Source of the DNA: Deltaproteobacteria bacterium
GTDB taxonomy: Bacteria > Myxococcota_A > Polyangia > JAAYKL01
DNA: 48,904 nt
Direction of reading: 5' to 3'
NCBI GenBank assembly: GCA_030595125.1
Contig: JAUVDV010000039.1
Location: 1 to 48,904 of the forward strand
The notes below the pieces were generated by a model that saw nothing but the letters and a program-made list of their open reading frames with translations, was not told the DNA's origin and searched no databases. The position numbers and the translations under genes are program-made. Below, piece after piece: positions 1-48,904 of this stretch; within the stretch, counting starts at the first letter, position 1, and each line of letters opens with the position of its first letter.

Positions 1-69
1 GCTTTGGATGTTCTGTTTGCGATGACAACGCGTAAGAACAGATTTGCCGATTTATATATGAAAAAGTAG
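1..69 (+). CDS. Possible 3' end of a gene cut by the window edge
   Basis: One plus-strand frame is open from the first base to a TAG at 67-69 and would encode the last 22 residues of a protein ending in LYMKK. No family can be assigned. The following bases to 165 hold only a weak GCGG/CCGC inverted repeat near 75-90 and then the end of the convergent actP gene. This could be a chance open frame; sequence to the left of the window is needed to judge it. Confidence 0.3.
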   Translation, partial: ALDVLFAMTTRKNRFADLYMKK

Positions 70-165
70 CTATGCGGGCTTCATCCGCAGTTTGGTAAAA
101 CCAAATGAAAGTTTATCGACACCCTCAGGGCCTATGGCGGGTGAACGAGAGGTTAGCCGGAGGCG

Positions 166-2373
166 TTAGGCGGCTGCGGATTTGCTATTCTTCTGGGTCA
201 GAAGCGATACAACCACCAGGGTGATGAAGCTCGCCGGGATGGAGATGATACCCGGCTGTCCCAGCGCGATAATCGCATCGGAACGCTCGAGTCCGTAACG
301 AACGAACATGTCGGGTCCGAGCATGATGATACCAATTGCCGCTACAATGCCGACAAAGATTGATGCGGCAATTCCCTTGGCGGTAGTCTTCTTCCAGAAA
401 AGCAGCATCAAAATTGCGGGAAGGTTGGCGCTTGCCGCAATAGCAAATGCCCATCCGACAAGGAAGCTGACGTTCATTCCTCTGAACACGATACCCAGAA
501 TTATCGCAACGAGACCAACCGTGACGGCAGCGAGCTTGCCCACCCACACCTTGGTCTTGTCGGTCATCTCCACGCCGGCGTACCGATTCAGGAGATCGTG
601 CGCAACGGCACCGGATGAAGCCACGATAAGCCCGGAGACCGTACCGAGGACCGTCGCAAACGCGAGGGCTGAAATCATCGCAAACAGGAATAGCCCGAAA
701 CTTCGCGCAAACAGCGGCGCCGACATATTGCTGGTTTCCGGATTCAGCACCCCGCTGACCGTGGCTCCCATGCCGAGATAGATGGTCAGGACGTAGAAGA
801 ATCCAATGCAGGCGATCGCAACAATGGTGGATTTACGCGCGGCCGCGGGAGTCGGAACGGTGTAGTACCTGATAAGGATATGCGGCAAGGCTGCGGTGCC
901 GAAGAACAGCGCGAGCATCAAGCTTATAAAGTTCAGCTTGTCCATGAAGTTCTTCGATGTCAGCGGGAATTTGAGGCCGGGCCGAGTATATTCCGGTCCC
1001 GTGCGAGTGATTGGATAGTAGACCGTCACCTGATCGTCATCGTGCTCGAACTTGGCGCTCTTGCCCCATGACTTGATGCGCGTATCGTCATGTCCGATGA
1101 TCGCCAGGAGTTCGAAGGGGCCGACTCCGCCGGTCTTCTTTTTCCCTCCGGGCAGTTGCGAGATGTTGCCCACCGGGCGAAGATGATTTTCCTTCGATGC
1201 GGGTATGCCGTTGATGATCTTGCCCTCATTGGGCTGGACTGCGACGTATTGACACTCGGTCAAAGTAATGGCGCCATCGTCCGCGACATCTTTCTTGAAC
1301 CACTCCTGGATTTTGGCGAAATACTTGCCGTCCTTCTGGAAATACTTGACGCCGTCTATTGTTACGCTATCGGTGTCATGCAGCACGAGCACCTGTTGAT
1401 CGTCAATGGTCTTATAGACGTGTGGCACACCATCAATGAGGACGTCTCCCGTCTTGTCCTTGTTGTTGAGCGTCTTGAGTTTTTCTCTTGTGCCCTTTCT
1501 TGGCAGGTGGACAGAGATGCTTTTGAGGTCGATCAGCATACGGCCTTTTGCATCCGACGTGTCCTCGCGGAGCGCGACATCGTGCTGCGCCAGCACAAAG
1601 TGACCGAGCACTTTTCCGGCCTTATCGGTCTTTGTCTTTTCGGCAATCACGGTGTAGGCGATTCCGTTTTTGTCGGTGTCGATTGTCAGCGCGCCATTGC
1701 TCTCCTGAGCTGAAAGCGTCTCAAAAGCATGAGGCTTTATCTCGTTGCCGTCGGCATCGAGTGTTACCGGTTCGGTGGTGAGTCCGCGATAACAGAAACA
1801 GACAGCCAATACGGTCGAGAAGATAATGAGCAAGCCGCCCTTCAGGAACTGCACGTACGTGGTAGAGGCCATTCCGGCAGTTGCGACAATGTAGATCACG
1901 ATCACGCCGACCATGATCACGCCCCAGTAATGGGGCACGCCGAGCAGGGGTTCCACCAGAACGCCGGCCCCCACCATCTGCGGGATAAGGTAACAGAGAC
2001 TGACGATGAGGGTTGAGATCCCCGCCATCAGCTGTATGCCCTTGCTGTTGAACTTGCTGTCGAGCGCGTCGGTAAAGGTAAACTTGCCGAGGCGCTTCAT
2101 GGGCTCCGCCACGACAAACAGGGCAACGATCCAGCCGGCGAGATAGCCGATCGAATACAGGAACCCGTCATACCCGGAGAACGCGATCATCCCGCATATG
2201 CCGAGAAACGACGCTGCGGAGAGGTAGTCACCGGCAAACGCAACGCCGTTGACACCCCAATGGATGTTTCCGCCGGCGGCAAAATAGCCCTTGGCGGATT
2301 TGGTCTTGCGACCGAGGTAGAAGGAAAGCCCCAGGACAAAGGCTACGAAAGTGAGGAAGATGGTAATAGACAT
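166..2373 (-). CDS. actP: Cation/acetate symporter (SSS family) with large hydrophilic insertion
   Basis: Solute:sodium symporter of the ActP acetate permease type, expected to import acetate with a cation across the inner membrane for activation by the acetyl-CoA synthetase next door. Residues 1-196 and 478-735 match the ActP core, including GDYLSAASFLG, the segment TTYVQFLKGG and the FGTAALPHILIRYYTV region. Between them, residues about 197-478 form one long hydrophilic stretch of roughly 280 residues; the same loop in E. coli ActP is only about 45-50, and the whole E. coli protein is 549 residues against 735 here. The start lies directly after the TAA of the DUF485 gene (no gap), with GGAGG 8 bases upstream. 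Order acs - DUF485 - actP is the classical acs-yjcH-actP operon. Substrate is inferred from context; pyruvate or propionate are alternatives. Confidence 0.93.
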   Translation of the reverse strand: MSITIFLTFVAFVLGLSFYLGRKTKSAKGYFAAGGNIHWGVNGVAFAGDYLSAASFLGICGMIAFSGYDGFLYSIGYLAGWIVALFVVAEPMKRLGKFTFTDALDSKFNSKGIQLMAGISTLIVSLCYLIPQMVGAGVLVEPLLGVPHYWGVIMVGVIVIYIVATAGMASTTYVQFLKGGLLIIFSTVLAVCFCYRGLTTEPVTLDADGNEIKPHAFETLSAQESNGALTIDTDKNGIAYTVIAEKTKTDKAGKVLGHFVLAQHDVALREDTSDAKGRMLIDLKSISVHLPRKGTREKLKTLNNKDKTGDVLIDGVPHVYKTIDDQQVLVLHDTDSVTIDGVKYFQKDGKYFAKIQEWFKKDVADDGAITLTECQYVAVQPNEGKIINGIPASKENHLRPVGNISQLPGGKKKTGGVGPFELLAIIGHDDTRIKSWGKSAKFEHDDDQVTVYYPITRTGPEYTRPGLKFPLTSKNFMDKLNFISLMLALFFGTAALPHILIRYYTVPTPAAARKSTIVAIACIGFFYVLTIYLGMGATVSGVLNPETSNMSAPLFARSFGLFLFAMISALAFATVLGTVSGLIVASSGAVAHDLLNRYAGVEMTDKTKVWVGKLAAVTVGLVAIILGIVFRGMNVSFLVGWAFAIAASANLPAILMLLFWKKTTAKGIAASIFVGIVAAIGIIMLGPDMFVRYGLERSDAIIALGQPGIISIPASFITLVVVSLLTQKNSKSAAA

Positions 2374-2745
2374 TTATTTGCCCTCCGATTCAGAATCCGT
2401 GCTGTCAGTCTGGGTGCCGGAAGTGGATGGGCTCTTGTCGTCGTTCGTCTCTGTGGGCAATGATTTGCCCGCGCCTGCTGCAACGGCGGCGGCTTCTTTT
2501 TTTGCACAGAGGTAGTTGTAGATAAGCGCCATGATCAGGGCAAGGATGATAAGGCCGAAGCCGTAGCAAATCGCCAGGTTGAGCCCAAAAATTATCTTAT
2601 GGTCCATTATATGTACGTCGTACACCGCGATTGACACAAATCCGATGTATACCAGCGCGTAGAAGATGAAAAAGTAGATGCCGAGCTTTGCCTTGCTCTG
2701 TGCTGTTACGTCCTCTCCCCAATCAGTGCTTGATCCATGATCCAT
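2374..2745 (-). CDS. DUF485 (YjcH-like) small inner-membrane protein
   Basis: A 123-residue protein with two membrane segments (about residues 22-45 and 56-81), a short cytoplasmic N terminus and a polar Ser/Thr/Glu/Asp-rich tail of about 35 residues. Small two-helix DUF485 proteins are routinely encoded just upstream of actP (yjcH in E. coli) and are thought to assist the symporter, though their exact job is unsettled. It has a strong GAGGAGG ribosome site 6 bases before the ATG, and its stop codon abuts the actP start, so translation is probably coupled. It lies 91 bases downstream of acs on the same strand. The assignment rests on topology, size and gene order more than on sequence motifs. 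Confidence 0.85.
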   Translation of the reverse strand: MDHGSSTDWGEDVTAQSKAKLGIYFFIFYALVYIGFVSIAVYDVHIMDHKIIFGLNLAICYGFGLIILALIMALIYNYLCAKKEAAAVAAGAGKSLPTETNDDKSPSTSGTQTDSTDSESEGK

Positions 2746-2836
2746 GTATTCCTCCTCGAAAATGTAGTTCAGTTGGGCCAGTCTATTTTGTTGATTTCGT
2801 TACAATATTTGTGTGGACTGCCTTCGATTAAGTCAA

Positions 2837-4813
<1,977 letters not shown>

Positions 4814-4889
4814 TTTTCTGTCTCCTTGAGTACGAGGTTCGTGAGTCTCAAAATTTCCATACCGCAGCGTCTGCGGTGTTTATTGAAGT

Positions 4890-6143
4890 CTATGCCGCCG
4901 CCATATTCTTCGGCGGGCGGATTACGGCGATCAATACGGCCGCTATCAGCACTGCCACACCACAGATTGTGAAGGCGAGCGGGAAGTCTCCCATGGCTCC
5001 GAGTTTGCCGCCCATGATCGGGCCGCCTATCCCGCCGACGCCGTATGCGAGAAACACAAGCGGGTAGTTCTGACCGATGTTCTTTGCGCCGAAAAATTTG
5101 GCGGTGATGGTCGGGAACAGGGCGAAGTTACCGCCGAAGTTGAATCCTATCAGGCCGGCGTAGATCCACAATGGCCACTGGGAACCGGCCACGCACGGCA
5201 TGGTCAGAACCATGCAACCCTGGGTGGCCAGCATAATAAAAATGGAAAGTTTCGTGCCGAGTTTGTCGCTCAGGGCACCCCAGATGACCCTTCCGAACCC
5301 GTTGCCCAGCGAGAAGAACACGGCCATCGCTGTTCCGGCGATACTGCTGGCGACTTCCTTCGATATGCCGTTTTCCATGAGAGCCTGCATGGGGTAGATC
5401 TTCACGAGACCGATGCTCATGAGGCCTGCGCCGCCGCCGGCCACAAATGCCAGGAAGATCATGTAGAACTGTGGTTTGGCCAGCATCTGTTTTGTAGTGC
5501 AGCATGGCACGCTCGCCCCATCGGTATTGGCCTCGGGTGGTGTGTAGCCCCTGGGGAGCCAGCCGCTGGGGGGGAAGACCATGAACAGGCCGCCAACCAC
5601 GCCCATACTGAGGAATATCACGCCGTAAATAGTGAAGGTCATGGACAGTCCCAGGTTCTCGATAAGGTTGCCCCACCCGCCGGCGAGCTTCACCCATCCC
5701 ATGGCGCCGAAGCCGAAACCGGCCACGGCGAGGCCGGTGATGAGACCCTTCTTGTCGGGGAACCAGCGCATGCCCACAGCAATGGGGACAACGTAGGCGA
5801 GGCCGATACCGCTGCCGCCGATCACTCCGATGAGGAAGAAAATCGGCCAGAACGAGGTTGTGTCCAACAATCCCGCTACGATGTAGCCGCTGCCCAGCAC
5901 TATTCCGCCCGCGATGGTCAGCTTCCGTGGCCCGACTCTGGGCATCAATCTTCCGGAGATGACCATGATGATCGCAAAGAATGCGAGACCGGCGGAGAAG
6001 ACCACCTGGGTCTGGGTTGTGGACCATCCGCTTTCCTTGAGGGACGGTGTAAAGACAGACCACGCGTAGATGGCGCCGAGAGCCAACTGAATCAAGACCG
6101 CCCACGCAACCACTATCCAACGATTCATGATCTTTTCAGGCAT
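4890..6143 (-). CDS. MFS transporter, oxalate/formate antiporter (OFA) type
   Basis: A 417-residue major facilitator superfamily protein with about twelve membrane segments. The N-terminal stretch with QLALGAIYAWSVF is characteristic of the OFA branch, which includes the oxalate:formate antiporter OxlT and many monocarboxylate (lactate, pyruvate) carriers. It lies 76 bases upstream of acs on the same strand and may be the first gene of the acetate operon, so a monocarboxylate substrate is likely; the substrate cannot be read from sequence. The start at 6143 (MPEKIMNRW) follows a purine-rich GGAAAGG stretch. The 185 bases between it and the kinase gene (6144-6328) hold no gene that I can support. 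Confidence 0.9.
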   Translation of the reverse strand: MPEKIMNRWIVVAWAVLIQLALGAIYAWSVFTPSLKESGWSTTQTQVVFSAGLAFFAIIMVISGRLMPRVGPRKLTIAGGIVLGSGYIVAGLLDTTSFWPIFFLIGVIGGSGIGLAYVVPIAVGMRWFPDKKGLITGLAVAGFGFGAMGWVKLAGGWGNLIENLGLSMTFTIYGVIFLSMGVVGGLFMVFPPSGWLPRGYTPPEANTDGASVPCCTTKQMLAKPQFYMIFLAFVAGGGAGLMSIGLVKIYPMQALMENGISKEVASSIAGTAMAVFFSLGNGFGRVIWGALSDKLGTKLSIFIMLATQGCMVLTMPCVAGSQWPLWIYAGLIGFNFGGNFALFPTITAKFFGAKNIGQNYPLVFLAYGVGGIGGPIMGGKLGAMGDFPLAFTICGVAVLIAAVLIAVIRPPKNMAAA

Positions 6144-6328
6144 CGCCTTTCCTTTCCAGGCGTGGTGAGCCGTAAATCATCGAATTTTGAACTGAGGTAA
6201 CCAAAACAAATTCTTTTATGGATAATGACAGTGCATTCATTCAATGACTTCCATCATGAAGTTGCAAAGCACAGTACATTTCTCCCCGAAATTGTTTTAA
6301 GTCGGTGGAAAAGGCACTGTCCGGATGT

Positions 6329-7474
6329 TCAGTTCTGGGTATTGGCAGGTGGTTGCTCAATCGTGCCTTGTGGCAAGAGGGGGACTGTGGCCGACTCCTT
6401 TTCTCCGGAGAAGGCGAGCAGATAGGTTACGGCGCCAAGTAAAACGACGATGACCACCAACAGCGCTATCACTATTCCCTTGCCCTGACTTCCCGTGGCG
6501 TCATCTTTTTCGCGGGTGGCGTGATCCTCCTCGCGCGAAACAGTCTTGGCCGATTTTGTACGCGGACCGGGCGGGACAGAGTGCATCGGTCCCGCCTGTT
6601 CTTCTTTGGGAATAAGTGCCTTCAGGGCCTGAGCGAACTCCTTGGCCGAAGAGTAGCGATCGTCCCGGTTTTTTTCGAGCGCCTTGTCCATGATGGGATC
6701 GAGGATTGCCGGGAGATTGAGTTCGGGTCGCCGCTGGGTGACCTTGAACGGTGGAGACTTGATGTGATGCGCGATGTACTCCATGGGCTTGCTTCTGGGG
6801 AACGGTAGCTTCGCCGTGAGCATCTCGTAGAAGATGACGCCGAGAGAGTAGATGTCGGAGCGCGCATCCAGGGTTTCTCCGCGGGCCTGCTCGGGAGACA
6901 TGAATTCGGGCGTGCCGAAGATCATCCCCTCGCGGGTGAGCACAAGCGACCCGGGACGCATCCGTTGCTCTTTTATTTTTGCGAGACCGAAGTCGAGAAC
7001 CTTGGGGAAATCCGGGATGCCCCCCTGGGTGGTCAGAAGGATATTCTCGGGCTTGAGGTCGCGGTGGACGATTCCGACGCCGTGCGCTTCTTCGAGGGCG
7101 CCGAGAACCTGGATCATTATCTTGGCGGCTCGCGTGACCTCCATGGGTCCGTCCCTGCGTGTCAGGTGCGCCAGATCTGCGCCGTCCAGGTACTCCATGG
7201 CAATGTAGAGCTGTTCGGTTTCCTCCAGTTGCCCATAGAGGAAAACGCGTACCGTGTTTGGGTGCGAGAGCCTGCTCATGGCTCGCGCCTCACGCCTGAA
7301 GCGCGACAGCAGATCCTGTCGAGAGGCCAGCTTTTCGTGGAGGATCTTGATGGCGACCATGCGGTCCATTGCCGGTTGTTCGGCCTTGAACACCTCGCCC
7401 ATTCCTCCCTTGCCGATTCTTTCGAGGATCCGGAACTGGCCGAGAATTTCTTTTCCTATGAGGTCATCGTTCAT
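6329..7474 (-). CDS. Membrane-anchored eukaryotic-like Ser/Thr protein kinase
   Basis: Phosphorylates serine/threonine on target proteins. Domain order: kinase domain residues 14-290, Pro/Ser/Lys-rich juxtamembrane linker 290-333, one membrane helix about 334-356, then a short external tail of about 25 residues with no sensor domain. Catalytic features are intact: glycine loop GKGGMGEVF (21-29), lysine K43, HRDLKPEN with D139, DFG at 161-163 and GTPEFMSPEQ. The kinase is therefore predicted to be active. It is transcribed away from the SctQ-like gene, with only 45 bases between the two starts, so they may share a control region. FHA domains, which read phosphothreonine, occur in CpaF (12350-13873) and the protein at 35572-37164; these are possible targets, by inference. 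Confidence 0.95.
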   Translation of the reverse strand: MNDDLIGKEILGQFRILERIGKGGMGEVFKAEQPAMDRMVAIKILHEKLASRQDLLSRFRREARAMSRLSHPNTVRVFLYGQLEETEQLYIAMEYLDGADLAHLTRRDGPMEVTRAAKIMIQVLGALEEAHGVGIVHRDLKPENILLTTQGGIPDFPKVLDFGLAKIKEQRMRPGSLVLTREGMIFGTPEFMSPEQARGETLDARSDIYSLGVIFYEMLTAKLPFPRSKPMEYIAHHIKSPPFKVTQRRPELNLPAILDPIMDKALEKNRDDRYSSAKEFAQALKALIPKEEQAGPMHSVPPGPRTKSAKTVSREEDHATREKDDATGSQGKGIVIALLVVIVVLLGAVTYLLAFSGEKESATVPLLPQGTIEQPPANTQN

Positions 7475-7519
7475 GGTCTTACTTTTATATATGGTGTAAC
7501 CGGTCGCGGCAAGGTAGGG

Positions 7520-8641
7520 ATGATATGCATGGAAAAGAGGTATCCACGTGGCCCTGCCCTCTGGCGCCCTAGATGCGTCGAACCAGGTGAGTGGGAGGCA
7601 AGGGAAAGACTTGCGATTTCTATCCCTTCAGGGGCGGATCGCCTCGATCTTCACTCCCTCGCCGAGGTGTTGAGGGCGGACAAGGCCGATCTCGAGATCA
7701 CGGGTTTTGGCCAGGTCCGAAACAACGCTGTGCCCGAGGAGGGAACGATCGTTGCGCTTTTCGGCGGTGGAGACGGCTGTGGCCAGCGAATGGCTCTGGT
7801 GTTGTCCGACAACCTGGCGCGCGATCTCGTGGATACAACGCTTGGCAGACCTCGGGGTTCCGTTGAAAAACGCCTGACCTCCGGCGAGGAAGGCGCGCTT
7901 CTCTTCGCGCTGGACAGAGCAGGAGGAGACTGGATGGATCTGGGTGGCGGCGGTTTTCGAATAAAGGGAATCCTCGCGGACTCGATGCAGATCGCCGAGT
8001 ATCTTCAGGGGCCTCCCAAGTGGTGGGTCAGGGCCGTACTCGCGACAGAGTTCGCGAAGGGGGAAGCCTGGCTGGCGCTGCGCGATCCGGCTTGTTTCGG
8101 CGGGGTGTCACCTCGGCGGGCACGAATTGACAGGGCGCTCGATTGGCCCGTCGAGTTCAAGATAATAGTGGGAACGTCGGCAGTGCCCGCTGCAGAACTG
8201 AAACGGATCGACACGGGAGACGTGCTGGTGCTCGATTGGTCGGCCTTCGTTGTTTGCGGCTCCGATACGGGTATGGCGCGGCTCGAATGTGGCCATGTCA
8301 AACGATTTGCCAGATTGCTGGACCACGGGCGTCTGGAACTGGTATCAACACGAGACTCGAGGGGTAGTATGAACGACACTGAAAATGTCGAGTTGAAAGG
8401 GCGGCTCTCGCAGCCGTCGGATGATGAGGCGAGATCCATGAACGTGGTGGTTCAGGTGGAAGTCGGACGGGTAACCATGACAGTGGATCAGGCAATCAAC
8501 CTGGTGCCTGGAAGGATGATCAGGCTCGACAGGGACGTGGGTCCGGAAGTCTCTCTTCGGGCAGGCGAAAAGTTGATCGCCACTGGCGAACTCGTTGACC
8601 ACGAGGGCCGATTGGCGGTCGAGGTGACGGAGGTAACATGA
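7520..8641 (+). CDS. sctQ: Type III secretion SctQ-like C-ring protein (two SpoA/FliN-type domains)
   Basis: A 373-residue protein resembling SctQ/YscQ/HrcQ, which form the cytoplasmic sorting platform of type III secretion and are related to flagellar FliM/FliN. The N-terminal 200 residues are divergent. Residues about 209-275 form a first SpoA-like domain, and residues 307-372 a clear second one with MNVVVQVEVGRVTMTVDQ, a PGR turn and IATGELVDHEGRLAVEVTEV. I chose ATG 7520, with AAGG 5 bases upstream; ATG 7529 in frame is an alternative. The next gene overlaps by ATGA. No other type III or flagellar gene is present here, so this copy is either an orphan or part of a system encoded elsewhere. 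Identification rests on the C-terminal domain and is good but not certain. Confidence 0.75.
   Translation: MICMEKRYPRGPALWRPRCVEPGEWEARERLAISIPSGADRLDLHSLAEVLRADKADLEITGFGQVRNNAVPEEGTIVALFGGGDGCGQRMALVLSDNLARDLVDTTLGRPRGSVEKRLTSGEEGALLFALDRAGGDWMDLGGGGFRIKGILADSMQIAEYLQGPPKWWVRAVLATEFAKGEAWLALRDPACFGGVSPRRARIDRALDWPVEFKIIVGTSAVPAAELKRIDTGDVLVLDWSAFVVCGSDTGMARLECGHVKRFARLLDHGRLELVSTRDSRGSMNDTENVELKGRLSQPSDDEARSMNVVVQVEVGRVTMTVDQAINLVPGRMIRLDRDVGPEVSLRAGEKLIATGELVDHEGRLAVEVTEVT
8359..8371 (+). promoter_or_regulatory. Candidate internal ribosome binding site and start for a short SctQ-C product
   Basis: GAGGGG at 8359-8364 lies four bases before an in-frame ATG at 8369 (M284 of the SctQ-like protein). 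Initiation there would give a 90-residue product (8369-8641) consisting of a short leader and the second SpoA domain. Yersinia YscQ, Salmonella SpaO and Shigella Spa33 are known to make such C-terminal products from an internal start. A second in-frame ATG (M307) exists further on. This is prediction only. Confidence 0.4.
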
Positions 8642-9135
8642 AAACGCGGTGGTGGTTTTTGGTTGCGGTAATCGCGTCGACGCTGATCGCCTGCGGCCCC
8701 GCAGACGACGGCGGGGGCGACGCAGTGGATGCGAAATCGATCAAGACGGGTGACGCAAAGGAAGTTGACGCGCGCGGACCTGCTTCGGACGCGGTTGCGC
8801 AGCAGAGTGCTCCGGATGTCAGGAAGATAACCGGCGTAGGCGCGACAAGCGCAGACGCAGGGGCGTGTGGCGCAGTGACGATTGATCTGACCTTCGGCAA
8901 GGGCTCTATGGTCGGTGGTCACATTGCTCTGGGCGACGACAAGCACGTCGTCAGGGGTATACTCGACGACGATACTCTGCGTTGCTGGATAGTGAGTGGT
9001 GTGGACAAGCCGGATTCGACGTTGCGTGGAACTCTGGTGGGAACAGCACAAGGAGACTCGTTTTCGGGAACCTTCAACCTCTCCGATGACGGCGCCGCAA
9101 AGGTGATCAACGGCACCTGGAAAAGTGGTGTTTAG
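8638..9135 (+). CDS. Predicted lipoprotein, function unknown
   Basis: A 165-residue protein with a lipoprotein signal peptide: a charged start, a hydrophobic segment and the lipobox LIAC with the lipidated cysteine at residue 19. A low-complexity Asp/Gly/Ala/Lys linker follows, and then a compact C-terminal domain of about 85 residues rich in beta-prone segments (ILDDDTLRCWIVSG, GTLVGTAQGDSFSGTF). I recognise no family. Its ATG overlaps the SctQ stop by ATGA, so the two are translationally coupled, which hints at a shared envelope or secretion function. Its 3' end overlaps the convergent PDZ lipoprotein gene by 4 bases. A lipoprotein partner could serve as pilotin or secretin accessory, but nothing in the sequence shows this. 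Confidence 0.8.
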   Translation: MKTRWWFLVAVIASTLIACGPADDGGGDAVDAKSIKTGDAKEVDARGPASDAVAQQSAPDVRKITGVGATSADAGACGAVTIDLTFGKGSMVGGHIALGDDKHVVRGILDDDTLRCWIVSGVDKPDSTLRGTLVGTAQGDSFSGTFNLSDDGAAKVINGTWKSGV

Positions 9136-9596
9136 TCTACAACGGGATAGGTGAGGGCCAGGGGGGCGCCGTCACGCAGGATGTCGAAGCGGACTTCAGT
9201 GGCGGTCTTGAGGGCTTCGAAAACCTCAAAATAGTGTTCCGGGCGTTCGATGGATTTGCCGTTGACCAGGGTAACCACGTCGTCCTCACGCAGATCGATG
9301 CAGGGATCGATGTCCACGCGGAACGACACGATCCTGAAACCGACGAACCTGCCGTAGGCCTTGTGCGAATCCGACTGGACCATGGCGAGTACATAGGCCG
9401 GACCTTGCGCCAGGAGCTCGTCCAGTTCACTTCTCACGATCCTGGGTTCGCCCACGCAAATTTTGTCAGGTGCGGTTTCGCCGTGTGCCGGGTCGGATGA
9501 AAGAGAGGTCTCTTCGAGCATCGCCGGATCAATGCTCGCCGCGCCGCATCCGGTTGCCCAGGCGGCGATGAGAACAAGAGAGAATGTGCGTGTCAT
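9132..9596 (-). CDS. PDZ-like lipoprotein (resembles the GspC C-terminal domain)
   Basis: A 154-residue protein with lipoprotein signal and lipobox ATGC (cysteine about residue 17). Residues about 75-154 form a PDZ-like fold with the pattern seen in the C-terminal domain of type II secretion GspC: FRIVSFRVD, a DLREDDVVTLVNGKSI turn, then a helix and RFDILRDGAPLALTYPV. PDZ domains bind peptide tails or partner proteins; here the domain would sit in the periplasm, anchored to a membrane. The ATG overlaps the tmk stop (ATGA), so it is expressed with thymidylate kinase, a pairing with no obvious functional logic. Neighbouring secretion-like genes (SctQ-like, CpaF/TadBC) make an envelope-machine role possible but unproven. 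Confidence 0.75.
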   Translation of the reverse strand: MTRTFSLVLIAAWATGCGAASIDPAMLEETSLSSDPAHGETAPDKICVGEPRIVRSELDELLAQGPAYVLAMVQSDSHKAYGRFVGFRIVSFRVDIDPCIDLREDDVVTLVNGKSIERPEHYFEVFEALKTATEVRFDILRDGAPLALTYPVVD

Positions 9597-10240
9597 GGAG
9601 TCGCTCCTTTTTCCATGAGTTTTTCGACGGCGTCCCAGGCCTGCTTTGCGATCTCGTCGATCGATTGCTGCGCGTCCAGGGTTAAGATCAGTGAGTCCGC
9701 AAATGTCTCATCGAGCCGGTCATAGGATTCGATCAACTTGCGCTGGAAATCATCGTCGTCGAAGATCTCCGTCTTGTCGCTGCGGGCCCTGCGGCGTCTA
9801 GACGCCTCATCGGGGGATATCTTCAGGTAGATGACCAGATCCGGCGTGCGGATGTGCTTGTTGATCTCTAGTATCCACTGGGCCGCGCCCTCCCGATTTG
9901 CGCTGAGGCCCTGGTAGATGACCGAGGAGTGCACATATCGATCGCAGATCACATTGACGCCGTTTTCGAGGTTGGGGTCGATCTCGTTTTCCTGAAGATC
10001 CTGCCGGTCACCGGCAAACAGCAACGACATTGTGGCCCAGCCCGGGGCGGCGCCGTCGACGGAGACGATTCGCCTGGAGAGGATCTGCCGGATCAGCATG
10101 CCCACCGGGCCCGAAGATGGTTGCGCGGTCACGTGGACGGGGATCTTCCGAGACGCGAACGCCGCTTTCAACTGCTCTGCCTGGGTCGTTGTTCCCGAAC
10201 CGTCGACGCCCTCCAGAACTATGAGATATCCTCGCTTCAT
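9593..10240 (-). CDS. tmk: Thymidylate kinase with atypical P-loop
   Basis: Phosphorylates dTMP to dTDP in dTTP synthesis. The 215-residue length fits, and the family features are visible: P-loop region LEGVDGSGTTTQ at residues 9-20, the DRYVHSSVIYQG motif for substrate binding, and a lid region with arginines (SRRRRARSD). The odd point is that the P-loop reads GSGTTT, so the usual Walker A lysine (GxGKTT/S) is threonine at residue 17; codons read from the bases confirm this and it is not a frameshift. The rest of the protein is intact and uninterrupted, so I still expect a functional gene. The downstream PDZ lipoprotein overlaps by ATGA. The HicA remnant ends 13 bases upstream of the start. 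Confidence 0.9.
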   Translation of the reverse strand: MKRGYLIVLEGVDGSGTTTQAEQLKAAFASRKIPVHVTAQPSSGPVGMLIRQILSRRIVSVDGAAPGWATMSLLFAGDRQDLQENEIDPNLENGVNVICDRYVHSSVIYQGLSANREGAAQWILEINKHIRTPDLVIYLKISPDEASRRRRARSDKTEIFDDDDFQRKLIESYDRLDETFADSLILTLDAQQSIDEIAKQAWDAVEKLMEKGATP

Positions 10241-10252
10241 CAGTTTTCTATA

Positions 10253-10369
10253 TCATAAGGAGAGGAACTCGTCAGGTGTGAGACCCGCGCCGCGTACAAT
10301 TGCTCTCATCGTTCCTTCCGGGATGGTGCCAGGGTGGTTTAAGGGAGCGGATCGCCGTCCTCCATGTAC
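10253..10369 (-). pseudogene. HicA toxin remnant (C-terminal part only)
   Basis: Immediately after, and overlapping, the end of the HicB gene, another minus-strand frame encodes NHPGTIPEGTMRAIVRGAGL followed by TPDEFLSL and a stop at 10253-10255. This matches the C-terminal half of HicA mRNA-interferase toxins (HPGK-IPxGTLRxILRxAGLTxEEF). The frame has no start codon and lacks the HicA N-terminal half with its catalytic histidine. I read it as a toxin destroyed by deletion, leaving the antitoxin. The similarity may extend a few residues into the hicB overlap (to about 10369). The alternative, a chance match, seems unlikely given the position beside HicB. Confidence 0.5.
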
Positions 10370-10524
10370 GACTCGATCAGCTTCCGCGCTCCGTCCTGAG
10401 CGATCTCTACGGCCTCCGCCACCGTTCGTCCTTGCGCGACCAGTCCAGGAAGTACGTCACTCGTCGCAAGGTACCCGCCCTCTTTTAGCGCCTCTATCTT
10501 CAGGGGTACAATCGTTTCACTCAT
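10339..10524 (-). CDS. hicB: HicB-family antitoxin (orphan)
   Basis: A 61-residue protein starting at MSETIVPLKIEAL. It has the HicB N-terminal fold pattern (GGYLATSDVLPGLVAQGRTVAEAVEIAQDGARKLIESY): a partially degraded RNase H-like domain that neutralises HicA. No C-terminal DNA-binding extension is visible. An in-frame upstream ATG at 10587 would add 21 residues without HicB similarity, so I prefer the start at 10524. In intact pairs HicB blocks its HicA toxin; here only a HicA fragment follows, so the protein is probably an orphan antitoxin. It lies 90 bases after tadC on the same strand. Confidence 0.7.
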   Translation of the reverse strand: MSETIVPLKIEALKEGGYLATSDVLPGLVAQGRTVAEAVEIAQDGARKLIESYMEDGDPLP

Positions 10525-10614
10525 GGTAGCTGTATTGTAACAGGTACACGGCTGTGCGCATATGCATAATGAAAATGTCGTCATCAAGTAATGTCCTCCA
10601 TTGTACGTGCAGAC

Positions 10615-11511
10615 CTAAAACAACTCACCGCGCAGCCATTTGATGACAAAGGGTCCCAGGAGGACGACGAAGACGCAGGCGAAGATGAGCATGAGTGGCC
10701 CCAGGATGAGTACGGCCGCGCGTGCTGCGGCCTGCTCTGCGGCCTGGGTGCGACGGGAGCGCATGACCCCGGCCTGGATACTGAGGACTTTCGCCAGCGG
10801 CGTGCCCTGCTTCTCGGCCTGCACCACTGCGGCGACGAACTGCCGAATAGCAGAATCTGGAACCCGCGTGGAGAGGTCAGAGAGCGCCGACTTCCTGGAG
10901 TGGCCCAGATCCAGTTTCCGGAGGATGTGATGAAGCTCGAACCGCAGGGGCTCTCTCTTTCCCATTCGATCGGTGACCTGTCGAAGGGCTCCAGGGAAGT
11001 CCACGCCGGCCTGCATCGCCAGGGATGCGAGATCGATGGCGTGAGGTAGACGTCGACAGATGGTTCGAATTCGTCGACGGATCGTTTCGTCCAGTTTGAA
11101 CCAGGGGATGGCGGCGCCGACTATCGCGCCGAGGACCGCGCCGGATCCTGCGGAACCCACCGAGAGGGCGGCGAACGACCCTCCCACGATCAGACAAGAA
11201 GCAGCAGAAAATACGTTCAATGAGAGATACTCGTTCACATCCAGACCCAGGGGATGACCGGCGATGACGAGCTTGGTCCTGATAGTTTCTTTGAGATTGG
11301 CAAGCGGTATACGTTCGATCTCACGGGCGATGGAGCGGATGAACGGATCGAGCAGCCGAAACCAGGGAGTTTCGTCGAGGGCGGCCCTGCGTCGCTCTCC
11401 GCGTTCGCCGGTGAGTTCTTCGAGAGCCAGCCCGTGGGGCCACAACCCGAAAAGCACGAGGGCGCTGCAAGCAGCGGTGAAAACCGGCCCCCCAAAGACG
11501 AGCGTCATCAT
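10615..11511 (-). CDS. tadC: TadC-like inner-membrane secretion protein (T2SSF domain)
   Basis: A 298-residue membrane protein of the GspF/TadC type, an inner-membrane platform component of Tad/Flp-type pilus or secretion machines. A hydrophobic N terminus, a paired hydrophobic stretch about residues 100-145 and a C-terminal hairpin (AAVLILGPLMLIFACVFVVL) flank a cytoplasmic T2SSF domain containing LPHAIDLASLAMQAGVDFPGAL and the paired motif VVQAEKQGTPLAKVL. The start ATG at 11511 overlaps the tadB stop (ATGA); a longer frame upstream lies inside tadB and is not needed. Together with cpaF and tadB it forms a compact three-gene unit. No pilin, prepilin peptidase or secretin lies alongside, so the remaining parts must be elsewhere if the machine is complete. 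Confidence 0.87.
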   Translation of the reverse strand: MMTLVFGGPVFTAACSALVLFGLWPHGLALEELTGERGERRRAALDETPWFRLLDPFIRSIAREIERIPLANLKETIRTKLVIAGHPLGLDVNEYLSLNVFSAASCLIVGGSFAALSVGSAGSGAVLGAIVGAAIPWFKLDETIRRRIRTICRRLPHAIDLASLAMQAGVDFPGALRQVTDRMGKREPLRFELHHILRKLDLGHSRKSALSDLSTRVPDSAIRQFVAAVVQAEKQGTPLAKVLSIQAGVMRSRRTQAAEQAAARAAVLILGPLMLIFACVFVVLLGPFVIKWLRGELF

Positions 11512-12353
11512 ATGTCCACCGCCATTATCTTGCGTATGAGGGCCACCGCGGAGATTTCCAACATCGCCGCGATGCCGAGCAGAATCCACCCGATCGGATC
11601 ATGCCAGAGGGGTTCGAGCCAGGTTGGATCGATCTTGTGCAGGGCGAGCGTCAGAAACGGGGGAACCAGCCCCATCACCAGGGCCTGGCTCCTTCCCTCG
11701 GCGGTTTTGGTCCTGATCACGCCTTCCAGTCGCGACATCTCCCGAATGGAGCGGGCGGTTTCCTCCAGGATCCCGGAGAGATTACCGCCGGTCTTTCGCC
11801 CCATGATAGCTGCCGCCACCGCTGCGTGAAGTCCGGGGATATCGAGCCTGTTGGCGAGAGAGGTGAGCGCTTCGTCCAGAGGACGTCCGAGTCTGACCTC
11901 GGCCATTACGTCACCGATCTCTTCTCCCATAGGCTGCTCCAGGTGCTTTTTCAGGTAGCCCAGTGCGTCGCCCAGGTTAGGCATTGTGCGAAGGGCGTTG
12001 GCCAGCGCGGTCAGAGTTTCGTCCAGTTGATCCGTGAGGCGGAACAGTCGTTTTTCGGATGCCGCAGAGAGCAGCCAGGGAGGCAGGATCAACACGGCGA
12101 GAGCCGCCCCCGCGGGGATGAGATTGTGCGAGCAAGCGGCCGCTGCTGCCAGGACGGACGATGCGGCGATCTGCGCCGCCGGGAAACGACGGTATCGAGG
12201 GTGGAGTCGATTGAACTCGGATCGCGAGTTCCACCAGGATACGTAGCGCAGGTAGGGAGAGAGGATCGCCGGTGAAGAGGAAGCCGCAACGAGGGCGAAA
12301 GTCACTGCGGCGGCAATGAAGGATGCGGAGCACAGGGAGATGCCGAAGGTCAT
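11508..12353 (-). CDS. tadB: TadB-like inner-membrane secretion protein (T2SSF domain)
   Basis: A 281-residue membrane protein of the TadB family, the second GspF-like platform protein of Tad/Flp systems. N-terminal membrane helices lie at about residues 5-25 and 60-90; the cytoplasmic T2SSF domain includes LDETLTALANALRTMPNLGDAL and VAAAIMGRKTGGNLSGIL, and the C terminus has two further helices (ALVMGLVPPFLTLAL, GWILLGIAAMLEISAVAL). I chose ATG 12353, which overlaps the cpaF stop by ATGA; the same frame is open further upstream only as a shadow of cpaF. It ends overlapping tadC, so cpaF-tadB-tadC are translated as a coupled set, as in canonical tad operons. Confidence 0.9.
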   Translation of the reverse strand: MTFGISLCSASFIAAAVTFALVAASSSPAILSPYLRYVSWWNSRSEFNRLHPRYRRFPAAQIAASSVLAAAAACSHNLIPAGAALAVLILPPWLLSAASEKRLFRLTDQLDETLTALANALRTMPNLGDALGYLKKHLEQPMGEEIGDVMAEVRLGRPLDEALTSLANRLDIPGLHAAVAAAIMGRKTGGNLSGILEETARSIREMSRLEGVIRTKTAEGRSQALVMGLVPPFLTLALHKIDPTWLEPLWHDPIGWILLGIAAMLEISAVALIRKIMAVDI

Positions 12354-13873
12354 GACCCCGCCCTGGTGAAAGAGGGGAGCCATCCGGTGGCGCACAGGAA
12401 CGACTCCCCTTCCTGGTCCGGTCCGCCCGCGACCAGCCGGAAAATCTCGCTGGTGTTGATCCCACCATTGTCCCCCATTCCTACCACCTCGGCGATAGAC
12501 GTGATCCTCCGGGAGCCGTCCGGCATGCGCGCTTGCTGGACTACGAGGTTTACGGCGGCGGCTATCTGCTCTCTGATGGCCCGGGACGGAAGATCGAGCC
12601 CCGCCATGAGCGAGAGGGTTTCGAGGCGGGAGAGGGCTTCTCTGGGAGAGTTTGCGTGGGTGGTGGTCAATGAACCGTCGTGGCCAGTGTTCATGGCCTG
12701 TAGCATATCGAGGGCCTCGCCGCCGCGGCACTCCCCGACGACGATTCGATCGGGCCTCATCCGCAGGGCGTTTCTGACAAGGTCCCTGATCGTGACCTGT
12801 CCCTTGCCCTCGGCGTTGGGAGGGCGGGTTTCCAGGGTGACAACGTGTGGCTGCGGGAGCCGCAGCTCTGCCGCGTCCTCGATAGTGACTATTCGTTCCC
12901 CGGATGGGATGGCGGCGGCGAGCACATTGAGGAGGGTGGTCTTGCCGGATCCGGTTCCTCCCGAGATGACGATGTTGTGTCTGGCCGTAACGGCGGCAAA
13001 GAGGAAGTCTGCTACCTGGCGATCGAGAGTCTTGTATCGAATGAGATCCTCGATCGAAAGGGGCGTCGACGCGAACTTTCGGATGGTGATGGCCGGACCG
13101 CGGATGGCCAGCGGCGGTATTATGGCGTTGACCCTCGAGCCGTCTGCCAATCGGGCGTCGACCATGGGGGAGGCCTCGTCGATGCGGCGGCCCAGCGGGG
13201 TGACTATTCTCTCGATGATGGTGCGGACCGAGTCCTCCGATGTGAAACACATGCGAGATTTCTCCAGGCGCCCGTCCCGTTCCACATAGACGTTCTCGGG
13301 GTCGATCACCATGATCTCCGAGATGCTGTCATCTGCCAGCAGTCCCTCGATGGGCCCGAGCCCGAGAGCTTCGTTTGCGAGGTCCGTTACGAGTGACGTC
13401 CTCTCATCGCCCACCGGGATACCCTCCCGGTGAAGGAGCCTTTCGAGGGCGGCCTCCACTCTGGGTCTAAGTTCTTCGCCCTTCGCGTCCACGGAGCCGA
13501 GATCTATGTGTTCGATCAGGCCTTCGAGTACCCGCCGTCGCAGGGCGGGGTGATCCTGTTTTGGATCGTCGTTGTCGGCTCGTCGGGGAACGAGGGTGAA
13601 CGGGGAGATGCCGATCTCCGTTCCAAAAGGCGCCTCGAAGTGGTTGTCCGCAGGTTCCGCGTCCAGGAGAATACCGTTTGGAGAGAGATTTTTTACCGAT
13701 ACTCCCGATTTTGAGGCGACCATGATCGCGTGTTTGCGCGAAACCCCCCGGCTGTCGAGGACGATGCCGGAATCCACGGACCTGCCCACCGAGATCTCCA
13801 TTTCCAGGGGGAAAGACTGTTCACCGATCATCTCTGCGCCAAGGCGGATATCGATTGTTACCGTGTTGTTCAT
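12350..13873 (-). CDS. cpaF: FHA-CpaF fusion: secretion ATPase with N-terminal phosphothreonine-binding domain
   Basis: A 507-residue CpaF/TadA-type hexameric ATPase that would power assembly or secretion at the TadB/TadC platform. The C-terminal ATPase (about residues 110-507) has Walker A GGTGSGKT at 305-312, IVTIEDAAELRLPQ (Asp box), VGECRGGEALDML (Walker B region) and a conserved TTTHANSPREAL segment. Unusually, residues 1-98 are a complete FHA domain: VGRSVDSGIVLD, SRKHA and NLSPNGILL, which place the conserved Gly-Arg, Ser, His and Asn residues that bind phosphothreonine. The start MNNTVT at 13873 begins exactly at the FHA domain; upstream codons in the frame are the antisense of a linker-lipoprotein gene and were rejected. 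Regulation by a Ser/Thr kinase such as the one at 6329-7474 is plausible. Confidence 0.94.
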   Translation of the reverse strand: MNNTVTIDIRLGAEMIGEQSFPLEMEISVGRSVDSGIVLDSRGVSRKHAIMVASKSGVSVKNLSPNGILLDAEPADNHFEAPFGTEIGISPFTLVPRRADNDDPKQDHPALRRRVLEGLIEHIDLGSVDAKGEELRPRVEAALERLLHREGIPVGDERTSLVTDLANEALGLGPIEGLLADDSISEIMVIDPENVYVERDGRLEKSRMCFTSEDSVRTIIERIVTPLGRRIDEASPMVDARLADGSRVNAIIPPLAIRGPAITIRKFASTPLSIEDLIRYKTLDRQVADFLFAAVTARHNIVISGGTGSGKTTLLNVLAAAIPSGERIVTIEDAAELRLPQPHVVTLETRPPNAEGKGQVTIRDLVRNALRMRPDRIVVGECRGGEALDMLQAMNTGHDGSLTTTHANSPREALSRLETLSLMAGLDLPSRAIREQIAAAVNLVVQQARMPDGSRRITSIAEVVGMGDNGGINTSEIFRLVAGGPDQEGESFLCATGWLPSFTRAGS

Positions 13874-14036
13874 GGGTGGGTTGCATGGCAAGACCGATGC
13901 CAGGGCGGTCATCCAGTATCTACCGGGGGTTGTGGGATATCGAGCGGCGGCGGCGCGCGGCGGACGGCGGATTCCCGGCCGGTTTCGCCTTTGCGGGAGC
14001 TTTCTGATACCATCGAATCTCGCAAAAGGGGATTCC

Positions 14037-15578
14037 ATGGAGAAACGTGAGATCGTTAAACGATGGGTGCTCGTCGCGGTGCTGGCTGCCGTTGGCGTCG
14101 TGATCTGGTCCTGTTCGGACGGGGGCGGCGTGGATGCGGACGCCGGGATCGATGCCGGGACCGACGCCGACACCGATGGCGACACCGACACCGACACAGA
14201 CTCGGACAGCGACACCGATACGGATCCATTCTTCGGTATCGTCTCTCCTGCCGACGGCTACGGCGTGCTCGGCAGCGTCAATGTGGTGGTCGAGGTCGCC
14301 GCGATAGAGATCGATGAAGTGCGGTTCTTCCTCGACGACGAAACGGAGCCGTACTGTGTCGACGAACCCGAGTACATGAACTGTTTCTTCGATCTGTCTG
14401 CCTCGGATGTCGGCGCGACCCACGAGATCACCGCCGTGGGCGTGTTCGGCGAGGATGAGGTGGCCAGCGACAGCATCACTGTTGAGCGCGTGGCCGAGAT
14501 GAGCGAGATCTGCATGGACACTGATAGTCAGGACGAGGTGCTGGTCACCTGCCTCGAACAGCTCGACGGCGGCCTGGCGGCTGGTAACATCGGCGACTCC
14601 TACGACAATCGGGACGGAGACCACACTACTCTCAACACCTCCAACCACCCGGACGTGACCTACCTGCATCTGGGCTACGGATACGGCGGGCTCGGCGGCG
14701 CTACAGAGAACCAGGACCCGCTGGCCCCGCTGGTGGGCAACGCCTCTCTGTGCATCACCGCAGATGCGGGTTGGTGCGAGGGCATGGTCAGGTTCATGTT
14801 GCGCTCCGGCATGTCAGGGACGTTCTTTGATCTCTACACCGGTAGCAACTTCTACTGGTTCCCCGAGCACACAGACCACGACACCGAGGATCTGGCGTTC
14901 TACATGGTGCCGTTCACAAACAGCTCACAGGGATCGTCCGGATCGGAGATGGACGAGATGGGCAAGTGGTTCTATTCGCTGGCCGCGCTGGCTCCTGACA
15001 CGAAGCTGGCGCTCGAGGAGTCGGGGACGCTGATGCCGGCGATCCAGATGGCCTTCCGGCGCACCCGCGTCGCCACGGACAGCGAGTACATGTCACCTCT
15101 GGCCCACGCCAACGCGTTCGACAACGTGGACAACGCCCACGAGATGGTGCGGATGGTCAACCTGATGCAACCGGACAACATCCCGCCAATGGTCGAACTC
15201 GAGGTGATCGACGAGACCTGGACGGCAGGCGAGCAGGAATTCACAACACCGGTGGCGATCGCCCGCCACTGGGAGGGCGACACCGAAACGCCCCGGGCGA
15301 TCACGGTAAGCGCGGCCGGCTCGTTCGATCCCAACGATCGTGAACTATCTTATCACTGGGTGATTGTTCGCGGTGATCCGAGTCTGATCCATCTGACCCC
15401 GCTCGACGAGCGCTGGACCGAGGTGGAGATCGAGTTCGAGTGGCACGCGGAGGAGACCATCACTATCGGCATCGAGGACCGTGTCTCCACCCTGGCCGTG
15501 GTCGGTGTGTTCGTGCACAACGACGTTTACTTCTCCGCCCCCGCCTTCGTCAGCTCGTCAACCTCAGACGACCTCTGA
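14037..15578 (+). CDS. Large secreted lipoprotein with Asp/Thr linker, Ig-like and PKD-like domains
   Basis: A 513-residue protein. The start at 14037 has AAAAGGGG just upstream; longer frames to the left run through the cpaF gene and were rejected. A signal peptide ends in VIWSC (lipidated cysteine about residue 25). A low-complexity Asp/Thr/Ser linker of about 35 residues follows, then an Ig-like beta domain (GIVSPADGYGVLGSVNVVVE, about 65-150), a central region of about 250 residues of unknown fold, and a C-terminal PKD-like domain (SAAGSFDPNDRELSYHWVI). The protein is probably anchored to the outer membrane with its domains outside. The centre contains helical stretches and His/Asp/Glu residues (HTDHDTEDL) but I recognise no enzyme motif. 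It heads a run of four plus-strand lipoprotein genes. Confidence 0.85.
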   Translation: MEKREIVKRWVLVAVLAAVGVVIWSCSDGGGVDADAGIDAGTDADTDGDTDTDTDSDSDTDTDPFFGIVSPADGYGVLGSVNVVVEVAAIEIDEVRFFLDDETEPYCVDEPEYMNCFFDLSASDVGATHEITAVGVFGEDEVASDSITVERVAEMSEICMDTDSQDEVLVTCLEQLDGGLAAGNIGDSYDNRDGDHTTLNTSNHPDVTYLHLGYGYGGLGGATENQDPLAPLVGNASLCITADAGWCEGMVRFMLRSGMSGTFFDLYTGSNFYWFPEHTDHDTEDLAFYMVPFTNSSQGSSGSEMDEMGKWFYSLAALAPDTKLALEESGTLMPAIQMAFRRTRVATDSEYMSPLAHANAFDNVDNAHEMVRMVNLMQPDNIPPMVELEVIDETWTAGEQEFTTPVAIARHWEGDTETPRAITVSAAGSFDPNDRELSYHWVIVRGDPSLIHLTPLDERWTEVEIEFEWHAEETITIGIEDRVSTLAVVGVFVHNDVYFSAPAFVSSSTSDDL

Positions 15579-15597
15579 CCGATCGAACAAAGGATGT
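15562..15597 (+). repeat. Direct repeat, copy 1 (3' end of lipoprotein gene plus leader)
   Basis: The 15 bases CCTCAGACGACCTCT end the lipoprotein gene at 15578. The repeat continues, less perfectly, as a GAACAA...AGGAT block before the next gene. The same arrangement recurs at 16738-16774. Confidence 0.7.
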
Positions 15598-15601
15598 AGA
15601 A

Positions 15602-15937
15602 GTGAAAAAACTACAAATATTTATTACGGCATGTTTCATCGTGTGTTTTGGATGTGGCGATGAAGAAGAAGAACAGGCCGTGACCGCAGAGACCATCGAC
15701 GAAATGATTGGCACCGTATGTGAGCAGATTCTGGATTGTGAATCCACCATGAGTCTTGAAGAATGCCGGGAGGATCTGGACTACTTCGTCGGTTGCGTTA
15801 CCACTGATGAGTGTTTCGTGATCGCGAACGATTACCTCGAATGCTTGTACGACTACAATGAGTGTATTGACGGTGACTACATCGTCGGCGCCGAATGCGA
15901 CGAGCTGGAGGAGCTTGTAGAAGATTGTTGCGCTTGA
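15602..15937 (+). CDS. Small cysteine-rich acidic lipoprotein, GTG start
   Basis: A 111-residue protein. The frame contains no usable ATG; GTG at 15602 is preceded by AAAGGA at a good distance, and the resulting N terminus (VKKLQIFITACFIVCFGC) is a proper lipoprotein signal. The mature protein is strongly acidic, with ten further cysteines spaced regularly (TVC, LDC, EEC, VGC, DEC, LEC, NEC, AEC, DCC), suggesting a disulfide-stabilised helical bundle outside the inner membrane. No family is recognised. It lies 23 bases after the preceding lipoprotein gene and 36 before the next, so all three are likely cotranscribed. Confidence 0.72.
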   Translation: MKKLQIFITACFIVCFGCGDEEEEQAVTAETIDEMIGTVCEQILDCESTMSLEECREDLDYFVGCVTTDECFVIANDYLECLYDYNECIDGDYIVGAECDELEELVEDCCA

Positions 15938-15973
15938 AGTGATACAGGGAAACGCGGAGGAGTCAGAGTAGTC

Positions 15974-16687
15974 ATGATACGATTAGCTCAAATTTTCACG
16001 ATTGTCGGTTGCCTTCTGGTCGTCGTTTCTTGTGATCGGCAATCGGACATATCGGTTGAGGAGGCGTGCGAAGGCGCGATAGCTTTCTCTGTGACGCCGC
16101 TCGATTCATCTGCTCGAAGTGAGTTCGAGAACCTTATCGAGGATTTGGCTTTGTCTCAGAGCACTGACGACGAACCATGCGGTGAATACGCGTTTAATGC
16201 CGCCGATGAAATGGTACAAAACGCCATTATTGGATCCCATCTGCCCCACGAAGAGCTGACCGAATTCGGTCATTCACAAGAGTGGTTCACCGGTTCGGCC
16301 AGCCAGCCGGCTGCTTGCGTTTCTCTCAGAGTGAAGGTCAACCGTCGAGTCTGTGACACAGCAACCGTTTCATGGAAAGATCTCTCGGTTATCTGGCACG
16401 CTGACGGGGTGCTGGATGAAGTCGAGAGTGACTGCGGTGGTCTTGTGGATTATCGAAATCCGATCAAGAACTGCGACGGCGATTTGTGGACACTCGAAAA
16501 CTGCGGCGGCATTTTTTCGAGCGGCGGTGAGTACGTTTTCGAATTCTACGATAGCGAAAAAAAATTCGTCAAAGGTATCATGGCGCTGTGTGAGCCGACG
16601 CAGACCTACTATTTCACTCCAGTTTGTGATGACCATCTACCAAACGGTATGGATACCCTGTGTGGGATAGACTTCTGTAGCGACTAA
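15974..16687 (+). CDS. Predicted lipoprotein, function unknown
   Basis: A 237-residue protein with a lipoprotein signal (MIRLAQIFTIVGCLLVVVSC, lipidated cysteine at residue 20) and a GGAGGAG ribosome site about ten bases before the ATG. The mature part is mixed alpha/beta with about nine cysteines, several paired (CEGA, PCGEYA, DCGG, NCDGD, NCGG, CGIDFC), consistent with an exported disulfide-bonded domain. I recognise no family. A run of eight adenines at about 16557-16564 inside the gene could be prone to slippage, but the frame is intact. It follows the small cysteine-rich lipoprotein gene and precedes a repeat of the upstream cassette's 3' end. Confidence 0.77.
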   Translation: MIRLAQIFTIVGCLLVVVSCDRQSDISVEEACEGAIAFSVTPLDSSARSEFENLIEDLALSQSTDDEPCGEYAFNAADEMVQNAIIGSHLPHEELTEFGHSQEWFTGSASQPAACVSLRVKVNRRVCDTATVSWKDLSVIWHADGVLDEVESDCGGLVDYRNPIKNCDGDLWTLENCGGIFSSGGEYVFEFYDSEKKFVKGIMALCEPTQTYYFTPVCDDHLPNGMDTLCGIDFCSD

Positions 16688-16737
16688 GATGAAGAGAAGC
16701 CCTTGGGGACTTCAGAAGTTCGCTAATCGACCGGGCA

Positions 16738-16774
16738 CCTCAGACGACCTCTAACTCCTGAACAAGGAAAGGAT
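16738..16774 (+). repeat. Direct repeat, copy 2 (orphan 3' end of a lipoprotein gene)
   Basis: CCTCAGACGACCTCT recurs here, followed by TAA and a GAACAAGG...AGGAT block resembling the leader at 15577-15597. In frame it would read TSDDL-stop, the same C terminus as the lipoprotein at 14037-15578. No gene of that type precedes it, so this looks like the leftover tail of a duplicated or deleted paralogue that now serves as the leader of the next gene. Confidence 0.6.
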
Positions 16775-16780
16775 AAAACA

Positions 16781-17908
16781 ATGATCAAGAAAGCAGCTCT
16801 CATTTTCACCGTGGTTCTCTTTGCCATTGCCTGCAATGACGACACAGACCCCGACAACACCCCGGACGGTGGATCCGACGGTGGATCACTCCCTGATGAT
16901 TGTACAATCGTCGAGATTGTTGACGACATTACAACCAATACAACCTGGACCGATGGCAATGTCTACGTCATCCGCGCCTGGGACTTTTATGTCGAGGCCA
17001 CGCTTACCGTGGAGCCCGGAGTGGTCGTCAAATTCCACCCCGGCGATGGACCGTATCTCATGTTAGGCGATGGAGGCACTATCGTGGCCGAGGGAACAGC
17101 CGCGAAACCGATCATCTGGACTTCCTACAAAGATGACAGCCACTGCGGCGATACCAACGGCGATGAAGCAGCCACCTCTGCCGCCGCCACAGATTGGCAC
17201 ACCCTGGATACAAACGGCGAAGACGGATCATCCTTTGTCTACAATGAATTCTATTATGGCGGTGGCGGATCTTACAGGACCAGCCTCCACCTCTCTGCCT
17301 TGTCTTCGGCCAGTGTACAGAACTGCACCTTCGCTCATGGGGATGGGGGAAAGGTCGGCGATTTCTATTATGGAACGTTGTCAGCCAACGAATCTCCAGC
17401 AACCACGGTCATCAACGACAACGTGTTCTTTGACAACAACTTGCCTCTCTCGATAAGCACACTCTTCTGCCTGGATGCCTCCAACACCTTCAGCGATCCG
17501 GCTGATGCGAACGTTGCGAATACCATGAATGGGATTTTTGTAGAGAACACAACGGACTATATCATCAGCGCTATTTCATGGGACGAGACAGAAGTTGCGT
17601 ACGTGATTAACGACAATGATTTCTGGATCGAAGAAGGTGGCGGTTCGCTCACTCTGGCTGACGATGTCGTGGTCAAGTTCACCGCCGATGGAGAGATCGT
17701 CTACGACGGGTCAAACATCAATAACCATGACGGCGCGGGCGTGGCCTTCACCTCATTTCGGGACGATACCCTCAAGGGCGACACCAACGGTGACGAAGCC
17801 GCGACCAGCCCCTCGGACGGCGACTGGGGCGGAATATGCGACAACAGTGTCCCCGTCGGAGATGACTGCCACGAGACCTGGACCAATATCTATTACGATT
17901 CTTACTAG
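16781..17908 (+). CDS. Secreted lipoprotein with parallel beta-helix-like repeats
   Basis: A 375-residue lipoprotein (signal MIKKAALIFTVVLFAIAC, cysteine 18) with a short Asp/Gly/Ser linker. Two related halves are seen: each contains a stretch like VYVIRAWDFYVEATLTVEPG or YVINDNDFWIEEGGGSLTL, followed by VVVKF and then a copy of the motif TSYKDD..GDTNGDEAATS or TSFRDD..GDTNGDEAATS. This layout, with short beta strands and DGGTIVAEGTAAKPIIWTS-like turns, resembles right-handed parallel beta-helix surface proteins. Catalytic residues of polysaccharide lyases are not recognisable. The end overlaps the convergent PilZ-protein gene by 4 bases. An AAGGAAAGG ribosome site lies within the repeated leader. 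It is probably surface exposed, by inference from the signal. Confidence 0.85.
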   Translation: MIKKAALIFTVVLFAIACNDDTDPDNTPDGGSDGGSLPDDCTIVEIVDDITTNTTWTDGNVYVIRAWDFYVEATLTVEPGVVVKFHPGDGPYLMLGDGGTIVAEGTAAKPIIWTSYKDDSHCGDTNGDEAATSAAATDWHTLDTNGEDGSSFVYNEFYYGGGGSYRTSLHLSALSSASVQNCTFAHGDGGKVGDFYYGTLSANESPATTVINDNVFFDNNLPLSISTLFCLDASNTFSDPADANVANTMNGIFVENTTDYIISAISWDETEVAYVINDNDFWIEEGGGSLTLADDVVVKFTADGEIVYDGSNINNHDGAGVAFTSFRDDTLKGDTNGDEAATSPSDGDWGGICDNSVPVGDDCHETWTNIYYDSY

Positions 17909-18714
17909 TTTCGAGATAGGGCTGTTACCCGCTCGGCGGATCTTGCGACAAATCGAACGATTGTGCGCAAAACGAAGTCGAACCTTCGTTTGAGAGCGAT
18001 CCTGTCCCATGACCGCTCTATTTTTGCGGTGAACCCGACGGGCAATTTCTTCCATACGAATTTTGCGCCGATGGCGATGAAGCCCCCGACGACCATCAGG
18101 GCAGCAGCTGCCACCCGCAGGACGGGTCCTGCGTACTTGCTGATCTTGTGATAGGCGTCCTTGAACGGGTGCGGTTTCCACTCTTCCTCGTCGAACATTT
18201 CCGCGTCGGAGTCCGACACGCGTTCCTGCAAATCGTTATCGATGGACAGGGTGACCTGGATAGTTCCGTCGTCGTCGATCTCGCCGATCATGGATATGAC
18301 AGCCTCCACTCCGATTCCCCCGGCCTCCAACTCCACTGTCTGGCCCGTGGTGAGCCTGACGATCGGGGAAGTCGGCCCGGGAGTCTCGGTTGCAGGCGTG
18401 TTCTCTTCCTCGTCCTTCCGAAGAAGCCTGAGACCCACCTCCATTCCATCTCCGTAGAGATCCGGAGCGGTCCAGACGATATGGGCCTTTCTCTCCACGG
18501 GATCCACTCCATCCTCCAGGGTCAGCCTCACCAGGACGTTGGCCCCCGGCTGTGTCGTGGTATCGAAGCGGGCCCGGATCCCTGTGCTCGACAGGTTGCG
18601 GGTGAACCCGGTTGCGAACTCGTTCCCCCCCGCGTCGAGCAGTTCCAGCGGTCTGCCCACGTCTATTCGGTTTTCTTCGGACCTTCGGTTTGATTGAAGC
18701 ACGGACACCTCCAT
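17905..18714 (-). CDS. PilZ-like domain protein with one membrane helix
   Basis: A 269-residue protein. Residues about 8-100 resemble a PilZ domain: basic RRSEENR, then TGFTRNLSSTGIRARF, HIVWTAPDLYGDGMEVGLRLL. PilZ domains usually bind cyclic di-GMP through RxxxR and (D/N)xSxxG; here the second motif is present as NLSSTG but the arginines are spaced RxxxxR, so ligand binding is uncertain. Residues about 115-165 may be a second small beta domain, and residues 196-220 a membrane helix, followed by a basic C-terminal tail of 50 residues. Orientation would leave the PilZ part in the cytoplasm. It is divergent from the thioredoxin-like gene and convergent with the beta-helix lipoprotein. Confidence 0.75.
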   Translation of the reverse strand: MEVSVLQSNRRSEENRIDVGRPLELLDAGGNEFATGFTRNLSSTGIRARFDTTTQPGANVLVRLTLEDGVDPVERKAHIVWTAPDLYGDGMEVGLRLLRKDEEENTPATETPGPTSPIVRLTTGQTVELEAGGIGVEAVISMIGEIDDDGTIQVTLSIDNDLQERVSDSDAEMFDEEEWKPHPFKDAYHKISKYAGPVLRVAAAALMVVGGFIAIGAKFVWKKLPVGFTAKIERSWDRIALKRRFDFVLRTIVRFVARSAERVTALSRN

Positions 18715-18856
18715 TTAAAGAAACAGGCGTGATCTGACTGTATCCGGCGTGGGCCCTGGCTCAAAAAAAACGGACATACTTGACAGCATTCGATCACGTA
18801 TTAGCTTGTCGTTATCATGGGATATGATCCACATGTCCCACCAAGGAGACAACTCA

Positions 18857-19198
18857 ATGCTACGGACCAATCTCAAACACGTAGACACGGACTCGGCATT
18901 CAAGGAAGTGATCGAAAACAATGAAAATGTGATGATTTGTTGCGGACGCATGGGTCCCATGTGCGTTCCAGTTTACATCACCATGAAAACGCTGGAGGAT
19001 AAGTACAAACATGTAGTTTTCTGCGACATGGATTTCGATGACGCAGCTGGACACAATATATCCTCCCTGCCTGAGACACAGAGATTCAGAGGTTTACCTT
19101 TCACCGTCTACTTCAAGAACGGCAAGCCGGCGGCTGCCACCACCAGCATCCAAAATAAGGAACAGATCATGGAGATAATTGACCGGGAGTTTGCTTGA
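18857..19198 (+). CDS. Thioredoxin-fold protein with atypical active site (CGRMGPMC)
   Basis: A 113-residue cytoplasmic protein; ATG 18857 follows AAGGAGA by 7 bases, and a longer in-frame ATG at 18749 has no such site. The pattern of a thioredoxin is visible: VMICCGRMGPMCVPVYITMKTL aligns with the active-site helix, VVFCDMDFDD with the central strand and LPFTVYFKNGKP with the cis-proline strand (LP-FTVY). However, the usual WCGPC is replaced by MGPMC, with a cysteine pair further upstream (CCGRMGPMC), so the redox pair would be differently spaced. Function is unknown; a role in thiol exchange is inferred. There is a TATGAT box at 18823-18828 that could be a -10 element, without a good -35. 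Confidence 0.75.
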   Translation: MLRTNLKHVDTDSAFKEVIENNENVMICCGRMGPMCVPVYITMKTLEDKYKHVVFCDMDFDDAAGHNISSLPETQRFRGLPFTVYFKNGKPAAATTSIQNKEQIMEIIDREFA

Positions 19199-19296
19199 GT
19201 TGGGCACTAGCCTGAACATCGCGCCATGGTGTTGATGGGAGGGACTCTTTTGGTAAAAAGAAAACGTTGGCAAGTAGGATTGCGGGGCCAGGCGAT

Positions 19297-19551
19297 CTAG
19301 CCGGCGTCTCCGCCATCAGGACCACCGTCGGCGTCGGTATCGGTGTCGGTGTCGGTATCGGTATCGGTATCAGTATCGGTGTCAGTGTCAGTGTCAGTGT
19401 CGGTGTCAGTGTCAGTGTCGGCGTCAGTGTCAGTGTCGGTGTCGGTGTCCGTGCCTGCGTCGTCGTCGATGACATCGTCATCATCGCCACAGCTGACAAC
19501 AACCAGCCCCAGGGCCAGAATTGCCATCAAGACAATTACCAAACGTTTCAT
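19297..19551 (-). CDS. Lipoprotein stub: signal peptide plus Asp-Thr linker only
   Basis: An 84-residue product with a strong ribosome site (AGGAGGAG 8 bases before the ATG) and a clean lipoprotein signal ending VVVSC (cysteine 21). The rest is an Asp-rich stretch, about 25 Asp-Thr pairs and a short ADGGPDGGDAG tail before the stop. In the related genes here the linker leads into a folded domain; none follows in this gene, and the 98 bases to the next gene hold no continuation in any frame. Either the domain was lost by recombination in the repeat, or the product is a minimal lipid-anchored acidic brush. It is expressed divergently from ligA. Confidence 0.55.
   Translation of the reverse strand: MKRLVIVLMAILALGLVVVSCGDDDDVIDDDAGTDTDTDTDTDADTDTDTDTDTDTDTDTDTDTDTDTDTDTDADGGPDGGDAG
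19331..19455 (-). repeat. In-frame hexanucleotide-type tandem repeat encoding Asp-Thr
   Basis: About twenty imperfect GACACC/GATACC-type hexamers (read on the minus strand) in tandem, inside the lipoprotein stub. Copy-number changes would alter length but not frame. Similar arrays occur in five other genes of the window. Confidence 0.85.
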
Positions 19552-19791
19552 TTTCTTGCTCCTCCTGCATCCTCAATTGGGGACGCGATAAGTGAAATCT
19601 GAGTCGAAGTGTATGCGATGTTCATGCCGTAATGCTCAACCTGCTAAAATTAAAGAGAAATTGCCATTTTGGGTTTAGGAAAAGTGTAGTGTAAATGCCA
19701 CAAAGCTGATCGAAATGTCCGAAAAATCATCGTTTGCGCATATATTGCGGGAAAGATCGAAATTGGCCCCAAAAGGTCGTATGATCGACGC
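19552..19791. other. 240-base divergent intergenic region
   Basis: This region separates the lipoprotein stub from ligA and is more AT-rich than its surroundings. It should carry promoters in both directions. A TATGAT box at 19780-19785 lies only 7 bases before the ligA ATG, which would give a very short leader if used; no well-placed -35 partner is seen. There is no open frame with a credible start. Confidence 0.5.
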
Positions 19792-21807
19792 ATGGGCAAC
19801 CAGAGAGACATAGCCGTGCGGCGGCACGCCGAACTGGTGGAGGAGATACGGGCGCACGATCGGCGATACTACGTGGACAACGCTCCGATCGTGAGCGATC
19901 GCGAATACGACAAACTCTTTGCAGAGTTGAAGGACCTGGAGCGCGATCACCCGGATCTCATCACCGGGGACTCTCCGACACAGCGGATCGGCACACAGCC
20001 GGTGGATGGTTTCGAGCGCGTTCCCCATCCCCAGAGGATGTACAGTCTGGACAACACCTACGACGAGGGTGAGTTACGCGATTTTCTCGAACGGGTGAAA
20101 GGTGGACTCGGTGACGAGGGTACGGTGAAATTGGTGGTGGAGCCCAAGCTCGACGGTGCATCCATGGAGCTTATTTATCGGGATGGTATTCTCGAAAAGG
20201 CCCTGACCCGAGGCGACGGGGTCGAGGGTGAAAACGTGACCTCCAACGTGAAAACCATTCGCTCCCTGCCGTTGAGGATTCCGTCGACGGGGGAGGTGAT
20301 CGCAAGGGGGGAAATCTTCATCAACAGGGAGAACCTCGAGGCGGTCAATCGCGAGCGGGAGGAGCGTGGCGAGCCGGCTTTCGCCAATCCCAGAAATGCG
20401 GCGGCGGGGTCGTTGAGGTTGCTGGATCCCTCCATCACCGCCAGGAGGCCCCTTCGAATAATCCTGTACGAGCTCATTGGCGCTTCGGGTATGCCCGATT
20501 CGCACATTGAGTGTCTCGAATGGCTTGCGGAACAGGGCCTGCCCACTCACGGGATACAGTGCGTGTGCACCTCCCAGGAGGAGGTCACGGCGGCCATTTC
20601 GGAGTTCGATAGCATGAGAAACGATCTCCCGTTTGAGATCGACGGAGCGGTGGTCAAGGTTGATCGCGTGGATTTCAGGGAGCGGCTGGGGTTCACGGCG
20701 CGCTTCCCCCGGTGGGCGGTCGCATACAAATTCGAGGCCCTGAAGGCGCAAACGAGGTTGATCGATATCCTGGTTCAGGTGGGACGCACCGGTGCGCTCA
20801 CTCCTGTTGCCGTGCTGGAGCCGGTCGCGCTGGCCGGGACAACGATTTCCAGAGCGTCGCTGCACAACGAGGACGAGATCAGGAGCAAGGACATCCGGGT
20901 GGGCGATATGGTGGTGGTCGAGAAGGCCGGGGAGATCATCCCTCAGGTGGTCGAGGTAATACGCGCACGGGACACTGAGAGAGGAGATCCGTTCGTGATG
21001 CCCACGACTTGCCCGGTATGCGGGGGACCCACCGGGCGAGAGGAAGGCGAGGCCAGGTGGAGATGCACCAACCGGCTGGCTTGCCCCGGACAGCTCAAGG
21101 CGGCACTGCGTCACTTCGCGTTGAGATCGGCCATGGATATCGAACATCTTGGGCCATCGCTCATCGATCAACTTGTCAACAGCGAGCTGGTGCGAGATCC
21201 GGCGGATCTGTTTTCCCTGACCGTAGAGCAGGTGGAAGGGCTGGATCGCATGGCAAAAAAGAGCGCGCTCAACTTGATCGCCGCCATCGACAAGAGCCGT
21301 GGGAAAACCCTGGATCGACTCATCACCGGGCTGGGAATTCCGCTGGTGGGGGAGGTTGCGGCCGTACAGTTGGCGTCCAGGTACGGAAGCCTGTCCGGAT
21401 TCTATCAGGCGATACCGGCGGTACAGCGCGAGGAGCTCGCCGCCATTCACGGCATCGGCGACAAGATGGCCGATTCCGTTGCGAGTTCCCTGGAAGACGA
21501 GCGCTTCATGGGGGTCGTAAAGAGGTTGCTCGATCTGGGAGTGGATCCGGTGGCCAGGGGCGAGAGTGAAAAAGGATCCCTCACCGGAATGTCGTTCTGC
21601 CTGACGGGCAAGCTCTTCGAGCCGCGAGCCAGGATCCAGGAGCGGATTCGCGCGGCTGGAGGGGAGGTCCACTCTGCGGTCAAGAAGGGTACCGGCTACC
21701 TGGTTACGGGCGAAAAGGTCGGCAAGTCAAAGATAGAAAAGGCGCGCGCCGCCGGAACCGAAGTCATCGACGAGGAGACACTCATGGGAATGATTCTCGA
21801 TGAATGA
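19792..21807 (+). CDS. ligA: NAD-dependent DNA ligase
   Basis: Seals nicks in DNA using NAD, required for replication and repair. The 671-residue length is typical. Order of domains: Ia domain (HDRRYYVDNAPIVSDREYD), adenylation domain with the nucleophile K119 in KLDG, OB fold, a four-cysteine zinc finger (CPVC...C...ACPG near residues 405-430), helix-hairpin-helix repeats (GLGIPLVGEVAA, IHGIGDKMA) and a C-terminal BRCT domain (LTGMSFCLTGKLFEPR ... GYLVTGEKVGKSKIEKA). All signature residues appear intact. No strong ribosome site precedes the ATG. It stands alone as an operon: a lipoprotein stub is divergent on the left, and a toxin-antitoxin pair begins 61 bases downstream. Confidence 0.98.
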   Translation: MGNQRDIAVRRHAELVEEIRAHDRRYYVDNAPIVSDREYDKLFAELKDLERDHPDLITGDSPTQRIGTQPVDGFERVPHPQRMYSLDNTYDEGELRDFLERVKGGLGDEGTVKLVVEPKLDGASMELIYRDGILEKALTRGDGVEGENVTSNVKTIRSLPLRIPSTGEVIARGEIFINRENLEAVNREREERGEPAFANPRNAAAGSLRLLDPSITARRPLRIILYELIGASGMPDSHIECLEWLAEQGLPTHGIQCVCTSQEEVTAAISEFDSMRNDLPFEIDGAVVKVDRVDFRERLGFTARFPRWAVAYKFEALKAQTRLIDILVQVGRTGALTPVAVLEPVALAGTTISRASLHNEDEIRSKDIRVGDMVVVEKAGEIIPQVVEVIRARDTERGDPFVMPTTCPVCGGPTGREEGEARWRCTNRLACPGQLKAALRHFALRSAMDIEHLGPSLIDQLVNSELVRDPADLFSLTVEQVEGLDRMAKKSALNLIAAIDKSRGKTLDRLITGLGIPLVGEVAAVQLASRYGSLSGFYQAIPAVQREELAAIHGIGDKMADSVASSLEDERFMGVVKRLLDLGVDPVARGESEKGSLTGMSFCLTGKLFEPRARIQERIRAAGGEVHSAVKKGTGYLVTGEKVGKSKIEKARAAGTEVIDEETLMGMILDE

Positions 21808-21834
21808 CTTTCGGACGCGCTGTCGAAAACCACT

Positions 21835-21874
21835 TGACATGTGGAAAAGATGTTAACATGTTAATAACATGTCA
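21835..21874 (+). promoter_or_regulatory. Palindromic operator/promoter region of the toxin-antitoxin operon
   Basis: TGACATGT (21835-21842) and its inverse ACATGTCA (21867-21874) flank a perfect 12-base palindrome TTAACATGTTAA (21853-21864). A TTGACA box at 21834-21839 could be the -35. The last element overlaps the antitoxin ATG. Ribbon-helix-helix antitoxins normally repress their own operon through such repeats, so this is the likely autoregulatory site. Confidence 0.5.
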
Positions 21875-22099
21875 GCGATGATTCAAATTCGAAACGTACC
21901 CGAGGAAGTACACCGCAGGACAAAGGCCCGGGCCGCCATGTGCGGCCTCACAATGTCCGAGTACATTCTACGGGAGCTGAAGAAGGCGCTGGAGCGTCCC
22001 ACCACGGAAGAGCTTCTTGAGCGGTTGTACCGATACCCGCCCGTTGAGCTGTCCAGAAGCCCGGCCGATCTGGTCAGGGAAGACCGGGATGACGAATGA
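21869..22099 (+). CDS. vapB: Ribbon-helix-helix antitoxin (FitA/VapB type)
   Basis: A 76-residue protein. The N-terminal MIQIRNVPEEVHRRTKARA plus CGLTMSEYILREL is a ribbon-helix-helix DNA-binding fold as in FitA; the C-terminal RPTTEELLERLYRY and SPADLVREDRDDE are the toxin-binding part. It should bind both the operator at 21835-21874 and the toxin encoded next. ATG 21878 is an alternative start three codons downstream and would avoid overlapping the palindrome; I kept 21869. The stop overlaps the toxin start by ATGA, the usual antitoxin-first arrangement. Confidence 0.87.
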   Translation: MSAMIQIRNVPEEVHRRTKARAAMCGLTMSEYILRELKKALERPTTEELLERLYRYPPVELSRSPADLVREDRDDE

Positions 22100-22491
22100 T
22101 TGTGATCGATGCTTCGGCTGTTGTGGAATTGCTTCTGAACACATCCTGCGGGCGACGAATCGGTGAGCGTATTATGTTTCAGGGTGATTCCCTTCACGCT
22201 CCATCGCTCTTGTATCTGGAGGTTGCCCAGGTGTTAAGGAAATTCGTGCGCTTGGGGGATGTGGATGAACTGCGCGGCTCGGCCGCTGTAGAAGACCTTC
22301 GAAATCTCGATCTGGAGGCGTGTGAACACAGGCTCCTGTTGCCGAGGGTATGGCAGCTTCGGGAGAACCTGACTGCGTATGATGCTTCTTACGTGGCGCT
22401 GGCAGAGGCACTCGACGCACCGTTGGTGACCACCGATCAACGACTGGCCGGATCTTCCGGGCACCGCGCCCTGATAGAGATCGCGCAATAA
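22096..22491 (+). CDS. vapC: PIN-domain toxin (VapC/FitB type ribonuclease)
   Basis: A 131-residue PIN-domain protein expected to cleave RNA when free of its antitoxin. The acidic residues of the active site are visible: D5 in MIVIDASAVVELL, a glutamate in YLEVAQVLRK (about residue 42), the aspartate in LTAYDASYVALAEAL (about 97) and the aspartate in LVTTDQRLA (about 115). All four are intact, so the toxin looks functional. It is translationally coupled to the antitoxin. Such pairs stabilise plasmids or genomic regions or act in stress; no plasmid features are seen here. Confidence 0.9.
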   Translation: MIVIDASAVVELLLNTSCGRRIGERIMFQGDSLHAPSLLYLEVAQVLRKFVRLGDVDELRGSAAVEDLRNLDLEACEHRLLLPRVWQLRENLTAYDASYVALAEALDAPLVTTDQRLAGSSGHRALIEIAQ

Positions 22492-22503
22492 TGGAGAAGC
22501 AAG

Positions 22504-22917
22504 ATGGATAGAAACGGAAAGCTGTTTCCCAGGGGCGGGCCCCAGCCAAAGTCGGAGCTATTGGCGGCCTACGAGGAAATCACCGCCGCCGGTTTCAAGG
22601 ATCTGGATCGGTTCTCCGTTGAGGATCTGGACTGGCTGCAGCACATACACGATCGCCACCTGGACTTCTTTAAAGAGGAGCGCCGCATGCATTTTTGCGC
22701 CTTCGCCCTGGTGGGGCTGGCGTTCATCATCCTTCTCCCCGCGACGTTGTTCCTGGAGGACTACTTCCTTATCCTCGCCGGGGCGCAGGCCATGTTGCTC
22801 GTTTTGCTTGTTCCGTACGTCTTCGTCTACCGGAAATACGAGGAGGGCGTGAGAAGGATGATGCGCGAGGCGATTATTCTGGAGAATGTCCGGCGGTTGC
22901 GGGTGGAGAAGGGGTGA
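22504..22917 (+). CDS. Small membrane protein with two predicted helices
   Basis: A 137-residue protein with GGAGAAG eight bases upstream of the ATG. A charged N-terminal 60 residues (AAYEEITAAGFKDLDRFSVE) is followed by two adjoining hydrophobic helices (about 62-82 and 88-110) and a basic C-terminal helix (RKYEEGVRRMMREAIILENVRRLR). Both ends would be cytoplasmic. No family is recognised. It begins 12 bases after the toxin gene and ends 3 bases before the convergent radical SAM gene, so it may be cotranscribed with the toxin-antitoxin pair by position alone. Confidence 0.75.
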   Translation: MDRNGKLFPRGGPQPKSELLAAYEEITAAGFKDLDRFSVEDLDWLQHIHDRHLDFFKEERRMHFCAFALVGLAFIILLPATLFLEDYFLILAGAQAMLLVLLVPYVFVYRKYEEGVRRMMREAIILENVRRLRVEKG

Positions 22918-22920
22918 GGG

Positions 22921-24366
22921 TTAAAGCCGGGATGGGGTTTTGGGCTCGAAAGAGCGTTTCGCTGCGAGGAAAGAAGGCATGTTGGCAATGAAGCGCCAGA
23001 GGGTGTGCCGGTGTTGCCAGAGTCTCTTTCTTAACTTGGTCTTCAACCATATCTTGTCATGATAAAAGCGCTTGATGTGCCGGTTGTAGAGTTCGTCGAT
23101 CTCTTCCCTGGATTCGAACGCCTCGGGTACGAAGACGAAGTTGAGGCAATTCATCAGCCTCCACTCTTCATTGAACGTTCCATCGTCGTGGATGGTCGGC
23201 CAGCAGGGTGCGCCCGGGAACGGTGTGAACTTGGACATGTTCATGTCGTCCAGACCGAGGGAGATGATGAAGTCGCTCGTCTTTCTGATTGACTCGTGCG
23301 TCTCCCCGGGCAGGCCCATCATGAAGAGTCCCTTTGCGCGGATGCCGTTTTCCTGGATCCTTTCAACCGTGTCGCGGACTTGATCGATGGTAACGCTCGC
23401 CTTGTGACGCTCCATTAGCGCGGCGTCCCCGGACTCGATACCCACCGAGATCATCAGGCAGCCGGCGTCCTTGAGCATTCGAAGAAGATCGTCGTCCGCG
23501 TGCCCCGTGTGGACTGCGCAGTTGAACTGTATTCCCAAAGGCCTGTCGATGAGCTGTTCGCAGATCTGGGTGATCCGGTTTCGGTTGGTGGTGAAGAGAT
23601 CGTCGTACACGTTGATGTGACGAACCTTGAAGCGCGTCTTGAGCATCTTCATATGGTCGTAAATGTAGTCGGCCGTGTTGGATCGAAAGCCCTTCTGGAA
23701 GACCGAGCGATCGCAGTACGAGCAATTGTAGATGCACCCACGGCTCGTGATCATGGTGGCGCCCGGGGCGTTTATGTAGCTGAACGGAGGTAGATAGTAT
23801 CCTTTTGGGAACCTGGGCAGCAGATCGTAGGCGGGGAACGGCAGCTCGTCCAGGTGTTTGATATGTATTCTGGGCGGGTTTGTGACAGCCTGTTCCCCGT
23901 CGCGCCAGACCAGTCCGTTGATGCTTCCGAGATCCTCACCGTCCACCAGCTCGAGGAGGGTTTCCTCCCCCTCACCGAGGCAGAGATAGTCAATGGAATC
24001 GAACCGCTCGAGTAGCTGTGCGCCGATGGCCGAGGCGTGGACGCCTCCGACGATGATCTTGATATCGGGTCGTGCTTCTTTGATCAGCGAGGCCATGTCG
24101 TTGGCATCCGGGAAAGCCGAAGTGGTAGCGGTGAAGCCCACCATGTCGGGCCGGTGCGCGAGAATCCGTTTTACGTTGGCCTGCGGACCCGGACTGGCTT
24201 TGGGTCCGAGACAGTCGTGTACGATAACCTCGTGCCGCCCGGTGGAGAGGATGTACGCCGCCATCGACAGGAGGCCGATGGGCGCCATGCGATTCGCCAC
24301 CACGGTGGCGTCTTTTTGTCCGGGAAACCAGTTGGAACCGGCCGGATGCACGAGCACGATCTTCAT
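22921..24366 (-). CDS. B12-binding-domain radical SAM protein
   Basis: A 481-residue enzyme. Residues 1-150 form a cobalamin-binding-like Rossmann domain (MKIVLVHPAG ... MVGFTATTSAFPDANDMASL ... IIVGGVHASA), but the DxHxxG motif is absent, as in many B12-radical SAM proteins. The radical SAM core starts with the cluster motif CIYNCSYC (C211, C215, C218), then GLFMMGLPGE-type strands. Members act as methyltransferases, cyclases or thioether formers on lipids, cofactors, antibiotics or bacteriochlorophyll; this one cannot be assigned. No biosynthetic cluster surrounds it. A possible promoter (GTGACA, 16 bases, TATATA) at 24377-24404 would leave almost no leader, and no ribosome site precedes the ATG. 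Confidence 0.93.
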   Translation of the reverse strand: MKIVLVHPAGSNWFPGQKDATVVANRMAPIGLLSMAAYILSTGRHEVIVHDCLGPKASPGPQANVKRILAHRPDMVGFTATTSAFPDANDMASLIKEARPDIKIIVGGVHASAIGAQLLERFDSIDYLCLGEGEETLLELVDGEDLGSINGLVWRDGEQAVTNPPRIHIKHLDELPFPAYDLLPRFPKGYYLPPFSYINAPGATMITSRGCIYNCSYCDRSVFQKGFRSNTADYIYDHMKMLKTRFKVRHINVYDDLFTTNRNRITQICEQLIDRPLGIQFNCAVHTGHADDDLLRMLKDAGCLMISVGIESGDAALMERHKASVTIDQVRDTVERIQENGIRAKGLFMMGLPGETHESIRKTSDFIISLGLDDMNMSKFTPFPGAPCWPTIHDDGTFNEEWRLMNCLNFVFVPEAFESREEIDELYNRHIKRFYHDKIWLKTKLRKRLWQHRHTLWRFIANMPSFLAAKRSFEPKTPSRL

Positions 24367-24376
24367 GAAGAGAAGC

Positions 24377-24404
24377 TATATACTTAACCGATGGCCGGTG
24401 TCAC
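24377..24404 (-). promoter_or_regulatory. Possible promoter of the radical SAM gene
   Basis: On the minus strand GTGACA (24404-24399) and TATATA (24382-24377) are separated by 16 bases. The predicted transcript would start only a few bases before the ATG at 24366, consistent with the lack of a ribosome binding site. The -35 and -10 matches are partial, so confidence is low. Confidence 0.3.
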
Positions 24405-24438
24405 GTCGGAATAGCCTGGAGGATATTCAGGCGGAGCG

Positions 24439-24888
24439 TTAAAACAACTTTTCGGAATCGAGGAGGATGGTCACGGGGCCGTCGTTGACGGAACGAACGT
24501 CCATCATGGCGCCGAATACGCCCTTCTCGCATGGAACATCGAGTTCCTGGAGCATGGACACGAATTGCTCATACAATTCGTTCGCGGCAACCGGCTCCAT
24601 GGCGTCCGTGAAGGAGGGTCGTCTTCCCCGGCGCGCGTCTCCGTGCAGGGTGAACTGGCTGATGACCAGCGCGGACCCGTCGACATCGATCACCGAGCGG
24701 TTCATGTTTCCCGCGTCATCGCCAAAAATTCTCAAGCCTGCGATCTTCGCGGCCAGGTATTCCATGTCCTTGCGGGTATCGTTTTTACCTACGCCGAGAT
24801 AAACGAGGAGGCCGTTTTCTACTGAGCCGACTATTTCTGCATCAACAGATACGGATGCTTCTTTGACCCGCTGAACAACGGCCCTCAT
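24439..24888 (-). CDS. dtd: D-aminoacyl-tRNA deacylase
   Basis: Removes D-amino acids (and glycine mischarged on tRNA-Ala) from tRNA, a proofreading step in translation. The 149-residue length and the motifs fit: [16 protein letters not shown] at the N terminus, the active-site strand SQFTL (residues 77-81), [10 protein letters not shown], and the C-terminal [10 protein letters not shown] carrying the Gly-Pro motif that excludes L-amino acids. The start overlaps the stop of the cysteine-rich protein gene by ATGA, so the two are coupled. No unusual residues are seen. It is cytoplasmic. Confidence 0.96.
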
Positions 24889-25307
24889 GGTTTGGATAAT
24901 CTTAGCGTCTTTGTGAGCTGGTTGACGATCTTGAAGTAGCTCGATCGGTCATAGCGTTCGTTGAGTATGTGAAAATCCTTGCGGGACAGGCCAACGCAGC
25001 CGAAGCAGTAGTTGCACTCGGTAAGATCCTGGCTCAGGTAGATGAACGCCGAGTTGGTGCAGGACTCGCATTCGACGCTGTTTGCCAGGTGGTGGCATCC
25101 GGTGCAGGACAAACAGTTGGTAAGGTTGGTGCTGTTGGTGCAATCCCTTGAGTACGAACACCGATAACACCGGTCGCAGTCCTCGCAGAACACGCAGTTC
25201 GTGCAACGGGTGCAGTCCTTCAGGTTATGACCCTTGGTGTTGACCGGATCGGTGTCGAACCCGTGTTGCAGTTCTCCGAGGCGTTTTTTGAATTCCTTTG
25301 GGTCCAT
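24885..25307 (-). CDS. Cysteine-rich protein coupled to dtd
   Basis: A 140-residue protein with sixteen cysteines in regularly spaced pairs (CTRC, CVFC, CDRCYRC, CLSC, CESC, CNYC), many as CxxC, between residues about 32 and 105. The C terminus [20 protein letters not shown] resembles the tail of a widespread but poorly described family of cysteine-rich repeat proteins in environmental bacteria, sometimes mis-annotated caib/baif-like. There is no signal peptide, so it is likely cytoplasmic and binds several zinc ions or Fe-S clusters. Overlap with dtd by ATGA suggests coordinated expression; a role in tRNA handling or metal storage would be guesswork. Confidence 0.82.
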
Positions 25308-25317
25308 TTCGATAGCT

Positions 25318-26070
25318 CTACCCGCCGATGAGAGCGGCGATGTGGGCGTAGTTGACCTGGCTTGCCAGCTGGTTGGCGGGGACTTCGCTGGCGGCGTTGG
25401 TCACCTTGACGGTAACCATCACACGGTTGTGAACCATCACCATCACCTCTGCATTGTTACTGGCCTTGGTCCAGGATTGGGTGCCGGGGTACGTGCCGAA
25501 GTTCACCGGACCTCGACGCTCCTTCGAGGAATCTATCTGCATGCCGCGCATCATGTTGAACGGCATTGCGATCATGGGGTTCATCGAGGTGTCCACGACC
25601 TCTATCGTGGCTTCCATGCCACCCGAAGCGAGTTTGCACTTGGCGGTGGAGACGGAGATCCCCATCATGTTGGCGCTCTCACCTTCTATCTCACCCTTGA
25701 GGGCCCAGCCCGGTGCGGCGGTGGGCAGCGCCTGGGAGAGCGACTGCCACGGGATCATCTGAGCGGGTGCGCCTGCGGCGGGCTGACCCTGAGCCTGGCC
25801 CATGGCCTGCCCGAGGGCACCAGCCAGTCCCGCGAGCGGATTTGGCTGTTGCCCGGCGGGGGCGGCGGGTTGCCCGGGGACATTGGGCTGCACGGGTTGC
25901 ATGGGCTGCATGGGTTGTTGTCCAGGTTGCTGGAAACCGGGAGCCTGCCCCGGGTAGCCCTGTTGGGGATAGCCCTGGGGATACGGGTTCTGGGGCTCGG
26001 ACTGGCACCCGAAGATCAAAGCGAGTCCGGTGATAGCTATTGTTACGAGCAGTATTTTGAAGCCGGTCAT
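25318..26070 (-). CDS. Lipoprotein with Pro/Gln-rich linker, function unknown
   Basis: A 250-residue protein. The start at 26070 has AAGGAG seven bases upstream; a longer in-frame ATG at 26307 lies within the divergent gene and was rejected. The lipoprotein signal ends LIFGC (cysteine about 22). A linker of about 75 residues consists of PQGYPQQG, QQPMQPMQPVQP and GQAMGQAQGQ-type repeats. The C-terminal domain, about 140 residues, is beta-rich with GWALKGEIEGES and NNAEVMVMVHNRVMVTVKVTN; I do not recognise it. It lies 10 bases before the cysteine-rich protein gene on the same strand and may be cotranscribed with it and dtd. Divergent from the L-domain lipoprotein across 103 bases. Confidence 0.8.
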   Translation of the reverse strand: MTGFKILLVTIAITGLALIFGCQSEPQNPYPQGYPQQGYPGQAPGFQQPGQQPMQPMQPVQPNVPGQPAAPAGQQPNPLAGLAGALGQAMGQAQGQPAAGAPAQMIPWQSLSQALPTAAPGWALKGEIEGESANMMGISVSTAKCKLASGGMEATIEVVDTSMNPMIAMPFNMMRGMQIDSSKERRGPVNFGTYPGTQSWTKASNNAEVMVMVHNRVMVTVKVTNAASEVPANQLASQVNYAHIAALIGG

Positions 26071-26173
26071 TTCTGTTCTCCTTGAAAGTTCGGTCGCCGA
26101 ATGGACAAAGTACCACCGGGCACCACGCCGGTAAAGATGGTATGATCGTCCCGATAGATGGGGATGAATTACA

Positions 26174-27442
26174 ATGATCAATATTAAGAATCTTCTGCTG
26201 GGTCTGGTGCTGGCCATTGCTGCCGGCTGTTCAGACGGTTCGTCGAGCAGTGATGGTGGGACCGACACGGACACCGGCCCGATCGAGTGCAATCTGGGTG
26301 TGTACAACGGTGATTTTCAAATACACGAACAATCTGATGTCGCAACCCTTGCGGGATACACCTCTATATCGGGAAACCTTACAATCATGTGTCCTTCGTG
26401 CACCGACCTGAGCGAGTTGCTTTGCCTCACTTCGGTGGGTGGGTTGTTGCGGATAGAAAGCAACGACGCCCTTATAGATCTGGACGGCCTGAGCGTCCTC
26501 ACCTCGGTGGGCGGGAACTTGTCTATCGAACGCAACGCCGCCCTCACCGATCTGGACGGACTGAGCGGCCTCACTTCCGTGGGTGGGTTCTTTTCCTTTT
26601 ACTATAACGCCGTCCTTACAGATCTGGACGGTCTGAACTCCCTCACTTCGGTCGGTGGTTTGGAGATCGTCTACAATGCCGCCCTCACCGACCTTTACGG
26701 TCTGAGTTCCCTCACTACGGTGGTTGGAAACTTGTGGATCCGGAACAACGCCGTCCTTGCCAACCTTGACGGGTTGAGTTCCCTCACTTCGGTAGGTGGC
26801 TTGGGGATCGATTACAGCGCCATCCTCACCGACCTTGACGGGCTGAGTTCACTCACCTCGGTGGGCATGTTTCTGTACATTGAGAAAAACGCCGCCCTAA
26901 CAAGTCTTGACGGTTTGAGTGGGATCACTTCGGTAGGCGGGGATTTTTCAATCTCCGAAAACGTCACCCTCGTTGATCTGGGCGCGCTGAGCGGGATCAA
27001 CTCGGTGACCGGGGAAGTTTCAATCACCGAGAACCCCGCCCTCACAAACCTTGACGGCTTGAGCTCCGTTACCTCGGTAGGTGGTTTGGTGATCGATTAC
27101 AACGCCGCCCTCACTGACCTGGGCGCGCTGAGCGGGATTACCTCGGTGTACGGGGACTTTTCAATCACCGAAAACCCCGCTCTCACCAACCTGGAAGGTT
27201 TGAGCGGGATCACTTCGGTGGGTGGGGACTTGAGGATCGAAGAAAACGTCGCTCTCACCAACCTGGACGGGCTGAGTGGGATCACATGGGTGGGTGAATA
27301 CTTTATTGTTATGCACAACGACACCCTTCCCGACTGCGAGGTGTGCGACCTGCTGAACCAGTTCACAAGCGAACCCATTACTACAGACGTCGGGAGCAAC
27401 CTCGACGATTCGTGCTCGCCGGTTCCGACAAATTGTCCTTAG
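26174..27442 (+). CDS. Lipoprotein with leucine-rich/receptor L-domain-like repeats
   Basis: A 422-residue lipoprotein (signal ending IAAGC, cysteine about 19; then a short Asp-Thr linker). From about residue 60 to 390 it is built of roughly fourteen imperfect repeats of 22-24 residues, such as LTDLDGLSGLTSVGGNLSI, in which a leucine-rich strand alternates with a GxLxI strand. This pattern is typical of receptor L-domain / LRR-type solenoids that bind other proteins. The repeats are also visible at DNA level (ACTTCGGTGGGTGGG blocks) and may recombine. The protein should sit on the outer membrane as an adhesin or binding scaffold (inference). A TATGAT box at 26141-26146 may belong to its promoter. 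Confidence 0.9.
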   Translation: MINIKNLLLGLVLAIAAGCSDGSSSSDGGTDTDTGPIECNLGVYNGDFQIHEQSDVATLAGYTSISGNLTIMCPSCTDLSELLCLTSVGGLLRIESNDALIDLDGLSVLTSVGGNLSIERNAALTDLDGLSGLTSVGGFFSFYYNAVLTDLDGLNSLTSVGGLEIVYNAALTDLYGLSSLTTVVGNLWIRNNAVLANLDGLSSLTSVGGLGIDYSAILTDLDGLSSLTSVGMFLYIEKNAALTSLDGLSGITSVGGDFSISENVTLVDLGALSGINSVTGEVSITENPALTNLDGLSSVTSVGGLVIDYNAALTDLGALSGITSVYGDFSITENPALTNLEGLSGITSVGGDLRIEENVALTNLDGLSGITWVGEYFIVMHNDTLPDCEVCDLLNQFTSEPITTDVGSNLDDSCSPVPTNCP

Positions 27443-27548
27443 GATATTTGATAAGCTGCCAAGCCAATTATTCTTACACTAACGGTCATTTCGTCGGTAA
27501 AGGAGTCATAGTTCTTCAGATCTGTGTATGTTGCCCGGGGGCGAGTCA

Positions 27549-28445
27549 ATGCTAAAATATCGCCCGATGAAACAGGGCACCGGCAACTTTGCTACTTTGT
27601 TCAGCGTCGCTGTGCTGCTGTTGGTCGCGGCCTGCGGCGGAGCCACTCGGTTGCTGGAGCTGCGGCAGATCGATTCGGAACTGCTCGGACGTTCCAAGGA
27701 GTTCTCAGTACTCCGGGCCCCGGCGGCCGAGGGCGTCGATCCCGCGACCCTGCCCGTAGTAGTGCTGCTCCATGGCATGGGCGACAACCATGTATCCCTC
27801 GACCGCTTCGGTCTCTCGGAACGGCTCCGCGCTGCTATGAGCGAGGGCCGCTTGCCTCGGGTCCACTTCATCATGCCCGACGGTGAGCGGGGGTTCTGGA
27901 TCGACTGGCACGATGGTTCTCTTCTTTATGAGCGCTACGTCCTTGAGGAGATACTGCCTGCGGGCGAGGCCCTGCTGGGCGTGGAAGGAGGGCGCGATCG
28001 CCGACACGTAATGGGCGTCTCGATGGGCGGCATCGGTGCGCTGCAGATAGGCCTGCGACATCCCGAACAGTTCGCGTCAATAACCAGCCTTTCCGGTCTG
28101 ATTCTTGATGTGGAAAGGGCGCGGGATTTCCTGCATACGGCATTCGTCCGCCATGTAGTTGATCTCGAGCGGGTTTTCGGCGACGGCACGGACGAAGCGT
28201 ACATGAACGCCTGGAACCCATTTTGTACGTCGGCCCGCCGCGCTCCGGATCTCGGCCAAAAGATCTTTCTGGCCGCGGGCAGCCGCGAGGACGAGGATTT
28301 CCGAACCACGACCACAGCCTTCCATGAGCACCTCGAACGGCTCGGCGTTGATCACGAGTTCGAGATCTACGATGGCAAGCACGGATGGAAGTGGTGGGCG
28401 CCGGTTATCGAACGCTCCATCGCCTACGTTATTGGCGGTTCCTGA
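27549..28445 (+). CDS. Lipoprotein esterase (alpha/beta hydrolase, esterase D-like)
   Basis: A 298-residue predicted esterase anchored as a lipoprotein (signal ending LLLVAAC, cysteine 29). The fold is shown by VVVLLHGMGDN (oxyanion strand), the nucleophile elbow GVSMGG with S158, a C-terminal YDGKHGWKWW with the likely catalytic H278, and an acidic residue in GSREDEDF (D248 or D250). This pattern matches the putative-esterase family (Fes, esterase D, feruloyl esterase-like). Natural substrate is unknown. I chose ATG 27549, preceded by GGGGGCGAG; ATG 27567 also gives a signal peptide. The 3' end overlaps convergent tsaB by 17 bases. Confidence 0.83.
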   Translation: MLKYRPMKQGTGNFATLFSVAVLLLVAACGGATRLLELRQIDSELLGRSKEFSVLRAPAAEGVDPATLPVVVLLHGMGDNHVSLDRFGLSERLRAAMSEGRLPRVHFIMPDGERGFWIDWHDGSLLYERYVLEEILPAGEALLGVEGGRDRRHVMGVSMGGIGALQIGLRHPEQFASITSLSGLILDVERARDFLHTAFVRHVVDLERVFGDGTDEAYMNAWNPFCTSARRAPDLGQKIFLAAGSREDEDFRTTTTAFHEHLERLGVDHEFEIYDGKHGWKWWAPVIERSIAYVIGGS

Positions 28446-29154
28446 TTGGCAGTTTGGCGTCGGGTTTTCTTATGTAGTTGGGTTCGAGGGTCATGGGGTC
28501 GTCCGGGCCATCGCTTTTAAACAGTTCGAGGCCGCGAAGGGCGAGCAGATAGGCGTCGGGGGCGATTGTTTGGAGGGGGAGTATAACGCCCATATCGGCG
28601 AGATCCTCGCGGTATTTTTGAGCGCCGCTCCCGGTGAGGTACACGGGCTCCTCGCGCGATATCCCGCTCGTCAGATCGGAAAACCGCGAGGGGCTGATCA
28701 CACGTTCGTCGGAGATCATGGTGCAGGTGAGGAGGCCGGCTTTATGGGAGACGCGGTACATCGCCGCGTAGATCTCGCCCCTTCCGGCATCCAGCAGGGG
28801 AGCTACAAGACCATCAACTCCCGCGCCCAGCGCGATCGCCTCCAAGGTAGGCACGCCCTTGATGGAAGCACCACAGCTCGCGGCGATCCCCTTGGCTGTG
28901 CTTATGCCGATCCGCAGGCCAGTGAACGTACCGGGTCCGATACCGAAAACCACCAGATCCACGTCTTTCATCTCGTGGCCGCCCGTTTCGAGGATTACCC
29001 CCAGACGGTGGAGCAGTGTCTCCGCATGGCCGGGTTTGGCCGGGGCCGATATCTTTGCGAAGGCCTCGACCTGGTTGTCGCCCGTGTCGTCTTTTATGAG
29101 GACCCAGCCGGCGGATCCCTGAAAGGTAGAAGTATCAAAAGCCAGGATAAGCAT
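28429..29154 (-). CDS. tsaB: tRNA threonylcarbamoyladenosine biosynthesis protein TsaB
   Basis: Non-catalytic partner of TsaD in making the t6A modification at position 37 of ANN-decoding tRNAs. The 241-residue protein has the family's ASKHA fold and markers: MLILAFDTSTFQGSAGWVL at the start, VVFGIGPGTFTGLRIGISTAKGIA, and DAGRGEIYAAMYRV. It is essential in most bacteria. tsaC, tsaD and tsaE are not in the window. Its 3' end overlaps the convergent esterase gene by 17 bases. A long structured intergenic segment lies upstream between it and rpoZ. Confidence 0.93.
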   Translation of the reverse strand: MLILAFDTSTFQGSAGWVLIKDDTGDNQVEAFAKISAPAKPGHAETLLHRLGVILETGGHEMKDVDLVVFGIGPGTFTGLRIGISTAKGIAASCGASIKGVPTLEAIALGAGVDGLVAPLLDAGRGEIYAAMYRVSHKAGLLTCTMISDERVISPSRFSDLTSGISREEPVYLTGSGAQKYREDLADMGVILPLQTIAPDAYLLALRGLELFKSDGPDDPMTLEPNYIRKPDAKLPIRNRQ

Positions 29155-29171
29155 GCGATCTTAGTATCATG

Positions 29172-29348
29172 CCGCGCTCGCGCGGAGAAGATCGCATTTT
29201 TGCCCCCGCCGACCCCACCCCCGGCCCCTCCCCATTGCGGGGAGGGGAGATCTAAGGCTCTCTTTAAGCCCGCAGGGCTTGGCCGAAAGAATCCAAGTTC
29301 AATGAAGAAAATCAGGCCATCCTGACCGCGCCCTCATAAGGGCGCGGT
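29172..29348. other. Hairpin-rich intergenic segment between tsaB and rpoZ
   Basis: Four perfect inverted repeats lie within 177 bases: 29172-29185 (CCGCGC/GCGCGG), 29225-29247 (nine-base arms CCCCTCCCC/GGGGAGGGG, five-base loop), 29266-29280 (AAGCCC/GGGCTT, three-base loop) and 29325-29348 (ten-base arms ACCGCGCCCT/AGGGCGCGGT, four-base loop). None is followed directly by a T run, so they are not classical terminators. They may be REP-like elements or a structured RNA. No coding frame is credible here. Confidence 0.6.
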
Positions 29349-29356
29349 GAATACAC

Positions 29357-29385
29357 TTGAACACCGCCCTTATTTGACGTATGTT
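29357..29385 (+). promoter_or_regulatory. Possible rpoZ promoter
   Basis: TTGAAC (29357-29362) and TATGTT (29380-29385) are spaced by 17 bases, about 35 bases before the rpoZ ATG, and an AGGAGG ribosome site lies between. Each box matches four of six consensus positions, so this is a moderate prediction. Confidence 0.35.
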
Positions 29386-29420
29386 CCCCCAGCTTTTCAA
29401 AGGGATCCAGGAGGTTCCAT

Positions 29421-29663
29421 ATGGCTCGTGTAACAGTAGAAGATTGTCTGGAGAGAGTTCCCAGCCGTTTCGCGCTGGTCGTCGTCGCGGCCAAGCGGAC
29501 GCGCCAACTCATCAAGGGTTCCGACAAGATGGTCAAGAGCAAGAACCGCGAGGCGGTTACTTCCCTGCGCGAGATCGCGGCCGGGGCGGTGAACGTCAAG
29601 CAGAATGTCCAGGAACTTGTCGAGGCTACCGTCGAGGGCGCCCCTCAAAAAACCATCTACTAA
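29421..29663 (+). CDS. rpoZ: RNA polymerase omega subunit
   Basis: An 80-residue subunit that promotes RNA polymerase assembly and, in many bacteria, helps form a ppGpp-binding site. The characteristic sequence is present: MARVTVEDCLERVPSRFALVV, AAKRTRQL, then NREAVTSLREIAAGAV. Length matches the family. AGGAGG seven or eight bases before the ATG is the strongest ribosome site in this part of the window. It is transcribed alone: spoT or gmk, its frequent neighbours elsewhere, are absent here. The convergent vWA lipoprotein gene starts its 3' end 28 bases downstream. Confidence 0.94.
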   Translation: MARVTVEDCLERVPSRFALVVVAAKRTRQLIKGSDKMVKSKNREAVTSLREIAAGAVNVKQNVQELVEATVEGAPQKTIY

Positions 29664-29691
29664 TTCTCGGAAAAATTTCGGGCTCCCCGAT

Positions 29692-30729
29692 CTATTCGAT
29701 GGGAGGCATGTCGTTACAGGCGAGTTCTATCGAATCCAGTATTGTAGCAAATGCTCCGGCGAGATCTCCATCGCAGATATTGGCCCAGGTAGCATAACTC
29801 CCGGTCATGCTCAGGAACTCGTGGAGCCGGGGGGTTGCGGACGCAGCCCCGAAGGCGCTCGAGCAGCTGGAATTTTCAGGCCCTGATATCACGCCGAATA
29901 CCATGTGTTCGTAAGTCGGCTTGATGGAGAGGAACCCCTTGGCATCCGAAACGTACAGGTCGAGAGGACCGGGGGTGAAGTTCTCCGCATCCCAGAAGGC
30001 GGTCCAGTACGTGTTTGCCAGGGACTCGTCGTCCTCGTCGGTGATGATTATTGCCACGAACAGAGCGTCGTCGCGGAGGAAGCCGGCGTTCTCGGCGTTG
30101 ATGTGACCCTCTCCCAGGATGCCGTCGGTCATTCCGCGCCGAATAGCCTCCAGGGGCATCTCGTTGCTCCATCCACCTGTTCCAAGTTCGGCCACACACG
30201 CGAACTGATCCACCACGTCGGAGCTCGGGCCGGTCATGAACAGACTGGTCGGAGCGTCGCACGAGCCTCCGTTCCCCAGGGGCGTATTCTGGAGAACTCC
30301 GTCTTCTCCCTCCTCGAGGGGGCATCCGATGGGCGTACAGTCGTGGTGGTCCACATCCGTCGAGGTTACCCCGACGTGGTAATCGAGCTGACCACCGGTG
30401 CCGCCCACTTCGTATGCGTCGAGGGCCTCGATGAAGCCGGCGAAGTTGGCGATGAGGTTGGTCTGCTCGTCGCCCATGCTCCCCGAGTTGTCTATGACAA
30501 AGAGAATATCCATCTTGTCACAACCATCATCAGCGTCGCCGTCGGAGTCACTGTCGGAATCGCTGTCAGAGTCGCCGTCCGTATCAGTGTCCCCATCTGT
30601 GTCCGTGTCCGTATCCCCATCGGTATCGCCGTCCGCGCTGCTGGGATCACTCGTGTCTTCACATCCCGGCAAGGCTGCCACGAGCAATGCCGATTGAAGG
30701 ATGAAGAGAGCTATTTTGAGGGTGTTCAT
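29692..30729 (-). CDS. vWA-domain lipoprotein with Asp-Thr/Asp-Ser linker
   Basis: A 345-residue lipoprotein. I chose the ATG at 30729, preceded by GAGAGGA; an upstream in-frame ATG at 30741 is less well placed. The signal ends VAALPGC (cysteine 23); a linker of Asp-Thr-Asp-Gly and Asp-Ser repeats spans about residues 33-69. A von Willebrand factor A domain follows, with a complete metal-binding MIDAS motif DNSGSM (D80-S84) and IIITDEDDES later. The domain also has seven or more cysteines, suggesting disulfides outside the cytoplasm. vWA domains bind protein ligands via the metal ion; here a surface-exposed adhesin or scaffold is likely but unproven. It is divergent from another linker lipoprotein at 30863. 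Confidence 0.87.
   Translation of the reverse strand: MNTLKIALFILQSALLVAALPGCEDTSDPSSADGDTDGDTDTDTDGDTDTDGDSDSDSDSDSDGDADDGCDKMDILFVIDNSGSMGDEQTNLIANFAGFIEALDAYEVGGTGGQLDYHVGVTSTDVDHHDCTPIGCPLEEGEDGVLQNTPLGNGGSCDAPTSLFMTGPSSDVVDQFACVAELGTGGWSNEMPLEAIRRGMTDGILGEGHINAENAGFLRDDALFVAIIITDEDDESLANTYWTAFWDAENFTPGPLDLYVSDAKGFLSIKPTYEHMVFGVISGPENSSCSSAFGAASATPRLHEFLSMTGSYATWANICDGDLAGAFATILDSIELACNDMPPIE
30536..30650 (-). repeat. In-frame tandem repeat encoding Asp-Thr/Asp-Ser linker
   Basis: Hexamer-type repeats inside the vWA lipoprotein gene, read on the minus strand. They are imperfect (GAC/GAT plus ACA/ACG/TCC/TCT) and keep the frame. Confidence 0.8.
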
Positions 30730-30862
30730 ATTTCCTCTCATTTTTTTGAATTTGTCTTTTCCTGTTCTCATGTCCACCAATACAAGTGTACACCTTGATG
30801 ATTAATGGATGCGTTTAAACATATTCGTTCAAATCAATGATACAATCATTGGGGAGCTGATA

Positions 30863-31840
30863 ATGAACAAAAGAATCGTAAAACTCTTTTTTCTTTTGGT
30901 GCTGCTGACGGTTGGAAACTGTGCGGGGCTCGAGGAAACTGAGGGGCTGGGCACCATAGATCTGGATGCCGATACGGACACGGATACGGACGGCGACTCT
31001 GACAGCGACTCCGATTCCGACAGTGACTCCGACTCCGATTCCGACAGTGACACGGACACCGACTCGGACACCGACTCGGACACCGATACCGATGCAGACA
31101 CAGATACCGACACGGACACTGATACAGGCACGGACACGGGTACGGACACAGGCACGGACACGGGTACGGATACGGGCACGGACACGGGCACCGATACGGA
31201 CACAGACACTGATACCGGGCCGGACATCTCGAATCCCGGGGCCCAGTGCCACCCGACAGGAACCTGCCTTGGAAACGCTCATTGCGCCCAGGTATTTGTG
31301 TCCGAGATCACCAGCTATTGCTATCTGAATTGCGGCGGGGCTCCCTCGGTCTGCACCAGCACTGCATGGCCCAACTGTTACGCGGGAGTTACTCCGCCGA
31401 CATGCTTTGCCACGACCACGGTTACGGGCACCTTCAATTGCGTCATCAACAACTGGTCCTCTGTTTCCAGCAATGTCGCCATGGTGAATGACGGCACAAC
31501 CACCTATCATACCTCCTGTGCGGCCCAGTACGTTGCGTCGACCAGTGAATATCAGATACAGATCAATTACAGTCCGACGAGCGACACACAGCTCGATATC
31601 CTGGTGATATGGCCCGCAGCGGATCACGCGACCACCCCGGATATCACCAATGCGGAGTTTCAGGTCGTGGATGTCGACTATTCGGGAACAACTCCCATCG
31701 AACGCTGGATCAGGGCTTTCGGGCTTCCACCGGGCACGGGGACCGTCAACCTCTCACAGGCCAGCACTACAGCCGGAGGAACCATCGCGGGAACTCTTAG
31801 CTTGACGGGTTATTCCTACGACGCCGAGCTCACTCCATAG
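30863..31840 (+). CDS. Lipoprotein with the longest Asp-Thr/Asp-Ser linker
   Basis: A 325-residue lipoprotein; ATG 30863 follows GGGGAG by 7 bases. Signal MNKRIVKLFFLLVLLTVGNC (cysteine 20). Residues about 35-120 are almost entirely Asp-Thr, Asp-Ser and Gly-Thr-Asp repeats, over 80 residues of acidic linker. A cysteine-rich segment with about nine cysteines (QCHPTGTCLGNAHC, YCYLNC, CTSTAWPNC) follows, then a C-terminal beta-sandwich-like domain of about 120 residues (ATTTVTGTFNCVINNWSS, LDILVIWPAA, GGTIAGTLSLTGYSYDA). No family is recognised. It starts divergently from the vWA lipoprotein, and the pair share a 133-base control region, suggesting they act together on the cell surface. Confidence 0.86.
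   Translation: MNKRIVKLFFLLVLLTVGNCAGLEETEGLGTIDLDADTDTDTDGDSDSDSDSDSDSDSDSDSDTDTDSDTDSDTDTDADTDTDTDTDTGTDTGTDTGTDTGTDTGTDTGTDTDTDTDTGPDISNPGAQCHPTGTCLGNAHCAQVFVSEITSYCYLNCGGAPSVCTSTAWPNCYAGVTPPTCFATTTVTGTFNCVINNWSSVSSNVAMVNDGTTTYHTSCAAQYVASTSEYQIQINYSPTSDTQLDILVIWPAADHATTPDITNAEFQVVDVDYSGTTPIERWIRAFGLPPGTGTVNLSQASTTAGGTIAGTLSLTGYSYDAELTP
30967..31217 (+). repeat. Longest in-frame Asp-Thr/Asp-Ser-coding tandem repeat
   Basis: About 250 bases of imperfect GACACG/GACTCC/GATACC hexamers and GGCACGGACACG dodecamers inside the lipoprotein gene. The later part (31125-31195) is built from the 12-base unit, giving TDTG. All units are multiples of three. Confidence 0.85.
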
Positions 31841-32876
31841 AGCCTGTCTCGGCAGGCCGAACCCCTTTCAATTCTCCGAGTTTGAGTCCTTCGATGGACA
31901 GGCTGACAGCGCCGATGACGCTGCTCACACCGACATCGAGCAGCCAGCTGAACCAGGAGAACGCCACCGCGATCACGGGCTCCACATCGAAGCCCTCCAC
32001 CAGAGCGAACATTATCGCCGCGTGATATACACCAACGTATCCAGGGGCGGAGGGTACGGCCACGCCGAAACCGATGCAGGTAAGCAACACCAGGCCCCAT
32101 GCCAGGGACGAGGGGAGTCCGAAGGCCTCCAGACGCAGCATCATCGTTGCGAGCGCGGCGCCCCAGATGCATATGGAGAGACCCACGGCGATGAGCGTCC
32201 CTCGGGTATCCTTGAGGGCGCCGAAACCGGCGGAAAAACGGATCCATATATTTCGCAGTCTTGTGAGAAGGCCACGACCTGTTTTCGGTTGCTCATCGCC
32301 TCGCCTTCGACGAGCGAGGATTATCAGGACGACGAAACCGATTCCCAGCAGGACGCTCAGAAAGATGGAGACAGTGCGGACAGATCCGGGAAGCGGCGTC
32401 ACCTGAATGGCGGCAAGGGCGATGGTGGCCAGCAGGGTCATGTCCAGCATTCGCTCCAGCGCAAGGCTTCCCACAACCGACGGGAAGCTGAGATTGGCCC
32501 CCCTGTGGATCGCCGCGCTGCGGGCGACCTCACCCGCCCTCAAGGGCAGTACGTTATTGGCAAGGAACCCAATACATATATACCGATATGCCTGGGCCCG
32601 ACGCAGGTCGCCGACGGGCTTGAGAAGGTGACGAACCAGCAGGGAGCGGAGAACGATCAGGCAGAGCCAGTACACGGCAATGGATCCGAGAAGGGGAAGG
32701 ATTTCGATCCTGTCGGTGGATGCTATCAGCTCCTTGAAGTGTTCGCCGATCGTCACGTTTCCGAAGATGATGTCGCGAAAAACGTACGCCAGACCGCACG
32801 CGGAGAGCGCAATTCCCAGCAGCGCGAAGACTGATCTCCGAAAGCCGTTTGCTCTCCCTTTTTCCACTTCGGACAC
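31830..32876 (-). CDS. Lysylphosphatidylglycerol synthase-like transmembrane protein (UPF0104/YbhN type)
   Basis: A membrane protein with about eight helices and the hallmark motif FLANNVLPLRAGEVARSAAIHRG seen in two parts (FLANNVLPLRAGE, ARSAAI), followed by SLALERMLD, as in the flippase-like domain of MprF and in AglD/YbhN proteins. The catalytic synthase domain of MprF is absent, so this is the stand-alone membrane part, probably a lipid or polyprenol-linked substrate transporter. Two starts are possible: GTG 32876 (348 residues, GAGAGG ten bases upstream) or ATG 32972 (380 residues), which would reach the gpsA start; I chose GTG. It is divergent from gpsA, hinting at a lipid-related link. 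The 3' end overlaps a lipoprotein gene by 11 bases. Confidence 0.82.
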   Translation of the reverse strand: MSEVEKGRANGFRRSVFALLGIALSACGLAYVFRDIIFGNVTIGEHFKELIASTDRIEILPLLGSIAVYWLCLIVLRSLLVRHLLKPVGDLRRAQAYRYICIGFLANNVLPLRAGEVARSAAIHRGANLSFPSVVGSLALERMLDMTLLATIALAAIQVTPLPGSVRTVSIFLSVLLGIGFVVLIILARRRRGDEQPKTGRGLLTRLRNIWIRFSAGFGALKDTRGTLIAVGLSICIWGAALATMMLRLEAFGLPSSLAWGLVLLTCIGFGVAVPSAPGYVGVYHAAIMFALVEGFDVEPVIAVAFSWFSWLLDVGVSSVIGAVSLSIEGLKLGELKGVRPAETGSME

Positions 32877-32979
32877 CTGGATGAGACCTCTCTGTGTTTG
32901 CAACAAGAAACGTGGTCGAGTTTTGGGCAATCTTGAGCCCGGTTGTAAAGACCCAATCTGTTGGCCTATCATCCAAACC

Positions 32980-34017
32980 ATGAATGACCAAGATGCAATA
33001 GGAAATCGTATCACAATATTGGGCGGGGGAGCCATGGGAACAGCGCTGGGCAAGATGCTCTGCGATGCGGGCCGTGAAGTAACCCTGTGGACGTATGAGC
33101 CGGAGCTGGCGGAGCAGATCGAACGGACCCACGAAAACACCATGTTCCTACCCGGAGTGGAATTGCCCGGGACGTTGCGAGCGGTTAATTCTCTGCCCGA
33201 AGCTCTGGACGCGGCCCGTGTGGTCTTTTCCGTGACGCCGTCCCAGGTCCTGCGCGCGGTGTGGACCGAGGCGGGGAAGTACCTGGAGCCGGATGCCTCG
33301 ATCGTTTGCGCCTCCAAGGGCGTCGAGATCGGCACGGCCAAGTTGATGTCCGAGGTGCTCGATGAGGTATTGCCGACTGTCGGGCCTGCGCGCCTTGCCT
33401 TCCTGTCGGGTCCCAGTTTTGCAAAGGAGATGGTGGCGGGACACCCCACCGCAGTGGTGGTCGCTTCGAGGAACCTTGAGCTGGCGCGGAGTGTTCAGAC
33501 GATAACCTCCACCTCCAGTTTCAGGGCGTACACGACGGACGATGTGGTCGGCGTCGAGTTGGGGGGAGCCATCAAGAACGTGATAGCGATAGCAGTGGGA
33601 GTAGCCGAGGGCCTTGGTTTCGGGCACAACACCAGAGCAGGTCTCATCACCCGTGGCCTTGCCGAGGTATCCAGGTTGGCGGTTGCCTGCGGCGCCGATC
33701 CGTTGACCCTCGCCGGGCTGGCCGGAGTGGGAGATCTCGTCCTCACCTGCACGGGGCACCTGAGCCGCAACTTGCAGGTCGGGATACGGCTGGGCAAGGG
33801 TACGTCCTTGAGTGAAATCCTGGAGGGGATGAAGATGGTTGCCGAAGGTGTCAAGACAGCCTACTCGGCGGTCGATCTCGCACAGCTCCACGGCGTGGAC
33901 ATGCCCATATCCAGGGTTGTGGTGAAAATTCTCAACGGAGATATAGCTGCGGGAGAAGCGGTTCGATCTCTCATGTCGAGACGGCTTCGTGAGGAGAAGG
34001 ATTTTTGTAGGCCATGA
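32980..34017 (+). CDS. gpsA: Glycerol-3-phosphate dehydrogenase [NAD(P)+]
   Basis: Reduces dihydroxyacetone phosphate to sn-glycerol-3-phosphate, the precursor of phospholipids. The 345-residue length is close to the family norm; the first dozen residues are extra. The NAD-binding motif ILGGGAMGTALGKML (residues 13-27) and the substrate-binding LSGPSFAKEM and GAIKNVIAIAVGVAEGLG (with the catalytic lysine) are intact, as is GLAGVGDLVLTCTG. I chose ATG 32980; no clear ribosome site precedes it, and a start a few codons inside is possible. The stop overlaps the sensor-kinase start by ATGA. It is cytoplasmic. Confidence 0.96.
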   Translation: MNDQDAIGNRITILGGGAMGTALGKMLCDAGREVTLWTYEPELAEQIERTHENTMFLPGVELPGTLRAVNSLPEALDAARVVFSVTPSQVLRAVWTEAGKYLEPDASIVCASKGVEIGTAKLMSEVLDEVLPTVGPARLAFLSGPSFAKEMVAGHPTAVVVASRNLELARSVQTITSTSSFRAYTTDDVVGVELGGAIKNVIAIAVGVAEGLGFGHNTRAGLITRGLAEVSRLAVACGADPLTLAGLAGVGDLVLTCTGHLSRNLQVGIRLGKGTSLSEILEGMKMVAEGVKTAYSAVDLAQLHGVDMPISRVVVKILNGDIAAGEAVRSLMSRRLREEKDFCRP

Positions 34018-35555
34018 CTCAGTTTCTGAGACGTCACGCAATCTTCTTCCTGTTTCCGGCGGTGGTCGTCGCCATACTTTTTCTTGCGCGCATCAACTTC
34101 AGCACGGCGATGCGTTTCGGAGAGTGGGGAGAGAAGTCCATTGTCGAGAGCACGCTCATCCTGGCGAAGGAGAAGGTCGAGCGCGTGGAGAGAACCATCT
34201 CCAGCATGGACCACGGCTTCTTCCAGATGCTGGATCCGGCTCAGATCGACATGGCGTGCGAACGGTGGAACACGGGGATCAAGCACTCCCGACTGGTGGA
34301 GGCGGCGGTCATTTTGGATGAGGAAGGAGCGATCATCGAGTACTTCTCCCGCGACAGTGACGCCAAGGCCGCAAGGCTTCACGAGCTGGTCAAAGAAGAA
34401 GTCATTCCACTGATGGACATGTACGAATCCCTGTACCAACACAAACATCTCCACAGGTTGCTGGAGGGGAAATATCGGCTGGTTACCTCGTTAACCAGGG
34501 ACTTTGAGGGGCAATTCTACACAACCTGCCTGATCTACGATACCCACGAGATAGTGGATCGGTTGTTCGAGGATCTGATCGGCGATGTGGGGCGGGACAG
34601 GATAATCAACGTCGTGGACTACGATGGCCGAATCATTTTCGGGAGAAACCTTTCCGGCGCCGGGGAGTTCATCGTCGTGCAGCGGTTTCCCTCGACACTA
34701 TATAAGTGGCGGGTGCAACTCGCGCCAAGATCGGCCGCGCTCTTTTCGAACAAGGCCCGGACACAAAAGGTGTCCGGATGGCTACTCATCCCGGCGGCGT
34801 TCGGGGTGATAGTCTTTGGGTTGGTCGTGCTGTACATGGCCATGGTGCGTGAGCGTAGATTGGGCAGGCTCAAGAGCGAGTTCATCGCCAACACCTCTCA
34901 CGAGCTCAAGACTCCTCTGGCCCTGATCAGGATGTTCTCGGAGTTGCTGGCAACCGACAGAGTTACGGAGGCCGGCAAGGTGCGCCGGTATCATGAGATA
35001 ATCCTGCGCGAGACCGAGAGGCTCACGGCTCTCATCGACAATGTGCTGGATTTTTCGAAGATCGAGCGAGGGAAAAGCGCCTACGAGTTCAAGGAGATGA
35101 ACCTCATCGAGGTGGTGAAACCGGCTATCGAAATCTACCGACACAGGATCGACGAGTCCGACGTGGAGATGGTGTTCACTGCTCAAGAGGATCTTCCCGG
35201 CGTACGTATAGACGCTGATGCCATAGCGCTCGCGTTGATGAACCTGATCGACAACGCGCTCAAGTACGCCGTCGGCACTGATGTCATCGGCGTGGAGATT
35301 CACCGGGATTCCAAAAATGTTTACCTGGAGGTCTTCGACAAGGGGGCCGGCATCCCGGCTCATCACCTCAAGCGGGTGTTCGAGCGGTTCTACAGATTCC
35401 AGGCCACTGATCTCCACTCAAACGGTCAGCGCGGTTCCGGTATCGGGCTTAGCCTGGTGGAGCATATCGCCAAGGCGCACGGCGGTTCTGTCACGGTTAC
35501 CAGCACGCCTGGAGTGGAGACGCGGTTCTCCATAAGGATCCCGTTGGTTGCGTAA
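34014..35555 (+). CDS. Membrane sensor histidine kinase (HisKA + HATPase)
   Basis: A 513-residue histidine kinase. Two membrane helices (about 8-25 and 256-277) enclose a periplasmic sensor region of about 230 residues with a CACHE/PAS-like pattern (VEAAVILDEEGAIIEYFSRD ... INVVDYDGRIIFG). The HisKA domain carries the phosphoacceptor H296 in NTSHELKTPL, and the ATPase domain has an N box (ALMNLIDNALKYA), a G1 box (FDKGAGIP) and a G2 box (GSGIGLSLV). It looks fully active. No response regulator is adjacent on either side, so it is an orphan by position. Its start overlaps gpsA by ATGA, which would tie its level to phospholipid-precursor synthesis; the signal it senses is unknown. Confidence 0.96.
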   Translation: MTQFLRRHAIFFLFPAVVVAILFLARINFSTAMRFGEWGEKSIVESTLILAKEKVERVERTISSMDHGFFQMLDPAQIDMACERWNTGIKHSRLVEAAVILDEEGAIIEYFSRDSDAKAARLHELVKEEVIPLMDMYESLYQHKHLHRLLEGKYRLVTSLTRDFEGQFYTTCLIYDTHEIVDRLFEDLIGDVGRDRIINVVDYDGRIIFGRNLSGAGEFIVVQRFPSTLYKWRVQLAPRSAALFSNKARTQKVSGWLLIPAAFGVIVFGLVVLYMAMVRERRLGRLKSEFIANTSHELKTPLALIRMFSELLATDRVTEAGKVRRYHEIILRETERLTALIDNVLDFSKIERGKSAYEFKEMNLIEVVKPAIEIYRHRIDESDVEMVFTAQEDLPGVRIDADAIALALMNLIDNALKYAVGTDVIGVEIHRDSKNVYLEVFDKGAGIPAHHLKRVFERFYRFQATDLHSNGQRGSGIGLSLVEHIAKAHGGSVTVTSTPGVETRFSIRIPLVA

Positions 35556-35571
35556 AAAGAGCCTTTTTCAG

Positions 35572-37164
35572 TTACCAGGTGATCTTCTTTGGCCCCTTTT
35601 GTGAGGGCGGCCTTTCCGCGTCGTTGACCTGACCACCGGACGAGGGATAGGACGGCGGCGGAGTGTACGGGGGTGGGGTGGGATCCGGTTCTTCCGGAGC
35701 GGGTTTTGGATTCTTCTTTTTGGAAGGGGTGCTGTCGGCGTAGGGGTTGACGGTTCCCTTCTTCTTTGCCGGTTTGGGCGTCGGTGAGGTCTTGTAGGGA
35801 TTTGGGTCCACGGGTTTGGGCTTGGGTATCCCCGCTCCTGTGGAAGGATGCCCGACGGTGGCGGTCCCACGCCTGTCCACGGTCTTGCTCAGGGCGTTTC
35901 GTTTGTTGATGCAGTCATCCGGGACCTCCGGGATTTCTCCTATTTCTACGAGGACCGCTTTCGCCTGCGCCAGGTTCCCCGATTGGGACATGAAGCGAGC
36001 CGTCTCCAGCATTTCCTCGCACAGGTTGCCTGACATTATCCGTAGCTGTTCGATGTCGTAGTAGTGGCTCGATCGCGGGATCTTGGACAGGGAGTCCACA
36101 GCCTTTTTCCAGTCACGAGTCTCCTGGGCGGAGAGTGCGGCGATGAGGGCGGACTGGGCATCCATCTCCGCGAGGGCCGTCTTCTTGAAATCCCGGGCCG
36201 ACTCGCTCTCCGGCTTGAGGCTGGTGGCCTGCGCGAACATTCTCGCGGCCTCGGCCCAATCCTCCGCCTGCATCTTGTCCTTGCCGGCCTCGACAAGTTC
36301 CTCATACCCCATGCCGTCGGTGATGGTATTCTCGTCCTTGTCGCTATCGCCGTCGGCGTCGCCATCGGGGCCGCCGAGGAAAACGACGAGGAGAATGACC
36401 GCAACCGCGAGGACCGCCAGGGCTCCGAGGCCAAGGAAGAGCTTGTTCGATTTTCCGGACGAGCCCGGCTCGATGGAGTCGCCGGTAGCGGGGGCGAACT
36501 CGTACGGTTCGCCTGGCGCTACGAACCTGAGGCGCACGGTACCCAGTTCGATGATATCCGCAGATTTCAGCACGTAATCGTCCCGCCTGGCCCCGTTGAC
36601 GAAGATTCCGTTGATGCTGTCGAGGTCGGAGATGGTCCACTGGTGATCATCTCCATCTAGGCGGGCGTGTGCTCTTGAGATGGATGGATCGTTGATATTG
36701 ATGTTGGTTTCATCTGATCGTCCAATGACGTACAGATTGAGAGTCATGTCGTATTCCAGGCCCAGGTGCGGACCTTCGACCATGACCAGACGGGCGTGGG
36801 TGGTCACCTTGCCGATTCCCGCGTTGTCGCCCGCAGCCATCTGGCGGCCCATGGGCACACCGTCGGAAACATCGGTGCGAACGGAGAGATTGTAGTCGCC
36901 AATGTAAATCTGATCGCCGGAGGAAATGACCCTGGAGGCATCGACGATCGGATCTCCGTTTATCTTGGTTCCGTTATCGCTTCCCAGGTCGTAGACCACG
37001 AACCTGTCATCGTCTTCGCGCACGAGCCGGGCGTGGTTTCGAGACACGTTGCGATCCGTCAATCGGATCGTATTGCCTTCCCTGCGACCGATGGTGACCT
37101 CGTCCCGTATCAACGGCACGATAGTCGTCTTGCCTTCATCGTCACAAATGACAAGCTTAAACAT
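35572..37164 (-). CDS. Double-FHA membrane protein with helical repeats and proline-rich tail
   Basis: A 530-residue protein. FHA domain 1 (residues 15-100) has IGRREGNTIRL, SRNHARLV and DNGTKING; FHA domain 2 (residues 128-215) has IGRSDETNINI, SRAHARLD and INGIFVNG. Both keep the Gly-Arg, Ser, His and Asn that grip phosphothreonine. A membrane helix at 242-264 is followed by an acidic Asp-rich patch, a TPR-like helical region (280-420, with AEDWAEAARMFAQATSLKP) and a Pro/Lys/Ser-rich C-terminal tail of about 100 residues. The FHA domains are N-terminal to the single helix and should be cytoplasmic, the repeats outside. It may be a receptor for phosphorylated partners, perhaps through the Ser/Thr kinase at 6329-7474. 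A short AAAAAG/CTTTTT hairpin lies just before its end (35554-35568). Confidence 0.94.
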   Translation of the reverse strand: MFKLVICDDEGKTTIVPLIRDEVTIGRREGNTIRLTDRNVSRNHARLVREDDDRFVVYDLGSDNGTKINGDPIVDASRVISSGDQIYIGDYNLSVRTDVSDGVPMGRQMAAGDNAGIGKVTTHARLVMVEGPHLGLEYDMTLNLYVIGRSDETNININDPSISRAHARLDGDDHQWTISDLDSINGIFVNGARRDDYVLKSADIIELGTVRLRFVAPGEPYEFAPATGDSIEPGSSGKSNKLFLGLGALAVLAVAVILLVVFLGGPDGDADGDSDKDENTITDGMGYEELVEAGKDKMQAEDWAEAARMFAQATSLKPESESARDFKKTALAEMDAQSALIAALSAQETRDWKKAVDSLSKIPRSSHYYDIEQLRIMSGNLCEEMLETARFMSQSGNLAQAKAVLVEIGEIPEVPDDCINKRNALSKTVDRRGTATVGHPSTGAGIPKPKPVDPNPYKTSPTPKPAKKKGTVNPYADSTPSKKKNPKPAPEEPDPTPPPYTPPPSYPSSGGQVNDAERPPSQKGPKKITW

Positions 37165-37257
37165 AAAACCAGTAATTCCCCTGCCCGAGACTAGTGTTTA
37201 GAAGCTAGACAACCTACAACCGTGTACGCGCTGGTGTCAATGTACGTTATCATCTAT

Positions 37258-37299
37258 AGCCCACAAGTCACAGCCCACTTTTTTACAGCCCACAAGTCA
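37258..37299 (-). repeat. Short direct repeat at a gene end
   Basis: AGCCCACAAGTCA occurs at 37258-37270 and again at 37287-37299, with a shortened AGCCCAC at 37272-37278 between. The right-hand copy is the end of the lipoprotein coding sequence (read on the minus strand, its last codons and stop); the others follow the stop, so the tail of the gene has been duplicated. Confidence 0.75.
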
Positions 37300-38617
37300 T
37301 CTGACCACGAACGATTTGCTGTCGCATATTCCGGCGCAACTCCCACAACGCCGTCCAGCCGATGCCGTCCCAGGACAGCGCCGGAAATGCGCATGGATTT
37401 GGGTTATTCGAGAGCTGGACAGCGGCGGTGCGCGGGGCTCCCAGCTCATCGAGTTCGGCCACGAACACCTGATCTTCGCAAGCGGGGTCGTAGCACTCCT
37501 GCGCGCCGTTGTCCCGGTTGCTCAGCCAGAGAAGCGCAAATGAAGATCCGTTCCAGGCCGGCCGGGACCCCATGATATTGTCCACGGTCCAGGTGGCGCG
37601 GTTCATGTCTCCTGTCGGGGAACCGGATTCGTCCAATATTCTCGTGTACACCTCGAAATCGTCGACGGTTCTACGGCTCCACGAAATCAGGAAATCGTCC
37701 GCTCCCGCCACGATCGCCGGCCCGATGACCGACAACCCTTCATCGATGGCGAAGGCATCACCCGAGGTTGTTGCGTCCAGGTTCAGTTTTCTGGCCATAA
37801 TCTCCTGTTGGCCCTCCGCGAGCCAGACGATCACGGCGGTCGTTCCAACGGCTGCGATGGAGATACCCGGGAGATTCACGCCCTCGACATCGGAGACCTG
37901 GATCGGTGTCGGTACCGAACCTCCGGGATCTCCGGTCGCCGGCAGGGCAACGGCCATCATCGTGCCGGTATCGGCGGTGTCGAGCTGCAACCAGGCCACC
38001 AGCCAGCCGTCATCCGTGCCGACAATTGCCGGGCGGGTCTGAATGTTTGCAACCTCTGTGATACGGAAAGGCGTTGTGTTGTCGGGAATGCCCGAGGGAT
38101 CGAATCGCATGAAGGCGATGTCCAGGTAGCAGTTGTTTTGAAGATTCGCCGTGCAGGCAGTGTCCCATCGGCTGTCCAGCCAGACGGCGCCGAAAGTACC
38201 GGCGCGCGATGCCATGCTGGGTTCTTTTGAGATGATCGTTGCAGACATGGGCTGCTGTACGGACACGCCGCCGTCCGACGCGAAGGTTGCAGCCTGGATC
38301 CGCCAGTTGGCGGGAACGGCCACTCCCGCATCATCGTACGCCCATGTCATCAGCGTTTCACTGTTGTGCGCGACGGACGGAGCCCTGCCGTCCCCGGTTC
38401 CGCTCGTCTCGATGTTGACCGACGTTGCAGAGCAATCCGACGGTAGATCTGGCGGCGTTTCGTTTTCGCCGGTGTCCGATTCGGATTCGCTTTCCGTATC
38501 CGTGTCCGTGTCGGTTCCGGAATCGATTCCACTGTCCATCCAGGGATCGGGCCCCTTGTCCTTCGTACAGCCCGAAGCGATCAAAAAAATGATAAGCAGC
38601 ATGGATTTTTTAAACAT
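37283..38617 (-). CDS. Lipoprotein with Asp/Ser/Glu linker and beta-propeller-like repeats
   Basis: A 444-residue lipoprotein. Signal ending LIASGC (cysteine 17); linker of Asp-Thr-Asp-Thr then Glu-Ser repeats to about residue 60. The remainder is made of about six repeated units of 55-65 residues, each with a GxxxPAxx...G..W.V.W motif, such as TRPAIVGTDDGWLVAWLQ, NLPGISIAAVGTTAVIVW, IGPAIVAGADDFLISWSR and SRPAWNGSSFALLWLS. This suggests a beta-propeller exposed on the cell surface; such folds commonly bind proteins or carbohydrates. No catalytic residues are seen. Three pairs of cysteines near the end may form disulfides. The 118 bases upstream of the FHA gene (37165-37282) carry the small direct repeat. 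Confidence 0.85.
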   Translation of the reverse strand: MFKKSMLLIIFLIASGCTKDKGPDPWMDSGIDSGTDTDTDTESESESDTGENETPPDLPSDCSATSVNIETSGTGDGRAPSVAHNSETLMTWAYDDAGVAVPANWRIQAATFASDGGVSVQQPMSATIISKEPSMASRAGTFGAVWLDSRWDTACTANLQNNCYLDIAFMRFDPSGIPDNTTPFRITEVANIQTRPAIVGTDDGWLVAWLQLDTADTGTMMAVALPATGDPGGSVPTPIQVSDVEGVNLPGISIAAVGTTAVIVWLAEGQQEIMARKLNLDATTSGDAFAIDEGLSVIGPAIVAGADDFLISWSRRTVDDFEVYTRILDESGSPTGDMNRATWTVDNIMGSRPAWNGSSFALLWLSNRDNGAQECYDPACEDQVFVAELDELGAPRTAAVQLSNNPNPCAFPALSWDGIGWTALWELRRNMRQQIVRGQMTCGL

Positions 38618-38682
38618 CCGCAGGGTCCCTCCAAACGGTTTCTATTGAATTTATCTCATTACAACTGTACGAGATCCTGTTC

Positions 38683-39069
38683 ATGACTGGAAAGAAAAAA
38701 TCAAACTGGTTTTATTGTGTCCTGTTGACTGCGACAATGGCGATGATCTTGCTTTCTTGTTCGGGGGCATCGGACAAGTGGATGGGGACGGTGGATGCCA
38801 CGTTCAAGTACAGGCCTGACGATCATACGACCACTGTATTCGACGTTCCTCGAGGGACAAAGAGCTATACGGCGGGGCTGGTTGCCGGCGACAGGGTTCT
38901 CGCAGTGGATGGGGCGGATCTTACCAGCGTGTCTCTGGGTGAGGTGTTGGCGGCCATGAACGGTCCGGTCGGATCGGTGGCGGTGGTGACAGTACAGCGG
39001 GGCGCAGAGGTTATTGATTTGGAGGTAGAGAGAATGCGCGAGAAGAAAAAAGACAAGAAGTCCGACTGA
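38683..39069 (+). CDS. Small PDZ-domain lipoprotein upstream of the S41 protease
   Basis: A 128-residue protein with a lipoprotein signal ending MILLSC (cysteine about 26) and one PDZ domain: GTKSYTAGLVAGDRVLAVDG is the GLxxGDxxLxVDG core, followed by LTSVSLGEVLAAMNGPVGSV and VVTVQRGAEVIDLEVERM. The C terminus is lysine-rich. The gene ends 11 bases before a 1023-residue S41 protease gene on the same strand, which itself contains a PDZ domain. This small protein could be an adaptor or anti-protease PDZ partner that presents or withholds substrates. The start has only a weak ribosome site. Confidence 0.82.
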   Translation: MTGKKKSNWFYCVLLTATMAMILLSCSGASDKWMGTVDATFKYRPDDHTTTVFDVPRGTKSYTAGLVAGDRVLAVDGADLTSVSLGEVLAAMNGPVGSVAVVTVQRGAEVIDLEVERMREKKKDKKSD

Positions 39070-39080
39070 AGTTTCCCTGG

Positions 39081-42000
39081 ATGCTGCGAAACAAGACAGG
39101 AATTGTCGGTTTTATTCTGGTGGGCGTGGTCGTCACGCTGGCTGTGGGCCTCATCATTGTGAAGGACCGCCGCGGTGGGCTCGATCTGGCGCCCGAGATT
39201 CGATTTGTCGAGAACAGATCCTCGATGGACGAGATTCCTTACGAGGGCACCGATCTTCGGACAACCTACAGAACCATTAACCTGGTTCAAAAACACTACC
39301 TGGATCCGTCCCGCGTGAAGCCCCGTGAGATGCTGGTGGCTGCAATGCAAGGCATGCAGCGCAAGATCGCGCAGGTGCTCGTTCGCGAAGAAGGCGACGA
39401 TCTGGTGCTGATGCTAGGCGCCTCGGCGAAGCACTTCGACCTGGGCGACGTCAACTCCCCCTGGGTGATGCTCCAGCAGATCAGGGAGATGTTCGCCTTC
39501 GTGAAAAAGGGCGTTTCAGACAACGACGTTGATTTTCAAGAAGTGGAGTACGCGGTGATAAGCTCCATGTTGGAGACTCTCGATCCTCACTCGGCTCTCC
39601 TGCCTCCGGACATGTACCGCGACATGAAGGACAAGACACAAGGAGAGTTCGGAGGACTGGGAGTCGTCATTTCCTTGAGGGACGGGGCGCTCACCGTGAT
39701 CTCCCCCATCGACGGGACCCCGGCATCCAAGGCGGGCCTCAAGTCCGGAGACAAGATCGTGAAGATCGGGGAGACCTCCACGGTGAGCATGGCGCTGAAC
39801 GATGCGGTCAATCTCATGCGCGGCAAGCCGGGAACGTCGGTGGTTCTGTGGATCCTGCGCAAGGAGTGGGAGGAGCCACGCGCCATCGAGATTGTTCGCG
39901 CGATCATCCAGGTGCGGAGCGTCGAGTCCGAGATGTTGTCCGGCAGGGTCGGCTACGTCAGGATAAAGGACTTTCAGGGTAACACTGCGGCGGATCTCCT
40001 GGAGCACATGGGAGGGCTGGCTCAAAAAGGCGCCAGGGGACTGGTGCTCGACATGCGCAACAATCCGGGCGGACTGCTGAAGGCGGCAATTGAAGTTTCG
40101 GACATATTTCTCAGGGCGGGTGTGATTGTGACCACCGCCGGCCAGTCGCCGACCGACCGGGACATCCGGCGCGCGAAGGACACGGGAGACGAGGTGACCT
40201 ATCCGGTGGTCGTGCTGGTCAATTCCGGCAGCGCCAGTGCTTCGGAGATTGTAGCGGGCGCGCTGAAGAATCAGGGAAGGGCGCTGGTTGCTGGGGAGCG
40301 CACGTTCGGAAAGGGCTCGGTTCAGGTTCTGTACGACTACCATGACGGTTCGGCCCTCAAGTTGACCACGGCCCAGTATCTTACTCCGGGGGACATCTCG
40401 ATCCAGTCGGTCGGCGTCGTTCCACATGTGGAGATTCTGCCCATGAGGGCTGATAAGGAGATGCTGGACCTCAAGGTGGAGGCGGGCTATCGCGAGAGCG
40501 ATCTCGATCATCATCTGGAGGAGGAAATCACCGCGTCGATGCGCGTTGGGCGTCCATCGGCGACCGTGCGATATCTCTGGGAACCTCCAGAGGTGAAGAA
40601 GAAGCCGGGCGCGGACGACAAGCCGGAAGGCGCCGGGGCGCCGGATATCAACGAAGACTTGCCCTTCGAGCCCGACTTCGAAATCAACCTGGCGCGGGAT
40701 CTGGTTGTTGAAATGATATCCCAGAAGAGTTCGTCGGTGGACGTGGACGCGCTCGATAGTGTGCTCACTGTTCGAAACGAGCGCGAGCAGAGCCGGCTCG
40801 AGGCCTCTCTCAAGAAGCTGGGCATCGACTGGAGTATTGAAAGAGAAGACGGAAATGTAGACCTGGCGGCCTCGGTGAGGATCTCCGGGCAGGACGATCT
40901 GGTGGCGGGCAGTTCCGCCAAACTCGAGGTGACGTTGACCAACAACGGGCCGGGCACACTCTACCGCTTGCTGGCCACCACCCGTTCCGATTTCAGAGCC
41001 CTCGCCGACAGAGAGTTGGCCTTTGGTCGGCTGGGCCCTTCGGAGAGTGTTTCCAGGATACTCGAGTTCAAGGTGCCCAAGGATATCGAGTCTCAGACCG
41101 ATGACGTGTTGATCACCTTCGAGGATTCGCTCATGCGCACGCTGCCCTCTACCGCGCTGCGTTTCAGGCTGCAGGAGCTGCCCGCTCCCCGGTTCGCATA
41201 TTCCATCCAGATGGTGGATTCGGATACGGGAAACGGGGACGGATTTTTGCAGGCGGGTGAGAAGGTCAAGTTGCTCGTGGACATTGACAATGTAGGAGAG
41301 GGCAAGGCGATGTCCACTTACGCCACGCTCAAGAGCCTCTCCGGCAAGGAAGTGTTTCTCCTGAAGGGGCGGGGGAAACCGGGTGAGATGTCGAGCGGTG
41401 AGCAAAAGCAGGTGGTGTTCGAGTTCGAGGTCAAGCCCACGTTCAAGAGGGATGTGGCCAGGTTCGAGTTGGCGGTAATGGATCTGGATCTCAAGGTGTA
41501 CTCCATGGAGAAAATCACGTTTGAGATAACGCCCCCGATTCAGGTGCTTGAGATAGAGCCTCGAACGCTTGCGGCGCTGGAGGATTCCGTGGAGGTTCGC
41601 GAGGCGCCGGCGGGGAATGCGCGTGTTGTCGCGATCCTGGAGGGGAAGGGTGCGGTCGAGATCTCGGCGAAGACAGGTGATTTCTACAGAATCGAGATCG
41701 CCGAAGGACGACCCGGGTGGGTGTCCGCGAAGTCGTTTGCCGACCCTTCAGGAGAACTCCCCGAAGCGATCCGGCCCACGCTGGTGATCAACGCGCCCCC
41801 GGCTCTTGTGCTCGACGAGATCGAGTCAGTGGTGCGAAGATCCACCATCAGGCTCACGGGCCGCGCGACCGATGAGAGCAGGGTTCGCGATATCTACATC
41901 TACGTCGGAGATTCCAAGGTCTTCTTCAAGCCCAACACCGATCCCGACAACCCGAGGGAGCTCGAGTTCGTTGCGGAGGTGGAGATCAAAAAGGGGCTCA

Positions 42001-42152
42001 ACTACATCACCATCGTGGCGGAGGAAACGCCGGCGCTCGATACCCGGAAGGTAATAGCCGTTCGCCGCGACCGGGTGGACGGCATGCCGTTCGTCAGAGC
42101 GTGGAATCGCCCCGAACCCGAACCCATCGGAATCCTGCCCACCGTTCGGTGA
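39081..42152 (+). CDS. S41-family C-terminal processing protease, very long with C-terminal accessory domains
   Basis: A 1023-residue member of the tail-specific protease family (Prc/CtpA/CtpB), about double the usual 400-500. N-terminal membrane anchor (8-27), a helical region, PDZ domain (about 185-275, GGLGVVISLRDGALTVI ... GLKSGDKIVKIG), then the S41 core with the Ser-Lys dyad: S386 in NSGSASASEI and K411 in FGKGSVQ, 25 residues apart as in E. coli Prc. Both residues are intact. The C-terminal 550 residues hold an acidic linker (560-600), CARDB-like beta domains (VTLTNNGPGTLYRLL; LVDIDNVGEG), an SH3-like domain (VEVREAPAGNARVVAILEGK) and a final beta domain. It cleaves C termini of periplasmic proteins; the extra domains probably bind cell-wall or protein partners (inference). 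Confidence 0.95.
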   Translation: MLRNKTGIVGFILVGVVVTLAVGLIIVKDRRGGLDLAPEIRFVENRSSMDEIPYEGTDLRTTYRTINLVQKHYLDPSRVKPREMLVAAMQGMQRKIAQVLVREEGDDLVLMLGASAKHFDLGDVNSPWVMLQQIREMFAFVKKGVSDNDVDFQEVEYAVISSMLETLDPHSALLPPDMYRDMKDKTQGEFGGLGVVISLRDGALTVISPIDGTPASKAGLKSGDKIVKIGETSTVSMALNDAVNLMRGKPGTSVVLWILRKEWEEPRAIEIVRAIIQVRSVESEMLSGRVGYVRIKDFQGNTAADLLEHMGGLAQKGARGLVLDMRNNPGGLLKAAIEVSDIFLRAGVIVTTAGQSPTDRDIRRAKDTGDEVTYPVVVLVNSGSASASEIVAGALKNQGRALVAGERTFGKGSVQVLYDYHDGSALKLTTAQYLTPGDISIQSVGVVPHVEILPMRADKEMLDLKVEAGYRESDLDHHLEEEITASMRVGRPSATVRYLWEPPEVKKKPGADDKPEGAGAPDINEDLPFEPDFEINLARDLVVEMISQKSSSVDVDALDSVLTVRNEREQSRLEASLKKLGIDWSIEREDGNVDLAASVRISGQDDLVAGSSAKLEVTLTNNGPGTLYRLLATTRSDFRALADRELAFGRLGPSESVSRILEFKVPKDIESQTDDVLITFEDSLMRTLPSTALRFRLQELPAPRFAYSIQMVDSDTGNGDGFLQAGEKVKLLVDIDNVGEGKAMSTYATLKSLSGKEVFLLKGRGKPGEMSSGEQKQVVFEFEVKPTFKRDVARFELAVMDLDLKVYSMEKITFEITPPIQVLEIEPRTLAALEDSVEVREAPAGNARVVAILEGKGAVEISAKTGDFYRIEIAEGRPGWVSAKSFADPSGELPEAIRPTLVINAPPALVLDEIESVVRRSTIRLTGRATDESRVRDIYIYVGDSKVFFKPNTDPDNPRELEFVAEVEIKKGLNYITIVAEETPALDTRKVIAVRRDRVDGMPFVRAWNRPEPEPIGILPTVR

Positions 42153-42169
42153 GGACGGAAAAGGAGATC

Positions 42170-42247
42170 ATGATCGTGGAGGCTTACCTGACCGACAAGC
42201 CGAAGAAAGGCGAGCAGATATGGCCCTTAATAAAGCCGACAGAATAA
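42170..42247 (+). CDS. Possible 25-residue leader ORF before the DUF2283 gene
   Basis: An ATG at 42170 follows AAGGAGATC, a very good ribosome site, and opens a 25-codon frame (MIVEAYLTDKPKKGEQIWPL to the stop). The DUF2283 start at 42220 lies inside it in another frame and has a poorer site (AAAGGCGAG). The small frame could serve to load ribosomes for the downstream gene, or be a remnant of a partner gene. No family is recognised. Confidence 0.3.
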   Translation: MIVEAYLTDKPKKGEQIWPLIKPTE

Positions 42248-42465
42248 AAATCTGGTTCGATGCCGAGGGCGATTATTTGGAGGTTCGTTTCTCGGACCAA
42301 CCGGGATATATGCGCGAGACCGACAACGATGCCGTGATGGAGCGCGTTGACGAACGAGGAGAAATCCTCGGTTTTTCAATCATACAGGTAAGCAAGCTCA
42401 CTCATGAAAAACCGCTGGTCGCCGAACTCCTTTCAAAGCCGCGCGACCAAAGCGCCGCCGGTTGA
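42220..42465 (+). CDS. DUF2283 domain protein
   Basis: An 81-residue protein matching DUF2283: IWFDAEGDYLEVRFSDQPGYM, then DNDAVMERVDERGEILGFSIIQVSKL. Members are small, predicted single-domain beta/alpha proteins of unknown function, often paired with small toxin-like or DUF4258 proteins. No such partner is complete here; a 25-residue frame overlaps the 5' end. It follows the S41 protease by 67 bases on the same strand. Its stop lies just before a strong intergenic inverted repeat. A role in toxin-antitoxin function is a common suggestion for the family but is not shown by this sequence. Confidence 0.75.
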   Translation: MALNKADRIKIWFDAEGDYLEVRFSDQPGYMRETDNDAVMERVDERGEILGFSIIQVSKLTHEKPLVAELLSKPRDQSAAG

Positions 42466-42513
42466 CATAATACCCCCAAAAAAGATCCACGGGCCTTCCG
42501 AAACGTAACCTCA

Positions 42514-42587
42514 TTATCCGAAGGGCTGACCCCGGGGCATTTGATATGTTTCGCCCCGGTTGAAGTGTATAATGCGCCCTTCGATAA
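42514..42587 (+). promoter_or_regulatory. Nested inverted repeats over the promoter of the VIT/vWA gene
   Basis: Outer arms TTATCCGAAGGGC (42514-42526) and GCCCTTCGATAA (42576-42587) are complementary over 12 bases with one extra base in the left arm. Inner arms CCGGGGC (42532-42538) and GCCCCGG (42553-42559) are perfect over 7. A -10 box (42568-42573) lies between the right inner and right outer arms. This looks like an operator or a regulated RNA structure, not a terminator, because no T run follows. Confidence 0.5.
42545..42573 (+). promoter_or_regulatory. Predicted promoter of the FecR/VIT/vWA lipoprotein gene
   Basis: A perfect TATAAT at 42568-42573 has a weak TATGTT -35 candidate (42545-42550) 17 bases upstream. 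The expected transcription start near 42580 lies in the right outer arm of the inverted repeat, and a GGAGG ribosome site follows at 42596-42600, six bases from the ATG. Confidence 0.42.
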
Positions 42588-42606
42588 CAATTAACGGAGG
42601 AATCCG

Positions 42607-45600
42607 ATGCAAAGAAACCCCATAAGGCTCCTGTCATTATCACTATTTGTTGCGCTCTTTTTCACGGCATGCGGGGGAACGCCGCCGCCGGCTCCCAAGC
42701 TGGTGCCGCCCCTCGGATCGAGGGTGGAGCTGGCCGCCGGGGACGTCTGGCTGGCCACGGACTCTGAAAAAAAGAGGTTGATCACCGGGGCGATGTTGCC
42801 CGAAGAAGCGGCAATTAGCCTCGGGGACGGCGCCCGCGCCCTGGTTCGCTTAGGCGACGGCACAGGCGTGTTCATGCGCGGCGGCACGGAGATCCTGATC
42901 GGGAACGATTCGGTAACCCTGAAAAGCGGTGAGCTGTGGGCGGACGTGCCGGTCGATGAGGAAAATCTTCGCCGGTTCGTAGTTTCGGATACCACGATAA
43001 CCGCGTCCGGCGCGGGTTTCGACTTGGCTCTAGACGACAAGGGAGTGCAGGTCTACGTGGCCCGGGGGCTGGCAGTGGTCGCGTCTTCTCATGGAAGGGA
43101 AGAGGTCCAGAACGGCGAGCGCGCGACCGTGAGCGTCGGCGAAGGGGCTCCCGTGGTCGAGCCCGTGGGGTTCTGGGAGGACTGGACCGGCGGGATGGCC
43201 GATCGGGAACTCTCGGTTGGAAGAGGGGGAAAAGGTTCGGGACGGATTTACGGGATCGATCGCGCCAACCCCGGCTCCGCTCCCCAGGAACTCCATATTC
43301 TCACCCAGGAAGTCCGGGCAATAATCCGCGACGGAATCGCCCACACCACCGTGGACCAGCGTTTCTTCAACCCCTCTAGCTCCGACGTGGAAGGGTGGTA
43401 CTGGTTCACCGTTCCCGAGGGAGCTTCCGTGGAGAGGTTTGCCCTCGAGGTGAACGGATACCTGGTCGAAGGAGAGATGACCGAGCGAAACCAGGCTGCC
43501 GAGGCTTATGAGGAAGCCATCCAGAAGGACTTCGATCCGGCCCTGCTCGAGTGGGTGGAAGGACGTACGTTCAGAGCCCGCATCTATCCCATTCCCGCGT
43601 CCGGGGAGCGGCGGGTCGTCCTGTCGTATACACAGTTCCTCCCGCTGGCGGACGGGATCTATCGCTACATTTATCCAATGGGTGGCGAGGGCGAGAAGCG
43701 CATCCAGGAGTTTTCTCTGCAGGTGATCCTGGGTGACGAGGGTGAAAACTACGAGATCGCCACGTTGCAGGACGCCCGGGTCGAGGACGACTCCTCCATG
43801 ATCTCCATGCGGCGCTCCGGGTTCGTGCCGCGATCCGATTTCCTGCTTGAACTGAGGCCCGTGGAAAAAGTCGATCCTCTGCGCGTGGCTCGCTATTCCA
43901 GCGGGCGCAACGAGGCGGACTTTGTGATGCTCCGTTACGCTCCCGATGTGGACTGGGCCGCCGTGAAGGAAGTGCCCGGGGATGTGGTAGTGGTTCTGGA
44001 TACATCTGCGGGAGGTGGCCAGACCGAGCGCCAGATCCGGTCGGACGCGGCGGAGGCGATATTGCGCGCGCTGTCCGACGGGGATCGGTTCGCGGTGGTC
44101 GCTTCCGACCTCACACCCAGAGTGGTGTTCCCCGATACCGGGCTTTGCAACGCCACCGAGGAGAACGTCTCCACGGCCACCGAGAAGCTGTCCGAGGTCA
44201 GCTCGGCCGGCGCGACGGATCTGGGAGAGATGTTCAGCGTGGCTCTGGGGCTGGTTCACGAGGCGGAGCAACCGGCGGTAGTGTATGTGGGCGACGGGCG
44301 TCCCACCGTCGGGGAGACCACGTCCATGGAACTGGCCGAGCGCCTGCGTCGATCCCTTGGGGGCTCAAGGGCGCGTCTGTTCACCATCGCGGTGGGCGCC
44401 GAGGCGAATCACTCCCTGCTGGAGCGGCTCTCCAGGATGGGCGGCGGTCGCTCGTTCCGCATTGATACTCCCGAGCAGACCGTGCAGGAAGCGATCCGTT
44501 TTGTCGGCCTGGTAAAAACGCCGACCATCACCGATCTGGAGATCGACGCGGGAGCGGGGCTGGACCAGTCGTTCGCCACGGTGGCGGGCAAGGTCTCCGA
44601 GGGCAAGGAGATTGTCCTTCTGGCCCGGACTCATCACAAGCTGCCGGAGAAAATAAAAATCAACGGGCGGCTCGCCGGCAAGCCGTTCGAACGCGAGTAC
44701 GAGACGGAGGTGGCAGGAGGGGAGGAACACGGATACGTCCCGTCCCTGTGGGCCCGTATGTACCTCGAGCGGCTGATGGGCGAGGGTCGCGTTACGAATC
44801 GCGGCACCATTATCTCCCTGGGGTTGAGCTACGCGTTGATGACTCCGTACACGTCCTTCCTGGTCCTGGAGAGCGACCAGGCCTACTACGAGGCCGGGAT
44901 AACGCGCAGACAACGCCATCACACGTGGGCGGGATTCGACGCCCTGGGTACAGGCACGGTCATGGCGCAGGTCTCTCAGCCCGGGGCCGTGGGCAACGAG
45001 CAATCCTACGACGAGGACGTTGTGATGGAGGAGGAAGATGGGGAGTACTGGAAGGATGAGGCCGGACACTATCGGCAAGAAAAAAGCCGGGATGTTCGCA
45101 TGTCCGAGACCGCTGCCATGCCGGAGCCGCCCCCCGCGCCGAGGGCCGCACCTTCGCCGGTGACGACCGTCGACGCCAGTGGTTCCGCTGCGTACGGTGG
45201 TGGAATGAGAGGGAAAAGTGGAGCCGCAAGGCGAGTCAAGAAGAAAGCCAAGAGAGAGGAGGGCATGGGCACAGGTTCGATCAGTGGGAAAAGAACGTTG
45301 GATCGCGTGACGGCGAATCGTCCGCTGCAAGATAAGGTCGATGACGCAAACATTGGATGGACCAGAACGCGCCACACGAAGCCCAGCGCAGTGACCGGCG
45401 GCGAAGTTCTGAGCAAGTTGGGAACCGGCAAGGGCAAGAAGAATGCCCGGAAAGAGGCCAGATCCAGAGAGAAGATGGTGGAGGAGATCCTTGAGAAGGC
45501 GATAGCGGCGAGGCCGGCGCCGAGACCCGCCGTGAAGAACCTGTTCACCAGGGGAGTATGCTCGGACGCCTCGCGGAGGCCGTTGTCTCAGCGCAGGCTC

Positions 45601-46818
45601 CTGTGGCAGCTGCGACTGGCGAGGGCCGATTCGACCCAGCGCCTGGCTGCGGTGTTCTTCGACGCTGGAAGCCAGTGCGAGCTGCCCCGGTGGAAGCATC
45701 GAAAAGAGCTGCTCGCCATGATAGAGCGGCGAGTGCAGACTCCGAGCGACGTCTACGGTCTTCTCGCCCTGTTCGACAGCTATCCCAAACTGCAGAAGTA
45801 TCTGCGCAAACGGATCATTCGCCGGACACTTGATCCGGACATGACCATGCACCTGTACGAGCCGTCCACTATTGACTGGTACTCGGTAAGGCGCGGTCTG
45901 GCTGCAATGGAGTCGCCCAAAAAGCGCCTGGTCAAGTTGCGCAAGATTCTCGAGCACAGCCCGGAGGATCCAGCCGGGAGGGCGTTGCTTATCGAGTTGT
46001 TGCTCGACCTGGACGAGGTGGAGGAGGCGCGGGCGGTTGCGTCCAGGCTGCGCAGGGACGAGCAGGCCGGGCCGCTGGTGCTGGGAACCCTGTGCGATTT
46101 ACAGGCCGAGGTGGGGATGAAGGACGAGGCGCGCAGAACCTGTTCCGAGCTGGTGGAGTTCAACGAAACCGATCCGTCGGCAAGGGCGCGGTTGGGGGAT
46201 CTGTTCCTGCGCCACGGATGGTACGAGGCGGCATACAGGCAGTACAGGACTCTGGTGGCAATGCTCGAGGATAGCCCGGAGGCCTCGCTCAGGTTGGCCA
46301 TGGCGGCCGCGGGCATGGGAAAGGTGGACGAGGCGCTGCGCATCGAGCGCAGGGTCGCGGCGGGGGAGGGCGAGACCGGGCCTGCGGATCCCAGGAGATG
46401 GGCCAGGCTGCACTCGGCGATCAAGCTGGCCAGGATGATGATGGTGGCCGATGGGGATCAGAGGAAGGCTCTCGAGCGAAGCCTCAAGCGCACCCGGAAT
46501 TTCTCGGATCCAATGACCCTGGTTCTGCTGGTGTGGGAGGACTTCGATGCCAACCTCAAGCTCGTCGCCAGGCGCGGCAAGGAAGACTACACCGTTTCGG
46601 ATCTGGTCGAGTCCCCGGAGACAGGGCTCGTGATGGTCGATCTCGGGCGAAAGCCTTCGAAGGATATAGATCTGACTGTTGAAATTGCTTCCACCCCGCT
46701 GCGCCGGGCGGTTTCGTTCTCACTCGTCTCCATCGTGTGGGATGGTGAGAAATTCTCCGTTTCAGAGAAGAAGGGAACCCTCAAACCGAGGGCGCAGAAA
46801 GTCATCGCCGCCAGGTAG
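42607..46818 (+). CDS. Giant lipoprotein with FecR-like, VIT, vWA and TPR-like regions
   Basis: A 1403-residue protein. Signal ending FFTAC (lipidated cysteine 22). Domain order: FecR-like beta domain (about 36-185, SRVELAAGDVWLATDSEKKR and TASGAGFDLAL); VIT domain (about 225-355, with HTTVDQRFFNPSSSDVEGWY and ERNQAAEAYEEAI); vWA domain (about 460-640, VVVVLDTSAGGGQTERQI and the T of SAGATDLGEMFS); a low-complexity, lysine-rich region (about 830-960); and helical TPR-like repeats to the C terminus (about 1090-1330). In the vWA MIDAS motif the third position of DxSxS is Gly (DTSAG), so metal binding may be altered. VIT-vWA architecture is shared with inter-alpha-trypsin inhibitor heavy chains and bacterial surface proteins. 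It probably acts as a large surface scaffold, by inference. Confidence 0.94.
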   Translation: MQRNPIRLLSLSLFVALFFTACGGTPPPAPKLVPPLGSRVELAAGDVWLATDSEKKRLITGAMLPEEAAISLGDGARALVRLGDGTGVFMRGGTEILIGNDSVTLKSGELWADVPVDEENLRRFVVSDTTITASGAGFDLALDDKGVQVYVARGLAVVASSHGREEVQNGERATVSVGEGAPVVEPVGFWEDWTGGMADRELSVGRGGKGSGRIYGIDRANPGSAPQELHILTQEVRAIIRDGIAHTTVDQRFFNPSSSDVEGWYWFTVPEGASVERFALEVNGYLVEGEMTERNQAAEAYEEAIQKDFDPALLEWVEGRTFRARIYPIPASGERRVVLSYTQFLPLADGIYRYIYPMGGEGEKRIQEFSLQVILGDEGENYEIATLQDARVEDDSSMISMRRSGFVPRSDFLLELRPVEKVDPLRVARYSSGRNEADFVMLRYAPDVDWAAVKEVPGDVVVVLDTSAGGGQTERQIRSDAAEAILRALSDGDRFAVVASDLTPRVVFPDTGLCNATEENVSTATEKLSEVSSAGATDLGEMFSVALGLVHEAEQPAVVYVGDGRPTVGETTSMELAERLRRSLGGSRARLFTIAVGAEANHSLLERLSRMGGGRSFRIDTPEQTVQEAIRFVGLVKTPTITDLEIDAGAGLDQSFATVAGKVSEGKEIVLLARTHHKLPEKIKINGRLAGKPFEREYETEVAGGEEHGYVPSLWARMYLERLMGEGRVTNRGTIISLGLSYALMTPYTSFLVLESDQAYYEAGITRRQRHHTWAGFDALGTGTVMAQVSQPGAVGNEQSYDEDVVMEEEDGEYWKDEAGHYRQEKSRDVRMSETAAMPEPPPAPRAAPSPVTTVDASGSAAYGGGMRGKSGAARRVKKKAKREEGMGTGSISGKRTLDRVTANRPLQDKVDDANIGWTRTRHTKPSAVTGGEVLSKLGTGKGKKNARKEARSREKMVEEILEKAIAARPAPRPAVKNLFTRGVCSDASRRPLSQRRLLWQLRLARADSTQRLAAVFFDAGSQCELPRWKHRKELLAMIERRVQTPSDVYGLLALFDSYPKLQKYLRKRIIRRTLDPDMTMHLYEPSTIDWYSVRRGLAAMESPKKRLVKLRKILEHSPEDPAGRALLIELLLDLDEVEEARAVASRLRRDEQAGPLVLGTLCDLQAEVGMKDEARRTCSELVEFNETDPSARARLGDLFLRHGWYEAAYRQYRTLVAMLEDSPEASLRLAMAAAGMGKVDEALRIERRVAAGEGETGPADPRRWARLHSAIKLARMMMVADGDQRKALERSLKRTRNFSDPMTLVLLVWEDFDANLKLVARRGKEDYTVSDLVESPETGLVMVDLGRKPSKDIDLTVEIASTPLRRAVSFSLVSIVWDGEKFSVSEKKGTLKPRAQKVIAAR

Positions 46819-46902
46819 TTAAAGTTGCCCCTCCTGAAGGTATTATATCGTAAGATGAGATGAGAGACAGCCGGATTTTTGGCTCGGACAGCCAAAGAGA
46901 GC

Positions 46903-47742
46903 ATGACGATGCGCAAGCTATTCATCATCAGCGCGCTTTGCCTGCTCACCGCGGGCAGCTCGTGCGACGGACCGCTGGATCTCTTCTCCGGCCCGTGCCG
47001 CTCCGAGCACGGACGTTGGGACGAGGAGTGGGATTACTGGTCGTATCGCTACGAGTACGACGAGTGGGATCGGCTCGAACGCCAGGTGCTGATCTATGGT
47101 TTCGGCGTCGATCAGTGGACCGACTACATCTACGACGACGCGGGTCTACTGGTGCGGGAGGAGACCTTCCGCGACGACTGGCTGGACAACTTTGTCGAGC
47201 ATGCGTACGACGCGGACGGCGCTCTGATCGAGACCGGTGAGTACGGTGAGTCCAAGTACGTTCTCAAATCGCTGACTTACTTCCATTACGACGGCGGCGG
47301 CCGGCTCGAGCACGAGGAGTATCACTGGGCGGCGATCTTCGGCGAGACCACCATGCTCACCGAGACGTCTTACGAGCACGACGATCTCGGTCGGCTAGCG
47401 GTGCGGCGGGTCTACGGCGACTCCACCGAGGGCCACGGGGACTACGAGGACGACGACGGCATGGACAACGTCTACGTTTACGAGCACGACGCGGACGGCG
47501 TGCTCACTGACGTGCTCGTCGACCGGGACAATGACGATAGCGTTGATCTACGGTGGGAGCATGCGTACGACGGCAACGGGTTTCTCAAGGAGGTCCAGGT
47601 CGTCGATTTCGTGAGCGGCGCGGACCTCGAGCGCGACCTGTACAGCCACGACCGGGTCGGCAACCTGCTTGAGCACGAACGCATCGACCGGAACGGCGAG
47701 GACGAGTCGTTCGAGGAGTACTCCTACGCCTGCTGGCGGTGA
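46903..47742 (+). CDS. Lipoprotein with YD-type repeats
   Basis: A 279-residue lipoprotein. Signal ending AGSSC (cysteine about 21). From about residue 40 it is built of repeats of 20-30 residues rich in Tyr, Asp, Gly and Glu: DYIYDDAGLLVREETF, EHAYDADGALIETGEY, FHYDGGGRLEHEEYH, YEHDDLGRLAVRRVYG, YEHDADGVLTDVLVDRD and EHAYDGNGFLKEVQV. These match the xxYDxxGxLxxE pattern of YD repeats in Rhs/Teneurin-type proteins, here in a short secreted form lacking any toxin tip. I chose ATG 46903, with AAAGAGAG upstream; MRKLF at 46909 is possible. Function: probably a beta-rich wrapped structure on the surface. Confidence 0.82.
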   Translation: MTMRKLFIISALCLLTAGSSCDGPLDLFSGPCRSEHGRWDEEWDYWSYRYEYDEWDRLERQVLIYGFGVDQWTDYIYDDAGLLVREETFRDDWLDNFVEHAYDADGALIETGEYGESKYVLKSLTYFHYDGGGRLEHEEYHWAAIFGETTMLTETSYEHDDLGRLAVRRVYGDSTEGHGDYEDDDGMDNVYVYEHDADGVLTDVLVDRDNDDSVDLRWEHAYDGNGFLKEVQVVDFVSGADLERDLYSHDRVGNLLEHERIDRNGEDESFEEYSYACWR

Positions 47743-47830
47743 GAAGATATTCGGGAGAGATCCTGGGTCGAAACCCTTCACTTGACATATAGGTTGACCC
47801 CCTGTCCTCTGAACCGTATGCCGTTTGTCG

Positions 47831-48676
47831 CTACGGCGTTACCGTCCCTCTAACGACGATATTGTCGACTCTCCAGGTTCCGCCGGGGCCGGAGGCTCCG
47901 GACGCTCCCACAAAGAAAATGACAGGTACGGTGTATGGTCCCGCCAGCGCGCTCAGATCTACTGTGTTCATGGGCGAAGCGGTGAAGGCGGTGTGAGTGG
48001 TTCCGGTTTCCGCAATAACAAGACCCGAGCCGTCGTCAAGTACGATCGCCCAATCGGTGGGGCCGGTGGGGGAGCTACGGTCGTCGAACTGAAACTCGTC
48101 GAGCGTGATGGACCCACCGGCGGGAGGCGTGACGAGGAAGTAGAAATAGTTGGGTGCGATAGTATCGTTCCATCCGGTGTCCGAAATCGCGCGTCCCGGG
48201 TTACCGACGAAGTCGGTGTACGAGCCGTCCGCAGTGTCCATGTCCGTGGACGCGACTCCAGTCGCCAGGTATGTCGGAGTCTCTGTGAAGGTAGTCACGC
48301 TGTCATCGAATGAGTAGACCACTATGTCGATGTATGGATCGATACTTCCATCCGGTCCCCCGTCGACATCCGTGTCCGTATCGGTATCGGTGTCCGTACT
48401 TCCATCCATGCCCGCGTCGGCATCCGTGTCCGTATCGGTATCGGTGTCCGTACTTCCATCCATGCCCGCGTCGGCATCCGTGTCGGTATCCGTGTCGGTA
48501 TCCGTGTCGGTATCGGTGTCCGTGTCCGTATCGGAGTCCGTGTCGGTATCGGAGTCCGTGTCGGCATCGGTGTCGGTATCGCCCCCTGCGTCTTGAGTAC
48601 TATTACCATCATCACCACAACTGCACAGTCCCAGGCTGAGCAGCGCAGCCATGAGCAGCATTATTGAATGTTTCAT
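47831..48676 (-). CDS. Lipoprotein with Asp-Thr linker and C-terminal beta-sandwich-like domain
   Basis: A 281-residue lipoprotein. AAGGAATG lies upstream of the ATG. Signal ending LGLCSC (cysteine about 20); linker of about 80 residues of Asp-Thr and Asp-Ala repeats, including an 18-residue unit (DADAGMDGSTDTDTDTDT) present twice in perfect tandem. The remaining 170 residues form a beta-rich domain with an Asp/Tyr/Phe-rich N part and GTWRVDNIVVRGTV at the end, the GxWxVDxIxV pattern common in jelly-roll, lectin-like surface domains (MAM/CBM-like). A carbohydrate-binding role is possible. It faces away from the window's right edge. Confidence 0.86.
   Translation of the reverse strand: MKHSIMLLMAALLSLGLCSCGDDGNSTQDAGGDTDTDADTDSDTDTDSDTDTDTDTDTDTDTDTDTDADAGMDGSTDTDTDTDTDADAGMDGSTDTDTDTDTDVDGGPDGSIDPYIDIVVYSFDDSVTTFTETPTYLATGVASTDMDTADGSYTDFVGNPGRAISDTGWNDTIAPNYFYFLVTPPAGGSITLDEFQFDDRSSPTGPTDWAIVLDDGSGLVIAETGTTHTAFTASPMNTVDLSALAGPYTVPVIFFVGASGASGPGGTWRVDNIVVRGTVTP
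48367..48474 (-). repeat. Perfect tandem duplication of 54 bases
   Basis: 48367-48420 and 48421-48474 are identical. They encode the same 18-residue linker unit twice. The duplication preserves the reading frame and indicates recent expansion within the linker. Confidence 0.95.
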
Positions 48677-48904
48677 GGTTCATTCCTTTGTGTTGGATTT
48701 TGGCCAGTGTACCACTACTTGTATAAATGGGGATCTATATCCGGGCGCTGGTTCTTTATTGCAAGGGCGGGCACAGGGACTACCGCTGTCAACTTAAGCG
48801 TTGTTTTCTTTGGTAACCCTCCAAAATTTTGACTTTTCAACGAGCGGGTTCGAGTCTCTTCTTGGCGTTGAGATCTGGCATGGAGAAAAGACATGCCATC
48901 TACG
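48677..48904. other. Right-edge region with no supported gene
   Basis: Upstream of the last lipoprotein gene. It is AT-richer to about 48850. Short open frames run off the window end on both strands (plus from about 48802; minus to about 48797), but neither has a credible start or recognisable residues. GGTTCGAGTCTC at 48848 looks like a tRNA T-loop but no matching stem or acceptor exists, so no tRNA is called. Confidence 0.55.

What the first reader, a model, noticed from the sequence alone, without database searches (positions are those of the whole stretch)
7520..8641. Orphan type III secretion SctQ/FliN-like protein beside a Ser/Thr kinase
The C-terminal SpoA-type domains are clear, yet no other type III secretion or flagellar gene lies in 48.9 kb. 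The gene is divergent from an active Ser/Thr kinase with 45 bases between starts, and coupled by ATGA to a lipoprotein. SpoA proteins normally work only within a sorting platform with SctK, SctL and SctN. This may be a relic, part of a system split across the chromosome, or a SpoA module recruited to another machine such as the Tad trio nearby.
Basis: partly seen in the sequence, partly recalled or inferred. Interest (0 to 1): 0.6.

Follow-up and report, generated by a model that had tools for sequence, protein, structure and literature searches.

The report
Secretion-ring gene of a scattered machine
The lone gene encodes the cytoplasmic ring protein (SctQ) of a type III secretion system whose other core genes lie singly or in pairs all over the chromosome, an arrangement kept across a whole class of myxobacterium-like bacteria, whereas such machines are normally encoded in one cluster.

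Summary
ORF 7520-8641 has two SpoA domains (PF01052 74 bits) behind a FliM/CheC-like N-domain. No other type III gene lies in the window. It is not a relic or a Tad part: it is the only SpoA gene in the genome. Single copies of FliO+SctR, SctS+SctT, SctV, SctN, SctJ and a short SctU lie on six other contigs, each among unrelated genes. In sampled class relatives most core genes recur just as scattered (0.05-2 Mb apart in well-assembled genomes). All 20 class SctQ loci fetched and 38 of 80 named relatives are orphan; the other 42 (Myxococcus, Anaeromyxobacter, Acidobacteria, Pseudomonadota) sit in clusters. SctR places the set with non-flagellar systems, apart from flagellar FliP (99/99). A same-family genome carries both this set and a flagellum. 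Genes checked within the genus are under purifying selection. The flanking Ser/Thr kinase and overlapping lipoprotein are conserved partners of orphan sctQ. Best reading: a functional, dispersed version of the myxobacterial non-flagellar T3SS, reduced further in this genus (SctV, SctJ and SctU have lost domains). A needle-less, Tad-assisted predation role is plausible by analogy with Myxococcus xanthus but untested.

The parts
7520..8641 (+). sctQ: FliM-middle/CheC-like N-domain (about 7586-8104), SpoA1 (about 8147-8341), SpoA2 (8432-8635)
8432..8635 (+). the only SpoA/FliMN_C match over cut-off in the whole genome (SpoA2)
6329..7474 (-). divergent PknB-type Ser/Thr kinase with C-terminal TM; same kinase type (about 59-91% identity) near orphan sctQ in 12 further loci, nearly all divergent
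8638..9135 (+). lipoprotein overlapping sctQ by ATGA; family recurs directly downstream of orphan sctQ in about 20 loci; modelled as an eight-strand beta meander
9132..9596 (-). PDZ protein with GspC-type C-terminus, convergent; relatives near sctQ in 7 other loci
10615..14215 (-). Tad genes (TadC-like T2SSF, TadB-like region, FHA-TadA ATPase): neighbours of sctQ in this genus only; context, not part of the T3SS

Best explanation
The gene encodes a divergent SctQ, the cytoplasmic ring/sorting-platform subunit of one non-flagellar type III secretion apparatus whose core genes are dispersed over the chromosome. Shown: SctQ, SctN, SctV, SctR with FliO, SctS with SctT, SctJ and a short SctU each occur in this genome on separate contigs among unrelated genes. 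The same scattering is seen for most of them in relatives. The genes tested are under purifying selection, and the SctR tree separates the set from flagella. Inferred: the products assemble as usual, with the SctQ SpoA domains docking the ATPase complex to the base under the SctV/RSTU gate. The adjacent kinase probably controls assembly or expression, and the lipoprotein works in the envelope for the same process. The genus lacks SctV SD1-SD2, SctJ D1 and the SctU autocleavage domain, which suggests an exporter without the usual chaperone docking and substrate switch, compatible with a needle-less machine like Myxococcus T3SS*.
For: Single SpoA gene. Partners in the same genome: SctV, SctR, SctN, SctU, SctJ, SctT, SctS; families confirmed; unrelated neighbours. 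Scattering in 15 relatives: 18, 29-32, 38, 39, distances 86. Orphan versus clustered loci: 51, 57, 92. SctR tree 99/99 split from flagellar FliP. G040 holds flagellar and dispersed sets. dN/dS. Structure and profiles: FliM middle domain Z 15.7 plus SpoA matches. FliO is known in Myxococcota non-flagellar T3SS (PMC12403147).
Against: SctQ and most partners score below NCBIfam equivalog cut-offs. SctU was searched only in this genome, is truncated and weak (26 and 20 bits). G042 lacks SctR, SctS and SctT; G010 lacks SctT. SctL, SctK, SctD, SctC, SctF and substrates were not searched for. The genome is a 203-contig assembly. No expression or interaction data. Trees do not make the dispersed set one clade.
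Confidence: 0.82

Rival explanations
1. Decaying remnant of a flagellum or of an older T3SS, kept by chance.
For: Most family members have three or four SpoA matches versus one here, which suggests flagellum loss in this genus; SctV, SctJ and SctU have lost domains; G042 lacks R, S and T.
Against: dN/dS of SctQ, R, S, T, N, V 0.04-0.27, SctJ 0.34; intact ORFs in three genus members; SctR groups with non-flagellar systems; G040 has a flagellum and the dispersed set.
Confidence: 0.08
2. The dispersed T3SS is a needle-less predation machine working with a Tad/Kil-type pilus; SctQ is its kinase-controlled platform (a functional extension of the best explanation, not exclusive of it).
For: M. xanthus T3SS* lacks secretin, needle and translocon, is recruited by the Kil Tad pilus and is needed for prey lysis (PMC12075869, PMC10433427); FliO shared; Tad genes within 2-6 kb in this genus; SctU and SctV lost parts that serve switching and chaperone docking.
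Against: Tad linkage not conserved outside the genus; absence of secretin, needle and translocon was not tested; no known predatory phenotype.
Confidence: 0.4
3. A SpoA module recruited to the Tad apparatus instead of a T3SS.
For: Tad genes within 2-6 kb in the window and in G016.
Against: Orphan sctQ in other families has no Tad neighbour and coexists with the rest of a T3SS.
Confidence: 0.04
4. A FliY/CheC-like phosphatase of a signalling pathway that uses its SpoA domains for localisation.
For: The N-domain has the FliM-middle/CheC fold; a kinase is adjacent.
Against: No CheC-type E-x2-N-x(20-24)-P motif in any of 24 homologues; two SpoA domains and a TIGR02551 match; best structural match is the FliM middle domain rather than CheC.
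Confidence: 0.03

Closest known systems
Needle-less T3SS* of Myxococcus xanthus (MXAN_2434-2464) and the 'Myxo' non-flagellar T3SS of Abby & Rocha 2012
   Same: SctQ, J, N, R, S, T, U, V and FliO; same phylum; SctR and SctN fall near it and away from flagella
   Different: One gene cluster there; single genes and pairs over the chromosome here. SctV, SctJ and SctU reduced in this genus. Absence of secretin and needle not tested here
Scattered T3SS of Chlamydiales (at least four loci, PMC3459982)
   Same: Functional non-flagellar T3SS split over the genome
   Different: Chlamydial core genes sit in about three or four loci; here nearly every core gene stands alone
Flagellar FliM/FliN C-ring
   Same: FliM-middle fold plus SpoA domains
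   Different: Both SpoA domains in one protein; no second SpoA gene in the genome; G040 has this set besides its flagellum
Injectisome SctQ (YscQ, SpaO, HrcQ)
   Same: Two C-terminal SpoA domains, TIGR02551 match, profile matches to YscQ-C and HrcQb
   Different: About 18-24% identity to clustered SctQ, below the curated cut-off, not in an sctQRST operon

Membership tests
SpoA / FliMN_C superfamily | Match to PF01052 above gathering score | tested here: met
   74.3 bits versus 23.8, two stretches
SctQ (TIGR02551) | Two tandem SpoA domains at the C-terminus | tested here: met
SctQ (TIGR02551) | Score above the curated equivalog cut-off 100.8 | tested here: not met
   81.5 bits: so called a divergent SctQ-type protein, not a TIGR02551 equivalog
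Non-flagellar T3SS | Export core SctRSTUV and ATPase SctN in the same genome | tested here: met
   SctU weak and truncated
Non-flagellar T3SS | Phylogenetically separate from flagellar orthologues | tested here: met
   SctR 99/99; only six flagellar FliP in the tree, so bounded
Non-flagellar T3SS | Genes clustered at one or a few loci (usual, not universal) | tested here: not met
   Seven contigs in G000; 51 kb to 2.2 Mb apart in G135 (except SctS-SctT); 122 kb or more in G100 and G071
Myxococcus needle-less T3SS* | No secretin, needle or translocon | not tested
Myxococcus needle-less T3SS* | FliO encoded with the apparatus | tested here: met
   FliO-SctR pair, PF04347 56.6 bits, TIGR03500 62.6 over 55.25
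Myxococcus needle-less T3SS* | Role in prey lysis with a Tad pilus | not testable with these tools
   Needs mutants
CheC/FliY phosphatase | E-x2-N-x22-P type catalytic motif | tested here: not met

The most novel reading that the evidence does not exclude
A whole class of bacteria runs a type III export machine whose genes have been dispersed since before its families diverged, wired to Ser/Thr kinases: an active kinase divergent from sctQ, and a pseudokinase-GYF-TM protein beside sctJ that may stand in for SctD. Phosphorylation rather than operon order would coordinate assembly, and the output would be delivered through a Tad pilus instead of a needle.
Probability: 0.2. Interest if true: 0.8.

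Novelty: new variant of a known kind. Interest (0 to 1): 0.62.

Why it matters
T3SSs are usually found by looking for gene clusters, so a system with one gene per locus is missed by cluster-based surveys; a published homology survey of Myxococcota bins found at least half of the T3SS homologues only in the Myxococcaceae bin (PMC11821767). The conserved sctQ-kinase and sctQ-lipoprotein pairs give concrete new candidate components. They make it testable how an unclustered nanomachine is coordinated, and whether needle-less T3SS* predates the split of the myxobacterial classes.

Tried and rejected
Relic flagellum: rejected on SctR placement, dN/dS and G040. Tad recruitment: rejected on neighbourhoods. 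CheC-type phosphatase: motif absent. SctN tree with F1 outgroup: root unreliable, long branches. SctV tree: long branches for f2 and f20. Monophyly of the dispersed set against Myxococcus clusters: unresolved in three trees, so one or several dispersals cannot be told apart. Lipoprotein fold: only weak avidin-like matches (best E 1e-3), so no function is drawn from it. SctP-like gene before sctQ in L059 and L053: Flg_hook 20 and 14.3 bits, both below cut-off 29.8, a lead only. TadC dN/dS was computed on wrong coordinates and is disregarded; the SctJ value was recomputed. The SctQ model has low confidence overall (pLDDT 63). Failed calls from wrong coordinates, terms or ids: 21, 44, 64, 65, 76; one search was a formatting failure of this report.

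Full report
Observation. The ORF at 7520-8641 is real and as described: 45 bases between the divergent starts, ATGA overlap with a lipoprotein. It carries two SpoA domains (PF01052 74.3 bits) and matches SctQ TIGR02551 at 81.5 bits, below the 100.8 cut-off. A 24-row profile matches solved FliN, HrcQb and YscQ-C at the C-terminus and FliM at the N-terminus. The AlphaFold2 model (mean pLDDT 62.9) matches the FliM middle domain at Z 15.7, 2.9 A over 160 residues. Hence the architecture is FliM-middle, SpoA1, SpoA2. No other T3SS profile hits the window.

Whole genome. G000 has 5.39 Mb in 203 contigs and is 95% complete. It has one SpoA match, in the window. The other core genes are present once each: SctV on C80, FliO-SctR on C120, SctN on C26, a 230-aa SctU on C43, SctJ on C145, SctS-SctT on C50. 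Families were confirmed by Pfam and NCBIfam. Each lies inside its contig among unrelated genes. So the system is split, one or two T3SS genes per locus.

Relatives. Of 143 class genomes, 108 have SpoA; the two genus mates have one match each, most of the family three or four. In 16 chosen genomes, G000 included, the same family profiles find SctV and SctN in all, SctR, SctS and SctJ in 15, SctT in 14. Coordinates show the genes far apart: in the one-contig genome G135, SctJ, SctS-SctT, SctV, SctR and SctN are 51 kb to 2.2 Mb apart; in G100, SctQ is 1.56 Mb from the next T3SS gene on its contig. Some relatives keep small groups, such as SctR-SctS-SctT in G053. G040, same family, has a flagellar cluster and the dispersed set. 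All 20 class SctQ loci fetched have no other T3SS gene. Of 80 named relatives, 38 are orphan, nearly all Myxococcota MAGs including Sandaracinaceae and Polyangiaceae, and 42 are clustered, including Myxococcus, Anaeromyxobacter, Acidobacteria and Pseudomonadota. That the class is Polyangia is inferred from these names; the genome handles bear none. Some orphan loci are short contigs, and five named loci repeat genomes of the class sample.

Origin. In the SctR tree the dispersed, Myxococcus/Anaeromyxobacter and injectisome sequences are separated from flagellar FliP at 99/99 (one divergent injectisome row, L124, falls outside); within that group the order is unresolved. SctN agrees but its root is unreliable. 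FliO beside SctR fits the report that FliO is frequent in Myxococcota non-flagellar T3SS.

Selection and reduction. In the genus, dN/dS for SctQ, R, S, T, N, V is 0.04-0.27, FliO 0.18-0.29, SctJ 0.34, against 0.12-0.13 for acetyl-CoA synthetase. SctU was not tested. SctV keeps the membrane part and SD3-SD4 but lacks most of the stretch covering SD1-SD2 (profile positions 302-472); SctJ matches only the second YscJ domain; SctU ends after the membrane part. That SD1-SD2 holds the chaperone site and that the SctU C-domain is the substrate switch is general knowledge, not tested here.

Neighbours. The kinase type beside sctQ (about 59-91% identity) recurs near orphan sctQ in 12 further loci from several families, nearly always divergent. 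The lipoprotein family recurs directly downstream in about 20 loci, often with a 4-base overlap; the profile built from one family finds the window protein at 3.4e-6 against all ORFs. Beside sctJ sits a kinase-like protein with GYF, TM and AgmX-type tail regions in families f1, f13, f23 and, more weakly, f10; in f1 and f23 the catalytic loop reads HGA instead of HRD, so it is probably a pseudokinase. sctST in f1 follow a GltJ-like protein. These are candidate components; linkage is evidence of association only.

Known systems. M. xanthus T3SS* is one cluster lacking secretin, needle and translocon, recruited by the Kil Tad pilus and needed for lysis. Abby and Rocha described clustered Myxo systems and scattered ones in Chlamydiales. 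No paper found in the open library describes the dispersed class-wide set; subscription papers, including Thiery 2022, could not be read.

Verdict. Ordinary protein family, unusual organisation: a dispersed non-flagellar T3SS with conserved kinase and lipoprotein partners of SctQ. Membership in a non-flagellar T3SS is well supported; the needle-less predation role is analogy.

Noticed in passing
L155:8796-10715 (-), contig C145: Kinase-like protein (HGA for HRD) with GYF, TM and AgmX-like tail, directly before SctJ; homologues beside SctJ in four families. Topologically a possible SctD substitute.
   Followed up: partly
L156:8365-11344 (-), contig C50: GltJ-like (zinc ribbon, GYF, AgmX tail) and MshEN-response regulator-TPR proteins just upstream of sctS-sctT in family f1.
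   Followed up: partly
window 12350-14215 (-): TadA/CpaF ATPase with an N-terminal FHA domain, next to TadB/TadC-like genes.
   Followed up: partly
window 35572-37164 (-): Protein with two FHA domains (also scores with the YscD cytoplasmic domain model, 106.8 bits) and weak TPR; no evidence that it is SctD.
   Followed up: partly
window 19297-19551, 29692-31840, 47831-48676 and other contigs: Many lipoproteins with long Asp-Thr/Asp-Ser repeat linkers after the lipobox.
   Followed up: no
L014:899-1078 and 15049-15225: Two near-identical short ORFs (MKQRHSFTNLLYHMVF...) 14 kb apart near sctR, perhaps fragments of a REP-type transposase (from memory, not tested).
   Followed up: no
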